This document shows positions 1 through 59,298 of a DNA stretch of 59,298 nucleotides, piece by piece (position 1 is the stretch's first letter; each line of letters starts with the position of its first letter). Both the position numbers and the translations under genes were made by a program. Origin of the DNA: Sphingobacteriales bacterium. GTDB lineage: Bacteria > Bacteroidota > Bacteroidia > Chitinophagales > LD1. The stretch covers positions 1-59,298 of the forward strand of contig JADFDM010000016.1 of assembly GCA_018262795.1 (NCBI GenBank), read 5' to 3'. The notes below the pieces were generated by a model. It made no database searches. It was given only the letters and a program-made list of their open reading frames with translations, and was not told the DNA's origin.

Positions 1-387
1 GGAGACTCCTTTGTTTGAGGAAACGATATCTAAGGCGGCTGATGCATCCGGGGTAGCTGATCCGATACTCATGGATCCAAGTGAACCGTTACCGGTAATA
101 CGAAAATTACCTACCTGCCCTATTCCCGTTTGATTCTGAATGTATTTATCACTTCCCCCAGGAAGGTCAGAAGAGTGAATCGTATCAGATACAAATCGGC
201 TACCGTCACCGCGCAGGTATTGACCTTGAGGAGCAGTTCCGTTTACTCGGTATCCGCTTCCGCTAATTACGTTTACATCGCCCACTACATCTAATTTATA
301 ATTAGGAGTATTGGTGCCGATACCTATGTTCTGCGAGTAGCTGTTTAAGGTAATGAGAACGGCTGCGGAGAGGAGAATTTTTTTCAT
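1..387 (-). CDS. secreted fibre-like protein, N-terminal part (cut by window edge)
   Basis: The reading frame starts at ATG 387 and stays open for 129 codons to the window edge, so the C-terminus is missing. A signal peptide (MKKILLSAAVLITLNSYSQ) is followed by NIGIGTNTPNYKLDVVGDV. This is the same N-terminal module as in the collagen-like proteins at 53863, 56663 and 59162, where it reads NVGIGTN-P-KLDI-G. About residues 95-129 carry another GSxSIGSATPDASAALDI motif, which recalls the repeated modules of tail-fibre-like proteins. No Gly-X-Y repeat is visible in the part present. The upstream DNA carries the same leader block as the other family members. The product is probably a secreted or surface adhesin, but its function is not known. 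Confidence 0.8.
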   Translation of the reverse strand, partial: MKKILLSAAVLITLNSYSQNIGIGTNTPNYKLDVVGDVNVISGSGYRVNGTAPQGQYLRGDGSRFVSDTIHSSDLPGGSDKYIQNQTGIGQVGNFRITGNGSLGSMSIGSATPDASAALDIVSSNKGVS

Positions 388-420
388 AAATTAAATTTTG
401 GTTGCCGAATAGAGTTTCAC

Positions 421-446
421 AAAATCGCAATTATTGTTCCAAACTA
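421..446 (-). promoter_or_regulatory. conserved promoter/leader block of fibre-like gene (copy 1)
   Basis: On the minus strand the block reads TAGTTTGGAACAATAATTGC. The TTTGGAAC core starts 56 bp before the ATG. The same core lies 50-51 bp before the ATG of the three related genes at the other end of the window. TAGTTTGG resembles the Bacteroidota -7 box TAnnTTTG. Confidence 0.55.
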
Positions 447-671
447 TGCCACTATTGTATGGTTGATACAATTTGCCAATGATAAAATAAAAAGAGATTT
501 AAGAGCTGTCAAGTGCCATTGCACAGAAATGTATAAAGAAAGCGCCAAGAGGGTGTAGAGGATGCTGGACATTTTGCATCCTTTTAAAATCACTTATCTC
601 CCACCTAAGCAAACTAGCAAAGATGGAAGATATAAGGTGAAATTAATTTCTCATCGGTATTTATCTACCAT

Positions 672-3071
672 CTACTTAAACGTAATCGTCATTTGTACCC
701 TGCGGTTCTTTTGCCTTCCTTCAGGCGTATCGTTGTCGGCTATCGGATCTGCTTCTCCATAACCAATGGCCTCTAACTTGGTGGCTTTTACTCCGCGTTT
801 TACTAAATAGTTGCGCACGGCATTGGCTCGTTTCTGCGACAGCAGCAAGTTGCTCTCATCGCTGCCTACATTATCGGTATAGCCCTCAATGCGCAAGCCA
901 TAGTTTGGCTTGTTCACTAACAATTCGGCCAAAGCATTCAAGGAAGCATAAGAGTGTTTGCGGATCACGTCTTTGCCGGTTTCAAACTCTAAGTTTTGGA
1001 AGGCAAATTTTACGGTTTCTATTTCCTTCTTCTCTAACTGCGGGCAACCTTTATTTTCGGGCACTCCGGGCACGTTGGGGCATTCATCCTCTCTATCGGC
1101 AATGCCATCTCCATCGGTATCGGCCCAAGGACAGCCGAAGTTTTCTATCGGCCCTTTTACCTGTATGCAGCGGTCTTCATTGTCATATACGCCATCTCCA
1201 TCGGTATCGGGGCAACCAAAATGCGCTGTATCGCCCGGCACATCAGGGCATAAGTCGGCTTTGTCAGGCACTCCATCTTTATCGCGATCGGGGCAGCCGT
1301 TGAATTCTGGCAAACCGGGATCATCGGGGCAGTCATCCAATTTATCAATCACCTTATCGCCATCGCGATCGGGGCAACCGTGAAACTCAATGGGACCTGC
1401 TTCGTTCACACAAGAATCTTCTATGTCAATAATACCATCGTGATCGGTGTCGGGGCAGCCATTCAGTTCAACGGAGCCGGGCACATCGGGACATTTATCT
1501 TTTGAGTCGGTCACACCATCCCCATCGCGGTCGGGGCAACCGTGCGACTCGCAGTTTCCTTTTTCCTTCTTACACAAATCTTTTTTGTTGGAAACCCCGT
1601 CCTTATCACGGTCGCGGATTTTATGATAAGGGATGGTGATTTTAAGCGCCAGATGAATATCGGCATTGTAAAGATGTTTCTTCGCAAACAGCCCGAGGAT
1701 GTCCTGGGTGCCTACAATGAGAGGGCCTATCCGCAAGCTGGTTCCCAAGTTGATATTCCCCAATACATCATACGAAAGAGGAAGATAAAACCCAAACCAA
1801 GCATGGTCATACTTGGGAGTTAGGGTAAAGGTGGTTACCTGATGCACCATGTTGCGGTTGGGAGCCATGTTAGTAGAGATGGTAGCGTTCGCATTTACAC
1901 CGAACCCTAAACCGATGTTGTAGTCCACAAACAAGTTGAAGCGGGTGGGCAACCACATCCGAAAGGTTTTTTTTCCGTCATGAGTTAAAATAAAGCGGGC
2001 GCTAATCGTATCATCTATACTTTGCAATCCATCGGGGAAGGCAGCATCTTTTACATACCAGTTCTCCAGGTCAGCGGTAAAGTTTCCACTGTATTGTCCG
2101 GTTTTAAAGTTGATGGCACCAAAGTCAATGAGCGAGAAACCTGCGGCTAATTTGTAGCGGTTCAGGTCGTAGCGCCACCAGTCCTCACAATCCATCTGGT
2201 ATTTATATTTATCCTTATCGGGTCGCCATTCATAGATAATCCCCAGGTCAACTGCAATGGAAGGAGCGGCATATTTGAATTTAAAAAGATCGCCCGCAAA
2301 ATTACTCGCATTATCTGTAGCGAAACCTTTTGAGGAAATCAAGCCTTCGGAGTACTTGTAGTCCACATTCGTTTTAAAAACAGAGAGAGTATCATAATCC
2401 TGCCACTTGTATTTCAGGTCTTTGGCATACACATATCCTCCCGCAATTCCCTGAAGTAGTTTGAGCGTGCCACCTACCTTAATCATGTGGTCGCCTTTTT
2501 CATACACCACTCTCGAATAGGTTAAGCCGTAATCTATCCAGGTCATCGTTTTAGCCGAGAGGTTTTTATCGTTTAGCGGTTTGTCTATAAATGAAAGGAG
2601 ATTTTCGGCCTTATAACCCACCCCGTAATAAGCGATACGAGCAAAGGTTTCATCTACATTATCAAGGTTAGTGATGGAATTGAAATGAGAAGTAAATGCA
2701 AAGGCATTGTTGTTTGTCTTTTTTCCCCACGAGCACATAAACGACAGCGGCAACTGTGCTTGCATTCCTATGTAAGCGTATTTTTGTTTGCCGTTGAGTC
2801 TTTCTTTCAAATAGGTGTCCTGAAAATTGCTATCGCTGAATGCCCCTTTAGAAAACAGTGCTTTGCGAGCCACTCCCACGTAATTGTTGTTCACGTTCAT
2901 CGCCAGATTCACGAGGTTCACATCTGCAATAAAACGATTGTCGGCTATAGCCGGATTATAGGGAACATTCGTAACCCCACCAAACGGGCTACTGCGAAGA
3001 CCTTGAAAAAATTGGGCAAACAGTCCGGTGAGAAGCAGGTTGGCACTAACGAGAAGTAGAAATTTTTTCAT
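672..3071 (-). CDS. OmpA-family outer membrane protein with TSP3 repeats (DUF5723-like barrel)
   Basis: 799 aa. A signal peptide (MKKFLLLVSANLLLTGLFAQ) is followed by a long beta-rich region to about residue 475 that resembles DUF5723 or porin-like barrels of Bacteroidota. About residues 485-680 form a run of thrombospondin type-3 repeats (DxDxDGxxDxxDxCP), which bind calcium in this family. The last ~115 residues are an OmpA/MotB peptidoglycan-binding domain with the typical motifs GYTDNVGSDESN, LSQKRANAVRNYL and GYGEADPIADN. The layout suggests an outer-membrane barrel joined through a stiff Ca-binding linker to the cell wall. The barrel assignment is by general pattern; the TSP3 and OmpA parts are clear. 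Confidence 0.9.
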   Translation of the reverse strand: MKKFLLLVSANLLLTGLFAQFFQGLRSSPFGGVTNVPYNPAIADNRFIADVNLVNLAMNVNNNYVGVARKALFSKGAFSDSNFQDTYLKERLNGKQKYAYIGMQAQLPLSFMCSWGKKTNNNAFAFTSHFNSITNLDNVDETFARIAYYGVGYKAENLLSFIDKPLNDKNLSAKTMTWIDYGLTYSRVVYEKGDHMIKVGGTLKLLQGIAGGYVYAKDLKYKWQDYDTLSVFKTNVDYKYSEGLISSKGFATDNASNFAGDLFKFKYAAPSIAVDLGIIYEWRPDKDKYKYQMDCEDWWRYDLNRYKLAAGFSLIDFGAINFKTGQYSGNFTADLENWYVKDAAFPDGLQSIDDTISARFILTHDGKKTFRMWLPTRFNLFVDYNIGLGFGVNANATISTNMAPNRNMVHQVTTFTLTPKYDHAWFGFYLPLSYDVLGNINLGTSLRIGPLIVGTQDILGLFAKKHLYNADIHLALKITIPYHKIRDRDKDGVSNKKDLCKKEKGNCESHGCPDRDGDGVTDSKDKCPDVPGSVELNGCPDTDHDGIIDIEDSCVNEAGPIEFHGCPDRDGDKVIDKLDDCPDDPGLPEFNGCPDRDKDGVPDKADLCPDVPGDTAHFGCPDTDGDGVYDNEDRCIQVKGPIENFGCPWADTDGDGIADREDECPNVPGVPENKGCPQLEKKEIETVKFAFQNLEFETGKDVIRKHSYASLNALAELLVNKPNYGLRIEGYTDNVGSDESNLLLSQKRANAVRNYLVKRGVKATKLEAIGYGEADPIADNDTPEGRQKNRRVQMTITFK

Positions 3072-3149
3072 GGGTGTAATTTTTAAATGCGCTCAAAAAT
3101 AAGGTACCGCCTACTTTGGGGGGATACTTTTATGACAGCAAATAACATT

Positions 3150-3157
3150 TACTTTTG
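3150..3157 (+). promoter_or_regulatory. -7 type promoter box before the atp locus
   Basis: TACTTTTG matches the Bacteroidota -7 consensus TAnnTTTG exactly and ends 18 bp before the ATG at 3175. No convincing -33 element is seen. Confidence 0.45.
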
Positions 3158-3174
3158 GCGCTGCTTATTAAAAG

Positions 3175-3561
3175 ATGCGCACCACCGTCAACCGATTTGT
3201 TTTCTATGTGATAGTACTCACCGCAGTTTGTGCCGTGATAGAAAAGGTGTGGAATATTTACATGCCCGAGCCACTAACCATGAAAAGCGGCTACCTGCTG
3301 TTGGGCATCTTTGCTTTGTCGGTTAGCCTCTTACATCTTCTGTTAATTCAATCATCCAAAGGGTCTCCGCAGGTATTTATTCGCTTCTTTATGGCGGGCA
3401 CTGCCTTCAAAATGCTTTTCCTTTTACTGGTTTTGATCGTGTATCTGATGTTTTTTGATGAAAACAAAAAGGCTTTGGTTTTGCACTTCCTTTTTTATTA
3501 CGCGGCATTTACCGTGTTGGAAATAAGCATGTTATATAGCGACCTTCAAAAGCGCAAATAA
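3175..3561 (+). CDS. small four-helix membrane protein upstream of atpB (AtpI-like candidate)
   Basis: 128 aa with four predicted membrane helices at about residues 8-28, 41-60, 73-93 and 99-118, short loops, and a basic C-terminus (DLQKRK). It lies directly before the ATP synthase genes in the same direction, in the place where many bacteria carry atpI (uncI), whose product helps c-ring assembly. Sequence similarity to AtpI is not obvious to me, so the role rests on position and topology. The ATG start is preceded by a TAnnTTTG box. The 115-bp gap to atpB holds a second promoter box. Confidence 0.65.
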   Translation: MRTTVNRFVFYVIVLTAVCAVIEKVWNIYMPEPLTMKSGYLLLGIFALSVSLLHLLLIQSSKGSPQVFIRFFMAGTAFKMLFLLLVLIVYLMFFDENKKALVLHFLFYYAAFTVLEISMLYSDLQKRK

Positions 3562-3644
3562 GTTTGAATTTGCGAACTGATTTAAGTCACCGCAAATAGC
3601 CTATCTTTTTACTTTCAATCCTTTCCACGTTTGGCAGAAAATTT

Positions 3645-3652
3645 TATGTTTG
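3645..3652 (+). promoter_or_regulatory. -7 type promoter box of the atp operon
   Basis: TATGTTTG matches TAnnTTTG and lies 24 bp before the ATG at 3677. It suggests that atpB and the following genes have their own promoter, separate from the small membrane protein upstream. Confidence 0.45.
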
Positions 3653-3676
3653 CACCCGCTTTCTGATAACAAGGCA

Positions 3677-4804
3677 ATGAAAATATCCATAAAACCCTTA
3701 TTCCTACTCGTTTTCGCTGCAATTTTCTTCGCGTCTATTGTGCCTGTCCATGTCTTTGCCAATAGCACCGAGGAAACCGGTGCGGCTAAAACTGAGGAAG
3801 GACACAAAGCCGGTAAATTCAATGCCGGAGAATTGATAATGGAGCACATAGGCGACTCTCACGATTGGCACTTGTGGGGCAAAGGCGAACATGCCGTATC
3901 TATTCCGCTTCCAGTTATCTTATTCACTCCTAAAGGATTCGATGTATTCATGTCTTCTGCTTTTCATCACGGAGAGGCAGTCGTGAGCAGAAAGAATAAT
4001 TACAAACTGGAAGAGAACCATATTAAAATAGTAAATGAGGAAGGAGTCATAGATGAGGCTGCTTCAAAAAAAATAGTGGACATCTCTATTACTAAAAATG
4101 TGGTGGGCTTATTTTTTAGCGCATTTCTGATGCTGTATATCTTTCTATCTGTAGCTTCTACTTATAAGAGAAACCCAGATCAAGCCCCTAAAGGAATTCA
4201 ATCGGCATTAGAGCCTATTATCATCTTTATCCGCGATGATATTGCCAAATCGGCCATTGGGCCTACCAAATACGAAAAGTTTATGCCCTTCCTGCTCACC
4301 GTATTCTTTTTTATATGGTTCAACAATATGTTGGGCATTATTCCAATTTTCCCGGCCGGAGCTAACCTGACGGGCAATATTGCCATCACCGGATTTTTGG
4401 CATTGGTCACTTTCATTATCACTACGCTGAACGCTAACAAGAACTATTGGCATCATATTTTTGCTATGCCGGGGGTTCCAAAGGCAGTGCTGTTAATTCT
4501 TACGCCCATCGAAATCATGGGTGTATTTCTTCGCCCCTTTGTATTGATGATTCGACTTTTCGCCAACATGCTGGCCGGTCACATCATTCAACTTTCTTTC
4601 TTCTGTCTCATTTTCATTTTTGCCGAAATGAGTACCGGAGCAGGATACGGTATTGGCATTTTCAGCGTATTGTTTAACGTGTTTATGGGGCTGTTAGAGA
4701 TATTGGTAGCGCTGATTCAGGCGTATGTATTTACGCTGCTTTCGGCTTCCTATTTTGGGGCAGCCATCGAAGACCCTCATCAGCACAAAGAGTCAATCAT
4801 ATAA
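3677..4804 (+). CDS. atpB: F0F1 ATP synthase subunit a
   Basis: 375 aa from ATG 3677. A TTG further upstream (3650) is open in frame but would precede the clear signal-like segment MKISIKPLFLLVFAAIFFAS. The protein forms the proton half-channels of the membrane sector. The essential Arg sits in the segment IRLFANMLAGHII. The first ~145 residues, with a periplasmic stretch (NSTEETGAAKTEEGHKAGKF), make it about 100 residues longer than E. coli AtpB, as is usual in Bacteroidota. Five to six membrane helices follow from about residue 150. It opens the run atpB-E-F-H-A-G. Confidence 0.95.
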   Translation: MKISIKPLFLLVFAAIFFASIVPVHVFANSTEETGAAKTEEGHKAGKFNAGELIMEHIGDSHDWHLWGKGEHAVSIPLPVILFTPKGFDVFMSSAFHHGEAVVSRKNNYKLEENHIKIVNEEGVIDEAASKKIVDISITKNVVGLFFSAFLMLYIFLSVASTYKRNPDQAPKGIQSALEPIIIFIRDDIAKSAIGPTKYEKFMPFLLTVFFFIWFNNMLGIIPIFPAGANLTGNIAITGFLALVTFIITTLNANKNYWHHIFAMPGVPKAVLLILTPIEIMGVFLRPFVLMIRLFANMLAGHIIQLSFFCLIFIFAEMSTGAGYGIGIFSVLFNVFMGLLEILVALIQAYVFTLLSASYFGAAIEDPHQHKESII

Positions 4805-4825
4805 TTCAACTATTTATTCATTTAA

Positions 4826-5098
<273 letters not shown>

Positions 5099-5117
5099 AT
5101 CAATTCCTTCAAAACAT

Positions 5118-5157
5118 TCAGGCAGCAAAAGCGGTTGGCTGCGCTGCCTGATTTTTT
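5118..5157 (+). terminator. terminator-like hairpin between atpE and atpF
   Basis: TCAGGCAGC (5118-5126) pairs perfectly with GCTGCCTGA (5143-5151), and six T follow. This has the form of an intrinsic terminator but lies inside the operon, so it more likely acts as a partial terminator or as an mRNA 3'-end stabiliser that favours atpE over downstream genes. Confidence 0.65.
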
Positions 5158-5209
5158 AAATGAATAGTTCTAGTGAAATCAGAAAAGAAGAAAACAAAAA
5201 GATAAAGAA

Positions 5210-5725
5210 ATGGAACTCTTAACACCATCAATTGGCCTGCTGTTTTGGATGTTGATCACCTTCAGTGTGCTGATGTTTTTACTCGCTAAGTTTGCATGGA
5301 AACCTATTCTGGGGATGCTGAACGAGAGAGAGAAAACGATTGCCGATACGCTGAACGAAGCCAACAAAGCTCGTGCTGAAATGGCCAGCCTGACTGCTAA
5401 GAATGAAGAATTGCTAAATCAGGCGAAGGAAGAAAGAAATCTAATTTTGCGCGAAGCTCGCGAAGCTGCTGAAAAGGTAAAAAGCGACATCATGGCGAAA
5501 GCCCAAAAAGAAGCCGAAGAGAAATTAGCACAAGCACTGCGCGAAATTGAAACACAAAAAAAAGCGGCTATTGTAGAAGTCAAGAACACCGTTGGTTTAA
5601 TGGCCTTGGATATTGCCGAAAAAGTGATTCGCAAAGAGTTAGCCGGCAATAAGGCGCAACAAGATTACGTGAAGATACTGGCAACCGAAGCCGAGTTAAG
5701 CGGAGTATCGGCCAGCAGTAATTAG
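5210..5725 (+). CDS. atpF: F0F1 ATP synthase subunit b
   Basis: 171 aa, close to the usual length. One N-terminal membrane helix (about residues 8-28, LLFWMLITFSVLMFLLAKFAW) is followed by a long charged, Ala/Glu/Lys-rich coiled coil that forms the peripheral stalk. The ending VIRKELAGNKAQQDYVK is the typical region that meets the delta subunit. It lies 111 bp after atpE, a longer gap than elsewhere in the operon, and that gap holds the hairpin noted at 5118. Confidence 0.95.
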   Translation: MELLTPSIGLLFWMLITFSVLMFLLAKFAWKPILGMLNEREKTIADTLNEANKARAEMASLTAKNEELLNQAKEERNLILREAREAAEKVKSDIMAKAQKEAEEKLAQALREIETQKKAAIVEVKNTVGLMALDIAEKVIRKELAGNKAQQDYVKILATEAELSGVSASSN

Positions 5726-5751
5726 TAAAAGAGAAAAGGGAAGAAAGGAAT

Positions 5752-6315
5752 ATGGGCTCATTCAGAATAGCATCGAGATACGCCAAATCATTAATTCAAC
5801 TGGCACAGGAAAACAATGTGCTGGAAGAAGTAATTACTGACATCAAGAGTATTGACAATGCCTTGGCCACCACTCCTGAATTGCGAGTATTTTTCAAAAG
5901 TCCCATCATTAACCCTGAAAAGAAATTAGCTATTGTTGAGAAGATTTTTAAAGGAAAATCGTCAGATCTTGTCTATAAGTTTTTGGTGCTGTTAGTAAAA
6001 AAAGGACGTGAATCTCACTTCCACGAAGTGGTAAGTTCCTTTATCACCCAATACAATTTACTGAAGCGCATCACTCCGGTTCGGCTCATTACTGCGGTCA
6101 AACTCGATTCGGGCTTAGTAGAAACTATGATCACCTCCTTGAAAACAAAGGAGTTTTTAAAAGAAATAGAACTGCAAGTAGAGGTGGATGAATCGTTGGT
6201 GGGTGGTTTTATTCTGAAATACGATGATAAAATGATTGACAGTAGCGTTCGCAGAAGGTTAGAAGAACTGCATACGATTATCGAGGACAATACTTACATC
6301 AAGAAATATTCATAA
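5752..6315 (+). CDS. atpH: F0F1 ATP synthase subunit delta
   Basis: 187 aa. The OSCP/delta family is shown by the start FRIASRYAKSLIQLAQE and the C-terminal stretch VDESLVGGFILKYDDKMIDS, close to the family signature GGxxxxxGDxxxDxS. The protein links the peripheral stalk to the top of F1. It begins 26 bp after atpF, in the same operon. Confidence 0.95.
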   Translation: MGSFRIASRYAKSLIQLAQENNVLEEVITDIKSIDNALATTPELRVFFKSPIINPEKKLAIVEKIFKGKSSDLVYKFLVLLVKKGRESHFHEVVSSFITQYNLLKRITPVRLITAVKLDSGLVETMITSLKTKEFLKEIELQVEVDESLVGGFILKYDDKMIDSSVRRRLEELHTIIEDNTYIKKYS

Positions 6316-6336
6316 AACCAATAAACAAGTATAAAA

Positions 6337-7911
6337 ATGGCAGAAGTAAAACCAGACGAGATTTCAGCGATACTGCGCGAACAACTCTCGAACTTTAAAA
6401 GTGCTGCTGAACTGGAAGAAGTAGGTACCGTATTGCAAGTGGGCGATGGAATTGCCCGGGTGTACGGATTAACTAACGCCCGCGCGGGGGAACTGGTAGA
6501 GTTTCAGGGCGGAGTAAAGGCAATTGTACTTAACCTGGAAGAGGATAACGTAGGGGTGGTATTGATGGGTCCTTCTGATAAAATTAAAGAAGGGGACACC
6601 GTGAAAAGAACCGGCATTATTGCCTCCATTAAGGTAGGGGAAGGGATGTTAGGTCGTGTGGTAAACACACTGGGTGAGGCGATTGATGGAAAAGGCCCTA
6701 TTGGCGGAGAGTTATATGAGATGCCCTTAGAAAGAAAAGCACCGGGAGTTATTTACCGCCAGCCGGTAAATGAGCCATTGCAAACAGGTATCAAAGCGAT
6801 TGATGCGATGATTCCGATTGGTCGCGGACAACGCGAATTGATTATCGGTGACCGCCAGGTGGGTAAAACTGCCGTAGCCATTGATACCATCATTAATCAA
6901 AAGGAATTTTACGAAAAAGGTGAACCCGTATTTTGCATTTATGTGGCCTGCGGACAGAAGTCCTCCACCGTTGCCCGCATCGTAAAAACGTTGGAAGATA
7001 ACGGAGCAATGGCTTACACCGTAGTGGTTTCAGCTTCTGCGGCCGACCCTGCTCCTATTCAGTTCTACGCACCATTTGCCGGTTGCGCTATTGGAGAATT
7101 TTTCCGCGACACCGGTCGCCCGGCTTTGATTGTATATGACGATTTATCAAAACAAGCGGTAGCTTACCGCGAAGTATCCCTGCTGTTGCGCAGACCTCCG
7201 GGACGCGAGGCATACCCCGGTGACGTGTTTTATTTGCACAGTCGTTTGCTGGAGCGTGCCGCTAAGGTGAACGCCAATCAGGAAGTGGCTTCTAACATGA
7301 ATGACTTGCCCGAATCTCTCCGCCCATTAGTGAAAGGAGGGGGCTCATTAACGGCTCTTCCAATTATCGAAACACAGGCCGGTGACGTATCTGCTTATAT
7401 CCCAACCAACGTGATTTCTATCACCGATGGTCAGATATTTTTGGAGTCGAATTTATTCAACGCAGGTATTCGTCCGGCTATCAACGTAGGTATCTCCGTG
7501 AGCCGCGTGGGTGGTAATGCACAAATTAAGGCCATGAAGAAAGTGGCCGGAACGCTGAAACTCGATCAAGCACAGTATCGTGAATTGGAAGCGTTCTCTA
7601 AGTTCGGTTCTGACTTAGATGCTGCCACCAAAGCTGTATTGGACAAAGGGGCGCGCAACGTAGAAATTTTGAAACAAGCACAGTTCTCTCCGTTTACGGT
7701 AGAAAAACAAATTGCTATTCTATTTGTCGGAACGAAGAACTTAGCATCAAAAGTGCCGGTGAACAGAATGAAGGATTTTGAGAAAGATTTTCTGACCCAG
7801 TTAGAAACCCGTTTCACAGATACCCTGAACAATTTGAACAAGCCAATGGATGCTGCGGTCGAAAAACAATTAACTGATTTAGCGGCTGAAGTAGCGCTGC
7901 ATTATAAATAG
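6337..7911 (+). CDS. atpA: F0F1 ATP synthase subunit alpha
   Basis: 524 aa, usual length. An N-terminal beta-barrel (about 27-95) is followed by the nucleotide-binding domain with Walker [12 protein letters not shown] near residue 170 and the family signature [14 protein letters not shown] near residue 380, then the C-terminal helical domain. It forms the alpha3beta3 head with AtpD, which is not encoded in this window. It begins 21 bp after atpH. Confidence 0.97.
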
Positions 7912-7980
7912 GCTACAGCCCACAATCCATTTGAATAGTGCAATACTGTGAAGGATGGATAACAAACTATCTAACGAGAA

Positions 7981-8871
7981 ATGGCAAACCTTAAAGAAGT
8001 AAGAATAAGATTGGCGAGTGTGAATACCACACAGCAAATCACCAAGGCGATGAAATTGGTGGCTGCTTCTAAGTTGAAACGTGCCCAAGATCGAATTTTA
8101 CAAATGCGGCCTTACTCTGAGAAACTGAATGAGATTTTGAGCAACATTATGAGCAATCTCGAAGGCGGCTCTTCGCTCAGTTTCAATAAAGTACGGGAGC
8201 CTAAAAAAGTGCTGTTGGTTTTAATTACTTCCGACAAGGGTTTGTGCGGAGGATTTAATTCTAACTTGATTAAAACCACTCGCAGATTATTGACCGAAAC
8301 ATACGCCAGCCAGCGGAAAAGTGGAGGAATATCACTATTGTGTGTGGGCAAAAAGGGCTACGACTTTTTCAAGAAAGAGAAAGATATTCAGTTCCTCACC
8401 GACCATCTCACTCTCTTCTCAGACCTTACTTTCGAAAACTCTCAAAAAGTTTCAGAAGGCCTGATGAGTAGCTTTATCGCGGAAGAATATGATGTGATTG
8501 AGCTGATTTACGCCAAGTTCGTAAACGCAGCTACACAACGCTTCATGGTGGAGCGCTTTCTTCCGGTAGCTTCGGGAAAGACAAGCGGAGAAAAAACAAT
8601 CAAAGCAGATTATATTTTTGAACCCGAGAAAGAAAGATTGCTGGAAGAGTTAGTTCCGAAAATTCTGAACACACAGTTTTTTAAAGCTCTTTTAGATTCT
8701 AACGCTTCGGAAAATGGAGCGCGGATGGTGGCCATGGATTCGGCTACTAACAACGCACAGGACTTAATGCGCCAGTTGAGAATATTGTATAATCGCGAGC
8801 GCCAAGCGGCTATTACCAAAGAGATATTGGAAATTGTGGGCGGTGCTGCTGCGTTGGAAGATCAGGGATAA
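7981..8871 (+). CDS. atpG: F0F1 ATP synthase subunit gamma
   Basis: 296 aa. The N-terminal helix (RIRLASVNTTQQITKAMKLV) and the C-terminal helix (NRERQAAITKEILEIVGGAA) are the two strands of the rotor shaft. It lies 69 bp after atpA. It is the last atp gene here. In Bacteroidota atpD and atpC usually lie elsewhere on the chromosome, so their absence is expected. Confidence 0.96.
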   Translation: MANLKEVRIRLASVNTTQQITKAMKLVAASKLKRAQDRILQMRPYSEKLNEILSNIMSNLEGGSSLSFNKVREPKKVLLVLITSDKGLCGGFNSNLIKTTRRLLTETYASQRKSGGISLLCVGKKGYDFFKKEKDIQFLTDHLTLFSDLTFENSQKVSEGLMSSFIAEEYDVIELIYAKFVNAATQRFMVERFLPVASGKTSGEKTIKADYIFEPEKERLLEELVPKILNTQFFKALLDSNASENGARMVAMDSATNNAQDLMRQLRILYNRERQAAITKEILEIVGGAAALEDQG

Positions 8872-8894
8872 TATTAAGAAACGCATTATACAAC

Positions 8895-8921
8895 CGGCTG
8901 TTCAGCAAGCCGCATTTTTAT
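8895..8921 (+). terminator. weak terminator-like hairpin after atpG
   Basis: CGGCT (8895-8899) can pair with AGCCG (8908-8912), and a T-rich stretch follows. The stem is only 5 bp, so termination of the atp operon here is only a suggestion. Confidence 0.3.
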
Positions 8922-8937
8922 CACTCTTTCATTGTGA

Positions 8938-9588
8938 ATGCAAATGGAAAACCTTCATCAACATATCGAAGCTTTGGTTTTCAGTTCCGAAAGCGCTGTT
9001 ACCATTAGCGATGTGATTGAGGCCATGAAGAAAGCCTACCCCGATACGGTGTTAGATGAAATAGTGGTGGAACAAATTCTACAAGACTTACAGGATAAAT
9101 TTAAAAGTGACATCTACGCTTTTGAGTTACGAGTCATTGGCGGAGGGTATCAGTTTTTCACTAAGGCAGAATACCACACTACAGTAGCCGCGCTGATTGG
9201 CCTGAAAGAAAAGAAAAGACTTTCTACATCTGCCCTTGAAACGCTTTCTATTATCGCTTATCGGGGACCGGTGACCAAGAGCGAATGCGAAAAAATTCGC
9301 GGGGTAAACTGCGATTACTCCGTAGAGAAATTGATGGAAAAGGAATTGATTGAAGTAGCAGGTCGCATTGAAGGCGCTCCGGGCAAACCCGTGCTGTATA
9401 AAATCACTCAAAATTTCCTTGATTACTTCGGCATTAACTCCACTCAGGAGCTACCCAAACTGAAAGATGTGTTGCCTCCTCAAGGTGAAAATACCATTGG
9501 CGAAAATCCTGAATTAACGCTTGATGTTGAAATCCATGAACCTGAACAAGTTCCTCCTTCCAAAGATTCCGACTCGGAAAATTCTTAA
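8938..9588 (+). CDS. scpB: segregation and condensation protein B
   Basis: 216 aa. ScpB is the winged-helix partner of the Smc-ScpA condensin complex. The family is recognisable from HIEALVFSSESAVTISDVIE at the start, the central ALETLSIIAYRGPVTKSECE and IRGVNCDYSVEKLMEKELIE, and the strand GRIEGAPGKPVLYKITQNFLDYFG (given here only by its key words). A second ATG at 8944 (MENLHQHI) is an equally good start. The last ~40 residues are acidic and probably disordered. It follows the atp operon on the same strand after 66 bp. Confidence 0.92.
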   Translation: MQMENLHQHIEALVFSSESAVTISDVIEAMKKAYPDTVLDEIVVEQILQDLQDKFKSDIYAFELRVIGGGYQFFTKAEYHTTVAALIGLKEKKRLSTSALETLSIIAYRGPVTKSECEKIRGVNCDYSVEKLMEKELIEVAGRIEGAPGKPVLYKITQNFLDYFGINSTQELPKLKDVLPPQGENTIGENPELTLDVEIHEPEQVPPSKDSDSENS

Positions 9589-9603
9589 AAGAACCAACAA
9601 AGC

Positions 9604-10077
9604 CTAAAACTGATACAGCACTCCCTCTTTCAGCCCAAACATTTTAATAAGGGTGGAGCCGGAGGCAGTGGAGTCATTCTTCATCTTCACCATTGAAAGG
9701 TTGTAGGTGAGGTGAAAGGGGTGGTTCTCTTTGCAAGTGGGGTCGTTAGTAAGCAACAGTTTTAGGGTGGCTTGTGGTGGTAGTGATTTTGCCATGCTGC
9801 CATTCCATAGCAGGCGCAGATTAGCGGCATTGCAGGCTTGAATTTTTGGTGTAAACAGATGCAGGGTGTCTTTGCTGATATAGACCGAATCTACCGGAAT
9901 TACTTCGTTGGTAGCAGCATATAGTTCTTTATTCTTTATCACCTTTCGAAAGGCATCATCCTGCACTAATTCGGTAGATGGTGGAAGCGCGGCAGTGCTC
10001 TTGCTTGCAGTTTTGCATCCAAATAAGAAAAGCAGGAGACCAGCGATGCCAAGAAGGAGTAGTTTTTGTTTCTGCAT
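9604..10077 (-). CDS. lipoprotein of unknown function
   Basis: 157 aa. The N-terminus MQKQKLLLLGIAGLLLFLFGC is a lipoprotein signal with lipobox LFGC (Cys21). The rest has no domain I can name; it contains two further Cys (QACNAANL, DPTCKENHPF) that may form a disulfide. The start ATG shares its A with the TAA stop of the protease gene upstream (TAATG), so translation is probably coupled and the two products may work together, for example as a protease partner or inhibitor. That functional link is inference only. It is convergent with scpB, 15 bp apart. Confidence 0.75.
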   Translation of the reverse strand: MQKQKLLLLGIAGLLLFLFGCKTASKSTAALPPSTELVQDDAFRKVIKNKELYAATNEVIPVDSVYISKDTLHLFTPKIQACNAANLRLLWNGSMAKSLPPQATLKLLLTNDPTCKENHPFHLTYNLSMVKMKNDSTASGSTLIKMFGLKEGVLYQF

Positions 10078-12401
10078 TATCTGATCACTAATTTTCGGGT
10101 GGCATTTCCTTTGGCAGTTTCTACCTGCACGAAGTAAATTCCTTTTCCTTGTTGTGATAAATCAGCCGGAACGTTGCGACTAAAGGATACTTGCGAAAAT
10201 ACTAAACGACCTAAATCATCATACACCTGAATGGTTTTTTGCTCTTCATTTTCGGTCCGGATATTAAATACTCCTGTGGAGGGATTGGGTTCTACCAAAA
10301 CTTGGAAGTTATTTGGCTCTGTGATTCCGGTGGAGTTGAGTACACAAAAGGGAAAATCTTTCTGCGCTCCAAAATTGGGATCGGTGAGGGTGGCATACAC
10401 AATACTTCCGCTTTGGCCGGTTAAGGTCATGGATCCAGTCACATTTCCCGACATGCCATCTCCGTATGAATCGTAAAGTGAAAGTGTGTAACAACCCGGA
10501 GCCAAGCAAAAAGGGATATTATAAGTCATGCCGTTGAAGCTATCGTCATAAGGGCCTCCGGAAAACAGAACAGTAGAGGTACTATCTGTAATTTGCCAAG
10601 TGGTTTCACTGCCGTAGGTATCGGTCACCAAATGCAGATTCAACTGACCGGAAGGAGGAGAAATAATAAAAGTAGAATTTGCCAGATCGTTGGAATTGTT
10701 GGAGTCATTCACCCCATTGGGATTGGTGGTGGCAGCCTCGAAGGTATGATGGCCTACTGAAAGGGTAGCGGAGGGCAAACTGACAGTAGTAGAAGAAAGC
10801 GCAGAGAGATTTCCGCTCCAAGCAAATTGATAGGCGTTTCCATCTATGTTGTAGAGGATGGTGACGGAGGTGAGATTGTTACCTCCGAAATTTTTGAGTA
10901 CTACTGTAGGAACAAAAGAGAGGTTACAGATATTGCCCGAAGGATTCGTGACGGTTACAATTCCCGCATCGTTTTGTTGCAGTGTTCCGCAGGGGAAATT
11001 GGAGCCACCCAAGGAGGTAAGCCCGGTGTTATCAGGATCTAACCAGGGCTTTAGTTGACGAGTGGCGGTGCTGCCGTTGGAGGTCCAGTCGTAAGCCACT
11101 TTTCCGAACATGTCGGGCGAGGTAGGAGTTTGGCAATACGAATCGCCACCAGTCAGTTTACCGATAATTTGTCCCTGATCGTTGAACAAAGGCGAACCGG
11201 AAGATCCCGGCTCAGTGACCCCATGACCGTTGGCAGTGGCTGCCCAGCGAACCCTCCAGTGCGTGCCTTGAACGCTTGTTCCCCAAGAAGCAGAAGTAGG
11301 GGTGGCGGTGTAGGTGGAAATCTTTTTAATGTCGGCATCGGGATGGTGAATGCAAACCCCCGAAGGAGAAGCAGTGGCCGAAGTATTCCACCCGGAGTAA
11401 AAAACATTGAATGCAGCATCGGGCTGGCTGCTCAATTCGAGCAATAAAAAATCGGAGCCTGAATCTCCACCATTATCATCGCTGTCGGCTTTTTTAGTGC
11501 AGCCGATTACTACATGGCTGCCTAACGAACCTTCGGAAGAAGGATTGCTGCAAGCGGGAGCTTCGTAATTGAAATAAAATACCCACTGGCTATATTGATT
11601 GGCGTTGGTGACTCCTTCGCTGCAATGCTGGGCACTTAAAAGATAAGGGGTGCAATCCTGTCGGGCGTTATTAATGAGTGCTCCGGAACAGAAGCCCTGA
11701 CCTTGTGAACTCTGCACTAATATTCTTGCTACGGAGCGTTTTTGATCTTGCCAGGCAGCTCCTTCGCTACAGTTTACGTTCACCTCACAACTTGTAGAAG
11801 TGCCAAAAGTATTGGTGGATTTATGACGAGGGTTGATCCACCGATAAGCGTATCCCACTTCATTTATACTGATTACTCCCTGGCCGATGGCTTGCTTTGG
11901 CTCGTAGTATTCCATCACACATTCATCCCCATGAATAAGGCCGGTGCAGTAGTAGCCTGTTGCCGAATGATTAGCTGCGGTAAAAGCACCCATTATTTCT
12001 TCCTTATCGGGTGAATATACATGTAGCATCGCTCCTTCAGGGATATAAAATTTGTTGTAGAACGGAATGAGCGCCAGTGCGCCTTGCGCTGCGATATGCA
12101 GCCGCCACACTCTACCACCATCGGGCAGGGCTGACCAAGTTCCTGAATTATCAAGATTGAGGTTGGTGTAAATAGATCGGGAAAACTTTGGGAGATCACC
12201 GGTTTTAGAATCAATTTTATCGAGCTTTTCGGCCTCGGTGATGTTTAAAGGCGGCAAAACAGTTTTTTTTATTGCCGGAAAAAATTTGTTGGAAACAGTA
12301 GAACTCTTTGGCAAGAGTGCTTCCTTGACTTGCGCATGGCTCAAGATAAAAGTTAGCAGAAAAGTGAACAGGAGTAAACGATTCTTTATTGTTGTTGACA
12401 T
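10077..12401 (-). CDS. secreted trypsin-like serine protease with T9SS sorting domain (lysyl-endopeptidase-like)
   Basis: 774 aa. The signal peptide ends near SHAQ. A propeptide-like region runs to about residue 200, then the S1 protease domain: His259 in LLSAQHCSEG, Asp317 in SGSDFLLLEL, and Ser401 in TEPGSSGSPLFN. That last motif and the disulfide pattern recall bacterial lysyl endopeptidases. About residues 470-700 hold Ig-like and CUB-like beta modules. The C-terminal ~75 residues are a type A T9SS sorting domain, with VEPNPSTGVFNI, VYDDLGRLV and a final KGIYFVQVE...TRKLVIR. The protein is predicted to be exported through the outer membrane and anchored or released. Confidence 0.92.
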   Translation of the reverse strand: MSTTIKNRLLLFTFLLTFILSHAQVKEALLPKSSTVSNKFFPAIKKTVLPPLNITEAEKLDKIDSKTGDLPKFSRSIYTNLNLDNSGTWSALPDGGRVWRLHIAAQGALALIPFYNKFYIPEGAMLHVYSPDKEEIMGAFTAANHSATGYYCTGLIHGDECVMEYYEPKQAIGQGVISINEVGYAYRWINPRHKSTNTFGTSTSCEVNVNCSEGAAWQDQKRSVARILVQSSQGQGFCSGALINNARQDCTPYLLSAQHCSEGVTNANQYSQWVFYFNYEAPACSNPSSEGSLGSHVVIGCTKKADSDDNGGDSGSDFLLLELSSQPDAAFNVFYSGWNTSATASPSGVCIHHPDADIKKISTYTATPTSASWGTSVQGTHWRVRWAATANGHGVTEPGSSGSPLFNDQGQIIGKLTGGDSYCQTPTSPDMFGKVAYDWTSNGSTATRQLKPWLDPDNTGLTSLGGSNFPCGTLQQNDAGIVTVTNPSGNICNLSFVPTVVLKNFGGNNLTSVTILYNIDGNAYQFAWSGNLSALSSTTVSLPSATLSVGHHTFEAATTNPNGVNDSNNSNDLANSTFIISPPSGQLNLHLVTDTYGSETTWQITDSTSTVLFSGGPYDDSFNGMTYNIPFCLAPGCYTLSLYDSYGDGMSGNVTGSMTLTGQSGSIVYATLTDPNFGAQKDFPFCVLNSTGITEPNNFQVLVEPNPSTGVFNIRTENEEQKTIQVYDDLGRLVFSQVSFSRNVPADLSQQGKGIYFVQVETAKGNATRKLVIR

Positions 12402-12513
12402 ATAGTGTGAAAGTAATTTTTTGATACAGACCTACCATTACTTTTAACAATGAATAGGTAGCTTGATATGAAGAACTCAATTTTCAATATAAAGTTGCGT
12501 TGAAGCAAATACA

Positions 12514-15108
12514 ATGGAATACAGCAGCACTCCAAATGACAGTGAAAAAGTAAAAAAGAGCCTCCGCTTTTTTAAGGGACTCTTGTGGTTACTGGGCAGC
12601 GTGCTGGTGTTGTTTGGAATTGCTTTTGTAGCTGCACTGGCATTGGAAAGCACGATCAAATCAAAAATCATCCGTGAGATTAATGCCGAGATCACGGTGC
12701 CGGTGAAAGTGAATGGGGCGATTGACCTTTCACTGATACGTCACTTTCCGTATGCTTCGCTCACTTTCCGGCAAGTGAGTATTGACGATAAATTGCGCGA
12801 GAGAAAGAAACTGCTCAATGTGCAGGAATTCTCTTTTCTCTGTAACATCTTCAGCTTGTTTGGGAAGGAAGTAGAGTTTAGTCGAGTGTTGCTGAAGAAT
12901 GGGGAATTGAACCTGTACCGAGACGAACAGCGAAGAAGCAACTTCGATATTTTCAAGCCATCAAAAGATAAAACTGAAAATCAATTAGCGTTTCAGTTGC
13001 GCAAGGCATTGATTAAAAATGTGCGTTTCAGTTTTACTGATTTATCACAGGCCACCGATATGCGTTTGCGGCTGAAAGATGCGACCCTGGATGGTAATTT
13101 TAATCAGGCGCAATATGATCTGGATGCTTCGGGGAAAATATTTGCGGAGTTGATTACTGCTAATGGACAGGAATATGTGCGCAGTAAAAACATTTCAGTA
13201 GATGTAACGCTACAGGTGGATAAAGCCAAAAAACGTTACTCCTTTACGAAAGGGAAAATTGAGGTGGAGAAAAGTGCGTTCTCTATTACCGGTTTTTTTG
13301 CGCTGCTCAAAAATTCAACGCAAGTAGATTTCAGCTTGAAAAATTCGGGGAAGGATATGCAGGAGCTCTTCGTGCTGTTTCCCGAAAACATTCGGCAATC
13401 TTTTGCCGAAGCAGATGGTAGCGGAGAGTATTCCGTATCGGCCTACATGAAAGGATTTTTTAGCAAAGAGAGCAACCCCAGTATTAAAGTGGTAGCCGAT
13501 TTGAAGAATAGTGAACTCCGCCTGAGTCGTTATAATAAGTTTCTGAAAAAGGTAAATGCCTCGGCTCGTTATGAAATGGATGAGAAGGGCAACGATAAAC
13601 TGGTGATCAGCAATTTCAATTGCATGCTCAATGATCTACCTTTTAATTTTAGCTTAACGCTATCTCATTTGGCCAACCCTTCCTTTGATTTTTATGCCAA
13701 CGGGGTGCTTCAACTTTCTGAGATTAGTTCATTTGTTCCCGACTCGGTGATACAGGATATTGACGGTAAAATTAAGTTTCGAGATTTTCATTTAACGGGG
13801 CAAAAGAGTGATTTTACCGGCACGGGAAACTCTACCCTTTCGGGCAGCGGTGAGTTTGAAATGGAGCAAGCAGAGTTTCGGCAAAACGGTATTACCTACG
13901 GCAACATCAACGGCTTGCTGCGGTATGACAATCAAACCATCAACGCCAAAAACTTCACACTTAATTTCTTGAGCACCGATTTGCACTTTGACGGGCGCAT
14001 TGAAAACATGTTTGCCTTTGTGTACAATCTGAGTAAAAAGCGCACAGCCGGTGATGCGGTGCTGAACGTAAACGGCAAACTGAGTACCAACACCTTTAAT
14101 CTCAACGGCATTTTAGAAGCCTACGACAAAAAGAACCGACCCGAAGCGCAACAAAGACAGAAAATAAATATCCGCGACATTTTTCACATGCAGGGCAATG
14201 TGGATGTGGAGATTAATAAATTCTTAGTGCAAGAGATGGAGTTTACTCAGTTGCGCACCAACTTGCAGTTATCACCGGGCAATATTCGCATTAATCATTT
14301 AGAAGCGAGTGCTATGTCGGGCGAGGTGAAAGCCGGTGGGTTAGTTTCGTTTACTACTGATAATGACCTGAACATTAGCTGCGAGATCACTGCGGTGAAT
14401 ATGGATATTCCGCAAATTTTCAGGGAGTGTTCCAACTTTGGACAAAGCACCATTACCGATAAAAACTTAAAGGGAACGGTGAGCACCGCCATCAGTCTAA
14501 ATGCTTCCTGGAAAAATTATAAGGAACTGGATCAGGATAAACTGAATGCGATTGTTGATTTCAATATTAAGAATGGAGAGTTGATGAAGTTTGAGCCGCT
14601 ACGAGCTGCTTCAAAATTTATTAGGGTAGAAGAGTTAGACGATATTCGCTTTGCCGACCTTTCCAATACGATTCGCATTGCCAACCGCAGTATTGACCTG
14701 CCGGAGTTTGAAATCAAATCTTCTGCGCTCAATCTTATTCTTTCGGGTCATCATTCTTTTAATAATGTGGTGGACTATCATTTTAAAATTAACCTGCACA
14801 AAGTGTTGGCGCAAAAATTTAACCGCAACCCCAGCGAAGTGCAGTATATAGAGAATGACCCTTACGAGGGTTTGAATTTGTACTTGACCATGACCGGTCC
14901 GCTGAGCAATCCGAAAATAAGTTTCGACAAGCCCGCTGCCCGCAACAAGATGAAGGAGGACTTTAAAAAGCAGAAAGAAGAGTTGCGCAATTTGATAAAG
15001 GGCAAACCTGCCAACCCGATGGATCCCGAAGAAAAAAAGCGAGAAGAGAAATACTTTGATGTGAAGGAACAACCCAAGTTTATGGACTTTGACGAGGAGC
15101 CTAAGTAG
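12514..15108 (+). CDS. AsmA-like family protein
   Basis: 864 aa. One N-terminal membrane helix (about residues 26-48, LLWLLGSVLVLFGIAFVAAL) is followed by a long beta-rich periplasmic part with the AsmA pattern: PVKVNGAIDLSLIRHFPYAS near the start and repeated beta strands, then an AsmA C-terminal region (NISCEITAVNMDIPQIF; LKGTVSTAISL). AsmA/YhdP-type proteins form bridge-like channels that carry phospholipids between the two membranes. The Lys/Glu-rich end (about 825-864) is probably disordered. The gene is divergent from the protease, with a 112-bp shared upstream region. Confidence 0.85.
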   Translation: MEYSSTPNDSEKVKKSLRFFKGLLWLLGSVLVLFGIAFVAALALESTIKSKIIREINAEITVPVKVNGAIDLSLIRHFPYASLTFRQVSIDDKLRERKKLLNVQEFSFLCNIFSLFGKEVEFSRVLLKNGELNLYRDEQRRSNFDIFKPSKDKTENQLAFQLRKALIKNVRFSFTDLSQATDMRLRLKDATLDGNFNQAQYDLDASGKIFAELITANGQEYVRSKNISVDVTLQVDKAKKRYSFTKGKIEVEKSAFSITGFFALLKNSTQVDFSLKNSGKDMQELFVLFPENIRQSFAEADGSGEYSVSAYMKGFFSKESNPSIKVVADLKNSELRLSRYNKFLKKVNASARYEMDEKGNDKLVISNFNCMLNDLPFNFSLTLSHLANPSFDFYANGVLQLSEISSFVPDSVIQDIDGKIKFRDFHLTGQKSDFTGTGNSTLSGSGEFEMEQAEFRQNGITYGNINGLLRYDNQTINAKNFTLNFLSTDLHFDGRIENMFAFVYNLSKKRTAGDAVLNVNGKLSTNTFNLNGILEAYDKKNRPEAQQRQKINIRDIFHMQGNVDVEINKFLVQEMEFTQLRTNLQLSPGNIRINHLEASAMSGEVKAGGLVSFTTDNDLNISCEITAVNMDIPQIFRECSNFGQSTITDKNLKGTVSTAISLNASWKNYKELDQDKLNAIVDFNIKNGELMKFEPLRAASKFIRVEELDDIRFADLSNTIRIANRSIDLPEFEIKSSALNLILSGHHSFNNVVDYHFKINLHKVLAQKFNRNPSEVQYIENDPYEGLNLYLTMTGPLSNPKISFDKPAARNKMKEDFKKQKEELRNLIKGKPANPMDPEEKKREEKYFDVKEQPKFMDFDEEPK

Positions 15109-15193
15109 GAGAGGGGAGGAGTGTTGAGTGCAGATGGAAAAATGATGCTGCTCCTTTTTTGCTACCAATAAAACGGCTCCCGCTATTTTTCTG

Positions 15194-15201
15194 CACTTTT
15201 G
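15194..15201 (+). promoter_or_regulatory. -7 type promoter box
   Basis: CACTTTTG, one mismatch from TAnnTTTG, lies 5 bp before the ATG at 15207, so a start here would give a very short leader. The box supports the start chosen for the next gene only weakly. Confidence 0.3.
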
Positions 15202-15206
15202 TTTAC

Positions 15207-16754
15207 ATGCCAGTTCAAAAGAGAGTCTCTTTACTTTTTGCGCTTTTTGTATGGGGGCTGTTGCTGTTGCGGTTTGGCTACCGATACGGCACGGGCGATC
15301 AGGTAGAACTACTCCCTTACACCTTGTATCTGCATCAGCCCCAGCTTTACCCGCACGATTTCTTTATTCAGGGCTTAAATGCCTCTATCCCCAATGAACG
15401 TACAGTGATGGCTACGCTACTGCTGCCTTTTGTAAACCATCTCGAATTTTTCTGTTTCCTCTTTCAAATGTTCACCACCGTTTTTCTCGTTTTGGGACTG
15501 GAACGAATAGCGCTGCGCTTCGTCCGGCATAAATACTTAGCGTGGTTAGCAATCATTACCGCGCTGATCCCATTAAACGATTTCGGACTGGGAAATGTAG
15601 AAGTGTATTCTGAATGTTTACAAGCCAGCGGAGTTACTTGTGCATTGGTCATTTGGGCATTGAATCTGTTCTTAGATAGAAAATATTTATGGGTAGCCGT
15701 GCTTCTGTCCATTGGCACCTTTATCCAAGTGTTAGATGGCTTAGATATAATGATGGTGCTGAGTGCAATGCTGCTTTGGAATTATTTACAAAATCAGGTG
15801 AGTTGCAAAACCGTGCTAAGTTGGTTTGTCCTCTTCGGCCTTACGGCAGGTATCTTTCTCGTTCTAATTTTATATCAGAAATCAATCGGAACCTTCAGCA
15901 CTTCTCATCTATTAAGCCCTTCTGAAACTTTTAAAGTAATGATTGAGTTCCGGCATCCGCATCACTTCATTTTTGCTACTTTCTCAAAAGGTAAAATTGC
16001 TGTGTATGCCTTCCTAACAGTTGTTGCATTGATTTATTTTTTTCGGCAGTCGAAACAACTTTTCCGTTTCGTTCTGCTTTCTACTATTGGCCTCCTTATT
16101 TATATCATCGCTACCGATATTTTTCATCTCCTGTTTATTGCCGATTTTCAGTTTTACAAAGTCACCCAATGGGTCAAGTTTTTAGGAGTGGTGGCTGCTT
16201 TGGGTTTTGTATCTGACTATTTATGGAAGAAGGAAGACTATCAATTCCCAAAAGTAATGGAGCAAACTCTGTTGGCTTTTGGGGGGGCGGCTTCCTTCGT
16301 CATTATCATCTTCTTTCACTCCCATCTCCCTTACACAGTGCCTTATCAGTTGTTTGGAATGAAGCAGCAAGAAGACATCCTTCGCATTTGTGAAAGCATC
16401 CAAACAGCCACTCCGCCCGATGCGGTGTTTATCCAACCTTTTGAAAATACCGAATTGAAGTTTTACGCGCAGCGAAGCAGTTATGTTGAGTTTAAAGCAA
16501 ACGTGCGTCATAAGGCCTATGTGGCGCAGTGGTATGATAGAATACAAGAAGTGTTTGGTGTGAATGATGAAATGAAACTGCAAGGTTTTAAATTGCAGCA
16601 ACGAGCCGATGAACATTTTTATCACTTAAGCTCTGAAGAATTACAGAAATTGAAGCAGCAAGGGGTCGGTTATATACTTACCCAAAAAGAGTATCCGCCC
16701 GCATTGGGGAAATTGATTTTAGAGAATAATAGCTATGCAGTATATCAACTATAA
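15207..16754 (+). CDS. multipass membrane protein, GT-C-like
   Basis: 515 aa from ATG 15207; an upstream start at 15159 is open but gives an odd N-terminus. About ten membrane helices are visible between residues 5 and 400. The first loop contains GTGDQVELLPYTLYL, with acidic residues where GT-C-fold glycosyltransferases keep their catalytic Asp. The C-terminal ~120 residues form a soluble domain (QTATPPDAVFIQPFENTELK). The layout is that of dolichyl-phosphate-mannose-type or DUF6798-like proteins, but I cannot name the substrate. Its end overlaps the next gene by 20 bp. Confidence 0.7.
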   Translation: MPVQKRVSLLFALFVWGLLLLRFGYRYGTGDQVELLPYTLYLHQPQLYPHDFFIQGLNASIPNERTVMATLLLPFVNHLEFFCFLFQMFTTVFLVLGLERIALRFVRHKYLAWLAIITALIPLNDFGLGNVEVYSECLQASGVTCALVIWALNLFLDRKYLWVAVLLSIGTFIQVLDGLDIMMVLSAMLLWNYLQNQVSCKTVLSWFVLFGLTAGIFLVLILYQKSIGTFSTSHLLSPSETFKVMIEFRHPHHFIFATFSKGKIAVYAFLTVVALIYFFRQSKQLFRFVLLSTIGLLIYIIATDIFHLLFIADFQFYKVTQWVKFLGVVAALGFVSDYLWKKEDYQFPKVMEQTLLAFGGAASFVIIIFFHSHLPYTVPYQLFGMKQQEDILRICESIQTATPPDAVFIQPFENTELKFYAQRSSYVEFKANVRHKAYVAQWYDRIQEVFGVNDEMKLQGFKLQQRADEHFYHLSSEELQKLKQQGVGYILTQKEYPPALGKLILENNSYAVYQL

Positions 16755-17571
16755 CGGCAACATTTTTAGCGAGCATGAAACCCTGCTCCCGGTTACTAAC
16801 CGTGCCTTTCGCTACGGAGATGGCTTTTTTGAGAGCATGGCTATGTTTGATAGAAAGATTCCCCTCTTAGATTTTCATTGGAGCCGTGCAGGCTTCACAG
16901 CCGAAGTGATTTCTGCAGTGATGCCAAAGCGCCTCACCTTTGAGAGTCTTGAAAGCATGATTTTAGATCTCGCTTCGGTCAATGAAGCGGTGACTAATGC
17001 AAAGGTTCGCCTTCAATTTTTTCGGAAAGGGGAGGGTTTGTATTTGCCGGAGAATGAAGAATTAGGCTTCGTGATCACTATGGATAAATTGGCGAACACA
17101 CAGTTTGAATGTGGCAATGGCTTGCGGGCGGGTGTTCGAGATGATTGCTATAAGCCTGTTTCCATGACCAGCGATTTGAAAACTTCCAATGCGCTGAACT
17201 ATGTGCTGGCTGCGCAATTTGCCAAGGCGGAAGGGTGGGACGAAATTATTATGCTCAATCACTTCTCGCAGGTATGTGAAGCCATACATTCCAACATTTT
17301 TATTTGCAAGAATGATAAACTCATTACCCCCGATTTAGATAGTGGCTGTGTGAACGGAGTGATGCGCACTTACCTAATAGCTGCCCTCGAAGAAGATATT
17401 GAGGAGCGCCCCATCCCAATGGAGGAGTTGATGGCGGCCGATGAAATACTGTTGACGAATGCGGTGAGGGGCATTCAATGGATAAAAATGCTGGGGTCTA
17501 ATACCTATAAAAACAAAAGAGCGATGGAAATCACCGCTCTTTTGAATATAAATTTGTTGGGGAAGCATTAA
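16735..17571 (+). CDS. class IV aminotransferase (aminodeoxychorismate lyase / branched-chain aminotransferase type)
   Basis: 278 aa. This is a fold-type IV PLP enzyme. The start has NGNIFSEHETLLPVTNRAFRYGDGFFES, typical of the family (the span is longer than quoted here). The PLP lysine is in SMTSDLKTSNALNY (about residue 149), followed by EIIMLNHFSQVCEAIHSNIF. SGCVNGVMRTYLI is the conserved region that precedes the C-terminal part. The length fits 4-amino-4-deoxychorismate lyase (PabC) as well as small branched-chain aminotransferases, and the sequence alone does not decide. It overlaps the upstream gene by 20 bp, which suggests translational coupling. Confidence 0.85.
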   Translation: MQYINYNGNIFSEHETLLPVTNRAFRYGDGFFESMAMFDRKIPLLDFHWSRAGFTAEVISAVMPKRLTFESLESMILDLASVNEAVTNAKVRLQFFRKGEGLYLPENEELGFVITMDKLANTQFECGNGLRAGVRDDCYKPVSMTSDLKTSNALNYVLAAQFAKAEGWDEIIMLNHFSQVCEAIHSNIFICKNDKLITPDLDSGCVNGVMRTYLIAALEEDIEERPIPMEELMAADEILLTNAVRGIQWIKMLGSNTYKNKRAMEITALLNINLLGKH

Positions 17572-17577
17572 TGCTTC
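17562..17577. terminator. 16-bp perfect palindrome spanning two convergent stop codons
   Basis: GAAGCATTAATGCTTC is a perfect palindrome. It holds the TAA of the aminotransferase gene (17569-17571) and, on the other strand, the TAA of the small secreted protein (17570-17568). Both proteins therefore end in Lys-His. It may act as a short bidirectional 3' hairpin, although no T-run follows. Confidence 0.4.
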
Positions 17578-17945
17578 AACTTATTTACATCGGCAACTAT
17601 CTTCTCTTTCAATTGTTCGTATAGCTTGTATTTTTCCTCCCCAATAAGGTTTTTCATGTTGGTTTCAATATGAGCCGTTTGACGGGCAATGATTGCACTT
17701 TCCATGTTCGCATCTTTCGTTTGCATACGTGCCATTTGATCTTGTTGGCTTTTCGCACTTTTTTGCAGTATATCTCTTAAGGTGCCATGAACATCTGCGG
17801 GCAGGCTCAAGTCATTGGTCAATACTTTTAATACAAGATCCGCATCTTCTGCATTTCTCATTTTAAAAAGATCATTGCTAGTTTGTGCAAAGGCACCGGT
17901 GGTTATTACCATGAATAAAATAACGGTGGCAAAAATTCCTTTCAT
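17568..17945 (-). CDS. small secreted helical protein of unknown function
   Basis: 125 aa from the ATG at 17945; the frame is open further upstream, but this Met begins a good signal peptide (MKGIFATVILFMVITTGAFA, cleavage after AFA). The mature part is about 105 residues, charged and mostly helical, with no Cys and no named domain. It is rich in Gln, Met and Lys (QDQMARMQTKDANMES). The gene converges on the aminotransferase, and the two stop codons overlap within a palindrome. It may be a periplasmic chaperone-like protein (Spy/CpxP-like in size and composition), but that is a guess. Confidence 0.7.
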   Translation of the reverse strand: MKGIFATVILFMVITTGAFAQTSNDLFKMRNAEDADLVLKVLTNDLSLPADVHGTLRDILQKSAKSQQDQMARMQTKDANMESAIIARQTAHIETNMKNLIGEEKYKLYEQLKEKIVADVNKLKH

Positions 17946-18222
17946 TTTTTTAGATTTAGGATTCGAAGATAGAAATATTATTGATTTTAAAGCCTGCGAA
18001 CTTATCAGGACTGGAGGTGTTTTAGTGCATACCGGATAATACGCTAATTGGTAATTGGGGTTACGTATAGATTGCGGAAAGAGTAGAAGAAAGATGATGG
18101 GTAGGCTAAACAATCAAGTATTTACCCCCTAAAATTCTACCATTTCGCAATTTCTCCAAATGTTAAACGTGCGAAATCTCGGTTTAAACTTTGATTTTTT
18201 TTCACGTTGTTTAGATAAAGTC

Positions 18223-18230
18223 TAAATTTG
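18223..18230 (+). promoter_or_regulatory. -7 type promoter box before the SufT-like gene
   Basis: TAAATTTG matches TAnnTTTG. The expected transcript start would fall about 18236, almost on the GTG start codon at 18237, so the mRNA may be nearly leaderless. Confidence 0.45.
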
Positions 18231-18236
18231 CACCCT

Positions 18237-18560
18237 GTGGCAGATGTCATTAACGAACAAGAGATAAAGGAGAGTATTATAGAAGTACTCAAAACCGTAT
18301 TCGACCCGGAGATTCCTGTAAACATCTACGACTTGGGATTGATTTACGAGGTGAACGTATTTGCGGATGGAAATGTAGAAGTGGTGATGACACTCACTTC
18401 TCCCAACTGCCCTGCTGCGGTTTCGATGCCGAGCGAGGTGGAAGAAAAAACCAAAATGGTAGATGGGGTGAAAGATGTGATCTTGGAATTAGTGTTTGAA
18501 CCGCCCTGGGGGCAGGAGATGATGAGTGAGGAAGCAAAACTTGAACTAGGCTTTTTATAA
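18237..18560 (+). CDS. MIP18/SufT-family iron-sulfur assembly protein
   Basis: 107 aa from GTG 18237; a TTG at 18228 is the only earlier start in frame. The family (DUF59/MIP18) is clear from VFDPEIPVNIYDLGLIYEV and from MTLTSPNCPAAVSMPSEV, which carries the conserved Cys. The ending ELVFEPPWGQEMMSEEAK is also typical. These proteins help build or deliver Fe-S clusters next to the SUF system. The bacilliredoxin gene follows 37 bp later on the same strand, which fits a thiol and Fe-S maintenance unit. Confidence 0.9.
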   Translation: MADVINEQEIKESIIEVLKTVFDPEIPVNIYDLGLIYEVNVFADGNVEVVMTLTSPNCPAAVSMPSEVEEKTKMVDGVKDVILELVFEPPWGQEMMSEEAKLELGFL

Positions 18561-18597
18561 AAACAATAAATTCATAAAACAGAAAAATCAAACCAAT

Positions 18598-19014
18598 ATG
18601 TATCCTGCAGAAATGATAACCCCAATGAAAGCCGACCTTACCGGTCTTGGCTTTGAAGAATTATTAACCCCTTCAGACGTGGATATTGCCCTCACAAAAA
18701 CTTCGGGCACTGTATTTCTCGTTTTCAATTCCGTTTGCGGTTGTGCAGCCGGTTCTGCACGGCCGGCTATCAGAATGGCTGTGAAGGGTTCATCCAAACT
18801 ACCGGACAAAATGGTGACCGCATTTGCCGGGGTAGATAGAGAAGCCGTGAGCAAGGCGCGAGAGTACACGCTGCCTTACCCTCCATCTTCGCCTTCGATG
18901 GCTTTCTTTAAAGATGGCAAGTTGATTCATTTTATTGAGCGCCACCAGATAGAAAGTAATAGTGCTGAAATCGTTGCCGGGCATCTTCAAAAGTTGTTTG
19001 AACAATATTGCTAA
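18598..19014 (+). CDS. BrxA/BrxB-family bacilliredoxin
   Basis: 138 aa. A thioredoxin-like fold of the YphP/YqiW family: the start YPAEMITPMKADLTGLGFEE and the active site SVCGCAAGSARP with the Cys-Gly-Cys pair near residue 47. In Bacillus such proteins remove bacillithiol from mixed disulfides. Many Bacteroidota also make bacillithiol, so the same role is likely but not shown here. The gene follows the SufT-like gene in a probable two-gene operon that ends in the terminator at 19040. Confidence 0.93.
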   Translation: MYPAEMITPMKADLTGLGFEELLTPSDVDIALTKTSGTVFLVFNSVCGCAAGSARPAIRMAVKGSSKLPDKMVTAFAGVDREAVSKAREYTLPYPPSSPSMAFFKDGKLIHFIERHQIESNSAEIVAGHLQKLFEQYC

Positions 19015-19039
19015 CCCTCTCTCTTTAGGAATTTCAATG

Positions 19040-19086
19040 ATATCCATTGCTTTACAGACCAACGGGAAGGCAATGGATATTTTTTG
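19040..19086 (+). terminator. intrinsic terminator after the bacilliredoxin gene
   Basis: ATATCCATTGC (19040-19050) pairs perfectly with GCAATGGATAT (19070-19080), followed by six T. The 11-bp stem lies 26 bp after the stop codon. Confidence 0.85.
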
Positions 19087-19202
19087 TCTCCAAATTATAT
19101 TGCCAAGAACATAAACTAATAGCGCTATTATCTCTGTTTTTATGCCCTCAATGCTCCCTTCTGAGCTATCCTATTGCTGATGTCTTTTCGTACTATGCAC
19201 AC

Positions 19203-19236
19203 TGACTAAAGTCACAAGTCGGGCTGACTGTCGTCA
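19203..19236 (+). promoter_or_regulatory. tandem TGAC-N4-GTCA dyads with -7 box (candidate Crp/Fnr-type operators)
   Basis: TGACTAAAGTCA (19203-19214) and TGACTGTCGTCA (19225-19236) share the pattern TGAC-N4-GTCA, and their centres are exactly 22 bp apart, about two helical turns. A perfect -7 box TACTTTTG follows at 19260-19267. The nearer dyad would be centred about 43 bp before the transcript start, the position used by class II Crp/Fnr activators. Confidence 0.6.
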
Positions 19237-19301
19237 TGTAGCTGTTTCCCAATCCGAGATACTTTTGTCGCACAAGTTTTGAGAAACTAAAGCCTGTGAA
19301 A

Positions 19302-19502
19302 ATGAAAGAGAATGTAGGAGGATTTGATGGAGCAGTTAGAGTTCTACTTTTCATTATTGCATTATCAGTGAGCATTATGACTGGGCAATGGTGGTGGTCA
19401 ATTATAGGCATTATCTTTTTTGCTACCGCAGTGGTTTCTAAATGTCCTATTTATAGAATATTTGGTATAGATACAAACAAAACGAAAAAAGTAAGTCATT
19501 AA
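19302..19502 (+). CDS. DUF2892-family small membrane protein
   Basis: 66 aa from ATG 19302. Two membrane helices (about 11-27 and 32-50) with VSKCPIYRIFGIDT at the end. DUF2892 domains also occur fused to rhodaneses such as YgaP and next to sulfur-handling genes; a second copy lies at 47099 in the cst-like cluster. One Cys faces the end of helix 2. The gene stands alone between the tandem dyads upstream and a hairpin downstream, so it is probably a single regulated transcript. Confidence 0.85.
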   Translation: MKENVGGFDGAVRVLLFIIALSVSIMTGQWWWSIIGIIFFATAVVSKCPIYRIFGIDTNKTKKVSH

Positions 19503-19891
19503 AAATAGCCTCTTCCTGGTCGGCATTCTCTTTAATCGCTGAGTCCTAAAATAAAGTCCCATCTTCGAATACGATTTGGGAAGAGGAACTTAAACAAAAC
19601 TACCATTGCGATGAAAATTGCAATGGTAGTTTTCATTTGGAGAGTTATTTGAAAATGAATTTACGCATTGTAGTTTATGTGTATGGTTTTGCGGAAGTGT
19701 TATAGCCAATCAAAAATATCAAATGACAATAATCATATTCTCGTTTATTTCTAAAGTGAAATCTTCGTAGTGATTAGAAGCGCTAAAAAATATTGCAACG
19801 CGGAGTATCCCAATACATTCATAGAAGGGTTGGATAGTTGAGAAAGAGTTGCCAAAGAAAATAACTAACGAAAATTTTAGAGCATAGGCTC
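19503..19891. other. 389-bp gap with one strong hairpin
   Basis: AAAACTACCATTGC (19596-19609) pairs perfectly with GCAATGGTAGTTTT (19620-19633), a 14-bp stem with a 10-nt loop. It probably ends the DUF2892 transcript. The rest, 19640-19891, is AT-rich, and I see no gene or repeat in it. Confidence 0.6.
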
Positions 19892-20314
19892 ATGGAGATT
19901 GAAATAAATAATGATCGTATTCTTAGCGAGATTCAAAAGGAATTCAATACGGAGTTTCCGTATCTGAAGATTGAATTCTTTGACACCCCACATCTCAGGA
20001 AGGAAGCACTTCCAAAATCGAAGATGTATCCGGTGAGTCGCAAAGTAGCTGTTTGTAGAAAAACTTCTGTTAGTGGGATTTTAGAAATTGATAAAAGCGA
20101 CACCGTTTTTAAAGTTGAAGAAGAATTTTGGAGTCACTTTGGACTTTCTGTGCAAGTTTTCCGCAAGTCGGGTAATCTTTGGATAGAAACCAGCCTCACT
20201 GATTCATGGACATTAGATCGGCAGAATAAAGAAGGCATGGAGATAAGCAACCACAAAGATATTTACAAAAGTGCTGAGGACTTAGACGCGACCGACCGCG
20301 ATAAGTGGGCTTAA
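19892..20314 (+). CDS. conserved hypothetical protein
   Basis: 140 aa, soluble, no signal peptide or membrane helix. The sequence alternates short strands and helices (EIQKEFNTEFPYLKIEFFDT; LSVQVFRKSGNLWIETS). The end SWTLDRQNKEGMEISNHK is followed by an acidic tail. Such proteins occur widely in Bacteroidota, but I do not know a function. It converges on the receiver-Crp regulator gene with a 7-bp gap. Confidence 0.75.
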   Translation: MEIEINNDRILSEIQKEFNTEFPYLKIEFFDTPHLRKEALPKSKMYPVSRKVAVCRKTSVSGILEIDKSDTVFKVEEEFWSHFGLSVQVFRKSGNLWIETSLTDSWTLDRQNKEGMEISNHKDIYKSAEDLDATDRDKWA

Positions 20315-20321
20315 TGTTATC

Positions 20322-21380
20322 TTAGTTTAGCAGATTTTTTAAGCGCTGTTCGTTTAAAATCGAGATTTTGCCCTCTTTTATTTCAATCAGTTTCTCTCCT
20401 TTAAAATCACTTAGAGTGCGAATCAACGATTCAGTCGCAGTGCCTACTACTTGTGCTAAATCCTCTCTCGAAATTTCTAACTTAGGTTTATCTGATGGCG
20501 CTTTTTTAAACTTATCATACACTAATAGCAACCCATTAGCTACTCGCTTGCGCAAAGAGTTGTAAGCTAAGTTGACCAATTGTTCCTCTTTCTCTGCGAG
20601 ATTATGCGATAAGAGCTGAATGAATTTGCGCGCTATCTGGCTGTCATTACTGATGAGCGCAATGAAATCCGTCTTTGGAATCACCATCAGTTCAGCATCC
20701 TCTAAGGCCTCCGCATGATCCTGATACATACTTTCTTCCAGCAAGGCGGTATATCCCATAAAATCACCTTCTTTAAAAATACTGGTGATCAGTTCTTTTC
20801 CATCCTCATTTATTTTAAACGTTTTCACTTTCCCCTTCTGTATAAAATAAAGCGCCACCGGGCGATGCCCTTCCGTATATATCATCTGTTTCTTTTTGAA
20901 GTGCTGTATTTCGCGATCTCCCGATGTTAAAGACAATTTGATAGAGGAGCGGGCTTGATTCATAAACTCGTTAATCCCTGATGAACTGACAGAAAATTCC
21001 ATTTTTAGCATATCGCTTTTCTTCAGCCGAGTTTCCACCGCATTTAATAATTCAATATCGTCAAAAGGTTTCGTGATAAAATCATCGGCCCCCATTTCCA
21101 TCCCTTTACGAAAATCAGATCTATCGGCCTTCGCTGTCAGAAAGATGAAAGGAATAGCGCTCAGTTTGGGATTTTTGTTGAGCATGTGTAGCACCCCGTA
21201 CCCATCGAGTTCCGGCATCATAATATCGCAGATGATCAAGTCCGGGATTTCTTTAGCTGCCATATCTAACCCCACTTTTCCATTTTCAGCGCTGATTGCT
21301 TTGTAGTTAGCTAAACCCAAAATTTCTGAGATATTTTCTCTCACCGCTTGGTTATCTTCTACGATAAGTATTTTCTTCAT
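20322..21380 (-). CDS. response regulator with receiver and Crp/Fnr output domain
   Basis: 352 aa. A receiver domain (residues 1-125) with the phospho-acceptor Asp52 in LIICDIMMPELDG and the conserved Lys in FITKPFD is joined to a cyclic-nucleotide-binding-like domain (about 145-265, YFIQKGKVKTFKINEDGKEL) and a Crp-type winged helix (about 275-345, ISREDLAQVVGTATESLIRT). The output therefore looks like a Crp factor driven by phosphorylation and possibly by a second ligand. The histidine kinase gene lies 5 bp upstream on the same strand and is the likely partner. Confidence 0.93.
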   Translation of the reverse strand: MKKILIVEDNQAVRENISEILGLANYKAISAENGKVGLDMAAKEIPDLIICDIMMPELDGYGVLHMLNKNPKLSAIPFIFLTAKADRSDFRKGMEMGADDFITKPFDDIELLNAVETRLKKSDMLKMEFSVSSSGINEFMNQARSSIKLSLTSGDREIQHFKKKQMIYTEGHRPVALYFIQKGKVKTFKINEDGKELITSIFKEGDFMGYTALLEESMYQDHAEALEDAELMVIPKTDFIALISNDSQIARKFIQLLSHNLAEKEEQLVNLAYNSLRKRVANGLLLVYDKFKKAPSDKPKLEISREDLAQVVGTATESLIRTLSDFKGEKLIEIKEGKISILNEQRLKNLLN

Positions 21381-21385
21381 GTAAA

Positions 21386-22951
21386 TTATTCGTTTATGTT
21401 CGGAATAGAAATGGTAAATATACTGCCTTTCCCAATTTCACTTTGCAAGGTAATTTTTCCTCCTAATAATTCTATATATTTTGAAATAATATGAAGGCCA
21501 AGCCCCGTTCCCTGAATGTTTGCGGCATTTCTTGCACGAAAAAAGCGTTCGAAAAGATTTTGTTGATCACTTTTTGAAATGCCAATTCCGCTATCCTTTA
21601 CAGATATGGTCGCATTTTCATTTTTATTCTCAACACGAATGACAATAACAGAATTTTCAGGAGAAAACTTCATGGCGTTTGAAAGTAAATTTGTCAAGAT
21701 ATTACGCAGCAAACGCTTATCCGTGTGAATCATTTCTTCTCCTATTTCTTCGTACACTATTTCTTGATTTTTCAAGTCGCTTTCGGTCATCTCATCAATA
21801 AACTCAGACATGAAATTGTGAAGACTAAACACTTCGCACTTCGCTTCTTCAAGCCCCTCTTCCAGTTTGCCTAAGGAAAGCAGATCTTCTAACATAGCAT
21901 TCATGTGTTTTACATTTTCTTTGATTCGATCTACATGGCGCTCTCGCTTGTTTTGGTCTTCGGTCAGAGAGTATCTCCCTACCAGTGCCGCAGAGGATAA
22001 AATGGTACTTAACGGAGTTCGGAACTCATGCGAAACCGTGGATACGAAACGAGATTTCAAATCACTTAACTCCTTCTCCTTTTCCAAAGCAGTAGCCAGT
22101 TCTTCCTTTGATTTTTCTAACTGAACCAGCGTTTCGCGCAGCATCATTGTTCTATCTTCGACTTTCTGTTCCAGATCCAAATTGAGTTTTCGCACTTCCT
22201 TTGAAACTGCTTCTAATTTCTGCCGCTGCTGCAACAATACCGCTTCGCTTTCTTTGCGGATAGTAATGTCAATAATAAACGCCACCACGTAAGCCTCTTT
22301 GCCGAGCCGGAAATGACTTAAACTAATTTCGACTGGAAAAACACTCCCGTCTTTTCGTTTGGCATACAAATCACGTCCGGCACCCATGGGTCTGTTCACG
22401 GGTTTCTGGTTGAATTTATTGCGGTAGCTGACGTGTTGTGAACGCACATTTTCAGGGATTAAAATTTCCATTTTTTGCCCCAGTAATTCATCTTCAGTAT
22501 ATCCGAAAAGATTATTGGCATGTGGGTTCGCCATTACTATGATGCCGGTACTTTTTGTCAAAATAATTCCCTCTGTAGAATTGTTGAAAAGCGAAACCAT
22601 CTGCTTATTATCCTTTTCTGCTTTTTCCTGAATTTCTTTTACATACCTCACAATGAACATAGCAATGATGACCCCCGTGAGGGAAAAGACGTGGTTAATG
22701 TTAGCGATGTAGAAATCTTCCTGCCGATGGAGAAAAAATACAGAGAGCAGAATAACGCCTACCGCTCCGGTTGCTGTAAGAATAGTGGTGCGCTTACTTT
22801 CGGAATATAGCGTGAGCATAATGGCAATGGTGTATCCGCAGCCTGCATAAATGCCCGGGGGACTGTAGAACTCAATGAGCCCGCTGGCTGCAATAATCAG
22901 CAGGCTGAGAGTCATCAAGAATCTCTGGTTTATTTTTTTGGCGAGTACCAT
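21386..22951 (-). CDS. membrane PAS-domain sensor histidine kinase
   Basis: 521 aa. Four membrane helices fill residues 10-102. A PAS domain follows (about 116-232, FNNSTEGIILTKSTGIIVMA), then a coiled coil (230-300), the dimerisation domain with phospho-His308 in STVSHEFRTPLSTI, and the ATPase domain with NLLSNAMKFSP, DSGIGIS and GTGLGLHI. The start ATG follows directly on the stop codon of the MBL gene (TAAATG), so the two are coupled. Together with the next gene it forms a two-component system. Confidence 0.94.
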   Translation of the reverse strand: MVLAKKINQRFLMTLSLLIIAASGLIEFYSPPGIYAGCGYTIAIMLTLYSESKRTTILTATGAVGVILLSVFFLHRQEDFYIANINHVFSLTGVIIAMFIVRYVKEIQEKAEKDNKQMVSLFNNSTEGIILTKSTGIIVMANPHANNLFGYTEDELLGQKMEILIPENVRSQHVSYRNKFNQKPVNRPMGAGRDLYAKRKDGSVFPVEISLSHFRLGKEAYVVAFIIDITIRKESEAVLLQQRQKLEAVSKEVRKLNLDLEQKVEDRTMMLRETLVQLEKSKEELATALEKEKELSDLKSRFVSTVSHEFRTPLSTILSSAALVGRYSLTEDQNKRERHVDRIKENVKHMNAMLEDLLSLGKLEEGLEEAKCEVFSLHNFMSEFIDEMTESDLKNQEIVYEEIGEEMIHTDKRLLRNILTNLLSNAMKFSPENSVIVIRVENKNENATISVKDSGIGISKSDQQNLFERFFRARNAANIQGTGLGLHIISKYIELLGGKITLQSEIGKGSIFTISIPNINE

Positions 22952-24355
22952 TTAGTCGAGCGAAAAGGTTTGGTGCATGGCCGGAATTTCAATGTGTTGA
23001 AATTGCTGATTGCGCAATTTAGCGCTGAAATTTTTCTGCACCTCCGGCTCCCCATGTACAATGAAAATCTTCTTTACCAATGCAGGATTCTGACATTTCA
23101 GAAATCGCAACAGATCTTGGTAATCGCCATGGGCGCTTAGGGTTCGCATTACTTCTACGCGGGCATTTACCGGATACATATCTCCATAAATACTGACTTC
23201 TTTATCGCCTCGAATCAATTTGCCGCCCAGCGACTCCGGCTCGCAATAGCCAACGAGTAAAATAGTGTTTCTGCTTTGCCGAATATTGTGCCGTATGTGG
23301 TGCTTTACTCTTCCGGCATCGGCCATTCCCGATGCTGAGATAATGACGCAAGGTTCACTTTTGTCATTCAATGCGATAGAGTCTTGCACCCGTGAGATGT
23401 AATGCAAATTTTTAAATCCAAAGGGGTCTTTATCCCGCTTCATATAATCTAACAGTTGTTGGTTGTAACATTCGGGATGCTGTCTCATTACCCCGGTGGC
23501 TTCTACGGAGAGAGGACTATCTACATAAAAATCAATGTCGGGAAGTTGATTTGATATTTCCAGTCGGTTAAAAGCATATACCAACTCCTGCGTGCGCCCC
23601 ACACTAAAAGCCGGTATGATCAGTTTGCCTTTTCGCTCTACACAAGTATCTATAACAATTTCGAGGAGGCGTTTATCGCTCATGGTCATGTCTTCATGCA
23701 GGGAATCGCCATAAGTGGATTCAATCAGAATATAATCCGCTTGCGGAAAAGGAGCAGGAGCATTTAAAATTTCATCGTTATACCTTCCTACATCTCCGCT
23801 AAAGGCCAAGGTTGTTTTCTTCCCATCTTCGGTGATGTGAAGGTTTATGGCTGCGCTTCCAATAATATGCCCCACTTCTGTAAAGGTGAAACTCGCTTCG
23901 TTTGTGAGACGAATCGTTTCATTTATGGGAACTATCTTGAAGTGAGATAAAGCGGCATAAACATCATCAGTGGTGTAAATAGGTTCCAGCAACGACCTGC
24001 CTTCGAGCATTCGTTTCTTATTGATAAAAGCCACATCATTTTCTTGTATCTGCGCGGAGTCCATCAATAAAATATTTGTGAGGTCAAACGTGGCGGGCGT
24101 GCAGTAAATAGTTCCCGAGAATCCTTTTTTTACTAGTGATGGAATTAAACCGCAGTGATCTATATGGGCGTGTGACAAAAGAAGAAAATCCACTTCCGCG
24201 GGTTCAAAGCCCAACTGCCGGTTTAGCCGATCCGATTCTTTGGGGTTGCCTTGAAACATGCCGCAATCCAATAAAATTTTGGTGCCGCTGTTTAGTGCTA
24301 CTAAATGTTTGCTGCCGGTAACACATTGAGCCGCTCCGTGAAAGGTGATGGTCAT
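22952..24355 (-). CDS. MBL-fold/beta-CASP RNase-like hydrolase
   Basis: 467 aa from ATG 24355. The metallo-beta-lactamase metal site is seen in LLLSHAHIDHCG (His62, His64, Asp66, His67), and later in EVGHIIGSAAI and FSGDVGRY. The beta-CASP and C-terminal motifs follow: IIPAFSVGRTQELVY, IISASGMADAGR and TLSAHGDYQDLLRFL. This is the family of RNA-processing exonucleases and cleavage factors (YsgB/TTHA0252-like). It heads a three-gene operon with the kinase and regulator. An RNase in an operon with a two-component system suggests stress-linked RNA turnover, which is inference. Confidence 0.92.
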   Translation of the reverse strand: MTITFHGAAQCVTGSKHLVALNSGTKILLDCGMFQGNPKESDRLNRQLGFEPAEVDFLLLSHAHIDHCGLIPSLVKKGFSGTIYCTPATFDLTNILLMDSAQIQENDVAFINKKRMLEGRSLLEPIYTTDDVYAALSHFKIVPINETIRLTNEASFTFTEVGHIIGSAAINLHITEDGKKTTLAFSGDVGRYNDEILNAPAPFPQADYILIESTYGDSLHEDMTMSDKRLLEIVIDTCVERKGKLIIPAFSVGRTQELVYAFNRLEISNQLPDIDFYVDSPLSVEATGVMRQHPECYNQQLLDYMKRDKDPFGFKNLHYISRVQDSIALNDKSEPCVIISASGMADAGRVKHHIRHNIRQSRNTILLVGYCEPESLGGKLIRGDKEVSIYGDMYPVNARVEVMRTLSAHGDYQDLLRFLKCQNPALVKKIFIVHGEPEVQKNFSAKLRNQQFQHIEIPAMHQTFSLD

Positions 24356-24485
24356 AAGCAAAGTGTAATAGAAACGATAAACATAAAACTAAGCGGTGGC
24401 GTTTGAGCGTGAGTGAAATCTGCCTCTGTTCGGAATGGCAACCTCTGAACCCATTGGGGCAGACAATTTACAGGCTTTCTGTACC

Positions 24486-25094
24486 TCAATAATTCGCCTC
24501 AATTTTCCAAGCTTTGTATTCCTTCTTCTCAATCTGATTAAATATATCTTTGAGGGCAGCCGTCCATGCTTTGCAGGTGTTGCCGCCTCCGGCTTTTCCG
24601 CTCAGTTTTTTCGACCATAATACTTCGCGGGTTTTGATGTCGAAAAATACTACATGCACGGTGGCGGCAGAGGATGTTTTGTTGAAACTCTCCACTATAA
24701 ACACCACGGCTAAACCATCTTTTTTTTGTCCTTGCGGAATAGACTTTACTCTATCGGCAATCATTTCGGGAGTGAGTTCAGTTTCTTTGGAATCTTTCAG
24801 ATTGGAAGTTTCGCGGGCGAGGTCTTCTTTTAGGATTCCGTTGGGATCTTTGTAAGCTGCATTTTTTTGGAAGATTTTCCCCATGTCTAAGTCAATGGTC
24901 ATATCGTTCCAGGGCTTAAAACATTCCTCTTGGATTTTGTGCGGAGATTCTTCGCCAAAATCAATAAGTTTTGCTTGCGTAAAATCCACCCCGTACCAGA
25001 CGATGGTAGGGCTTCCGAATACCTTCTTTGTGTCCTGAGCATTGGAGTGGAGGGTAAAGGCGATCATGGCAAGGAGCATCAGATTTGTCTTCAT
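24486..25094 (-). CDS. secreted protein of unknown function
   Basis: 202 aa. A signal peptide (MKTNLMLLAMIAFTLHSNAQ) leads into a soluble domain of about 180 residues. It contains a strand-rich middle (VVFIVESFNKTSSAATVHVV) and ends ...VLWSKKLSGKAGGGNTCKAW. Only two Cys occur. The last part resembles DUF4136-like or similar proteins that have the strand TREVLWSKKLSG, but I cannot place it. It is on the same strand as the MBL operon, 130 bp upstream of it. Confidence 0.7.
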   Translation of the reverse strand: MKTNLMLLAMIAFTLHSNAQDTKKVFGSPTIVWYGVDFTQAKLIDFGEESPHKIQEECFKPWNDMTIDLDMGKIFQKNAAYKDPNGILKEDLARETSNLKDSKETELTPEMIADRVKSIPQGQKKDGLAVVFIVESFNKTSSAATVHVVFFDIKTREVLWSKKLSGKAGGGNTCKAWTAALKDIFNQIEKKEYKAWKIEANY

Positions 25095-25392
25095 GAGTAG
25101 CTTGTTTTTCTTTTTGTGATTTGTAATGAGAGTCGAAAATAAAAATAGAAAAATAGGAGAACTAAAAGTGCGGCATTTTGGGGGGGAGGGGTAAGTGTGG
25201 AGTCAGTTTACTTCTTTGCTCATAAAGGTGCGTTTACTCTATAGCAATGTGCGTACACACAAGATTGGCGCAAATACCGGATTTGAGTTTGAGGAAAGTT
25301 TATTGCTTTAGTAGCCGCAGGTTCCTACTAAATAGAGAATAAAAAAGGCGAACATGCGGTTCGCCTTTTTTATAATAAGTGCTTTAGAGAAA
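25095..25392. other. gap between secreted protein and acyl-CoA dehydrogenase gene
   Basis: The stretch is AT-rich with a short G-run (25180-25200) and no gene or promoter that I can support; the terminator at 25341 is listed separately. Confidence 0.5.
25341..25374 (-). terminator. intrinsic terminator of the beta-oxidation operon
   Basis: AAAAAAGGCGAA (25341-25352) pairs perfectly with TTCGCCTTTTTT (25360-25371) around a 7-nt loop. A-run and T-run flank the GC core, so it can work on both strands. It lies 19 bp after the stop codon of the minus-strand acyl-CoA dehydrogenase. Confidence 0.85.
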
Positions 25393-27198
25393 TTAATTCC
25401 AGAAAGCGTAACCGTTTTCGTCAATAAACTTGTCGGCTACTTTTCTGCGTATTTCCTTGGTGTTGATGATTTCGTATTTGGTGAAACGCTTCAGCCCCAT
25501 CAGCATCATGCGCAGTTCGTCCCCCCCGGCAAATGCAACTAAGGCCTGCTTGCCATTCACCTGTATGCGATCCATCGCATCAAAGAAGTAGCACTTCACC
25601 ATGTCAATGTATATCTGAGCGGCTTCTTGGCCTTGCAGGTTAATTAATTTCTCAGCGCGCAACATGGCCGACTCCATCGCATAAATATCAATGAGCACAT
25701 CTGAGGCGTGCATCAAAATTTCTTGCTCCTTATCTAAGTTCATCATCAGTTTCTGCACGGCTGCTCCGGCTACTAACAAGAATGCTTTCTTGGCGTTCTT
25801 CAGCGCTTTTCTTTCGGCTCCAAACACATCGTCCGGATCGGGGGAACTCATATCGGGCACACTCATCAGCTCCTTTTGAATAGCCTTGCCGGGAGTTATT
25901 AAATCTAACTTGCCTTTCATCGCAAACTTCAACAAGGCATCAATAGACAACATGCGGTTGATTTCGTTGGTGCCTTCAAAAATGCGGTTGATGCGAGCAT
26001 CGCGATAAGCGCGTGCCATCGGATATTCTTCAATGTATCCATAACCTCCGTAAATCTGTAACCCTTCATCAATCACGAAGTCCAGCACTTCTGAACCAAA
26101 TACTTTCAGCAGGGCACATTCTACCTGATATTCTTCGGCACCACCGGTCAGGTATTCGTTCATAGACTTGCCGGCTGCTTTCAATTCATGCTCTTTGCGA
26201 GTAATTAAATCGCAGGTTCTCCACGCAGCAGATTCGACTGCCCAAATGCGGATAGCCATTTCACCAATTTTGTGTTTGATGGCTCCGAAAGAGGAGATAG
26301 ACGTTTTGAATTGCTGGCGCTCATTCGAATATTGGATGGCTTGTGTAAGCGCGCGCTTGGAACCACCAATGGCACCGTTGGCCAATTTGTAACGACCAAT
26401 GTTCAGAATCTGGAAAGCGATTTTGTGGCCTTTACCGGCTTCGCCCAACAGGTTTTCTACCGGCACTTTTACATTATTGAAAAACACCGGACAGGTAGAA
26501 GACATTTTAATTCCCATCTTTTTTTCTTCGGGACCAATAGTAACCCCTTCGAGATGACGGTCAACGATAAAGGCGGTGAATTTTTTATCATCGCCATCAA
26601 TCTTGGCAAACACTACAAACACATCGGCAAAGCCGGCATTGGTAATAAATATCTTCTGCCCATTGAGGACATAATGCTTTCCATCTTCACTCAATACGGC
26701 TTTGGTTCTAGCACCCAAGGCATCGCTTCCGCTACCCGGTTCGGTAAGGGCATAAGCAGCTTTCAGTTCACCGGTAGCTAATTTGGGCAGATACTTCGTG
26801 CGCTGCTCGTCATTGCCGTAATACAAAATAGGACAGGTGCCAATGCCGGTGTGTGCGCCAATAGCTACCGACATGCCATGCCCCCAACCCTGAATTTCAG
26901 TGATGTAAGAATGTGTGACCAAGTCTTTGCCCAGTCCGCCATACTCTTCGGGAATGTGAATACTAAGCAAGCCGAGTTCGGCCGCTTTGTCCAGCATCTC
27001 TACGCCTTTCATCGGATCTTTATCTAATTCATCTAAGCGAGGGTCCACCTCCTTGGTGATATAGTCTTTGGCAATGTTGCGCATCATGGTTTGCTCCTCA
27101 TTGATTTGCTCAGGAACATATACATCCTGCCATGAGGTTTCCTTGATTAGAAATTCTCCGCCTTTCAGCGCGGTTGTTTTTTCAGTGGTAGTTGACAT
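25393..27198 (-). CDS. acyl-CoA dehydrogenase (VLCAD-like)
   Basis: 601 aa, with the long C-terminal extension of the ACADVL/ACAD9 type. The FAD and substrate region has AAYALTEPGSGSDALGARTK. IFITNAGFADVFVVFAK and the signature IRRIFEGTNEINRM-like stretch (RINRIFEGTNEINRMLS) are present, and the catalytic Glu is the one in FEGTNE. The enzyme oxidises acyl-CoA to trans-2-enoyl-CoA. It is one of two paralogues, about 60% alike by eye, in the same operon; the two share the start LKGGEFLIKET, which supports the chosen ATG. Confidence 0.95.
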   Translation of the reverse strand: MSTTTEKTTALKGGEFLIKETSWQDVYVPEQINEEQTMMRNIAKDYITKEVDPRLDELDKDPMKGVEMLDKAAELGLLSIHIPEEYGGLGKDLVTHSYITEIQGWGHGMSVAIGAHTGIGTCPILYYGNDEQRTKYLPKLATGELKAAYALTEPGSGSDALGARTKAVLSEDGKHYVLNGQKIFITNAGFADVFVVFAKIDGDDKKFTAFIVDRHLEGVTIGPEEKKMGIKMSSTCPVFFNNVKVPVENLLGEAGKGHKIAFQILNIGRYKLANGAIGGSKRALTQAIQYSNERQQFKTSISSFGAIKHKIGEMAIRIWAVESAAWRTCDLITRKEHELKAAGKSMNEYLTGGAEEYQVECALLKVFGSEVLDFVIDEGLQIYGGYGYIEEYPMARAYRDARINRIFEGTNEINRMLSIDALLKFAMKGKLDLITPGKAIQKELMSVPDMSSPDPDDVFGAERKALKNAKKAFLLVAGAAVQKLMMNLDKEQEILMHASDVLIDIYAMESAMLRAEKLINLQGQEAAQIYIDMVKCYFFDAMDRIQVNGKQALVAFAGGDELRMMLMGLKRFTKYEIINTKEIRRKVADKFIDENGYAFWN

Positions 27199-27307
27199 CT
27201 GTTTGGGATTAAGTAGTGAGATAAAAGATATTAGACGTTAGACAATAGGTATTAGATTATGGTTACAATATGTTGGAGGTGTCGCTAATGCGGTTTCTAT
27301 CTCTTGT

Positions 27308-29104
27308 CTAAAAGCAATACTTATTTTCTTCAATCAACTTATCGGCCACTCTTCTGCGGGCGGCAATGGTATCAAAGGCTTCGTATTTGGTAAAGCGCTT
27401 TAAGCCCATGAGCATAATGCGCAGTGTATCGCCATCGTTGAAAGCAGTAATAGCATGTTTGCCTGAAAGATTGATGCGCTCCAATGAATCAGAGATGTAA
27501 GTGCGCGTCATGTCAATCTGTAAAGCACAAGCCTCTTCTCCCAAAGTGTTCAATAATTTTTCAGTGCGAAGAAGTATGGATTCGCTGGCATACAATTCAA
27601 TCAGCATGTCGGAAATGTTCATGATAATTTCTTGCTGCTTCTCTAAGTCTTGCATAAATTTCTGCACCGCTGCACCGGCCGTCATCAGGATCGCTTTCTT
27701 AGCATTTTTCAGAGCCTTCTTTTCGGCTGCGAAGAAATCATCCGAACTATCGCCTCCGAAATCGGGCACACTCATCAATTCTTTTTGCACCGCCATAGCC
27801 GGAGTAATTAAATCCAACTCACCGCGCATCGCTTTCTTGACTAACATGCTTACACTCAGCAAGCGGTTAATTTCGTTCGTGCCTTCAAAGATGCGGTTGA
27901 TACGCGAATCGCGATAAGCGCGTGCCACCGGATATTCTTCACTGAAACCGGTTCCACCAAAAACCTGCACCGCTTCGTCCACTACATAATCCAATACTTC
28001 GGAACCGAATACTTTGAGAATTGCGCACTCAATAGAATATTCTTCTGCCGCGATCAATTTCGCCTGCACCTTGTCGGTGCCTTTGGCCGCCAGGTTCTGA
28101 ATCATTTCATCTATAGAACCGGCTATGCGATAAGTAGCAGATTCGGCAGCATAAATTTTAACAGCCATTTCAGCGAGCTTATGTTTGATAGCTCCGAAGG
28201 ATGAAATGGGCACATTAAACTGAATGCGCTCGTTGGCATAATTGATAGCGGTACTACATGCTTTTTTTGAACCGCCCAAACAAAGCACCCCTAATTTATA
28301 GCGACCGATGTTCAGCACGTTAAAAGCAATTTTATGTCCTTTGCCTATTACGCCCAATACATTCTCCACCGGAACTTTTACATTATTGAAGAACACTTGG
28401 CGGGTAGAAGAGCCTTTAATGCCCAACTTTTCTTCTTCACTGCCGAGCGAAATGCCTTCTGATTTGGCATCTACGATAAAGGCGGTGAATTTCTCTCCGT
28501 CAATTTTCGCAAACACGGTAAAGATATCGGCAAAGCCGCCATTAGTGATCCACATCTTTTGTCCGTTCAGCACATAGTATTTCCCATCTTCGGTGAGCAC
28601 CGCCTTTGTGCGAGCACCCAGTGCATCGCTACCCGAACCCGGCTCCGTTAAGCAGTAAGCCGCTTTAATATCTCCGGCAGCTAATCCGGGAAGATATTTT
28701 TGTTTTTGCTCCTCGGTACCGAAATAAAGAATAGGCAAGGTGCCAATGCCGGTGTGAGCTGCAAATGCAGCCGCCCATGCATGTCCTTTCCCGATTTCTT
28801 CATTAATAACAGTGTCGGTGATCAAATCTACTCCCATGCCACCAAACTCTTCCGGCACCGCAGCACCTAATAATCCCAGTTCGGCAGACTCCTTCAGAAT
28901 CTGAATCACTAATTCAGGATCTTGTTTGTCTATTCGCTGGATGTTAGGAGCCACGCGGCTGCTAATAAAATCTTCAGCCGTTTGGCCAAACATTTTTTGT
29001 TCTTCACTTAATTCATCTTTTGTGCGGATGTTAGCAAAAGAAGTTTCCTTGATCAAAAATTCTCCGCCTTTGAGAACTCGTTTTGTTTGTGTGTTTGTTT
29101 CCAT
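27308..29104 (-). CDS. acyl-CoA dehydrogenase (VLCAD-like), second paralogue
   Basis: 598 aa. Same layout as the gene downstream: KRVLKGGEFLIKETSF at the start, AAYCLTEPGSGSDALGARTK, MWITNGGFADIFTVFAK, and the catalytic Glu in RIFEGTNEINRLLS. The C-terminal ~150 residues again form the extension of long-chain enzymes. The two paralogues differ through their whole length, so the pair is an old duplication and probably covers different chain lengths. A 109-bp gap separates them. Upstream on the same strand lies a truncated four-helix-bundle gene. Confidence 0.95.
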   Translation of the reverse strand: METNTQTKRVLKGGEFLIKETSFANIRTKDELSEEQKMFGQTAEDFISSRVAPNIQRIDKQDPELVIQILKESAELGLLGAAVPEEFGGMGVDLITDTVINEEIGKGHAWAAAFAAHTGIGTLPILYFGTEEQKQKYLPGLAAGDIKAAYCLTEPGSGSDALGARTKAVLTEDGKYYVLNGQKMWITNGGFADIFTVFAKIDGEKFTAFIVDAKSEGISLGSEEEKLGIKGSSTRQVFFNNVKVPVENVLGVIGKGHKIAFNVLNIGRYKLGVLCLGGSKKACSTAINYANERIQFNVPISSFGAIKHKLAEMAVKIYAAESATYRIAGSIDEMIQNLAAKGTDKVQAKLIAAEEYSIECAILKVFGSEVLDYVVDEAVQVFGGTGFSEEYPVARAYRDSRINRIFEGTNEINRLLSVSMLVKKAMRGELDLITPAMAVQKELMSVPDFGGDSSDDFFAAEKKALKNAKKAILMTAGAAVQKFMQDLEKQQEIIMNISDMLIELYASESILLRTEKLLNTLGEEACALQIDMTRTYISDSLERINLSGKHAITAFNDGDTLRIMLMGLKRFTKYEAFDTIAARRRVADKLIEENKYCF

Positions 29105-29289
29105 TTTAGTTGAGTATGAGTATGAAGTAAATAGTAATTAGTAGTTAGAAAATAGTGGCTGGGAATGAATTGTTAGGTTTTGGTTTGGTGTATTTGTCAA
29201 AGTGTTTCATCTCAGGATTTAATTTTTGTTGAAGCGTAAAATTTCTATGCTGAACTTCATTGCCCTTCTCACACAATTCATTAAAAACA

Positions 29290-29460
29290 TTAGCAGACTG
29301 CCCCCTCCGCCACATTGGATGGAGCGGATACGGCACTTTTTCTCATCTGAAAGATTAGTCCACATTTCTCGTCCTTTGGAAATTCAGCAGTAGCTTTATA
29401 AATTTCTACACCCAAGCCAATCGCTTTTTCCCAAACTTTTAATTGCTTGTAATTGTGCAT
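29290..29460 (-). pseudogene. truncated four-helix-bundle (23S rRNA intervening-sequence type) protein
   Basis: The frame opens at ATG 29460 and stops at TAA 29292-29290 after 56 codons. It begins MHNYKQLKVWEKAIGLGVEI and includes SAVSAPSNVAEGA, which is the N-terminal half of the family known as four helix bundle or S23/IVP proteins (usually ~115-125 residues). The conserved SNIAEGAGR motif is broken: the frame ends two codons after EGA. The DNA that follows does not encode the second half in any frame. It sits between the thiolase and acyl-CoA dehydrogenase genes and looks like a remnant of an insertion. Confidence 0.8.
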
Positions 29461-29510
29461 GATTGATTTTTATTGTTTCAATACTATTTACTTGCTACTA
29501 CCTACTTTAG

Positions 29511-30680
29511 CTACAGCCTTTCAAAAATTCCGGCAATCCCTTGTCCACCACCGATGCAGGCAGTGACCATACCGTAACGGCTCTTTCTACGCTGCATCTC
29601 ACCAATAAGTTTATGGAAAAGATAAGTTCCCGATGCTCCGAGTGGATGGCCGAGAGCTACTGCTCCTCCATTCACATTAATGACATCGGTGTTGAGGTGT
29701 GCTTCCTGAATAACCGCCAGCGATTGTGCGGCAAAAGCCTCATTCAACTCAATCAATTCCATGTCTTCTAATTTAAGTCCGGCTTGTTTCAGTGCTTTAG
29801 GAATAGCGGCTACAGGGCCCATTCCCATAATGGTAGGGTCAACCCCAACAGAAGCCACATTCACCATGCGGGCAATCGGTTGTAAGTTCAACTCCTTCAC
29901 CACTCTTTCGCTCACCACTAACACAAAAGCAGCCGCATCTGATGTTTGCGAAGAATTACCGGCAGTTACCTGCCCTCCGTTTTTGAAAACCGGTTTTAGT
30001 TTTGCCAACCCTTCCATTGAAGTGCCCTTGCGAGGACCCTCATCCTGACTCACGGTATGGGTGCGGGTTTTCTTCTTACCATCTTCGAAATACACTTCTT
30101 CTACTTCTACCGGAACTATGAACTCCGAAAATTTTCCGGTCTCTAGAGCAGCAATAGCTTTTAGGTGAGAGTTCACTGAAAACTCATCACTCTGCTCGCG
30201 AGTGATTCCGAATTTAGTTGCAATGTTTTCAGCGGTTAATCCCATACCGATATAATATTCAGGATGGTCTTTGGCTATTTCGTAATTAGGTACGGTTTTG
30301 TAGCCAACTGTGGGCACTAAGCTCATGCTTTCTGTTCCTCCGGCAATAATCACATCTGCCATTCCCGCTTTGATTTTTGCAGTAGCCATAGCAATGGTTT
30401 CAACGCCTGAGCCACAGTAGCGATTCACCGATACTCCGGGAATTTCTAACGACAAAGCACGAACGGCTACCCATCGAGCCATTTGCAAGCCCTGTTCTGC
30501 TTCGGGTACTGCATTCCCTACTATCAAATCATCCACCCGCTTAGGGTCGAGTTCGGGAACTCTTCTCATTAAGTCTTTAATAGCGTAGTAGGCCATATCC
30601 ACCGGAGTGGTAAATCTGAATCCGCCTTTTTTTGCTTTGCCGATGGCGGTGCGGCTTCCTGCTATGATATATGCTTCCAT
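29511..30680 (-). CDS. acetyl-CoA C-acyltransferase (thiolase)
   Basis: 389 aa from ATG 30680 (MEAYIIAGSRTAIGKAKKGG); eight extra residues upstream are open but unlikely. The nucleophile Cys89 is in SVNRYCGSGVETIA. His345 is in VALGHPLGASG and Cys375 in TACIGGGQG. It performs the last step of beta-oxidation, splitting 3-ketoacyl-CoA. It lies 149 bp downstream of the FadN-like fusion and is part of the same pathway unit. Confidence 0.95.
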   Translation of the reverse strand: MEAYIIAGSRTAIGKAKKGGFRFTTPVDMAYYAIKDLMRRVPELDPKRVDDLIVGNAVPEAEQGLQMARWVAVRALSLEIPGVSVNRYCGSGVETIAMATAKIKAGMADVIIAGGTESMSLVPTVGYKTVPNYEIAKDHPEYYIGMGLTAENIATKFGITREQSDEFSVNSHLKAIAALETGKFSEFIVPVEVEEVYFEDGKKKTRTHTVSQDEGPRKGTSMEGLAKLKPVFKNGGQVTAGNSSQTSDAAAFVLVVSERVVKELNLQPIARMVNVASVGVDPTIMGMGPVAAIPKALKQAGLKLEDMELIELNEAFAAQSLAVIQEAHLNTDVINVNGGAVALGHPLGASGTYLFHKLIGEMQRRKSRYGMVTACIGGGQGIAGIFERL

Positions 30681-30829
30681 GTTTTGCGATTTTCGACTGT
30701 TCACTTTTCGATAAAAAACCGACAGTCTGGTTATTTAAATTTTGTCTGAGTTTCTAATGTTTTTGAGAAATTATAAATGTTTCGTTGCGGTTTGTCGAAA
30801 TTCGTATATCGTATAATCGCATATTGTAT

Positions 30830-33262
30830 TTAGTTTCTCAAAGGCTTTCCGGTAGTCAAAATGCTTTGTATTCTCTCCAATGTTTTCTTTTCCCCACACA
30901 GTGAAAGGAAGGCTTCTCTTTCTAAATCGAGCAGATATTGTTCGCTCACTATAGATTCGCTGGTGAGGTCGCCACCGCAAAGTACCCAAGCAATTTTCTG
31001 CGCGATTTTGTAATCGTGGTCGCTGGCATAAGCGCCAACTCTGAAGGAAGCAGCTCCGGCATAAAGTGCGGCAAGCCCGCTTCTGCCCAATACAGTAATA
31101 TCTGTGCGCAGTGGTTTCTGCACATAGCCTTCTTCAAACAGATCCAATACTCTGCGCTTGGCTTCAGCAATCTGTCGAGATTGATTCACCACCACCATAT
31201 CTTTCTTTTTGTCCAAGACATGAATACCGAAAGCCTCGTAAGCCGAAGTGGCCACCTTAGCGGTAGCAATCGCGGTAAAGCGTTCTGCCAACTGAGGGAT
31301 CATCGGGTCGCCATTGTAATAAGCATCGGAAGCACGAAGTGCCATTTCTTTGGTTCCACCGCCACCGGGAATAAGTCCCACGCCTACTTCCACCAAACCG
31401 ATGTATGTTTCGGCTGCTGCTACCGCACTATCGCTGTGCATACTGAATTCGCAACCACCACCGAGGGTCATACCATGCGGAGCTGCTACTACAGGGATAG
31501 AGGAATAGCGACAACGCATGGTGGCTCCTTGAAAGGCGCGAACGGCAAAATCTAACTCGTCATACTCTTGCTCCAAGGCGAACATAAAAATCATGGCGAG
31601 GTTAGCCCCGGCACTGAAGTTTGGATAATCATGGCCGAGAACCACCCCTTTCCAGCCTTGTTGTTCTGCAATATCAATTCCTTTATTGATGGCTTCAATC
31701 ACTTCGCCACCGATAGAATTCATTTTAGTAGCCCAGGACACGTTCAATACTCCATCACCGATGTCATCTACCCGGCATAAGGCATTTTTCCAAACCGGCT
31801 TCTGCTCTTTGTAGTTATCCAAGATGATAAAGGCTTCGCGGCCGGGAATAGCTTTGTATGACTTGCTCGGAATATCATAATACTTCTGCACGCCACCTTC
31901 TACTTTGTAGAAAGTTTTGAAGCCTGCTGCTAACATTTCATCTACCCATCCGTTCACTTTGAAACCGGCTTCTTTCATGCCTTTTGTCAGTGCCTCTACA
32001 CCAATAGCATCCCATTGTTCAAAGGGACCAATTTCCCATCCGAAGCCGGCACGCATCGCATCATCTATTCTATAAAGTTCATCGCTGATTTCGGGAATTC
32101 GATTGCTCACATACGCTGAAACATAGTAGGTCAATTTGCGCAGGAAATCTCCGTGCTTATCGGTTTGCTTCGCTATTGCAGGAAGACGTTTCTTCAAATC
32201 TTCGATGCTTTTGAGTTCAGTAGTAGCCGATTTTGTTTTAGTGGAAGGCTGATATTCCAGTGTTTTCCAATCGAGTGTAGCAAATGACTTTTTACCGGAA
32301 GCATCTTTGGTTTTCTTGAAAAATCCCTGACCGCTCTTGTCGCCCCACCACTTGTTCTCATTCATCTTCATAATCCAATCGGGCACCTGCATCACTTCGC
32401 GGTATTCATCGTTGGGCAGATTGTCATACGCGCCCTTCATTACTTTAATCATGGTGTCGAGGCCTACTACATCCGTAGTTCTGAAGGTGGCTGATTTGGG
32501 CTTGCCGATCAAGGTACCTGTCAAGGCATCTACTTCATCCACCGTCATATCCATTTCCTGCATTAGCTGGATCACTGCGGCAATGCTAAAAACCCCCACG
32601 CGATTGGCGATAAAGGCAGGTGTGTCTTTACACAATACGGTTTGCTTACCCAGAAACAAATCGCCATAGTGCATCAGAAAATCTATTACCTCTGGATGAG
32701 TTTCGGGGGTAGGAATAACTTCTAACAGACGCAGATAACGAGGAGGATTAAAAAAGTGAGTGCCGCAAAAATGCGCCCGGAAATCATCGCTTCTTCCTTC
32801 GGCCATTAAGTGGATAGGAATGCCGGAAGTGTTGGAAGTAATTAAAGTACCCGGCTTGCGGTATTTCTCGACACTTTCAAATACCATTTTCTTGATGTCG
32901 AGGCGCTCCACCACCACTTCGATTACCCAATCAGCATTTTTTATCCAACTGAGATTGTCTTCTAAATTTCCGGTAGTAATGCGTGATGCAAACGCTTTAT
33001 CGTACACCGGGCTGGGGTTACTCTTTAGCGCAAAAGCAAGTTCATCGTTCACTTTCTTATTCCGCAAAGCCGGTTTCTTAGCGTCCTCTTCGCTGAGGCC
33101 GGGCGTTACGATGTCTAACAAAAAGACCTTTAGTCCGATATTGGCATAATGAAGAGCAATTCGACTGCCCATTACCCCTGCTCCCAACACGGCAACAGTT
33201 TTTATTTTACGCGCTTTAGCGGGTGTTACATTCACCGCTTTTGATTCTGTAGCTGTTTCCAT
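30830..33262 (-). CDS. 3-hydroxyacyl-CoA dehydrogenase / enoyl-CoA hydratase fusion (FadN-like)
   Basis: 810 aa. The NAD-binding dehydrogenase domain comes first (VLGAGVMGSRIALHYANIG, about residues 26-44; HFCGTHFFNPPRYLRLLEVI), then its C-terminal domain, and the enoyl-CoA hydratase domain is at the C-terminal end (FSAGANLAMIF, HGMTLGGGCEFSMHSDSAV, LVEVGVGLIPGGGG). This order and length are those of Bacillus FadN, not of E. coli FadB, where the hydratase is first. The two activities turn enoyl-CoA into 3-ketoacyl-CoA for the thiolase next door. The promoter region holds a candidate TetR operator. Confidence 0.94.
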   Translation of the reverse strand: METATESKAVNVTPAKARKIKTVAVLGAGVMGSRIALHYANIGLKVFLLDIVTPGLSEEDAKKPALRNKKVNDELAFALKSNPSPVYDKAFASRITTGNLEDNLSWIKNADWVIEVVVERLDIKKMVFESVEKYRKPGTLITSNTSGIPIHLMAEGRSDDFRAHFCGTHFFNPPRYLRLLEVIPTPETHPEVIDFLMHYGDLFLGKQTVLCKDTPAFIANRVGVFSIAAVIQLMQEMDMTVDEVDALTGTLIGKPKSATFRTTDVVGLDTMIKVMKGAYDNLPNDEYREVMQVPDWIMKMNENKWWGDKSGQGFFKKTKDASGKKSFATLDWKTLEYQPSTKTKSATTELKSIEDLKKRLPAIAKQTDKHGDFLRKLTYYVSAYVSNRIPEISDELYRIDDAMRAGFGWEIGPFEQWDAIGVEALTKGMKEAGFKVNGWVDEMLAAGFKTFYKVEGGVQKYYDIPSKSYKAIPGREAFIILDNYKEQKPVWKNALCRVDDIGDGVLNVSWATKMNSIGGEVIEAINKGIDIAEQQGWKGVVLGHDYPNFSAGANLAMIFMFALEQEYDELDFAVRAFQGATMRCRYSSIPVVAAPHGMTLGGGCEFSMHSDSAVAAAETYIGLVEVGVGLIPGGGGTKEMALRASDAYYNGDPMIPQLAERFTAIATAKVATSAYEAFGIHVLDKKKDMVVVNQSRQIAEAKRRVLDLFEEGYVQKPLRTDITVLGRSGLAALYAGAASFRVGAYASDHDYKIAQKIAWVLCGGDLTSESIVSEQYLLDLEREAFLSLCGEKKTLERIQSILTTGKPLRN

Positions 33263-33307
33263 TTTTACTTTAATAATTATGGTTACTAATAATTTTCTAG
33301 TGTCTGT

Positions 33308-33325
33308 CCGTTTTCCGAAAAACGG
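33308..33325 (-). promoter_or_regulatory. short inverted repeat in the fadN promoter region
   Basis: CCGTTTT (33308-33314) and AAAACGG (33319-33325) form a dyad with a 4-nt spacer, 46 bp before the start codon of the FadN-like gene. It could be a second protein site or a leader hairpin. Confidence 0.3.
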
Positions 33326-33354
33326 GAAACGAAACTATATTTTATTTATTATTG

Positions 33355-33368
33355 ACCAAACGTTCGGT
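33355..33368 (-). promoter_or_regulatory. candidate TetR operator upstream of the FadN-like gene
   Basis: ACCAAACGTTCGGT is an imperfect palindrome around AACGTT. It lies between tetR and the FadN-like gene, about 93 bp before the start of the latter. A copy with one difference lies upstream of tetR (34108-34121). The form ACCnAnCGnTCGGT is common for TetR-family operators. Confidence 0.65.
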
Positions 33369-33386
33369 AAGCATTTTGTCATTTGC

Positions 33387-34013
33387 TTAACCGATGATAC
33401 TTCCTACTGCCTTGAGTGATGTAACGTCCTTTTCTGATTTTGCCGGATCGGTATTTTTCTCTAAGCGATTCAAGACTCTTTTAATTGTATTTTTCAGATA
33501 ATTGTGATCGTTAAAAACTCGTGAAAACATAAGACTACCCTCAATTTCCGCCACACTCCGTTCGGCCAGTTCGGTTGCAATTTTCTCCGGGTATTTGTCG
33601 AGATAAATCGTCTTTACTGCATGAAAGAAATCTAGGAAAAAGCGCTGCACTAAAGTGTTGAATTCGGGGGCCATCAAGGCGGTTTCTACGCCTATATTTC
33701 CCAGTAGGTTACCCCGCTCTTCATCTAAGAATACTTTCTCTGCAGAGATAAAGAGGTTTTCTAAACGTTTTTGAGGCGAAAGGCTTTTGTCGTAGGCATG
33801 TGAAAAAACATTGGTCTTAAAAAACTCATGTACCATTTTGATGACCCTTTTCATTAAATCCTCTTTGCTGGGGAAATAGTGGTACAAAGAACCCTTTTGC
33901 AGGCCACAGGCCGATGCAATATCACTCATAGAAGTATTGAAGTAGCTCTTCTTGCGGAATAACTTCAAGGCTTCGAGAATGATCGTCTGCTCGTCAGCTT
34001 TTTGTTTAGGCAT
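33387..34013 (-). CDS. TetR/AcrR-family regulator of the beta-oxidation genes
   Basis: 208 aa from ATG 34013 (MPKQKADEQTII); the earlier ATG at 34031 is possible but lies outside the family's usual N-terminus. The helix-turn-helix is at about residues 24-48 (TSMSDIASACGLQKGSLYHY, FPSKEDL). The C-terminal ligand domain is helical. It heads the beta-oxidation locus on the same strand, and two near-identical dyads lie in its own promoter and in that of the FadN-like gene. It probably represses both and is released by an acyl-CoA, as in FadR-type TetR proteins; the ligand is inference. Confidence 0.9.
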   Translation of the reverse strand: MPKQKADEQTIILEALKLFRKKSYFNTSMSDIASACGLQKGSLYHYFPSKEDLMKRVIKMVHEFFKTNVFSHAYDKSLSPQKRLENLFISAEKVFLDEERGNLLGNIGVETALMAPEFNTLVQRFFLDFFHAVKTIYLDKYPEKIATELAERSVAEIEGSLMFSRVFNDHNYLKNTIKRVLNRLEKNTDPAKSEKDVTSLKAVGSIIG

Positions 34014-34107
34014 AGATTGGTAAAGTAGCAAGGGTCAAGAGCTACGGATGTGTCCATTCACTTTCTCTTGCAACTTGGGCAGCGAAGGTAGGAAGATTTA
34101 TTGATTT

Positions 34108-34121
34108 ACCAAACGGTCGGT
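34108..34121 (-). promoter_or_regulatory. candidate TetR operator upstream of tetR
   Basis: ACCAAACGGTCGGT differs by one base from the site at 33355-33368. It lies 95 bp before the tetR start codon and would allow autoregulation. Confidence 0.65.
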
Positions 34122-34245
34122 TGGGAAAATTATTTCTCGTTTATCTACTCTTCAACATCTACTTGGCAATATCTCGCGGAGCAGTTCCAAGTAGAAGAAA
34201 TATTTTCACAATGGCTATTGGTATGGTTCGAGATTTTAACCTGGG

Positions 34246-35112
34246 TTAATATGCCAAAATATACTGACTACAGAATACTTCTTCCCCACCATACAACTTT
34301 ACTTTATGGCCGTTGCTTGTTGCGATGGTCACGTTACCTCGTCTAACCGTAATGAGTAATTCATGCATCGCAGGTATGTTCTTAAAGTCTTCTGCCGTAA
34401 AAGTGTATTAGCCATCATCATCAACTAATATATAGTTAGTGGCATAATGGTATAGTTTACTCATATCCGGCTGCCCCTGATCGTTCACTTCATTTTGATT
34501 CTCCACTTTGATAAGTACCCCTTTCGTATTATTTTCATCCGTTGCCCAATGCATCATTAGTCCGCTATTTCGAGTAATCACCGGACGAGAATTAATAGTC
34601 TGCCCATCATCAGTGAATTCTACATTTAAATATTTGGGGATATACAGAGAGGTCTGAAGTGATGAATAACCCGAGGTACCGGAACCTTCCATAGAGAAGG
34701 TGACTGTATGACCAAAGAAACCGGACAAGATATTAGCCTGATCATCGGAAGCATCACGAATCATATAGCCATTCCTTGTTTCCCTTGGTAACTGCAAATT
34801 ATTGATTTTAACATCGCCAACGTTTTCATACGTACGATTATCAAAAGTAAAGCTTGCCCAAAGGTTCTGACAGAATATGGCATAACAATTCCAAGTAATG
34901 TACGACTGATAATACTCATGGGAAGCCTTAAAGCTAATCACACCATGAGTATCTTCTAAAAACTGATCGTACGAATCAGTTCGGCTGTTGGATAGTTCTG
35001 ATCGAAAACTACTTGTACCAGATGTACTCCATTTGCCGTTTGAAGAATTTTCTTTTTTGCAGGATGCCGCGGTCAAAAAAAGACACATAAAGATAAAGGC
35101 TATAGATTTCAT
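34246..35112 (-). pseudogene. lipoprotein gene interrupted by an in-frame TAA
   Basis: From ATG 35112 the frame encodes a lipoprotein (MKSIAFIFMCLFLTAASCKK, lipobox AASC) of 234 residues that stops at TAA 34410-34408 right after NYILVDDDG. The same frame then continues for 53 more codons that look protein-like (YTFTAEDFKNIPAMHELLIT, VTIATSNGHKVKLYGG, EEVFCSQY) up to TAA 34248-34246. The intact product would have been about 288 residues. The most likely reading is one nonsense change in a once longer gene; a base-calling error is possible. No domain is recognised. It is a neighbour of another decayed gene. Confidence 0.7.
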
Positions 35113-35141
35113 AATGGTTGATTTTAAAGTTACTTAAATTA

Positions 35142-35611
35142 TTAGGGACATTGCACATCTGCAGCGCTACAATCGAAATATATAGGGTACAGGATGCTGA
35201 TAGTACTCAACTGAGCAGCTGAAAAATATGGATTGCCACAGAATTTATCCTGAAAAATAAAACGACCTTCTTCAGGGCAACCTTGATCTTCGTCAATTTC
35301 ACTGACCCAAAATTTCCATCCATTTGTCATTGCAGCAGTTCATGGAATCAAGCTGCCCGAAACGAGATAAAAGGGGACACAGAACTGTTGGCTGAACGTA
35401 TAGGTATCTGCCCCATATTGTACAGATGTTGGCGTTGGTGCTTTTACATATACAAACGCAGTGCCTTGAGTAGCTGAACCACAGTTACCACTTGTATTAT
35501 TGGTGGCGGGCTTCCATTACAGTCCTTTAACGTTGTAGAGATGGTAATGAAAGTGATTATAGGTAATACAATAACTAAAACTATGTATTTATATCGCAAG
35601 CTTAAAATCAT
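35142..35611 (-). pseudogene. secreted or lipoprotein gene broken by a frameshift and a TGA stop
   Basis: ATG 35611 begins a signal-like stretch (MILSLRYKYIVLVIVLPIIT) that leads to LKDCNGSPP. At about 35501-35515 the coding sense passes to another frame, TNNTSGNCGSATQGTAFVYV, and on to GADTYTFSQQFCVPFYLVSG. This frame meets TGA at 35342-35340, then goes on in the same frame with TNGWKFWVSEIDEDQGCP to a final stop at 35142. One lost base and one nonsense codon (perhaps TGG to TGA) would restore a single protein of about 155 residues. Its function is unknown. Confidence 0.6.
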
Positions 35612-36011
35612 TCGGTTTGTATTTTAGTTATTCTATTTGCTTGCGCTTTCTCCTCCTACTGCCTGTACCTAACAAAAATTCCTAGCATTGAAAAATTACA
35701 CGGTGAGCAAGGAGTTACATGGGTGCAAGTTATTTGCATACTGATTTGAGTTTATTGATGTAAGTTAGATAATGAATTTTAAAAGTCAAAGTGTTTTTTA
35801 CAATAATTACTCGAGTACGATACGAAGAAAAATATGAAGAATACCATTTAATATTTCGGATTTCTTGAGGGTGAGAGATTTGCGATTTTACCAAATATAC
35901 ATAGGCGTGGTCAAGGTCTACGTTCAAACAAAAAAGCGCTCCTCCTGTATTTTTTAAAGGCAGCATAGTGCTCTGCCATGTCGAATTCAATGTGCAGTTG
36001 GATCGGTAAAA
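35612..36011. other. 400-bp gap without a clear gene
   Basis: An 86-codon minus-strand frame (35730-35990) is open, but its codon use and sequence do not look like a conserved protein. The DNA is AT-rich. I see no terminator after the penicillin-acylase gene. Confidence 0.4.
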
Positions 36012-38123
36012 TTATTCTCCCGGCCTATAAATCCGTTCGGAATGTTTGTAGGCCCACTCTTTACTCAGGCTTTCTTCCTTGGTTTGCTGGTGCACATACA
36101 TTTGCATTTGATCGGTATAGTGTTTGGCCCCCGGGGTATTGCTGCTGCCGTAGCAGGCGATGCTGTGCAGTTCTGGCAGGCTGCCGTCCTTTTTAAATTT
36201 CGCCAGCAGGATGTAGCTTTCACCGGCAGTAATTCTGCGCTTGCCCTTTTGATACGGTTCACCATATTTCGCATTAAACATATCAGGGCCGCCACTGGTG
36301 GGCAGGTCCACCCCATCGCGTTGATGGCGCTGATACTCGCCCAGCGGCACACATAGCTTCCCAAAATCAGTCAACATTTCGGCTTTTGCTTTCCGCACTC
36401 CCTCCGCAAAATATTGGAGCTTATAGGATGGATCGTCCTTGAATTTTTTCTCTATCTCATCATTAATAGAAAAGTAAGTGCCATAAATCCATTTATAAAC
36501 GAGCGTAGCGTTGGTGTCGGCTATATCACCGGAGCGATTGATCGCCCAAGCTTTCATTACATCAATAGCATCGGCTATATCGGGATAGTCTTTTCCATCT
36601 AAGTGAAAGGCCTCTTCTAAATCGAAACTTTTGAAAGGGGCAACTACCGTTTTAGGATAGTGGTCATCGTATTTTATTTTAAGAAAGTCTTGCCAAGAGA
36701 TTTTCGTTTTCCCTTCCATCATTTCATAAAAACGCATACTGCGGTTGGTTTCGTTCGTGGCAAACGATATATTTTTCTGACAGGCCAGCGGCTTAGGATT
36801 TTCGGCTTTAGCCGTCATGCTGTAAGAAGTGTTGTTCACATTAAACACATAGCCGCACTTAGGGTTGATGACATGTGGCAATGAATCATGCGGAAGAAAT
36901 TTTGTCCAAAGAGTTTTCTTCGTATTGCCCGGCACAGTGCTTTGCCAGTTGTACCCATCGGCTCGGATAGGCATGGCACCATTGCTCACACAATAAATGG
37001 TATCGTAGCGATCGGCATAGGTTACATATTGGTTAATGATGCCTTGAATATTCAGCGCATTTCTAAACTCTGTATAGTTCTTTGCCTTGTTCATCCGGTA
37101 CCATTCCTCTACGCTTTTCAAGGTCATGTTCGAAGCCAAGCGGATGGCAAAAATCCCTTTCTTGTTTACATACGTGGCTCCATACATGCTCCACCATTTT
37201 TTCTTTCCAATGGTGAGAATGAATTTATGTTTATCGCGATTCTTGGCCAGGTTCACCGTGAGTTTTGCTTTACTCACTTCAAGCGGATACGAAACGCCAT
37301 CTACCAAATAGTGATTCTTCTTTTTCGGATCCGGCTGCAACTGGTAAATATCAATGGCATCGAAATAGTTGGTGGTGTGTGCCCAACCTAAGTTTTCATT
37401 CACTCCGTGAAAAATTGAAACAGCTCCGTGAAAAGTTGCGCCTAAGATGTTCAGCCCTTCTTCACTATGCAAGTGTGCTTCGTACCAACTCATAGGTCCT
37501 TCGAGCGGTTGATGCGCATTCACATCTAAGTACACATTGCCATCGGTGGTAATGCGGGAATTCATCGCAATGGCATTGGAGCCCCGCGCATCTTTATTAA
37601 ACTCAAGTGTGGGAACAGTTTCGCCCACTACACTTTTTATAGCTCCATCTACTCCCGTCATCAAGGCCATCGAAAGCATATAGCCGGCAATAAAATCGGT
37701 GGGCTGTATGGGTAGCAAGCTTTTGAATCGAATCTTATCCGGATGTTGTTTGATCCAATCGTTTCCGGCAGCAGCGCCCGCTTCGAGCAGCTTTTTTGCT
37801 TCGGGCGATAAATCTGATTCGTAATGATTCTTTATAAAATCGGGCACCCCCAATAACTGAACCGCATAATCAATTTTGGCTCCTTCGATGCCGAGCATCA
37901 ATCCCAACTTTCCTCTGGAAAGCAGCAGCCCCCACATCACCGTCTTGTAATCATCTTCCAACGCACAATACACCAAACCGTAAGAGCAGTCGGCATCGGT
38001 TTTTCCGAAAATATGCGGTACCCCGAAACTATCGCGCACAATCTCTACCTGGTAGTTGGGGTTTACCTGAGCGGAGAGATTCAAAGTATAGAAGGCAGAG
38101 AAAAGGAGTAGCATTCTTTTCAT
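36012..38123 (-). CDS. penicillin acylase-family N-terminal nucleophile hydrolase
   Basis: 703 aa. The signal peptide ends at LSAQ. The family members cleave themselves to free a catalytic Ser at the new N-terminus of the beta chain; here this is Ser182 in DARGSNAIAMNSR, preceded by Gly as required. The alpha chain has IVRDSFGVPHIFGKTDADCS and the beta chain VNAHQPLEGPMSWYEAHL and GVNENLGWAHTTN. Substrates in the family are amides such as penicillin, acyl-homoserine lactones (PvdQ, QuiP) and acylated peptides. The sequence does not settle which. It is monocistronic and divergent from the acyltransferase at 38167. Confidence 0.9.
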   Translation of the reverse strand: MKRMLLLFSAFYTLNLSAQVNPNYQVEIVRDSFGVPHIFGKTDADCSYGLVYCALEDDYKTVMWGLLLSRGKLGLMLGIEGAKIDYAVQLLGVPDFIKNHYESDLSPEAKKLLEAGAAAGNDWIKQHPDKIRFKSLLPIQPTDFIAGYMLSMALMTGVDGAIKSVVGETVPTLEFNKDARGSNAIAMNSRITTDGNVYLDVNAHQPLEGPMSWYEAHLHSEEGLNILGATFHGAVSIFHGVNENLGWAHTTNYFDAIDIYQLQPDPKKKNHYLVDGVSYPLEVSKAKLTVNLAKNRDKHKFILTIGKKKWWSMYGATYVNKKGIFAIRLASNMTLKSVEEWYRMNKAKNYTEFRNALNIQGIINQYVTYADRYDTIYCVSNGAMPIRADGYNWQSTVPGNTKKTLWTKFLPHDSLPHVINPKCGYVFNVNNTSYSMTAKAENPKPLACQKNISFATNETNRSMRFYEMMEGKTKISWQDFLKIKYDDHYPKTVVAPFKSFDLEEAFHLDGKDYPDIADAIDVMKAWAINRSGDIADTNATLVYKWIYGTYFSINDEIEKKFKDDPSYKLQYFAEGVRKAKAEMLTDFGKLCVPLGEYQRHQRDGVDLPTSGGPDMFNAKYGEPYQKGKRRITAGESYILLAKFKKDGSLPELHSIACYGSSNTPGAKHYTDQMQMYVHQQTKEESLSKEWAYKHSERIYRPGE

Positions 38124-38166
38124 AAAATAAATTTGAGTTTATGTGCGGTGAATTTGAACAATATTT

Positions 38167-38802
38167 ATGAAGGAAAATATTCGGACAATAATAATTCCGA
38201 CAGTCTATATTCGCCCTGCTATGGGAAAGATGCTATCAAGATTTATTTTTTGGATTTTCGGATGGACGTTAGATGACCATTTAAAGACTGACTTTAAAAA
38301 GTGTGTGATGCTGGCCGTGCCACACACCAGCAACTGGGATTTGATTTTTGCTCGCGCCTCCTTTGCGATGATGAATATTCCTATCCGCTTTACCGTGAAG
38401 CAGGAATGGTTGAAATTCCCCTTTGGGGGTATTATGCGCTCGCTGGGCGCTATCGGCATTGACCGCAGACCTAAAAAAACCGGTGAAGAAAGGCCGAGTA
38501 TGACGGAAGCGATGATTGACTTGTTCAACGGCACTGATGAACTGGTAGTGATGGTGACTCCCGAGGGAACCCGCGCCCTGCGCACTAAATGGAAAACCGG
38601 GTTCTACCATGTAGCGGTAGGAGCTAAAGTGCCAATTGCATTGGGATATTTAGACTACAAGAATAAAATTGCCGGGGTGGGAGATGTGTTTATGCCTACC
38701 GGTGATATGAAGAAGGATTTAAAGCGAATCATGGATTTCTACAAACCCATACAAGGCAAGCATCCGGAGAAGTTTTCGGTGGATTTGGAATATGCAGATT
38801 AA
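38167..38802 (+). CDS. 1-acyl-glycerol-3-phosphate acyltransferase-like protein
   Basis: 211 aa. The PlsC-type motif HxxxxD is His53-Asp58 in VPHTSNWDLI. TPEGTRALRTKWKTGFYHVA carries the second motif (EGTR), and IMRSLGAIGIDRRPKKTG lies between them. One N-terminal hydrophobic stretch (LSRFIFWIFGWTL) may anchor it in the membrane. It lacks the usual proline-rich fourth motif of classical PlsC; this short form is common in Bacteroidota and may act on phospholipids or on other lipids. Its last 4 bp overlap the convergent hydrolase gene. Confidence 0.88.
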   Translation: MKENIRTIIIPTVYIRPAMGKMLSRFIFWIFGWTLDDHLKTDFKKCVMLAVPHTSNWDLIFARASFAMMNIPIRFTVKQEWLKFPFGGIMRSLGAIGIDRRPKKTGEERPSMTEAMIDLFNGTDELVVMVTPEGTRALRTKWKTGFYHVAVGAKVPIALGYLDYKNKIAGVGDVFMPTGDMKKDLKRIMDFYKPIQGKHPEKFSVDLEYAD

Positions 38803-39647
38803 GGCTCACTGAAAAACCGCATCAGATTTTCATTGACCCAATCGGAGTTGTCGTGTTGCACAAAGTGGCCGCTCGTTGGGTCATACAATATCTCGCAAGT
38901 ATTGTCGCAATAATCTTTGGTATGGTAAGTCATTTCTTTGCCGAGCGCAATATCCTGCTCCCCCCACAGCATCAGCACCGGAGCTTGCACAGTTGGCATT
39001 TTTACCGGGCTGATGAAGCTGCGAAAGGCAGCGCGGTAATAAGCAATAGCTGACTTCACGGCATTGGGCTGCGCGTAGGCCTCTACATATTTTTTCACGT
39101 CCTCTTTGGTAATATTCTCCCTGCGCATCAACATTTTCTTAAAAGTACCGCGAAAGAATTTTTCGGTGCCCACTATTTTTTCAGGAATAAAAGGCAACTG
39201 AAAAAAGAAGATGTACCAACTTTTTTTCCACTGTGAAAAATTGAAACTTGTAAAAGCGCGACTCATTTCGTTGGGATGAGGCACATTCAATATGGCTAAT
39301 TTCTTGACCACTTCGGGATGCAAAGAAGCCACCGCCCATGCCACTGCCGCACCCCAGTCGTGCCCCACAATAATGGCTTTTTCTTCCCCTAAAGCTTTCA
39401 CGAGCTCGGCAATGTCTTTTGCCAGCAGTTCCATTTTGTAATCGCTGACGTGCGGGGGTTTATCGCTCAGGTTGTAGCCTCTCATATCCACTGCTACGGT
39501 TCGATATTTTTTCGACAAAACCGGAAGCTGATTTTTCCATCCGTACCAAAATTCCGGAAACCCATGAAGCAAAATGACAAGTTCTCCGGTTCCTTCTTCT
39601 ACATAGTGAAGTTGAATGCCGTTGGCAGATATGTATTTCGATTCCAT
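38799..39647 (-). CDS. alpha/beta hydrolase, epoxide hydrolase-like
   Basis: 282 aa. The oxyanion motif HGFPEFWYGW (about residue 28) and the nucleophile elbow IVGHDWGAAVAW with Asp97 as nucleophile are the marks of epoxide hydrolases and haloalkane dehalogenases. The late acid lies in LMLWGEQDIAL, and the base His in PTSGHFVQHD near the end. The HGxP motif favours an epoxide hydrolase. It starts 2 bp after the GH1 gene stops, so the two are probably co-transcribed. Confidence 0.9.
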   Translation of the reverse strand: MESKYISANGIQLHYVEEGTGELVILLHGFPEFWYGWKNQLPVLSKKYRTVAVDMRGYNLSDKPPHVSDYKMELLAKDIAELVKALGEEKAIIVGHDWGAAVAWAVASLHPEVVKKLAILNVPHPNEMSRAFTSFNFSQWKKSWYIFFFQLPFIPEKIVGTEKFFRGTFKKMLMRRENITKEDVKKYVEAYAQPNAVKSAIAYYRAAFRSFISPVKMPTVQAPVLMLWGEQDIALGKEMTYHTKDYCDNTCEILYDPTSGHFVQHDNSDWVNENLMRFFSEP

Positions 39648-39649
39648 CG

Positions 39650-41080
39650 CTATTGACTTAAAAATTCACTAAACCATTTGCCGCTTGCCTTCACGGTTCG
39701 CTGTTGTGTTTTAAAATCAACCCCCACGATTCCAAAGCGCGGTCGGTAACCTTCGGCCCATTCGAAATTGTCCATAAAGCTCCAAATAAAATAGCCCCCC
39801 ACATTCACCCCTTCCTGCTTGGCTTTCAAAATTTGTTTCAGGTAATCTTTGATAAACTGTAAGCGCTTGGTGTCATTTATTTCTCCGTTTACCATTGTGT
39901 CGGGAAAGGCGGCTCCGTTTTCGGTTACAATTATTTGCGGCATGTTTTTGTAAGCGGCATATTGTTTCAGCAACTGGTAAATGCCTTCGGGGTACACCTC
40001 CCAACCCATGTCGGTAATGTCGTGCCCCAACTTTTTAGCAGGCACATTCACAAAATGAATGATGGGAATGAGCGCTAATTTTTTTACCACCATGCGCGAA
40101 TAATTCTGCATTCCTATAAAATCAAAATCGTAGGGCATCAGCTTCTCATCCCCGGGTTGAATATGTTTTTCGATGTGCTTGCAGGCCGGTAAATCTTTAA
40201 TGGGGTAGCCGCGCCCCATCACAGGATCAAGAAATAAACGATTGATAAAGGCATCGGCTCGCGCAGCCGCTTTTATATTGCCGGGGTGATCGTTCTTTGC
40301 ATCTATATGGCTACACGAAAAGGTGGTGCCGATGTGTGCCTCCTTCACATTGTTGCGAATGACTCTGGCACCTGCGCCATGGCACATCACCACATGGTGA
40401 GTAGCCTTATAAAACTTGCTGAAATTGATGTGGCCGGGCGCGTGAATGCCCACTAAATAACCAAGTGGCACAAAGGCCATCGGCTCGTTAAACACCATCC
40501 AATTTTTTACCCGGTCGCCAAATTTTCGGGTGATCACATCCACATATTCCTCAAACCACTTGATGCAATCGCGATTGGCCCATCCGTCTTTTTCTTCGAG
40601 AGCCTGAGGCAAATCCCAGTGGTAACATGTGATCCAAGGCGCTACATTTTCTTTTAAGCACTTATCAATTACACGATCGTAAAAATCAATTCCTTTTTGA
40701 TTCACTTGCCCTGTACCTTGGGGTAACACCCTTGACCATGCAATGGAAAATCGCGAAGCCGGGATATGCAGTTGGTGCATTAGTTCAATATCGCTGGCGT
40801 AGCGATGGTAGAAATCATTGGCCACATCACCATTTTCGCGTGTTTTAATTTTTCCTTTATGGTGGTGAGTGAAATGATCCCAAATGCTTTCGCCTTTGCC
40901 GTCCTCATTCCAAGCACCTTCAATTTGATACGCAGCCGTGGCCGTTCCCCACACAAAGTCTTTTCCAAAATCGCTTCGTTTTAATTCGCCATCGGAGATG
41001 AGTTGAGCCAGCAGGTGGCGGGGCAGCAAACTTCCGGCACTGAATGTGGCACTTAGTTTAAGCCATTCTTCACGGGTCAT
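39650..41080 (-). CDS. glycoside hydrolase family 1 beta-glucosidase
   Basis: 476 aa. GH1 start FGKDFVWGTATAAYQIEGAW, the acid/base Glu199 in WMVFNEPMAF, and the nucleophile Glu387 in IVTENGAAFPD. FMDNFEWAEGYRPRFG lies near the end. The enzyme releases glucose or related sugars from beta-glycosides. The first 30 residues (TREEWLKLSATFSAGSLLP) resemble a twin-arginine signal whose RR pair has decayed to R-E, so export is uncertain. The gene comes before the epoxide-hydrolase-like gene in the same operon. Confidence 0.94.
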   Translation of the reverse strand: MTREEWLKLSATFSAGSLLPRHLLAQLISDGELKRSDFGKDFVWGTATAAYQIEGAWNEDGKGESIWDHFTHHHKGKIKTRENGDVANDFYHRYASDIELMHQLHIPASRFSIAWSRVLPQGTGQVNQKGIDFYDRVIDKCLKENVAPWITCYHWDLPQALEEKDGWANRDCIKWFEEYVDVITRKFGDRVKNWMVFNEPMAFVPLGYLVGIHAPGHINFSKFYKATHHVVMCHGAGARVIRNNVKEAHIGTTFSCSHIDAKNDHPGNIKAAARADAFINRLFLDPVMGRGYPIKDLPACKHIEKHIQPGDEKLMPYDFDFIGMQNYSRMVVKKLALIPIIHFVNVPAKKLGHDITDMGWEVYPEGIYQLLKQYAAYKNMPQIIVTENGAAFPDTMVNGEINDTKRLQFIKDYLKQILKAKQEGVNVGGYFIWSFMDNFEWAEGYRPRFGIVGVDFKTQQRTVKASGKWFSEFLSQ

Positions 41081-41161
41081 AGGGTTGAGGTTTGTGCTCT
41101 AAGAAACTGAATATTGCGAGAATAAGTAAGCCCCTGAAAATAAATTGTTGTTACTTTTTGG

Positions 41162-41992
41162 CTACAGAGGCACAGAACTTGTATCCGGTTGAGCAGTAGT
41201 AATTTCAGTGTCTTGGATAGCGGATGTCTTTCTGCGGCCGCATACTTTTTCAAACTCTTCGGTGTAGCGCTCGTGATTAGTACCCATCAGCCGATCCCAC
41301 AGATTGAAGTACAGCCCGTAGTTACAGGTTACATATTTATGGTGCATGTTGTGATGCGTAGAAGTGTTGTGCCACTTAGAAAAAAGGTTGTTCGTAAAGC
41401 CACTGGGGAACAATTCAAAGCCCACATGGCCACCCACATTCAGCGCTAACTGATAAATGCCCCAAAGGAGGATAGCCACCGGATGAAAGGGTATGGCAAA
41501 CACCATGATGGGTAGAATAAGCACCTGTGCCACGGCTTCTAAAGGATGAAAAGAAAAAGCAGCCCAAGGTGTGGGGTTGATGCTTTTGTGATGGATCAAA
41601 TGCACGTGCTTGTATATTTTTTTGTGGTGCATGAGGCGGTGGCTCCAATAGAAATAAGTATCGTGCAGAAAGATGAACAGGAACACTGAGAAAACAAAGT
41701 AGGCCATGCCATACTCGTGAATGCCAGTATAAATTTTTGTGTAACCGTTGCGATGCGCCACAAACACTGCCGAGCCGATGGTGGTGAAAATCAGCATAGA
41801 CAGCAGGGAGTAAAGTATCTCGCGCTGGATATGTGATGTGCCGGGAAACTTGGGTTGAATTTTAAAGCGGAAGAGGGGCGACTTGAACCACACATAAAAT
41901 ATCAAGAAGGGAATACCGCAAAACAAAAAATAGCGCAGTATGTCGTATAGCAGATGATTTGCAAAACGCTCGGCAAATGGCAAGGCTTCCAT
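41162..41992 (-). CDS. sterol desaturase / fatty acid hydroxylase-family membrane enzyme
   Basis: 276 aa with four to five membrane helices. The di-iron site histidines are seen in HDTYFYWSHRLMHH (about residues 110-123), HVHLIHHKS and HNMHHKY near the end. The family adds hydroxyl groups or double bonds to lipids. The closest named group, by these motifs, is the bacterial sterol desaturase-like set. A C-terminal tail of ~25 residues is variable. The gene lies 81 bp before the GH1 gene on the same strand. Confidence 0.92.
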   Translation of the reverse strand: MEALPFAERFANHLLYDILRYFLFCGIPFLIFYVWFKSPLFRFKIQPKFPGTSHIQREILYSLLSMLIFTTIGSAVFVAHRNGYTKIYTGIHEYGMAYFVFSVFLFIFLHDTYFYWSHRLMHHKKIYKHVHLIHHKSINPTPWAAFSFHPLEAVAQVLILPIMVFAIPFHPVAILLWGIYQLALNVGGHVGFELFPSGFTNNLFSKWHNTSTHHNMHHKYVTCNYGLYFNLWDRLMGTNHERYTEEFEKVCGRRKTSAIQDTEITTAQPDTSSVPL

Positions 41993-42059
41993 CTTTTAAA
42001 TTTTTCGCAAGTTACGAAACCATCCACTTATGGCAGTAGTTAAAAAAAACGAAGTGCTG

Positions 42060-42509
42060 CTATGGCGCACTCAACAGCCGTCTGTGGTAATTCACTTGCC
42101 CCAGATGATAATTTAAGTGTGTGGTCAGGTGAACAAGAAACTTCGCTATCGTAAATTTATTGCCGCCCAGTTCCAGCGGATAGTCTTTACTCAATTCTGC
42201 ATCGGGTATATTTTGTAACACTTTTTTCACCATCACAATGGTAGCCTCCATATCGGAGAGAATTTTTTCGCGCGAAATATTTTTTGATTCAAACTCGGCA
42301 GCCCGGTCGCGCACGTAGCCGGTATTGCCCAACACCGTACCAATCAAATAATTGAAACTGCCTACTATGTGCATACATAAATTGCCTCCCGAATTGCTGA
42401 TACCTTCCTTCACTATCCATAAATCACTTTCATTTTTGTAAAGAGAAAGTTCTTCCTTTAATTTATTCAGGTCGCGCTCAAGAGTGTCAGAAACGATTTG
42501 CTGTAACAT
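42060..42509 (-). CDS. DinB/DUF1572-family protein
   Basis: 149 aa. DinB-like four-helix bundle with the metal-binding His residues in GGNLCMHIVGSFNYLIG, and LVHLTTHLNYHLGQVNYHRR in the last helix. Such proteins are metal-dependent transferases or dithiol-stress hydrolases, some of which use bacillithiol. The bacilliredoxin gene in this window fits such use but is not linked to it. The gene lies 67 bp upstream of the desaturase gene on the same strand. Confidence 0.9.
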   Translation of the reverse strand: MLQQIVSDTLERDLNKLKEELSLYKNESDLWIVKEGISNSGGNLCMHIVGSFNYLIGTVLGNTGYVRDRAAEFESKNISREKILSDMEATIVMVKKVLQNIPDAELSKDYPLELGGNKFTIAKFLVHLTTHLNYHLGQVNYHRRLLSAP

Positions 42510-42626
42510 GCTATTTATTTTTGAGGATGATTGGATATAAACAAGAAACAGGAAGGGGGCTGTAAAGTTTAGGTGCCGGTGTTAAGATATTTATTCCTGA
42601 AAAAGCAAGAAACAATTCCTCTTCTC

Positions 42627-42842
42627 TTAGGGCTTCACCGTGACTATCACTTTGCCATATTCCACTCGGTCGCCTGCGCGCACTTTCTTTCGCTTCTGTA
42701 TTTCTATGCCATAATTCACCCGCACTTTTCGCTTGGTGATTACATCATTAGCCTCGCCTCCACTCTCGGTCAGTTGCAAAACCTTCAGTAATTTATTCAA
42801 CTCAATAAATTCTTGCCCTTTTAGTTCAAAATCCATTTTCAT
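42627..42842 (-). CDS. small S4-domain RNA-binding protein
   Basis: 71 aa from ATG 42842 (MKMDFELKGQEFIELNKLLK); the frame is open further upstream without a better start. The S4 fold is plain: LLKVLQLTESGGEANDVIT, VRVNYGIEIQKRKKVRAGD, and EYGKVIVTV. It belongs to the YbcJ/RlbA group of ribosome-associated S4 proteins. A remnant of an outer-membrane protein lies just upstream. Confidence 0.9.
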   Translation of the reverse strand: MKMDFELKGQEFIELNKLLKVLQLTESGGEANDVITKRKVRVNYGIEIQKRKKVRAGDRVEYGKVIVTVKP

Positions 42843-42978
42843 AAATCCGCTTGCTTTTGCGAAACAAGATAAATAAAGTGCGCATATCCGTTCTTCCTTT
42901 CCGGCAATAATTGCTTTTGATGAGGTAACACCTATCCGCAGGAAGGCTTGTAAGAGTGCTGCGAACATACTTTGTTTT

Positions 42979-43173
42979 CTATTCGCTAAAACCCCATTTC
43001 ATAGAGAAAAATAAATGGGATGCTACGCCACCTAAAGCATAGTTGATTTGAAAAGCACTGTTCATCATATCACCCAAATAGGGGATGGTATAAGTGGGGG
43101 ATTCAGCACAATTTCGTATTGCGAAGCGAGTTAAATTACCAATCATAGAAACAGGGATATAGACAGCGCTGTA
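42979..43173 (-). pseudogene. outer-membrane beta-barrel gene remnant (C-terminal fragment)
   Basis: A minus-strand frame without a good start gives 64 residues ending at TAG 42981-42979: YTIPYLGDMMNSAFQINYAL then GGVASHLFFSMKWGFSE. Alternating hydrophobic residues and the C-terminal aromatic pair are typical of the last strands of a beta-barrel. A TAA at 43176-43174 closes the frame upstream and no 5' part is seen, so this is probably a 5'-truncated relic. A short real gene (55 aa from an inner ATG) cannot be excluded. Confidence 0.45.
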
Positions 43174-43215
43174 TTAAACCCGATCTTTTTTTTTACTAAT
43201 TAAAATCAACAGACA

Positions 43216-44145
43216 ATGGAAACAAATGCAAAATCGGCAGGCAACAGAAAACTGATGATTGCCGCCATAGCAGCACTGCTGCTCGTCAATGGAGTTACCG
43301 CTTATTTTATGTTCAACAATCTGCACCATAAAAATGTACTAATCGTACAAAAGGCTGCGGTAGAGAAACAATACACGAGTCTGGAAGATGAATATCAAAA
43401 GACCACCAACCTACTGGATCAGGCCAGCGCAGAGATTGGCGATTTGAAGGGTAAAAATTCCGACTTAGACCGGATGATACAACAGAAGCAGCAGATGATC
43501 GCAGAGATCAAACATAAACTATCTTCGGCCTATGCTAAAAACACACTCACCGGTAAAAACTTGGAAGATGCCCGAGCGATGATTAGCCAGTACGAGGCAA
43601 CCATCGCTTCACTACAACAAAAGGTAGAGAGCTACCGAGTGCAAACCGTGTCGTTGAGTTCTGATCTGGATTGTCAAATGCAGCAAAATGATGCGCTGAC
43701 ACAGCACAACGGTCAGCTTTCACAAAAGATTGAAACCGCGTCTATCCTCGACCTTTCTAAGTTGGAAGTAGAGGCCGTGAAGCATAAAATGATTAATGGA
43801 AAAGAGGTAGATGTGAAAAAGGCTAAAGCTGCCGAGAGTCTGAAAATTAGTTTTGAAACCGGTGCCAATAAAGCACTTGATCCGGGCAAGTTAGACCTGT
43901 ATGTGCGCATTATAAATCCGAGAGGGGAGACTATTTCGCTAAGTAAAAACGGCTCTGCCTTTATCCCCGAAACGGCAGAGGGCAAGCCGGTGCCATACAC
44001 CAAGCAAGCCAGCATTCCGTGGAATCAGAAAAATAAAAAGGTAGTGGTTTATTGGAATCGCTACATCAACGATCCGGGAACCTACCGCGTAGAAGTATAT
44101 CAAAGCGGGCAGGTGATAGGAAAAGGCTCCGTGAGCCTCAGTTGA
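43216..44145 (+). CDS. membrane-anchored coiled-coil protein of unknown function
   Basis: 309 aa. One membrane helix (about residues 13-33, LMIAAIAALLLVNGVTAYFM) is followed by a long coiled coil (about 40-180, rich in Gln, Lys, Glu and Leu, for example LDRMIQQKQQMIAEIKHKL). A C-terminal domain of about 110 residues follows (from VEAVKHKMINGKEVDVKKAK), made mainly of beta strands (LDLYVRIINPRGETISLSKN). The coiled coil probably lies in the periplasm with the beta domain at its tip. I do not know the function. A strong terminator follows at 44167. Confidence 0.8.
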   Translation: METNAKSAGNRKLMIAAIAALLLVNGVTAYFMFNNLHHKNVLIVQKAAVEKQYTSLEDEYQKTTNLLDQASAEIGDLKGKNSDLDRMIQQKQQMIAEIKHKLSSAYAKNTLTGKNLEDARAMISQYEATIASLQQKVESYRVQTVSLSSDLDCQMQQNDALTQHNGQLSQKIETASILDLSKLEVEAVKHKMINGKEVDVKKAKAAESLKISFETGANKALDPGKLDLYVRIINPRGETISLSKNGSAFIPETAEGKPVPYTKQASIPWNQKNKKVVVYWNRYINDPGTYRVEVYQSGQVIGKGSVSLS

Positions 44146-44469
44146 TCAAAGAATCCGAGTTGCTGTGATGCTCTGCCCACCAATGGGCGGAGCATCTTTT
44201 TTTTTACAGACGATGCTGTAAACAATCTTGCGGAGAATAGTGGAGCGAGTTTATTGGAAAGTATAAATTCAGTCTGCCACTTCTTGTAGGAAAGTTTTAG
44301 CAACGAAATGACACCGATAAACATTGGACAAATTGCGATGTTCACTCATCCCGAAATATTGTTCCTCATGTGAGTATAAAATATTCTGTTCAATCCTCCG
44401 TCTTTTATTTCCTACCTATAAATTAGTTACCATTACAATTATCTTACAAACTACTAAATCACATTAATT
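44146..44469. other. 324-bp gap with a strong terminator
   Basis: Apart from the hairpin at 44167, I see no gene or repeat. The last 60 bp before the ThDP-enzyme gene are AT-rich and probably hold its promoter, but no clear -7 box is found. Confidence 0.5.
44167..44206 (+). terminator. intrinsic terminator after the coiled-coil protein gene
   Basis: GATGCTC-T-GCCC (44167-44178) pairs with GGGC-G-GAGCATC (44185-44196) around a 6-nt loop, and eight or more T follow. One mismatch sits in the middle of the stem. Confidence 0.9.
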
Positions 44470-46218
44470 ATGACCGGAGGAGAAGCCATTGCAATTATGC
44501 TGAAAAACGAAGGCGTTAAAACCGTTTTCGGAATTATTGATGGAACCTATTTTGGTTTGTATTCTAATCTGAAAAAACACGGCATACAATTAATTACTCC
44601 GCGCCATGAAAGCAGCGCTATGCACATGGCAGGGGCGTATGCGCGGCTCACCGGAAAGTTGGGAGTTTGCATGGCCAGCAATGGGCCTGGCGTAGCAAAT
44701 GCCTTACCCGGTGTAGCGGTAGAAAATGCCGAAGGCAATCGCGTGTTGTTAATTACCAGTTCGAGGCGCAACCCCATTGTGTATCCCGATAGAGGCGGCA
44801 CTTACCAATGCTTCAATCAAGTAGGGGTTATTAAACCCATGTCGAAATACAGTGAGTGGGTGAGCTTGCTCGAAAGAATTCCCGAATTGATGAAGCAGGC
44901 TTTCCGGATGAGTTACAAAGGTCGCCCGGGAGTGGTGCATGTAGATGTGCCCGAAAATTACATCAATGGCAAAACTGATTTTAAAGAAGATTCTTTTTCT
45001 ACTCCTGAAAAATATCGTAGAACAGAGCCGATGCGAGCCGCTAAAAATGAAGTGCAAAGAGTTGCTCAATTATTGGCCACTGCAAAGTTCCCGGTGATAC
45101 ATGCCGGCAGCGGGGTGATTCACGCACAGGCTTTTGAGGCTTTAGAAAATGTGGCGAACCTGCTTCATGCACCTGTGGTAACCAGTTGGGGGGCGCGCGG
45201 CTCGCTTTGCGAAAACAATAATTTATCCTTCGCTCTGATTTATGTTGAACTGGTGGATGAAATACGGCAGAAGGCCGATGTGATGCTAACGCTCGGCTCG
45301 CGTATTGGCGAAACTGACCGATGGGGAAAAATGCCTCATTGGGGCGATCCGGCAAAACAAAAAATGATTCAGGTGGACATTGATGAAGAATCATTAGGTA
45401 GAAATAAGCCGGTAGATTTCGCTATACTTTCTGATGTGAATACTTTTCTGCAAGACCTTTTTGAGGAATTGAAAAGTCTGGAATCAAAGATAGAAGTGAG
45501 TGCAAGAAAAGCCACCGTAGAAAATTTCGTGAAAGCAAAGGACAAAACCAGAAACAAACTGAACGAGCACTTGGAGGATCATGCAGTGCCCATGAATACC
45601 GCCCATGTGGCTACGGTGTGCAAGAAGGCATTTGCCGAAGATGCTATCGCTGTTTTTGATGGAGGCAACACTTCTGTATGGGGCCAGTTTTTTTATAAAT
45701 GCACAAATCCCGGCTCCGGAATTTCCACTCCTAAAATGGGCATGTTAGGGGCGGGAGTGGGGCAGGCATTGGGGGCTGCCGCTGCTTTCCCGCAACGGCA
45801 GGTGTACTGCATTATCGGTGACGGAGCAATGGGTTTTCATCCGCAGGAAATCGAAACTGCGGTGCGCAATAATCTCAAAGTGGTGTATCTGGTAGTTACA
45901 GATAAGCAATGGGGCATGGTAAAAATGAATCAGCAGTTTGCGCTAAAGCCGCTGAAAACTTTAATTAAGAAGTCGTTGGATGAAACGGAAACTATCAATG
46001 CTGATTTAGGCGAAATTGAATGGGATAAATTAGCGCAAAGCATGGGCGCATACGGTGAAAGAGTGGCCGACCACCGCGAATTGGAAGGTGCCATTCAGCG
46101 GAGTCTTGAATCTGGAAAATGCGCAGTTATACATGTGGATGTGAACCCTGTAAAACACATGTGGGCACCATCACTCTTACACTTTAAAAAGATGCACGAA
46201 GAGCCGGAAGGAAAGTAA
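44470..46218 (+). CDS. thiamine-diphosphate enzyme, acetolactate synthase-like
   Basis: 582 aa. The catalytic Glu47 is in TPRHESSAMHMAGAYARLTG and the three-domain layout (pyrimidine, central, pyrophosphate) is complete. The ThDP/Mg motif is GDGAMGFHPQEIETAVRNN at about residue 453. The substrate could be pyruvate (acetolactate synthase), oxalyl-CoA or sulfoacetaldehyde; the sequence alone does not decide. No small regulatory subunit (IlvH) gene follows, which speaks against a biosynthetic acetolactate synthase. The gene stands alone, upstream of the regulator of the sulfur cluster. Confidence 0.85.
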   Translation: MTGGEAIAIMLKNEGVKTVFGIIDGTYFGLYSNLKKHGIQLITPRHESSAMHMAGAYARLTGKLGVCMASNGPGVANALPGVAVENAEGNRVLLITSSRRNPIVYPDRGGTYQCFNQVGVIKPMSKYSEWVSLLERIPELMKQAFRMSYKGRPGVVHVDVPENYINGKTDFKEDSFSTPEKYRRTEPMRAAKNEVQRVAQLLATAKFPVIHAGSGVIHAQAFEALENVANLLHAPVVTSWGARGSLCENNNLSFALIYVELVDEIRQKADVMLTLGSRIGETDRWGKMPHWGDPAKQKMIQVDIDEESLGRNKPVDFAILSDVNTFLQDLFEELKSLESKIEVSARKATVENFVKAKDKTRNKLNEHLEDHAVPMNTAHVATVCKKAFAEDAIAVFDGGNTSVWGQFFYKCTNPGSGISTPKMGMLGAGVGQALGAAAAFPQRQVYCIIGDGAMGFHPQEIETAVRNNLKVVYLVVTDKQWGMVKMNQQFALKPLKTLIKKSLDETETINADLGEIEWDKLAQSMGAYGERVADHRELEGAIQRSLESGKCAVIHVDVNPVKHMWAPSLLHFKKMHEEPEGK

Positions 46219-46268
46219 AGTAGTGCTACTATTTAGAAACGAATTTGTTCTTGAAATAGATCGGTCGC

Positions 46269-46303
46269 TTTGCCTTACGTGAAGAACGGGAAAAGTACCC
46301 TTG
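46269..46303 (+). promoter_or_regulatory. promoter of the Crp/Fnr-type regulator gene
   Basis: TTTG (46269-46272) and TACCCTTG (46296-46303) with a 23-bp spacer match the -33 and -7 boxes of Bacteroidota. The -7 box sits inside the loop of a 12-bp perfect inverted repeat listed at 46284. Confidence 0.5.
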
Positions 46304-46326
46304 CGACAATTTTTCTTTTCCCGTTC
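46284..46326 (+). promoter_or_regulatory. 12-bp inverted repeat around the crp transcript start
   Basis: GAACGGGAAAAG (46284-46295) and CTTTTCCCGTTC (46315-46326) are perfect reverse complements separated by 19 bp. The spacer holds the -7 box, and the right arm lies about where the transcript starts. It could be an operator pair for autoregulation or a leader hairpin. Confidence 0.55.
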
Positions 46327-46396
46327 GCGCGCAAGCCAACCAACAGTAAAATCAAAAGAGGGAAGTCCTCAACATTCTATTTCATACCTTCGACAG

Positions 46397-47026
46397 ATGA
46401 ACATCCCTGAATATTTCACACAAATATTTGAACCTGAACTGCTCAAAGAATTGGAGCAAAAAGCAACGCTCCTTTCTGCAAAGGCAAACGATGTAATTCT
46501 TGACATTGGGCAAACCGTTAGAGCAATGCCCATCGTTATTTCCGGCACCATCAGGGTTTCGAGGATGGATGAGGAGGGGCGAGAATTGCTACTTTATTAT
46601 ATCGGTCCAAATGAAAGCTGTGCCATGACCTTTACTTGCTGTATGCAGCATTACCCAAGCGAAATAAAAGCAGTGGCCGAAGAGGAGGTAGAGTTCCTTG
46701 CAATCCCCATTGCGGTGATGGATAAATGGATGATGGAATACCCAACTTGGAAGAGCTTTGTAATGAAGACTATTCAAACTCGCTTCAATGAACTATTGAA
46801 AACTATTGACCAAATAGCTTTTCAAAAATTAGATGAGCGCTTGATTTATTACCTAAGAGAGAAATCAAAAGTAACCGGGTCGTCTCTAATCAATCTTTCA
46901 CATGAGCAAATTGCCGGTGAATTAGCAACTTCAAGAGTGGTTATCTCGCGGCTGTTGAAAAAGTTAGAGAACGATAAAAAGCTGCTTCTGTACCGCAACC
47001 AAATCAAGCTCCTGAGAGAATTGTAA
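46397..47026 (+). CDS. Crp/Fnr-family regulator of the sulfur cluster
   Basis: 209 aa from ATG 46397; an upstream TTG frame gives no domain. A cNMP-binding-like domain (about 20-130, IVISGTIRVSRMDEEGRELL) is followed by a coupling helix (PTWKSFVMKTIQTRFNELLK) and a winged helix (ISLSHEQIAGELATSRVVIS-like, in LSHEQIAGELATSRVVISRL). Cys75, Cys81 and Cys82 lie together in ESCAMTFTCCMQH, a place suited to thiol, persulfide or Fe-S sensing. The recognition helix has SRVVISR instead of the usual VETISR; the Glu that reads the TTGAT or TGTGA half-site is absent, so its DNA site may differ. The genes it probably controls follow directly. Confidence 0.88.
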   Translation: MNIPEYFTQIFEPELLKELEQKATLLSAKANDVILDIGQTVRAMPIVISGTIRVSRMDEEGRELLLYYIGPNESCAMTFTCCMQHYPSEIKAVAEEEVEFLAIPIAVMDKWMMEYPTWKSFVMKTIQTRFNELLKTIDQIAFQKLDERLIYYLREKSKVTGSSLINLSHEQIAGELATSRVVISRLLKKLENDKKLLLYRNQIKLLREL

Positions 47027-47066
47027 CAAATGTAACCGTCCCGCCCATTTCATTGGCCGAACTTTA
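47020..47066 (+). promoter_or_regulatory. 17-bp element and promoter box before DUF2892 gene (copy 1)
   Basis: ATTGTAACAAATGTAAC (47020-47036) is identical to 47688-47704. The -7 type box GAACTTTA is at 47059-47066, and its AACTTT core starts exactly 40 bp after the start of the element. The element overlaps the stop codon of the crp gene. Confidence 0.6.
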
Positions 47067-47098
47067 TGGCGTAAAAGTTCATCTCTAAAAATCAGGCA

Positions 47099-47305
47099 AT
47101 GGAAAAAAACATAGGTTCTTTAGATAGAGTGATCCGAATAGTGCTGGCAGTCGTAATTATTGCGCTTTACTTCAGTCATCTAATTTCAGGTATCACAACA
47201 ATCATTCTTTTGGTCATCGCGGGAATTTTAATTCTCACAAGTTCTGTGAGTTTTTGTCCGCTGTATTTCCCATTCGGAATTTCTACCCGCAAAAAGAAAC
47301 CGTAA
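47099..47305 (+). CDS. DUF2892-family small membrane protein
   Basis: 68 aa with two membrane helices (about 11-30 and 33-52) and the motif VSFCPLYFPFGIST, matching the family pattern around a single Cys. It is the second copy of the family in this window. DUF2892 proteins are often next to rhodaneses, and this copy heads the sulfur cluster: the sulfite-exporter-like gene begins 1 bp after its stop codon. Its own promoter has the 17-bp element. Confidence 0.88.
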   Translation: MEKNIGSLDRVIRIVLAVVIIALYFSHLISGITTIILLVIAGILILTSSVSFCPLYFPFGISTRKKKP

Positions 47306-47306
47306 C

Positions 47307-47687
47307 ATGGAGATGCAACAAAATGTAACCATTGCATTCATCGGCATTGCCGCAGGGCTTCTTGGTGGAGTGTTGGGTTTGGGCGGAGCTATCATTATTA
47401 TACCTGCATTAGTCATGTTACTCGGCTATTCACAACAAATGGCACAAGGCACCACGCTTTTCATGTTAGTGCTTCCGGTTGGTGCTTTAGCAGCTTGGCA
47501 GTATTATAAGGTGGGAAATGTAGAGATAAAAACAGCGCTCATTCTTGCTGTTGCTTTTTTTGTAAGTGGATTCATTGGCGCTAAATTTGCCAATCAAGTT
47601 CCGCAAGAATTTTTGAAAAAAGCATTTGCATTTTTGTTGATTGCCATTGCTATAAAAATGTTGTTTTTTGAAAAAGCACTAAAATGA
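47307..47687 (+). CDS. TauE/SafE-family half-size transporter
   Basis: 126 aa with four membrane helices. The motif IGIAAGLLGGVLGLGGAIII with the Gly-rich turn is that of TauE/SafE anion exporters (sulfite or sulfonate), whose usual length is about 250 residues made of two such halves. This protein is one half and probably works as a dimer. It lies in the same place as tauE of the staphylococcal cst operon, before a CstB-like gene. Confidence 0.88.
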   Translation: MEMQQNVTIAFIGIAAGLLGGVLGLGGAIIIIPALVMLLGYSQQMAQGTTLFMLVLPVGALAAWQYYKVGNVEIKTALILAVAFFVSGFIGAKFANQVPQEFLKKAFAFLLIAIAIKMLFFEKALK

Positions 47688-47734
47688 ATTGTAACAAATG
47701 TAACTGCTCCGATAAATTAATAGTGGCAACTTTG
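47688..47734 (+). promoter_or_regulatory. 17-bp element and promoter box before the CstB-like gene (copy 2)
   Basis: ATTGTAACAAATGTAAC (47688-47704) directly follows the stop codon of the TauE-type gene. The -7 type box CAACTTTG is at 47727-47734, and its AACTTT starts exactly 40 bp after the start of the element, as in copy 1. Confidence 0.6.
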
Positions 47735-47758
47735 CCCCGTCACACAAACAACTGACCT

Positions 47759-49114
47759 ATGGAGATCAAACAATTTGAAGACCAAAATTTAGCGCACTAC
47801 TCTTATGCAATTGTGAGCAAGGGTGAAATGGCGTTGATTGATCCATCGAGAAATCCGCAGCCATATTACGATTTTGCCAAGCAGCACCATGCTAAAATTA
47901 CCACCGTTATTGAGACCCATCCTCATGCCGATTTTGTGAGCAGCCATTTAGAAATTCACCACACCACCGGGGCTACTATTTATGTCAGCAAATTGTTGGG
48001 AGCAGAATATTCTCATCATGCTTTTGATGATAACGATGTAATTACTTTAGGCAACATCACTTTAAAAGCCTTGAACACTCCGGGGCATTCCCCCGACAGT
48101 ATCAGCATTGTGGCTATGGATGAAAATGGGAAACAACAAGCCGTTTTTACAGGTGATACTTTATTTATTGGCGATTGCGGCCGACCCGATTTGAGAGAAA
48201 GTGCCGGAGCTATTACCGCAGCCCGGCAACAGTTAGCAAAGCAGATGTATCATTCGCTTCGCAACCGGTTACTGACATTGCCCGATGAGGTATTGGTATA
48301 TCCGGCACATGGAGCCGGCACTTTGTGCGGGAAGGGTTTGAGCGAAGAAAAGGTGAGCACTATTGGCGCAGAAAAAATTTCAAACTGGAGTTTGCAAAAT
48401 AGGAGCGAACAAGATTTTGTAAAGGAACTGCTGGCAGACCAACCGTTCATTCCAAAATATTTTCCCTTTGACGTGGGCGTAAATAAAAAAGGGGCTGATA
48501 ATTACTTGCGAAGTATTGCAGGGGTAAAAAGGAGAGAGCCGATCACTTGTCAAGGTGGCGCGAATGCTTTAGACCCTACTATCCTAATTATTGACAGCCG
48601 ACCACAACAGCAATTCAAAAGCTCTCACTTGAAAAATGCCATCAACCTAATGAACGATACAAAGTTTGAGACATGGTTGGGCAGCATTATTCACCCTAAC
48701 GAACCATTTTATTTGGCAGCAGAAAATGAGACGGTATTAAATGAATTGATTGAACGCACCGCAAAAATTGGTTACGAGAAACAAATCGCATTGGCTTTTA
48801 TAGCCGCCTTTGGAGATTCTAAAACGGAAGCATTTGATAGTGCGGAATTGAGGAACAACGGAGATGCTTATACCATCCTTGACATTCGCAATCACTCTGA
48901 AGTAAAGGCAAGCCAAATATTTGCAAATGCTTTGCACATTCCTCTTTACGAATTGAGAGAACGAACCAACGAGATTCCTTTGCACAAACCTATTGTGGTG
49001 CATTGTGCAGGCGGTTACAGAAGTGCCGCAGGAGCAAGCATTATTCAATCAAAACTAAATGGCACTCCACAAGTCTATGATTTAAGTGAAGCCGTAACCA
49101 CATTTCAACCATGA
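47759..49114 (+). CDS. CstB-like persulfide dioxygenase-sulfurtransferase (MBL + two rhodanese domains)
   Basis: 451 aa. The metallo-beta-lactamase domain (about 1-235) has IETHPHADFVSSH, NTPGHSPDSI and FTGDTLFIGDCGRPDLRES, the ligand set of ETHE1-type persulfide dioxygenases. A first rhodanese domain follows (about 270-350, LIIDSRPQQQFKSSHLKNAI) with no active-site Cys (YLAAENE at that position), then a second rhodanese with Cys in IVVHCAGGYRSAAG (CX4R). MBL, inactive rhodanese, active rhodanese is the exact order of S. aureus CstB (444 aa), which turns persulfides into thiosulfate. The gene has its own promoter and overlaps the next gene by 4 bp. Confidence 0.9.
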   Translation: MEIKQFEDQNLAHYSYAIVSKGEMALIDPSRNPQPYYDFAKQHHAKITTVIETHPHADFVSSHLEIHHTTGATIYVSKLLGAEYSHHAFDDNDVITLGNITLKALNTPGHSPDSISIVAMDENGKQQAVFTGDTLFIGDCGRPDLRESAGAITAARQQLAKQMYHSLRNRLLTLPDEVLVYPAHGAGTLCGKGLSEEKVSTIGAEKISNWSLQNRSEQDFVKELLADQPFIPKYFPFDVGVNKKGADNYLRSIAGVKRREPITCQGGANALDPTILIIDSRPQQQFKSSHLKNAINLMNDTKFETWLGSIIHPNEPFYLAAENETVLNELIERTAKIGYEKQIALAFIAAFGDSKTEAFDSAELRNNGDAYTILDIRNHSEVKASQIFANALHIPLYELRERTNEIPLHKPIVVHCAGGYRSAAGASIIQSKLNGTPQVYDLSEAVTTFQP

Positions 49115-49323
49115 GTTTTATCCTACAACATAAGTTTACCATCCTTGGAATTTTAATCGGTTCAATAGCCGGATATGCCTACTACTATTTTGTTGGCTGC
49201 GCCAGCGGCACTTGTGCCATTACTTCAAAGCCACTTAACAGCACCTTGTATGGAGCTTTGTTAGGAGGGTTATTATTCAGCAGTTTCAAAAAAACTGACA
49301 CCGAGCAAAATCAAAAACCATGA
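49111..49323 (+). CDS. DUF6132-like small membrane protein
   Basis: 70 aa. Two hydrophobic segments (about 8-27 and 44-62) with CASGTCAITSKPLNSTLYGA between them, a Cys-x4-Cys motif typical of this group. It is found next to rhodaneses in Bacteroidota. It overlaps the CstB-like gene by 4 bp (ATGA) and the small rhodanese by 4 bp, so all three are coupled. A role in passing sulfur or electrons through the membrane is possible but not shown. Confidence 0.82.
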   Translation: MSFILQHKFTILGILIGSIAGYAYYYFVGCASGTCAITSKPLNSTLYGALLGGLLFSSFKKTDTEQNQKP

Positions 49324-49583
49324 GCAGCAACAAAACAATAATCATAGATGTGAGAACTCCCCAAGAATTTATGGGAAGAAATGTAGCCGGGAGCATAAAT
49401 ATTCCTTTGCAAGAAATTCAACAGCGCTTAGAGGAAATAAAATCTATGCCGCAGCCTATCCTTCTATGTTGTGCCAGCGGGAGCCGCAGCGAGCAAGCCA
49501 CTTCCTATCTTAGAAGTTGTGGGGTTGATTGCGAAAATGGAGGCAGTTGGCTGGAGGTGAATTTCAATTCACAAGAGGGATAA
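49320..49583 (+). CDS. single-domain rhodanese
   Basis: 87 aa, about the length of one rhodanese domain without extra parts. IIIDVRTPQEFMGRNVAGSI and the active-site loop LLCCASGSRSEQA, with the nucleophile Cys in CX4R, are clear. It moves sulfane sulfur between thiols. It is the last gene of the cluster and begins within the stop codon of the DUF6132-like gene. Confidence 0.92.
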   Translation: MSSNKTIIIDVRTPQEFMGRNVAGSINIPLQEIQQRLEEIKSMPQPILLCCASGSRSEQATSYLRSCGVDCENGGSWLEVNFNSQEG

Positions 49584-49584
49584 A

Positions 49585-49621
49585 AAAATGGTTACAAGGC
49601 TTTTCGCTTTATAACCATTTT
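49585..49621. terminator. bidirectional terminator between sulfur cluster and tRNA-Arg
   Basis: AAAATGGTTA (49585-49594) pairs perfectly with TAACCATTTT (49612-49621). On the minus strand the stem is followed by a T7 run, so it mainly ends the tRNA transcript and can also end the rhodanese transcript. Confidence 0.75.
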
Positions 49622-49631
49622 ACTTTTGGTG

Positions 49632-49705
49632 TGCACCCGAAGGGAGTCGAACCCCTAACCTTCTGATCCGTAGTCAGATGCTCTATCCAGTTAAGCTACG
49701 GGTGC
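49632..49705 (-). tRNA. tRNA-Arg (ACG)
   Basis: Minus-strand cloverleaf of 74 nt: acceptor GCACCCG paired with CGGGTGC, D arm GCTTAACTGGATAGAGC, anticodon stem TCTGA/TCAGA with loop CTACGGA and anticodon ACG (49671-49669), T arm AGGGGTTCGACTCCCT, discriminator A. No CCA is encoded. The gene stands alone and is followed by the terminator at 49585. Confidence 0.97.
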
Positions 49706-49999
49706 CTTTTGCAGTTATTTTTCACCGGAATCCGTAAATGGAGAAGGGTGCTTTCCTTTAAAAGGACGGCAAATATAAAAACTTCGACAAAAGCCAAACA
49801 CTTTTTAGCCATGAGCCTTACTGTAAAATGTTATACGATTTGGTAACAGCAGCCCTTGTTTTTTACCGAAATACCTCGCGACCTCAAAATTTATGGTAAA
49901 ACTTCAAGCCTTTCCTACAGTTTAAGAAAACATCCCGGGTTTTACTGCGTAAATACATTTATTTCTACTTACTTTAGCCGAAACGAACCTACTCCCTAC

Positions 50000-50578
50000 A
50001 TGAAAACATTATTTAGCCTTCTTTTTCTTATTGCCGGGCTGGCAAGTTCCGCGCAAAAACATGTGTACGATATTGTTTTATTTGGAAATAAAATCGGACA
50101 AACCGTAGTGGAGAGAATTGATAAAGGAAACGGAGTGATGGAGTATAAACTCAACAGTGAATCTAAAGTGAACGCGCTGTTTGTAAAAAAGACTTCGGTG
50201 ATGAATTACGACATTCTGTATCGCAACGGACAACTGTTTTCTGCTTATGTGAAAAACGTGAAAGACGGGGTGACAGAGATATCAGATATTCTTTGGCAAG
50301 GTACGCAGTACTTGATTACGAAAGGTGCGGAGATGCTACACCTCACCCAGCCGATAGATTTTTCAGCTATTCATCTGTACTGGACAGAACCGAAAGGCAA
50401 AAGCGACATTTTTTCAGAGAGATTGGGGCAGTACTGCCACTTTACCAAAACCGGTGAAGGTGAATATGTATGCAAATTGGCCGATGGCGTTAGCAATATT
50501 TACCGCTACAAAAACGGGGTGTTGTACGAGATGGAGATGAGTAAAGGAGCCAGCGTTTTTCTTCGCTTGGTTCCGTAG
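50000..50578 (+). CDS. secreted DUF6134-like protein
   Basis: 192 aa from ATG 50000, chosen because it opens a signal peptide (MKTLFSLLFLIAGLASSAQ); the frame is open for 48 more codons upstream. The mature part is a beta-rich domain (HVYDIVLFGNKIGQTVVERI; MNYDILYRNGQLFSAYVKNV), the pattern of DUF6134, a lipocalin-like or SRPBCC-like domain of secreted Bacteroidota proteins. Function unknown. The gene lies between the tRNA and the sulfatase and looks independent. Confidence 0.78.
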   Translation: MKTLFSLLFLIAGLASSAQKHVYDIVLFGNKIGQTVVERIDKGNGVMEYKLNSESKVNALFVKKTSVMNYDILYRNGQLFSAYVKNVKDGVTEISDILWQGTQYLITKGAEMLHLTQPIDFSAIHLYWTEPKGKSDIFSERLGQYCHFTKTGEGEYVCKLADGVSNIYRYKNGVLYEMEMSKGASVFLRLVP

Positions 50579-50698
50579 CCTTATCCCCCAAATTGATTTT
50601 CTTTCAAAGTCATCATGGAGAGCGAGCCATCAGCTAGTTCAATTAAATTTTGAAACTTTGATTCATTATTAGTCAAAGCAAAATGTGCTTCAAAACAA

Positions 50699-52264
50699 AT
50701 GAAACGTTCCTTCAAAATAATATCCGCACTGCTTGTAGGCATTTTATTACTGAGTATTTATCAGTGCAAAAACCCCGGAGAATTAGTGCACTCTTCCGGC
50801 ATTGGCAACGCTAAGCAGGAACGTCCACCTAACATTGTGGTGATATTAGCCGATGATTTGGGTAAGTACGATTTGTCTCTTTATGGCGGTCTGAATGTGG
50901 CCACTCCGCACATTGATTCTATCGGTATGAATGGCGTTACTTTTGATTACGGTTATTCTACTGCACCCATTTGTGCTCCTTCCAGAGCCGGATTATTGAC
51001 CGGTAAATATCAGCAGCGTTTTGGGTTTGAATTTTTGCCTCACCGAAACTATCCCAACTCAGGCCTCGAGAAACTTTTTTTGCGCTGGATGACGCGCAAA
51101 ACGAAATGGAGTATTCAGCAAAATGCCAATGCTCCGAAAAATAAACTGAGCCGCCAAAATGGGCTGACCACTAAAGTTCGCACCTTAGCCGAAGTGCTGA
51201 AAGCCAACGGTTATAAAACAGGAATCTTTGGTAAGTGGCATTTGGGAACAGCCGATTCTTCAAAGCCCAACAACCGCGGATTTGATGAGCAATATGGTTT
51301 CTACGAAGCCTTTGCGCTGTATGCCGACAAACGCGATAAAGACATTGTGAACTACAAGCACATTGACGACTTTAAAGACCGTTGGATGTGGCGCAAAGGA
51401 GGGAAAGGCGAAAGCCGCATCCGGCTCAACGACAGCATTATTGACGAGAAAGAGTATCTCACTTTTGCTATTGCTAAAAGAGCCGTGCATTTTATTGATA
51501 GCAACGCGAACCGCCCTTTCTTTCTTTATGTTCCGTTTAATGCTCCGCACGAACCTTTCCAAGCACCGAGAAGTTACTACAACAAACTCTCGAATATTAA
51601 GGACGAAAACAAGCGAATTTATTATGCCATGATCATGGCGCTGGACGATGCCGTGGGAATGATTATGAATGAATTGCGCCAACAAGGGCTGGAAGAAAAT
51701 ACACTGGTGGTTTTTACCAGTGATAACGGAGCCGCTACTTATACCAATGCTGTGACTAACTATCCGCTCAAAGGCGGCAAGTTTATGAACTTTGAAGGAG
51801 GCATCAACATCCCTTACATGATGCAATGGAAAGGAACGCTGCCTCGAAAGAAAACAATGGATATGATGGTGAGTCAGTTAGATATTTTTGCGACTGCCTG
51901 CCGCGTTGCCGACATTAAAACAGATACGCTTGGGTTGGATGGCGTGAATTTGATTCCCTACATCAAAGGATTGCGGGTAGATAAACCACACCGCGAACTT
52001 TTTTGGCGCAGCGGTTACAACTATGCCGCTCACTGGAACAACTGGAAGGTGATTATTGATGATGAACACCAAACCATCGAACTTTATAATTTGGCAAAAG
52101 ATCGGGGAGAGCACGATGATGTGAAGGAAAACCATGCGGTAATTTTGCAGCAACTTCGAAAGGATATACAAAACTGGGATAAGGGATTGATGGCTCCGAG
52201 TTGGCCCTGGATTTTAAACTATAAAGTGGTCATAGATGGGGAAACCTATTATTTCGCTGTTTAA
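50699..52264 (+). CDS. lipoprotein sulfatase
   Basis: 521 aa. Lipoprotein signal with Cys23 in LLLSIYQCKNP. Type I sulfatase: ILADDLGKYD with the metal Asp pair (Asp52, Asp53), and the modification site Cys92 in PICAPSRAGLLTGKYQQR, the C-x-P-S-R motif whose Cys is turned into formylglycine. GKWHLGT and FTSDNGAAT are further metal and substrate motifs. The target is probably a sulfated polysaccharide or glycolipid. The maturing enzyme is encoded by the overlapping next gene. Confidence 0.95.
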   Translation: MKRSFKIISALLVGILLLSIYQCKNPGELVHSSGIGNAKQERPPNIVVILADDLGKYDLSLYGGLNVATPHIDSIGMNGVTFDYGYSTAPICAPSRAGLLTGKYQQRFGFEFLPHRNYPNSGLEKLFLRWMTRKTKWSIQQNANAPKNKLSRQNGLTTKVRTLAEVLKANGYKTGIFGKWHLGTADSSKPNNRGFDEQYGFYEAFALYADKRDKDIVNYKHIDDFKDRWMWRKGGKGESRIRLNDSIIDEKEYLTFAIAKRAVHFIDSNANRPFFLYVPFNAPHEPFQAPRSYYNKLSNIKDENKRIYYAMIMALDDAVGMIMNELRQQGLEENTLVVFTSDNGAATYTNAVTNYPLKGGKFMNFEGGINIPYMMQWKGTLPRKKTMDMMVSQLDIFATACRVADIKTDTLGLDGVNLIPYIKGLRVDKPHRELFWRSGYNYAAHWNNWKVIIDDEHQTIELYNLAKDRGEHDDVKENHAVILQQLRKDIQNWDKGLMAPSWPWILNYKVVIDGETYYFAV

Positions 52265-53297
52265 GACTTCCGTCTATATCAGTTTTACTTTTGTGTGGTG
52301 GCTTACTGCTTGCCATCCTCATTCGGACGAACATCCGCAGTGTTCTAATAATCTTCCTACGGCAAAGCTCACCGATACCGTTTATCCTTATCCCGCTTCT
52401 GATTCTATGAAGAATAATTATGAGGGGATGGCCTTCATTCCTGCCGGAGAGTTTAGGATGGGGGCTGTAGCCGGTGATTCATTTGCCCGCGAAGATGAAA
52501 GCCCGAGACATTTGGTAATCGTAGATTCGTTTTGGATGGATGCCACCGAAGTGACCAACAAAGAATTTCAACAGTTTGTAAATGCCACCCATTACCAAAC
52601 CACGGCCGAAAGAACATCCGATAAAGGCTCTCTCGTTTTTCGTCCTTCCGTCTATTCTCCTCATCACAATTTGAGTTGGTGGAGCTTTGTAACCGATGCC
52701 GATTGGCAACATCCATTAGGGCCGGGCAGCCATATTGATACCATGTCAAACTATCCGGTGGTACATATTTCATGGTATGATGCGATGGCCTATGCAAGTT
52801 GGGCCGGCAAGCGCTTGCCCACCGAGGCCGAATGGGAATATGCCGCTCGCGGAGGATTGGCCGATGCCGTTTTCCCTTGGGGCAATGAAAACCCGGAGAG
52901 TGTTCGCCACGCCAATGTGTTTGAAGGGGAGTTTCCGAATTCTAACTCGGCTGCCGATGGCTTTGTGGATTGGGCACCGGTGGCCTCTTTTGCTGCCAAT
53001 GCTTATGGTTTGTACGATATGAGTGGCAACGTATGGGAATGGTGTGCCGATAAATATCACTCCGCCTATTATTCTTACTGTGCCGATAATGATATAGAGA
53101 ACCCCATCGGCCCTGATAAGAGCTACGACCCTGAACGAAAGTTTGAGGAACAGCGCGTGATTCGCGGAGGCTCCTTTATGTGCAACAAAAGTTACTGTGC
53201 CGGCTACCGGGTATCGGCCCGAAATAAAACGACTCCAGCCACTTCTTTGATGAATGTAGGCTTTCGCTGTGTGAGAGAGGCAAGACCGGTGAAGTGA
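52236..53297 (+). CDS. lipoprotein formylglycine-generating enzyme
   Basis: 353 aa. It starts inside the sulfatase gene (29-bp overlap). The N-terminus ends in a lipobox, WWLTAC with Cys26. The FGE/SUMF1 domain fills the rest: FIPAGEFRMGAVAGDSFARE, SWYDAMAYASWAGKRLPTEA, and GNVWEWCADKYHS. The active-site pair is kept in GGSFMCNKSYCAGYR (Cys316, Cys321), the same spacing as human FGE Cys336 and Cys341. Many FGE-domain proteins of this phylum lack these Cys. The enzyme would oxidise Cys92 of the sulfatase, probably on the periplasmic side. Confidence 0.93.
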   Translation: MGKPIISLFKTSVYISFTFVWWLTACHPHSDEHPQCSNNLPTAKLTDTVYPYPASDSMKNNYEGMAFIPAGEFRMGAVAGDSFAREDESPRHLVIVDSFWMDATEVTNKEFQQFVNATHYQTTAERTSDKGSLVFRPSVYSPHHNLSWWSFVTDADWQHPLGPGSHIDTMSNYPVVHISWYDAMAYASWAGKRLPTEAEWEYAARGGLADAVFPWGNENPESVRHANVFEGEFPNSNSAADGFVDWAPVASFAANAYGLYDMSGNVWEWCADKYHSAYYSYCADNDIENPIGPDKSYDPERKFEEQRVIRGGSFMCNKSYCAGYRVSARNKTTPATSLMNVGFRCVREARPVK

Positions 53298-53420
53298 TAA
53301 ACCTATTGATAGTTGGCGGGGCAGCAATCGAATAAAAGTAAATCTGGTAGTTTGAGAAAGCCGGTTACAAAGCTAGTTACAGATGTATTGACTTTGACGT
53401 TTATACTGCCGGTATAAAAG

Positions 53421-53490
53421 GCTCTTCGACTTGTTCCGTAGAATATATCGAAGAATAGCTAATCGGGATTTTGTAATCCTGCCTGCTTCC
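53421..53490. repeat. intergenic repeat R1, copy a
   Basis: 70 bp, four differences from copy b at 58861-58930. It starts GCTCTTCGAC and ends TAATCCTGCCTGCTTCC. TCTTCGA and TCGAAGA (53423-53429; 53448-53454) can form a hairpin, and GGATT-N4-AATCC a second short one. Confidence 0.8.
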
Positions 53491-53512
53491 CCTCTGTTCC
53501 TGCTGCCTAACA

Positions 53513-53593
53513 TCTTTGCCCGCGTCTGTGACCTCACAGATGCGCCCGCAATGTTGAATATAGATGTCTGTGAGGACACAGACATCGGCTAAG
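53513..53593. repeat. intergenic two-hairpin repeat R2, copy a
   Basis: 81 bp, one difference from copy b at 56342-56422. The first hairpin is GTCTGTG-N-CTCACAGAT; the second is GATGTCTGTG-AGGA-CACAGACATC, with a perfect 10-bp stem. The two cores are near reverse complements of each other, so one large stem is an alternative fold. Confidence 0.85.
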
Positions 53594-53812
53594 AAAAGAG
53601 AGCCGAGACAACAAGAACTAAAGCATGGTTTACCAATATCCAATGAACAATAACGATTACACGATTAATGTTTACCCTCCCCACGCATTGCCCGCTTTTT
53701 ACTACACCTGCTGCCCTAATCTTTATACATTATTTATTGTTAACACTTGACAAGTCAGCCGATTTAGTTTATTTTGCCAGTAGCAAATGCCCCTTACACC
53801 AAATCCACGAAT

Positions 53813-53835
53813 TTTGGAACTATTGTTGTAATGAG
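53813..53835 (+). promoter_or_regulatory. promoter/leader block of collagen-like gene (copy 2)
   Basis: TTTGGAACTATTGTTGTAAT lies 50 bp before the ATG at 53863. It is shared with the other family members and resembles a -7 box plus transcript start region. Confidence 0.55.
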
Positions 53836-53862
53836 GCGTATGACGTTTAAATAAAACAGCAC

Positions 53863-55926
53863 ATGAAAAAACTTCTCCTTCCGGTAAGCCTCTTATTCGC
53901 TTTAGCTGCTAATGCCCAAAACGTAGGGATAGGCACTAATACCCCTCAAACCAAATTAGATATTAACGGAGCGCTCTCTGCTCGGGTTTCCTCACTGGCG
54001 GCAGCGGCCACGGTCACTATCCCCGATAACGTAACGCTGTTTCGCCTCACCAATACAGCCGGAGGAAGTAATACTGCGTTAAGCGTTGCCACTCCCAAAG
54101 ACGGGCAATTTCTAACGGTGATAAATGAAGATGATAATACCGCTACGCTGAATGGCTACACCATACTTGCCGGCACCGCTGCTAACCCCAGCGTGGCCAA
54201 TTTTATTTATGTAGGCACGGGAGCTAATCCCGGATGGAAAGTGAGTGGGGATAACACGCCCAGCGGCACCGGGCCAACCGGGCCGCAAGGGCCGGCCGGA
54301 GTTGCGGGTGCGCAAGGCGCTGTAGGGCCACAGGGGCCAGCGGGCCCGCAAGGCCCTGCCGGAGCGAATGGTGCTGTGGGTGCTCAAGGTCCTGCCGGGC
54401 CACAAGGCCCTGTAGGCCCCAAAGGGGCAACAGGTTCTAACGGAACGAACGGAGCGGTAGGCCCACAAGGCCCACAAGGCCCTGCCGGTCTTTTATCAAA
54501 CGGTACTGCAGCAGGCAACACTACCTACTGGAATGGCTCAACTTGGGTACTCAATTCCCACAATATTTATAACAATGGCGGCAATGTGGGGATTGGAACG
54601 GCCAGTGCCCCGGCTCAAAAATTAGATGTACAGGGCAATATCATGCACACCGGCTCAATGATGAGTCGTGGCGCAAACTATAGCTCAGCTTGGATGCGTT
54701 TTGATGAAGATGTTTATGGCAACTCATTGATTTTAGGTGCCGGTGGACTCACCGTGTTAGGTGCCGGAGAATCTGCCGCCACTGCAAGCACAGGAATTGC
54801 CAACCCGGGATCAGAAGTACTTTATCTTACGTCTGATAATGGAGTAGAAATTAAAACTAGTATGCAGAGCGGATGGGCAAGCAGGGTAGATGCCATGTCC
54901 ATTCTGGCCAATGGGAACGTGGGTATCGGAACCACTAACCCTGTTTATAAATTACAGGTAGCTTCGGGATATATTGGAACAGATTATGTTAATACCACTG
55001 ACAATACGGTAAGTTCTGGCGTTAGTGGAATTATGGTTAAAGCCGGAGACAACTTCCACCGCACCGGGAATGCGGCTGCTGTACTTTCTTTCTTGGGGGT
55101 TACAGCGCCCACAGGAGATAATCTTGGAGACCACAAAGCAACAACAACTTTAAATATGAATGGAAATGCGATATCCGATGTTCCTTTTATCAATGTAAGT
55201 TCGGGAACGGGAAACGGATTGCGGTTTTGGAGTAGCGATAGTTACAAAATTAGCATGGGAAATACATCAGAATATAAATATGGTCCAGTAACCGATTACA
55301 GTATAAAAAACAACATGAGTAATAACTCTGGTAGAGGATGGACATGGGGGGTGTCGGGATCTACCCCTGTTGCAGCTATCAATAACACTGGAGATATGCA
55401 AATAGCCGGAGATATGACTGTTAAAGGTTTAGTTGGATCAGGCTCACGACCTGTATATGCTGATGCTAATGGTAAACTCATTACCAGTGCCTCCAATGGC
55501 TCTATTCATTCTGTAAAGCAAACGTCTGATATTTCAACCAGTTCCTCTACCTTTGCAACCATGGGTTCCCTCACTTTGACTTTTACACCTACACATAGTA
55601 CGGTTTATCTCTTCTTTTCAGCCGGGGTGGATGTGAATGGTTTTACGCAAGCATGGGGGGCCTTTCGCATACTAAAAGGAAGCACTAGCGTAGCTGGAAC
55701 CAATGTGACTTTAGAAGACTTTGATGAAGATTATTATGGCGATATTTATCAGACCTCATCAGCAAACCCCGCTATTAACGGCATACCCGTGAGTGTAACG
55801 GTCGGTACATCGGTCACCTTTAAAGTGCAATGGCGTATAACTCGCTTATGGGGGTCAGCCAGTATGGTTTGTAACCCCGCCTCTGTACCAGACAATGCGC
55901 ATGCAGTGCTTACCATTATGGAATAA
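53863..55926 (+). CDS. secreted collagen-like surface protein
   Basis: 687 aa. A signal peptide ([19 protein letters not shown]) is followed by a conserved N-terminal domain (20-133), then a Gly-X-Y collagen-like stretch (about 135-209, [20 protein letters not shown] at its start), [20 protein letters not shown], and a long beta-helical or fibre-like body with further [10 protein letters not shown] motifs. The C-terminal ~130 residues form a C1q/TNF-like beta domain ([20 protein letters not shown]). No T9SS sorting domain is seen. The protein probably forms a trimeric fibre on the surface. It is the first complete member of a tandem family with the gene at 56663. Confidence 0.88.
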
Positions 55927-55936
55927 AACACAGACT

Positions 55937-56263
55937 ATGAAATTAGCAATAGTAAGTTTATTGTGTCTTTGCTTAACCAGCGTACACAGTCAAAACAGAA
56001 TAGCTGGAATGAATAACTCCGCCCATTTTCAGAATAACAGAGACCATCTAAAACAGGAATCAATGGATTCGCTTTGCCGGGGGATCAATTTTTCTAAAAA
56101 ACAGACTGGTTATTCGATATTCATGAACAGCCAGGAAATAAAGATAAGAGACAACTCTACCGGAGAGGTGCATACTTACTCGACAAAAGATGAAACAACT
56201 TATCGGAAAATAATTGACGAAATCAGGTCGGGGAAAAAAGTTGTAGAGTTTAACCGAGAATAG
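55937..56263 (+). CDS. small secreted protein of unknown function
   Basis: 108 aa from ATG 55937. A signal peptide (MKLAIVSLLCLCLTSVHSQ) leads into about 90 polar residues with two likely short beta hairpins (YSIFMNSQEIKIRDNSTGEV) and one Cys (SLCRGINF). No domain is recognised. It follows the first collagen-like gene by 10 bp, on the same transcript, and no such gene follows the second one at 58739. It may be an accessory protein, or a tail of an older gene cassette. Confidence 0.65.
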   Translation: MKLAIVSLLCLCLTSVHSQNRIAGMNNSAHFQNNRDHLKQESMDSLCRGINFSKKQTGYSIFMNSQEIKIRDNSTGEVHTYSTKDETTYRKIIDEIRSGKKVVEFNRE

Positions 56264-56341
56264 CTTCTTGCTGGTATCTGACTTCCAACTCGCCAAGTAT
56301 GACACCCGGCATATTAGAGCCAAACTAATTGTGACTTTAAC

Positions 56342-56422
56342 TCTTTGCCCGCGTCTGTGTCCTCACAGATGCGCCCGCAATGTTGAATATAGATGTCTGT
56401 GAGGACACAGACATCGGCTAAG
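56342..56422. repeat. intergenic two-hairpin repeat R2, copy b
   Basis: 81 bp. Here the first hairpin core TCTGTGTCCTCACAGA is an exact reverse complement of the second core TCTGTGAGGACACAGA, so the element can form two short hairpins or one long one. The one difference from copy a lies in this core. Confidence 0.85.
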
Positions 56423-56611
56423 CAATGAACGATACCCCATTAACCAATAACCAATACACGATTAACTATTTTTCTCTCCGCTCTTCGCTCACTTTCCACT
56501 ACACCTATGCCTTAATTGTTATACAGTATCTGTTTCGGCCACTTGGCAAATCAGGTGCTTTGATTTACTTTACTATTGGTGGGTACATATTATTGCACTT
56601 GTTCCATCAAC

Positions 56612-56634
56612 TTTGGAACTATTGTTGCAATAAA
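56612..56634 (+). promoter_or_regulatory. promoter/leader block of collagen-like gene (copy 3)
   Basis: TTTGGAACTATTGTTGCAAT begins 51 bp before the ATG at 56663. Confidence 0.55.
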
Positions 56635-56662
56635 TCGTAAATCACACAAATAAAACCGGCAC

Positions 56663-58738
56663 ATGAAAAAACTTCTCCTTTCCACCGCCATCTTGTTTGC
56701 TATGGCTGCGCAAGCCCAAAATGTAGGGATAGGCACGAACGACCCTAAAACCAAATTAGATATTAACGGAGCGCTCTCCGCCCGCCTTACTTCACTGGCG
56801 GCAGCGACCACGGTTACTATCCCCGATAACGTAACGCTGTTTCGCCTCACCAATACAGCCGGAGGAAGTAATACTGCGTTAAGCGTTGCCACTCCCAAAG
56901 ACGGGCAATTTCTCACCGTGATAAATGAAGATGATAATACAGCTAGCTTAAACGGCTACACCATACTTGCCGGCACCGCTGCTAACCCCAGCGTGGCCAA
57001 TTTTATTTATGTGGGCACGGGAGCCAACCCCGGATGGAAAGTGAGTGGCGATAACACGCCCAGCGGCACCGGGCCAACCGGGCCGCAAGGGCCGGCCGGA
57101 GTTGCGGGTGCGCAAGGCGCTGTAGGGCCACAGGGGCCAGCGGGACCGCAAGGCCCTGCGGGAGCAAATGGTGCTGTGGGCGCTCAAGGCCCTGCCGGCC
57201 CGCAAGGTCCTGCGGGAGCAAACGGTGCTGTGGGTGCTCAAGGCCCTGCCGGCCCACAAGGCCCTGCGGGAGCAAACGGTGCTGTGGGTGCTCAAGGCCC
57301 TGCCGGCCCACAAGGCCCTGCGGGAGCGAATGGTGCTGTGGGCGCTCAAGGTCCTGCCGGCACACAAGGTCCTGCGGGAGCAAACGGTGCTGTGGGTGCT
57401 CAAGGCCCTGCCGGCCCACAAGGGCCACAGGGTGCTGCGGGACTTTTATCACCCGGCACAGTAGCAGGCAACACTACCTTTTGGAATGGCTCCTCTTGGG
57501 TGCTTAATTCCAGCAATATTTATAACAATGGGGGGAATGTGGGGATTGGAACGGCCAGTGCACCGACCCAAAAATTAGAGGTGAACGGTGCTGCGCTTTT
57601 AGACGGAGGCGGGCCTTTATATCTGTTAGATGCTAACCACGGAATAAAGTCCACCGCTGGGCAAGGGGTAACCATTTTTACTTATGGTGTTGCCAATGGA
57701 ATTTTTCTACAGCAATCAACCGGAAACGTAGGGATTGGCATTACATCTCCAGCGGCCGATTTAGACTTGGGTAAAACCACCGCTGCCGGTGCTTTACGCG
57801 CTGTATTTGCCCGCCAAAGTGAAGGGAACTCTACCGGAAGTGGAACGTTTTTAGGGGTTAGAGCTTGGGAAACCCAACAAGCGACCTATGGAGGGAAGAT
57901 GTTTTCTCTTGAAAATACATTCTACGGGCAACTAAATAGCTCTATAGAGTTTTATAGAGGAGGCGGAACCACCGGAGGCTTTATGACCTTTACTACCAAT
58001 AATGGCACAGAGAAAATGCGAATTGATGCAAGTGGTAATGTGAAAATCAATAGTTTGGCTAACAACGGTAACAAGGTAGTTTATGCCGACAACAATGGCA
58101 CCCTAACTACCAATAGTGGAGGTTCCAACAGTGGAAATACTTCATGGGTTTTAAACGGCACCTTTGTTTCAAGTCGGGATGATTTGGGAACTACTAATTT
58201 TGACGCTGACCAAGCGGATGACGTGACTTATACCCGCGATTTAGGATTTAATGTGACCATAGATGGAACCAGTTATAGCCAAGTATCTGTTAGCACCAAT
58301 GGACTAATTGCTTTTGGCAATGTATCCATTAATGCATGTTGTAGTCAAGCATGGCCATTAACCGTGACTAACAACCCCATGATAGCGTTTTACTACCATG
58401 ATATGAAAGATTATGGTGGGGGAGAATTTATGAGAGATTATACCGTGGGGGCAGCTCCGAGTAGAACATACATTCTCTGGTATAAGATGCGAGAGTACAG
58501 TAATACTGTTTCTACCCTTGAATGTATGGTCATGATCCATGAAACTTCTGGCTTGATTAATGTGAAATACTTTGGCACTAACGCTACCTTAAACGGGCAA
58601 GCAGGAGTTTCATCTACCGTCATTGGTTTTCAGGGGTACGGTGGATCCTCTGCTAATTATTACCCTATTACTTATAACGGTAAAATTATGGATGATAACA
58701 ATCAGTTTGACCAATGGAGTATCAGTCCTGTTAGATAA
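56663..58738 (+). CDS. secreted collagen-like surface protein with expanded Gly-X-Y repeats
   Basis: 691 aa. Signal peptide [19 protein letters not shown], then an N-terminal domain almost identical to that of the gene at 53863, then a Gly-X-Y stretch of about 125 residues (135-260). This is built from five copies of an 18-residue unit (54 bp), [18 protein letters not shown], where the other gene has one. After [20 protein letters not shown] the sequence is unrelated to its neighbour. The last ~200 residues look like a beta-rich NIDO/PA14-type adhesion domain ([31 protein letters not shown]). It is a likely surface fibre or adhesin. Confidence 0.88.
57138..57432 (+). repeat. 54-bp tandem repeat coding for collagen-like units
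   Basis: Five in-frame copies of a 54-bp unit coding for 18 residues. The copies differ by a few silent third-base changes and one Thr for Pro, so some are recent and some older. The neighbouring gene has one copy in the same place (about 54348-54401). Confidence 0.9.
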
Positions 58739-58860
58739 GGGTATATTCTAGGTAGAAGTGAGAAAGTTTACGCACGATCTTCTTTCATTCGCAAAAATTC
58801 TATTCCTCTTCAAAAAGATTAGGACTTTATTATCGGTCAGGGTTCGAGCCTACGAAGCCC

Positions 58861-58930
58861 GCTCTTCGACTTATTCCGTAGAGTATGTCGAAGAAAAGCT
58901 AATCGGGATTTTGTAATCCTGCCTGCTTCC
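58861..58930. repeat. intergenic repeat R1, copy b
   Basis: 70 bp, four differences from copy a. Here the hairpin TCTTCGAC/GTCGAAGA is perfect over 8 bp. Confidence 0.8.
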
Positions 58931-59110
58931 TGTTTCTGTCTCCTCAAACTCCCAACATGGCGCGAGCGCTTGCTTCTACCTTTCCCTCTGCTTCCCACTA
59001 CACCCATGCCCTAACCGTTATACAGCATCTATTTCGGCCCCTTGACAAATCATACCCTTTGATTTACTTTACTATTGGTAAATAGGTTTTATTGCACTCC
59101 TTCCATAGAC

Positions 59111-59133
59111 TTTGGAACTATTATTGTGATGAA
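59111..59133 (+). promoter_or_regulatory. promoter/leader block of collagen-like gene (copy 4)
   Basis: TTTGGAACTATTATTGTGAT begins 51 bp before the ATG at 59162. Confidence 0.55.
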
Positions 59134-59161
59134 ATGCCTGTCACTTTAAATTAAACCGAGT

Positions 59162-59298
59162 ATGAAAAAACTTCTCCTTTCCGCAGCCATCTTGATTGCT
59201 ATGGCTGCACAAGCCCAAAATGTAGGCGTAGGCACTAATGACCCTAAAAGCAAATTAGACATTGCCGGAGGGCTTTCTCTCCGGGAGGGAACGGCTCT
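59162..59298 (+). CDS. secreted fibre-like protein, N-terminal part (cut by window edge)
   Basis: 45 codons to the window edge: signal peptide MKKLLLSAAILIAMAAQAQ followed by NVGVGTNDPKSKLDIAGGLS. The start matches the genes at 53863 and 56663 and the one at 1-387. After residue 40 it departs from them (SLREGTA), so it may be a further member with a different first domain. The same leader block lies upstream. Confidence 0.8.
   Translation, partial: MKKLLLSAAILIAMAAQAQNVGVGTNDPKSKLDIAGGLSLREGTA

Follow-up and report, generated by a model that had tools for sequence, protein, structure and literature searches.

A mosaic set of collagen-like proteins with a shared N-terminal module and unrelated C-terminal heads in a Sphingobacteriales genome

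Introduction

Bacterial collagen-like proteins of the Bcl/BclA and Scl types are described as collagen stalks that carry varied C-terminal domains (PMC8968730). Among Gram-negative bacteria, the Lcl protein of Legionella is portrayed as a secreted lollipop, with an N-terminal part, a collagen-like stalk and a trimeric C-terminal binding domain, and its apparent homologues include a Chitinophagaceae bacterium (PMC11162425). Fibrillar adhesins combine stalk and tip domains in many ways, and domain shuffling is reported to yield adhesins (PMC8286594, PMC10952558). Extracellular contractile injection systems are reported to have fibres with exchangeable tips, S74 and C1q types included (PMC12923769), and within the Bacteroidota the surface proteins of P. 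gingivalis are described as varied through domain rearrangement and allelic exchange (PMC5266723).

Here we analyse a window of 59,298 bp, which is a complete contig (C7), with two complete genes, A and B, that likewise end in different C-terminal domains behind a collagen-like stalk. Unlike the Bcl/BclA and Scl proteins, A and B share an N-terminal module with a VGIGT motif, and their stalk is followed by another VGIGT block and a middle region; several members share a leader, and no LPXTG anchor was seen. Their matches to the Lcl family model cover the Gly-X-Y part only and score far below its cut-off. Fibrillar adhesins are built from other domain families, whereas the exchange proposed here would take place at the DNA level within one genome. 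In contrast to injection-system fibres, A and B have signal-peptide-like N-termini, with no tail genes among the scanned window ORFs; the P. gingivalis proteins belong to other families and, in the account given of them, are exchanged among strains and not among paralogues (PMC5266723). For the terms searched, the exact layout is not described in the titles or abstract starts of the open-licence literature. The remark in the first-pass annotation that no named system has this exact layout may hold in that narrow sense, while the design itself is close to that of the collagen-stalked proteins with differing C-terminal domains described in PMC8968730 and PMC11162425. The general design is already known, and the mosaic set is a new variant.

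Results

Genes A (53863-55926, plus strand, 687 aa) and B (56663-58738, plus strand, 691 aa) have the same order of parts: signal peptide, N-module, Gly-X-Y tract, post-collagen block, middle region and head. In gene A these comprise a signal peptide at 53863-53916 (judged by eye, with a likely cut before Q19), an N-module of about 112 aa at 53917-54255, a collagen-like tract of about 25 triplets at 54271-54489, a post-collagen block with the sequence NVGIGT at 54490-54632, and head A (aa 542-687) at 55486-55926. The corresponding parts of gene B are its signal peptide at 56663-56716, an N-module of the A type at 56717-57055 (as judged from protein and DNA identity and informative sites), a longer tract of about 42 triplets at 57071-57442, the post-collagen block common to A at 57443-57590, and head B (aa 489-691) at 58127-58738. 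The Pfam Collagen model (PF01391) is matched above its cut-off by both A (1.3e-10) and B (1.1e-17), and both start like a signal peptide, with a Gln after the likely cleavage site in agreement with the Q-rule (PMC5837995). A Pfam scan found neither the type IX secretion C-terminal sorting domain (Por_Secre_tail) nor Peptidase S74 (PF13884) in A or B; the former is present in another window gene, at 10077-12401, and S74 domains occur on two further genes of the same genome, C15 and the internal C2 gene (C2i). Among the 16 window ORFs that were scanned, a sulfatase and an FGE-sulfatase family gene adjoin A.

The N-modules of A and B are 95% identical in protein, that of C15 being 90% identical to A, and their DNA reaches 87-100% identity per 60-bp window and includes two stretches, of 98 and 95 bp, without any difference; the nearly identical start with long unchanged DNA stretches, as read in the first-pass annotation, is thus confirmed. 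Over the 240 bp that precede the start codon identity is 61-69%, so that the N-terminal DNA exceeds its upstream flank. Beyond the Gly-X-Y tract, the post-collagen block is shared as had been claimed (76-90% DNA identity up to about +745, then 63% at +745 to +785), and past about +785 the two genes are indeed unrelated, with 30-51% identity in every window except the last, thinly aligned ones. The 31 differences between A and B in 480 bp are unevenly spread: under random placement a longest run of 98 bp has p=0.02 and a second, of 95 bp, p=0.0001, and a stricter run test on silent sites gives p=0.039. Fourfold sites differ at 0/13 in codons 61-80, at 0/25 in codons 132-160, and at 11/50 in the other codons of 20-131. 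The similarity of the N-modules is also raised by purifying selection. An intergenic repeat upstream of both genes (53513-53599 and 56342-56428) is 88-94% identical; it was considered as a driver of recombination and dropped, since a 179-bp query gave 16 genome matches, mostly partial copies elsewhere.

The signal peptide of gene B has a different affinity from its N-module. It shares 55 of 57 nucleotides with a cut gene on contig C2 and 42 of 57 with A, and at the discordant sites B matches the cut C2 gene in 14 of 14 cases between nucleotides 19 and 51, then A in 11 of 15 between nucleotides 54 and 120. Such a switch of parent was equalled in 6 of 20,000 permutations when coding nucleotides 1-120 alone were used, and in 583 of 20,000 when third positions alone were used. 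This change in the relationship of A and B at the signal-peptide border suggests a candidate recombination breakpoint in the DNA.

Both contig ends carry cut genes. Gene C (59162-59298, plus strand) comprises only 45 codons before it runs off the contig and resembles the C2 genes in sequence comparison; because the window is a complete contig, its truncation is an assembly break. The last 77 bases of C7 and of C2 are identical to each other and to part of an internal C2 gene. The order of the array rests on the assembler, because the exact repeats of 98 and 95 bp are longer than this 77-bp overlap. At the opposite end, 53 kb away, a gene on the minus strand (387-1) matches the family in its first 40 aa only (50%), has no N-module and differs in sequence thereafter. 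The third member that had been read at the window's end therefore stands, and the fourth is not confirmed.

The genes are also linked by their leaders. The leader of gene A (53660-53862, plus strand) contains the box TTTGGAACTATTGTTG with a 15-base core at 53814-53828, and the leader of gene B (56462-56662, plus strand) has its core at 56613-56627; for the left-end gene the box lies at 428-442 (minus strand). Identity to the leader of gene A is 60-64% for B, C, C2i and C2e, 53% for the left-end gene and 39% for C15, which possesses the N-module and lacks the leader box. The core has six exact matches in the genome, all ahead of these genes, where about 0.1 would be expected from base composition, and no further exact copy exists in the assembly; with at most one mismatch there are 9 sites versus 4 for a reversed control. 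As the core was derived from the same six genes, only its absence elsewhere is informative.

Head A had been called C1q/TNF-like and head B NIDO-like, and neither label gained support. At E<=10 there was no Pfam match for head A (a two-row alignment, A1), hence no C1q/TNF profile match, and none for head B (a four-row alignment, A2), which includes NIDO, although a distant relation is possible for head B. A PDB sequence search returned two matches for A1 and one for A2, all taken as spurious. Single-sequence AlphaFold models had a mean pLDDT of 49.7 for head A, all-beta at this low confidence, and of 34.3 for head B, a useless model. With the low-confidence head A model, Foldseek gave no match at E<=0.001, a second structure alignment reached Z of at most 6.9 to varied chains, and no C1q or TNF chain was among the 50 matches listed in either search, an absence that carries no weight at this model confidence.

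Both heads recur in related genomes. Head A was found in 14 of 30 family genomes, and all 16 matches at E<=1e-8 (one of them in G005) follow 13 or more consecutive Gly-X-Y triplets. All nine matches of head B at E<=1e-40 are C-terminal, with close relatives in six further genomes besides the G007 relative; six of the nine lie behind Gly-X-Y and one follows an unrelated N-terminus. Several other stems end C-terminally in close relatives of heads A and B. The modules thus combine independently in the source genome and in its relatives.

One genome, G007, contains relatives of both heads, 58% identical for head A and 42% for head B; its head-A gene lies among other genes and its head-B gene on a different contig, so that the same C-termini do not occur there in the same order. 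For the G007 head-B gene the N-module is truncated. The N-module of the G007 head-A gene (on C129) is 59% identical to that of A, and it is less similar to A, B and C15 than these three are to one another. In the N-module tree A, B and C15 group together (support 80/91), as do the three G007 rows, and the AU test rejects grouping by head type for the head-A pair (p 1.6e-66), the S74 trio (5.7e-5) and the head-B trio (5.9e-196), these groups having been set by head type after the identity matrix had been seen. The tree does not follow genomes throughout: one G027 row stands apart, and the G026 row is placed among the remaining G027 rows.

A small ORF (55937-56263, plus strand, 108 aa) with a signal-peptide-like start adjoins gene A, and a relative of it lies beside the G007 head-A gene. 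With a two-row model it was detected in three of the 30 family genomes (two strong matches, one at E 0.0027); it lies beside head A in two genomes and was not found in most head-A genomes. Between B and C there is no ORF of at least 100 aa on the same strand.

Discussion

We propose that these genes most likely encode secreted, probably trimeric stalk-and-tip fibres, that is adhesins, and that recombination between the modules they share has diversified them. The first-pass annotation had pointed to gene conversion or recombination through the shared blocks, and this gains support from the identity peak within the module, from the switch at the signal-peptide border of B, and from the N-modules of A, B and C15 being mutually closest. 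Its further suggestion that recombination gives new heads fared less well: since relatives of both heads occur in G007, neither head is a novelty of the source genome, and the recent event is at least as much a homogenisation of stems as a gain of heads.

Under the proposed reading, the locus would be part of a dispersed gene set for secreted fibrous proteins made of exchangeable modules, in the order leader, signal peptide with VGIGT start, N-module, Gly-X-Y stalk, post-collagen block, middle region and C-terminal head. The proteins would be exported by Sec and then cleaved before the Gln; three chains would assemble, the head nucleating the Gly-X-Y triple helix, and the head would be displayed as a ligand-binding, adhesive tip on the common scaffold of N-module and stalk. 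Homologous recombination between the shared blocks would keep the scaffolds of one genome alike and move heads to other scaffolds, and several tips could thereby be presented. A stronger form of this idea is rather doubtful. It would make the set a dedicated combinatorial surface-fibre system of a Bacteroidota lineage, with at least six leader-defined loci and interchangeable cassettes for leader, N-module, stalk and head; near-identical modules at scattered loci would go on recombining, which would change the tip expressed from a given locus and produce heritable tip variation, and some heads would travel with a small secreted partner gene.

We consider it unlikely that A and B arose simply by tandem duplication, after which the C-termini diverged fast or were replaced while purifying selection preserved the N-module and the copies did not recombine. 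Such a history would account for two adjoining genes on the same strand with alignable upstream regions (61-69%), lineage-specific copies would likewise group the N-modules of one genome, and the stricter run tests reach only moderate significance. Yet both heads have relatives in G007, which makes the split between A and B older than the split of the species unless heads crossed between species, and the N-modules of A and B are nevertheless 95% identical, against 59% between A and the G007 head-A gene. Also at odds with plain duplication are the patchy fourfold changes, the signal peptide of B, which is near the C2 copies and not A, and the presence of the N-module without the leader in C15. 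A misjoined assembly, in which a module common to several loci made A and B falsely adjacent or mosaic, seems to us quite improbable. Both C7 and C2 do end within the shared module, at the same 77 bases, and A and B share exact repeats longer than that, but no second close copy of head A, head B or the small ORF exists in the genome, and relatives have genes of the same layout. The switch in B, moreover, lies within 137 nt, and usual sequencing reads are longer than this.

Polymorphic toxin systems, with a common N-terminus, a variable C-terminal toxin and a small immunity gene downstream, offer a layout that A and B superficially share: their N-terminus is common, their C-termini vary, a small ORF follows gene A and has its relative after the G007 head-A gene, and the arrangement resembles those outlined in PMC3482391 and PMC3848433. 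We nonetheless hold this reading to be very unlikely, because the small ORF starts like a signal peptide and was detected in 3 of 30 genomes against 14 of 30 for head A, C comes directly after B, head A sits behind collagen tracts, and no toxin domain was found by Pfam in either head. An origin as tail fibres of a phage, a prophage or an extracellular contractile injection system is hardly probable at all. PHROGs tail-fibre models match both proteins, in part past the Gly-X-Y tract, two members have S74 domains, and injection-system fibres are reported to carry C1q and S74 tips (PMC12923769). Against this stand the signal-peptide-like N-termini, a scan of 16 window ORFs that showed no tail genes, and the absence of N-module and head A from all of 50,697 phage records; in viral contigs the N-module gave only 16-residue matches, on two contigs, and the scans returned nothing for head A or head B. 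The N-module was likewise found in none of 72,556 plasmid records.

Assemblies can break inside such shared modules, so that member repertoires may be undercounted, and the leader box marks a possibly co-controlled set of genes. Two head families without a Pfam match recur C-terminally on collagen-like and VGIGT proteins across one family. At this locus one can read how a bacterium may assemble a collagen-stalked repertoire through the exchange of modules.

Results

The window, one entire contig (C7, 59,298 bp) of a genome of 3.48 Mb in 19 contigs (98.4% complete), carries at its right end two complete collagen-like genes on the forward strand, gene A (53863-55926, 687 aa) and gene B (56663-58738, 691 aa), with a small ORF of 108 aa between them (55937-56263, forward strand). 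They are followed by the first 45 codons of a third gene, gene C (59162-59298, forward strand), where the contig ends; a minus-strand gene at the left end of the window is truncated after 387 bp. A sulfatase and, directly after it, an FGE-sulfatase family gene (PF03781) occupy 50699-53297, just upstream of gene A. The 12 named relatives of this genome belong to the Bacteroidota, and the N-termini have a signal-peptide-like stretch ending before Gln, in agreement with the Q-rule of Bacteroidetes (PMC5837995). A domain search found no T9SS C-terminal sorting domain in A and B; the minus-strand window gene at 10077-12401 matched both this domain and a trypsin-like one.

At the protein level, the N-module of A recurs in B with 95% identity and in a gene on another contig, C15, with 90%. 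An internal gene of contig C2 (1133 aa) begins like A, in leader and in signal-peptide/VGIGT start, and continues with a different N-module (36% to A); Peptidase_S74 domains lie close to the ends of both this gene and the C15 gene. For gene C and for the gene truncated at the C2 end, 45 codons are visible, over which both resemble the internal C2 gene. Both C7 and C2 terminate 137 bases into a gene of this kind, and the last 77 bases are identical between the two contig ends and the internal C2 gene. The assembly therefore appears to have stopped within a shared module, so that the genome has at least as many members as are counted here. Elsewhere in the genome there are other Gly-X-Y proteins with different N-termini.

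The leader contains a 15-base core, located 50-56 bp before the ATG of the six genes from which it was derived (A, B, C, both C2 genes and the left gene). Genome-wide it has 6 exact sites, precisely these six genes, where about 0.1 would be expected by base composition; 3 further sites have one mismatch, and a reversed control gave 4 sites at up to one mismatch. No copy of the box was found (up to 3 mismatches, 260 bp searched) ahead of 13 other genes in this genome, 3 of a same-genus relative (G007) and 1 of genome G009. At 48-53%, the leader of the left gene is less alike, and we count it in the set because of its box. The C15 gene joins an A-type N-module to a dissimilar leader (37-47% against the other six), and in the complete C2 gene the leader precedes an N-module of another kind; leader and N-module appear to assort independently of each other.

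DNA identity between A and B varies along the genes. It is 61-69% in the 240 bp upstream (88-94% in an intergenic repeat farther up), 75% in the signal-peptide window, 87-100% in the N-module, 90-100% at the start of the Gly-X-Y tract, 76-90% in the post-collagen block and 63% from +745 to +785, beyond which the genes are unrelated. An 87-bp palindromic intergenic repeat (53513-53599 and 56342-56428, 97% alike) has 13 more partial matches in the genome, and is perhaps a dispersed intergenic repeat or a terminator element. The A-B pair is also flanked by a 70-bp intergenic repeat (53421-53490 and 58861-58930, 94% alike), with no further copy in a genome search. Fourfold sites were unchanged in codons 61-80 (0/13) and 132-160 (0/25), with 11 of 63 changed across codons 20-131 (11 of 50 once codons 61-80 are excluded). 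With the 31 A/B differences placed at random, the longest identical run had p=0.02 and the second-longest p=0.0001. A stricter run test, confined to silent sites of A, B and the C15 gene, gave p=0.039 for A=B, with neither A=C15 nor B=C15 showing a signal. This patchiness is as expected for conversion tracts, although the stricter test alone is weak.

We also scored B at positions where A differs from the cut C2 gene. B matched the C2 gene at 14 of 14 informative sites in nt 19-51, and A at 11 of 15 from there to nt 120. Farther on it matched A at 10 of 12 sites and neither parent at 2, as would be expected with the C2 gene carrying a different module from that point. In the 200 bp upstream, B matched C2 at 41 sites, A at 23 and neither at 7. 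Arrangements as clustered as this arose in none of 20,000 permutations with all sites, in 6 of 20,000 for coding nt 1-120 alone and in 583 of 20,000 for third positions alone.

Head A had 16 matches at E<=1e-8, spread over 14 of 30 family genomes, each preceded by a Gly-X-Y run of 13 triplets or more. In the 15 scored matches the protein ends no more than 16 residues after the head; the sixteenth (G005) was read separately. The N-termini of these proteins, where visible, are of several VGIGT kinds. In all nine head-B matches at E<=1e-40 the head is C-terminal, with no more than 6 residues beyond it; six follow a Gly-X-Y tract, the N-terminus is unrelated in one, and four are cut at the 5' end. 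Matches to head B at E 1e-23 and weaker were mostly to proteins longer than 1,000 residues. The first-pass annotation had described the ends as C1q/TNF-like and NIDO-like, labels that find no support: neither head had a Pfam match at E<=10, and structure models were too poor for naming a fold.

N-module matches (E<=0.001) occurred in 27 of 60 genomes searched, including this one. A genome of another genus of the family, G027, has five consecutive VGIGT genes on one strand (L084, G027:C264:68500-87500), one bearing a head-B relative, and the window is thus not alone in having a tandem array. G007 (82% complete) has a head-A gene (58%) and a head-B gene (42%) on separate contigs. Read by eye, its head-A gene is preceded by ATP synthase gamma and a chromosome segregation gene and followed by a hydroxyacyl-CoA dehydrogenase, and the sulfatase neighbourhood was not found around it. 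A relative of the small ORF adjoins this gene (alignment score 56 vs a best of 48 in 1,000 shuffles); a search of 30 family genomes recovered the ORF in 3, once as a weak match. In G007 a 272-aa ORF (L107, G007:C11, 691-1509, minus strand) separates the head-B gene from the N-module gene that comes next and is, by eye, perhaps a folding factor.

The tree built from 18 N-modules placed A, B and the C15 gene together (support 80/91), and likewise the three G007 rows (96/93); two G051 rows paired, as did two G016 rows, and one G027 row stood apart from three others, among which a G026 row was nested. AU tests rejected holding together the two head-A genes (p-AU 1.6e-66), the S74 trio (5.7e-5) and the head-B trio (5.9e-196; its rows lie far apart, one on a long branch). 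The G007 head-B gene, whose N-module is cut off, was left out of the placement.

Discussion

The proposed array with common N-termini and unrelated C-termini stands, with corrections, for A and B (95% identity in the N-module, unrelated past +785). Recombination or gene conversion through the shared blocks, also suggested in the first-pass annotation, is supported by the patchy identity, the switch at the signal peptide and the tree, but is not proven. N-module identity is 95% between A and B and 59% between the head-A genes of this genome and G007; if the heads predate the species split, this requires either module conversion or movement of heads between scaffolds, a premise on age that interspecies head transfer could undo. 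As to the direction of the exchange, signal peptides agree at 42 of 57 positions between A and B and between A and the cut C2 gene, and at 55 of 57 between B and that gene. The signal peptide of A is thus the odd one out, and the recombinant may be A rather than B.

In A and B we see modular, mosaic proteins with signal-peptide-like starts, collagen-like stalks and differing ends, several members being under one leader type. By analogy with Lcl, in which a trimeric C-terminal domain at the tip of a collagen-like stalk binds ligand (PMC11162425), and with Bcl proteins, whose C-terminal domains are varied (PMC8968730), three chains would join via the head, the stalk would then fold, and the head would serve as the binding tip. 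S74 domains are chaperones of trimeric fibres, and their presence on the sister genes fits this picture. The design of the locus is a variation on known collagen-stalked modular proteins.
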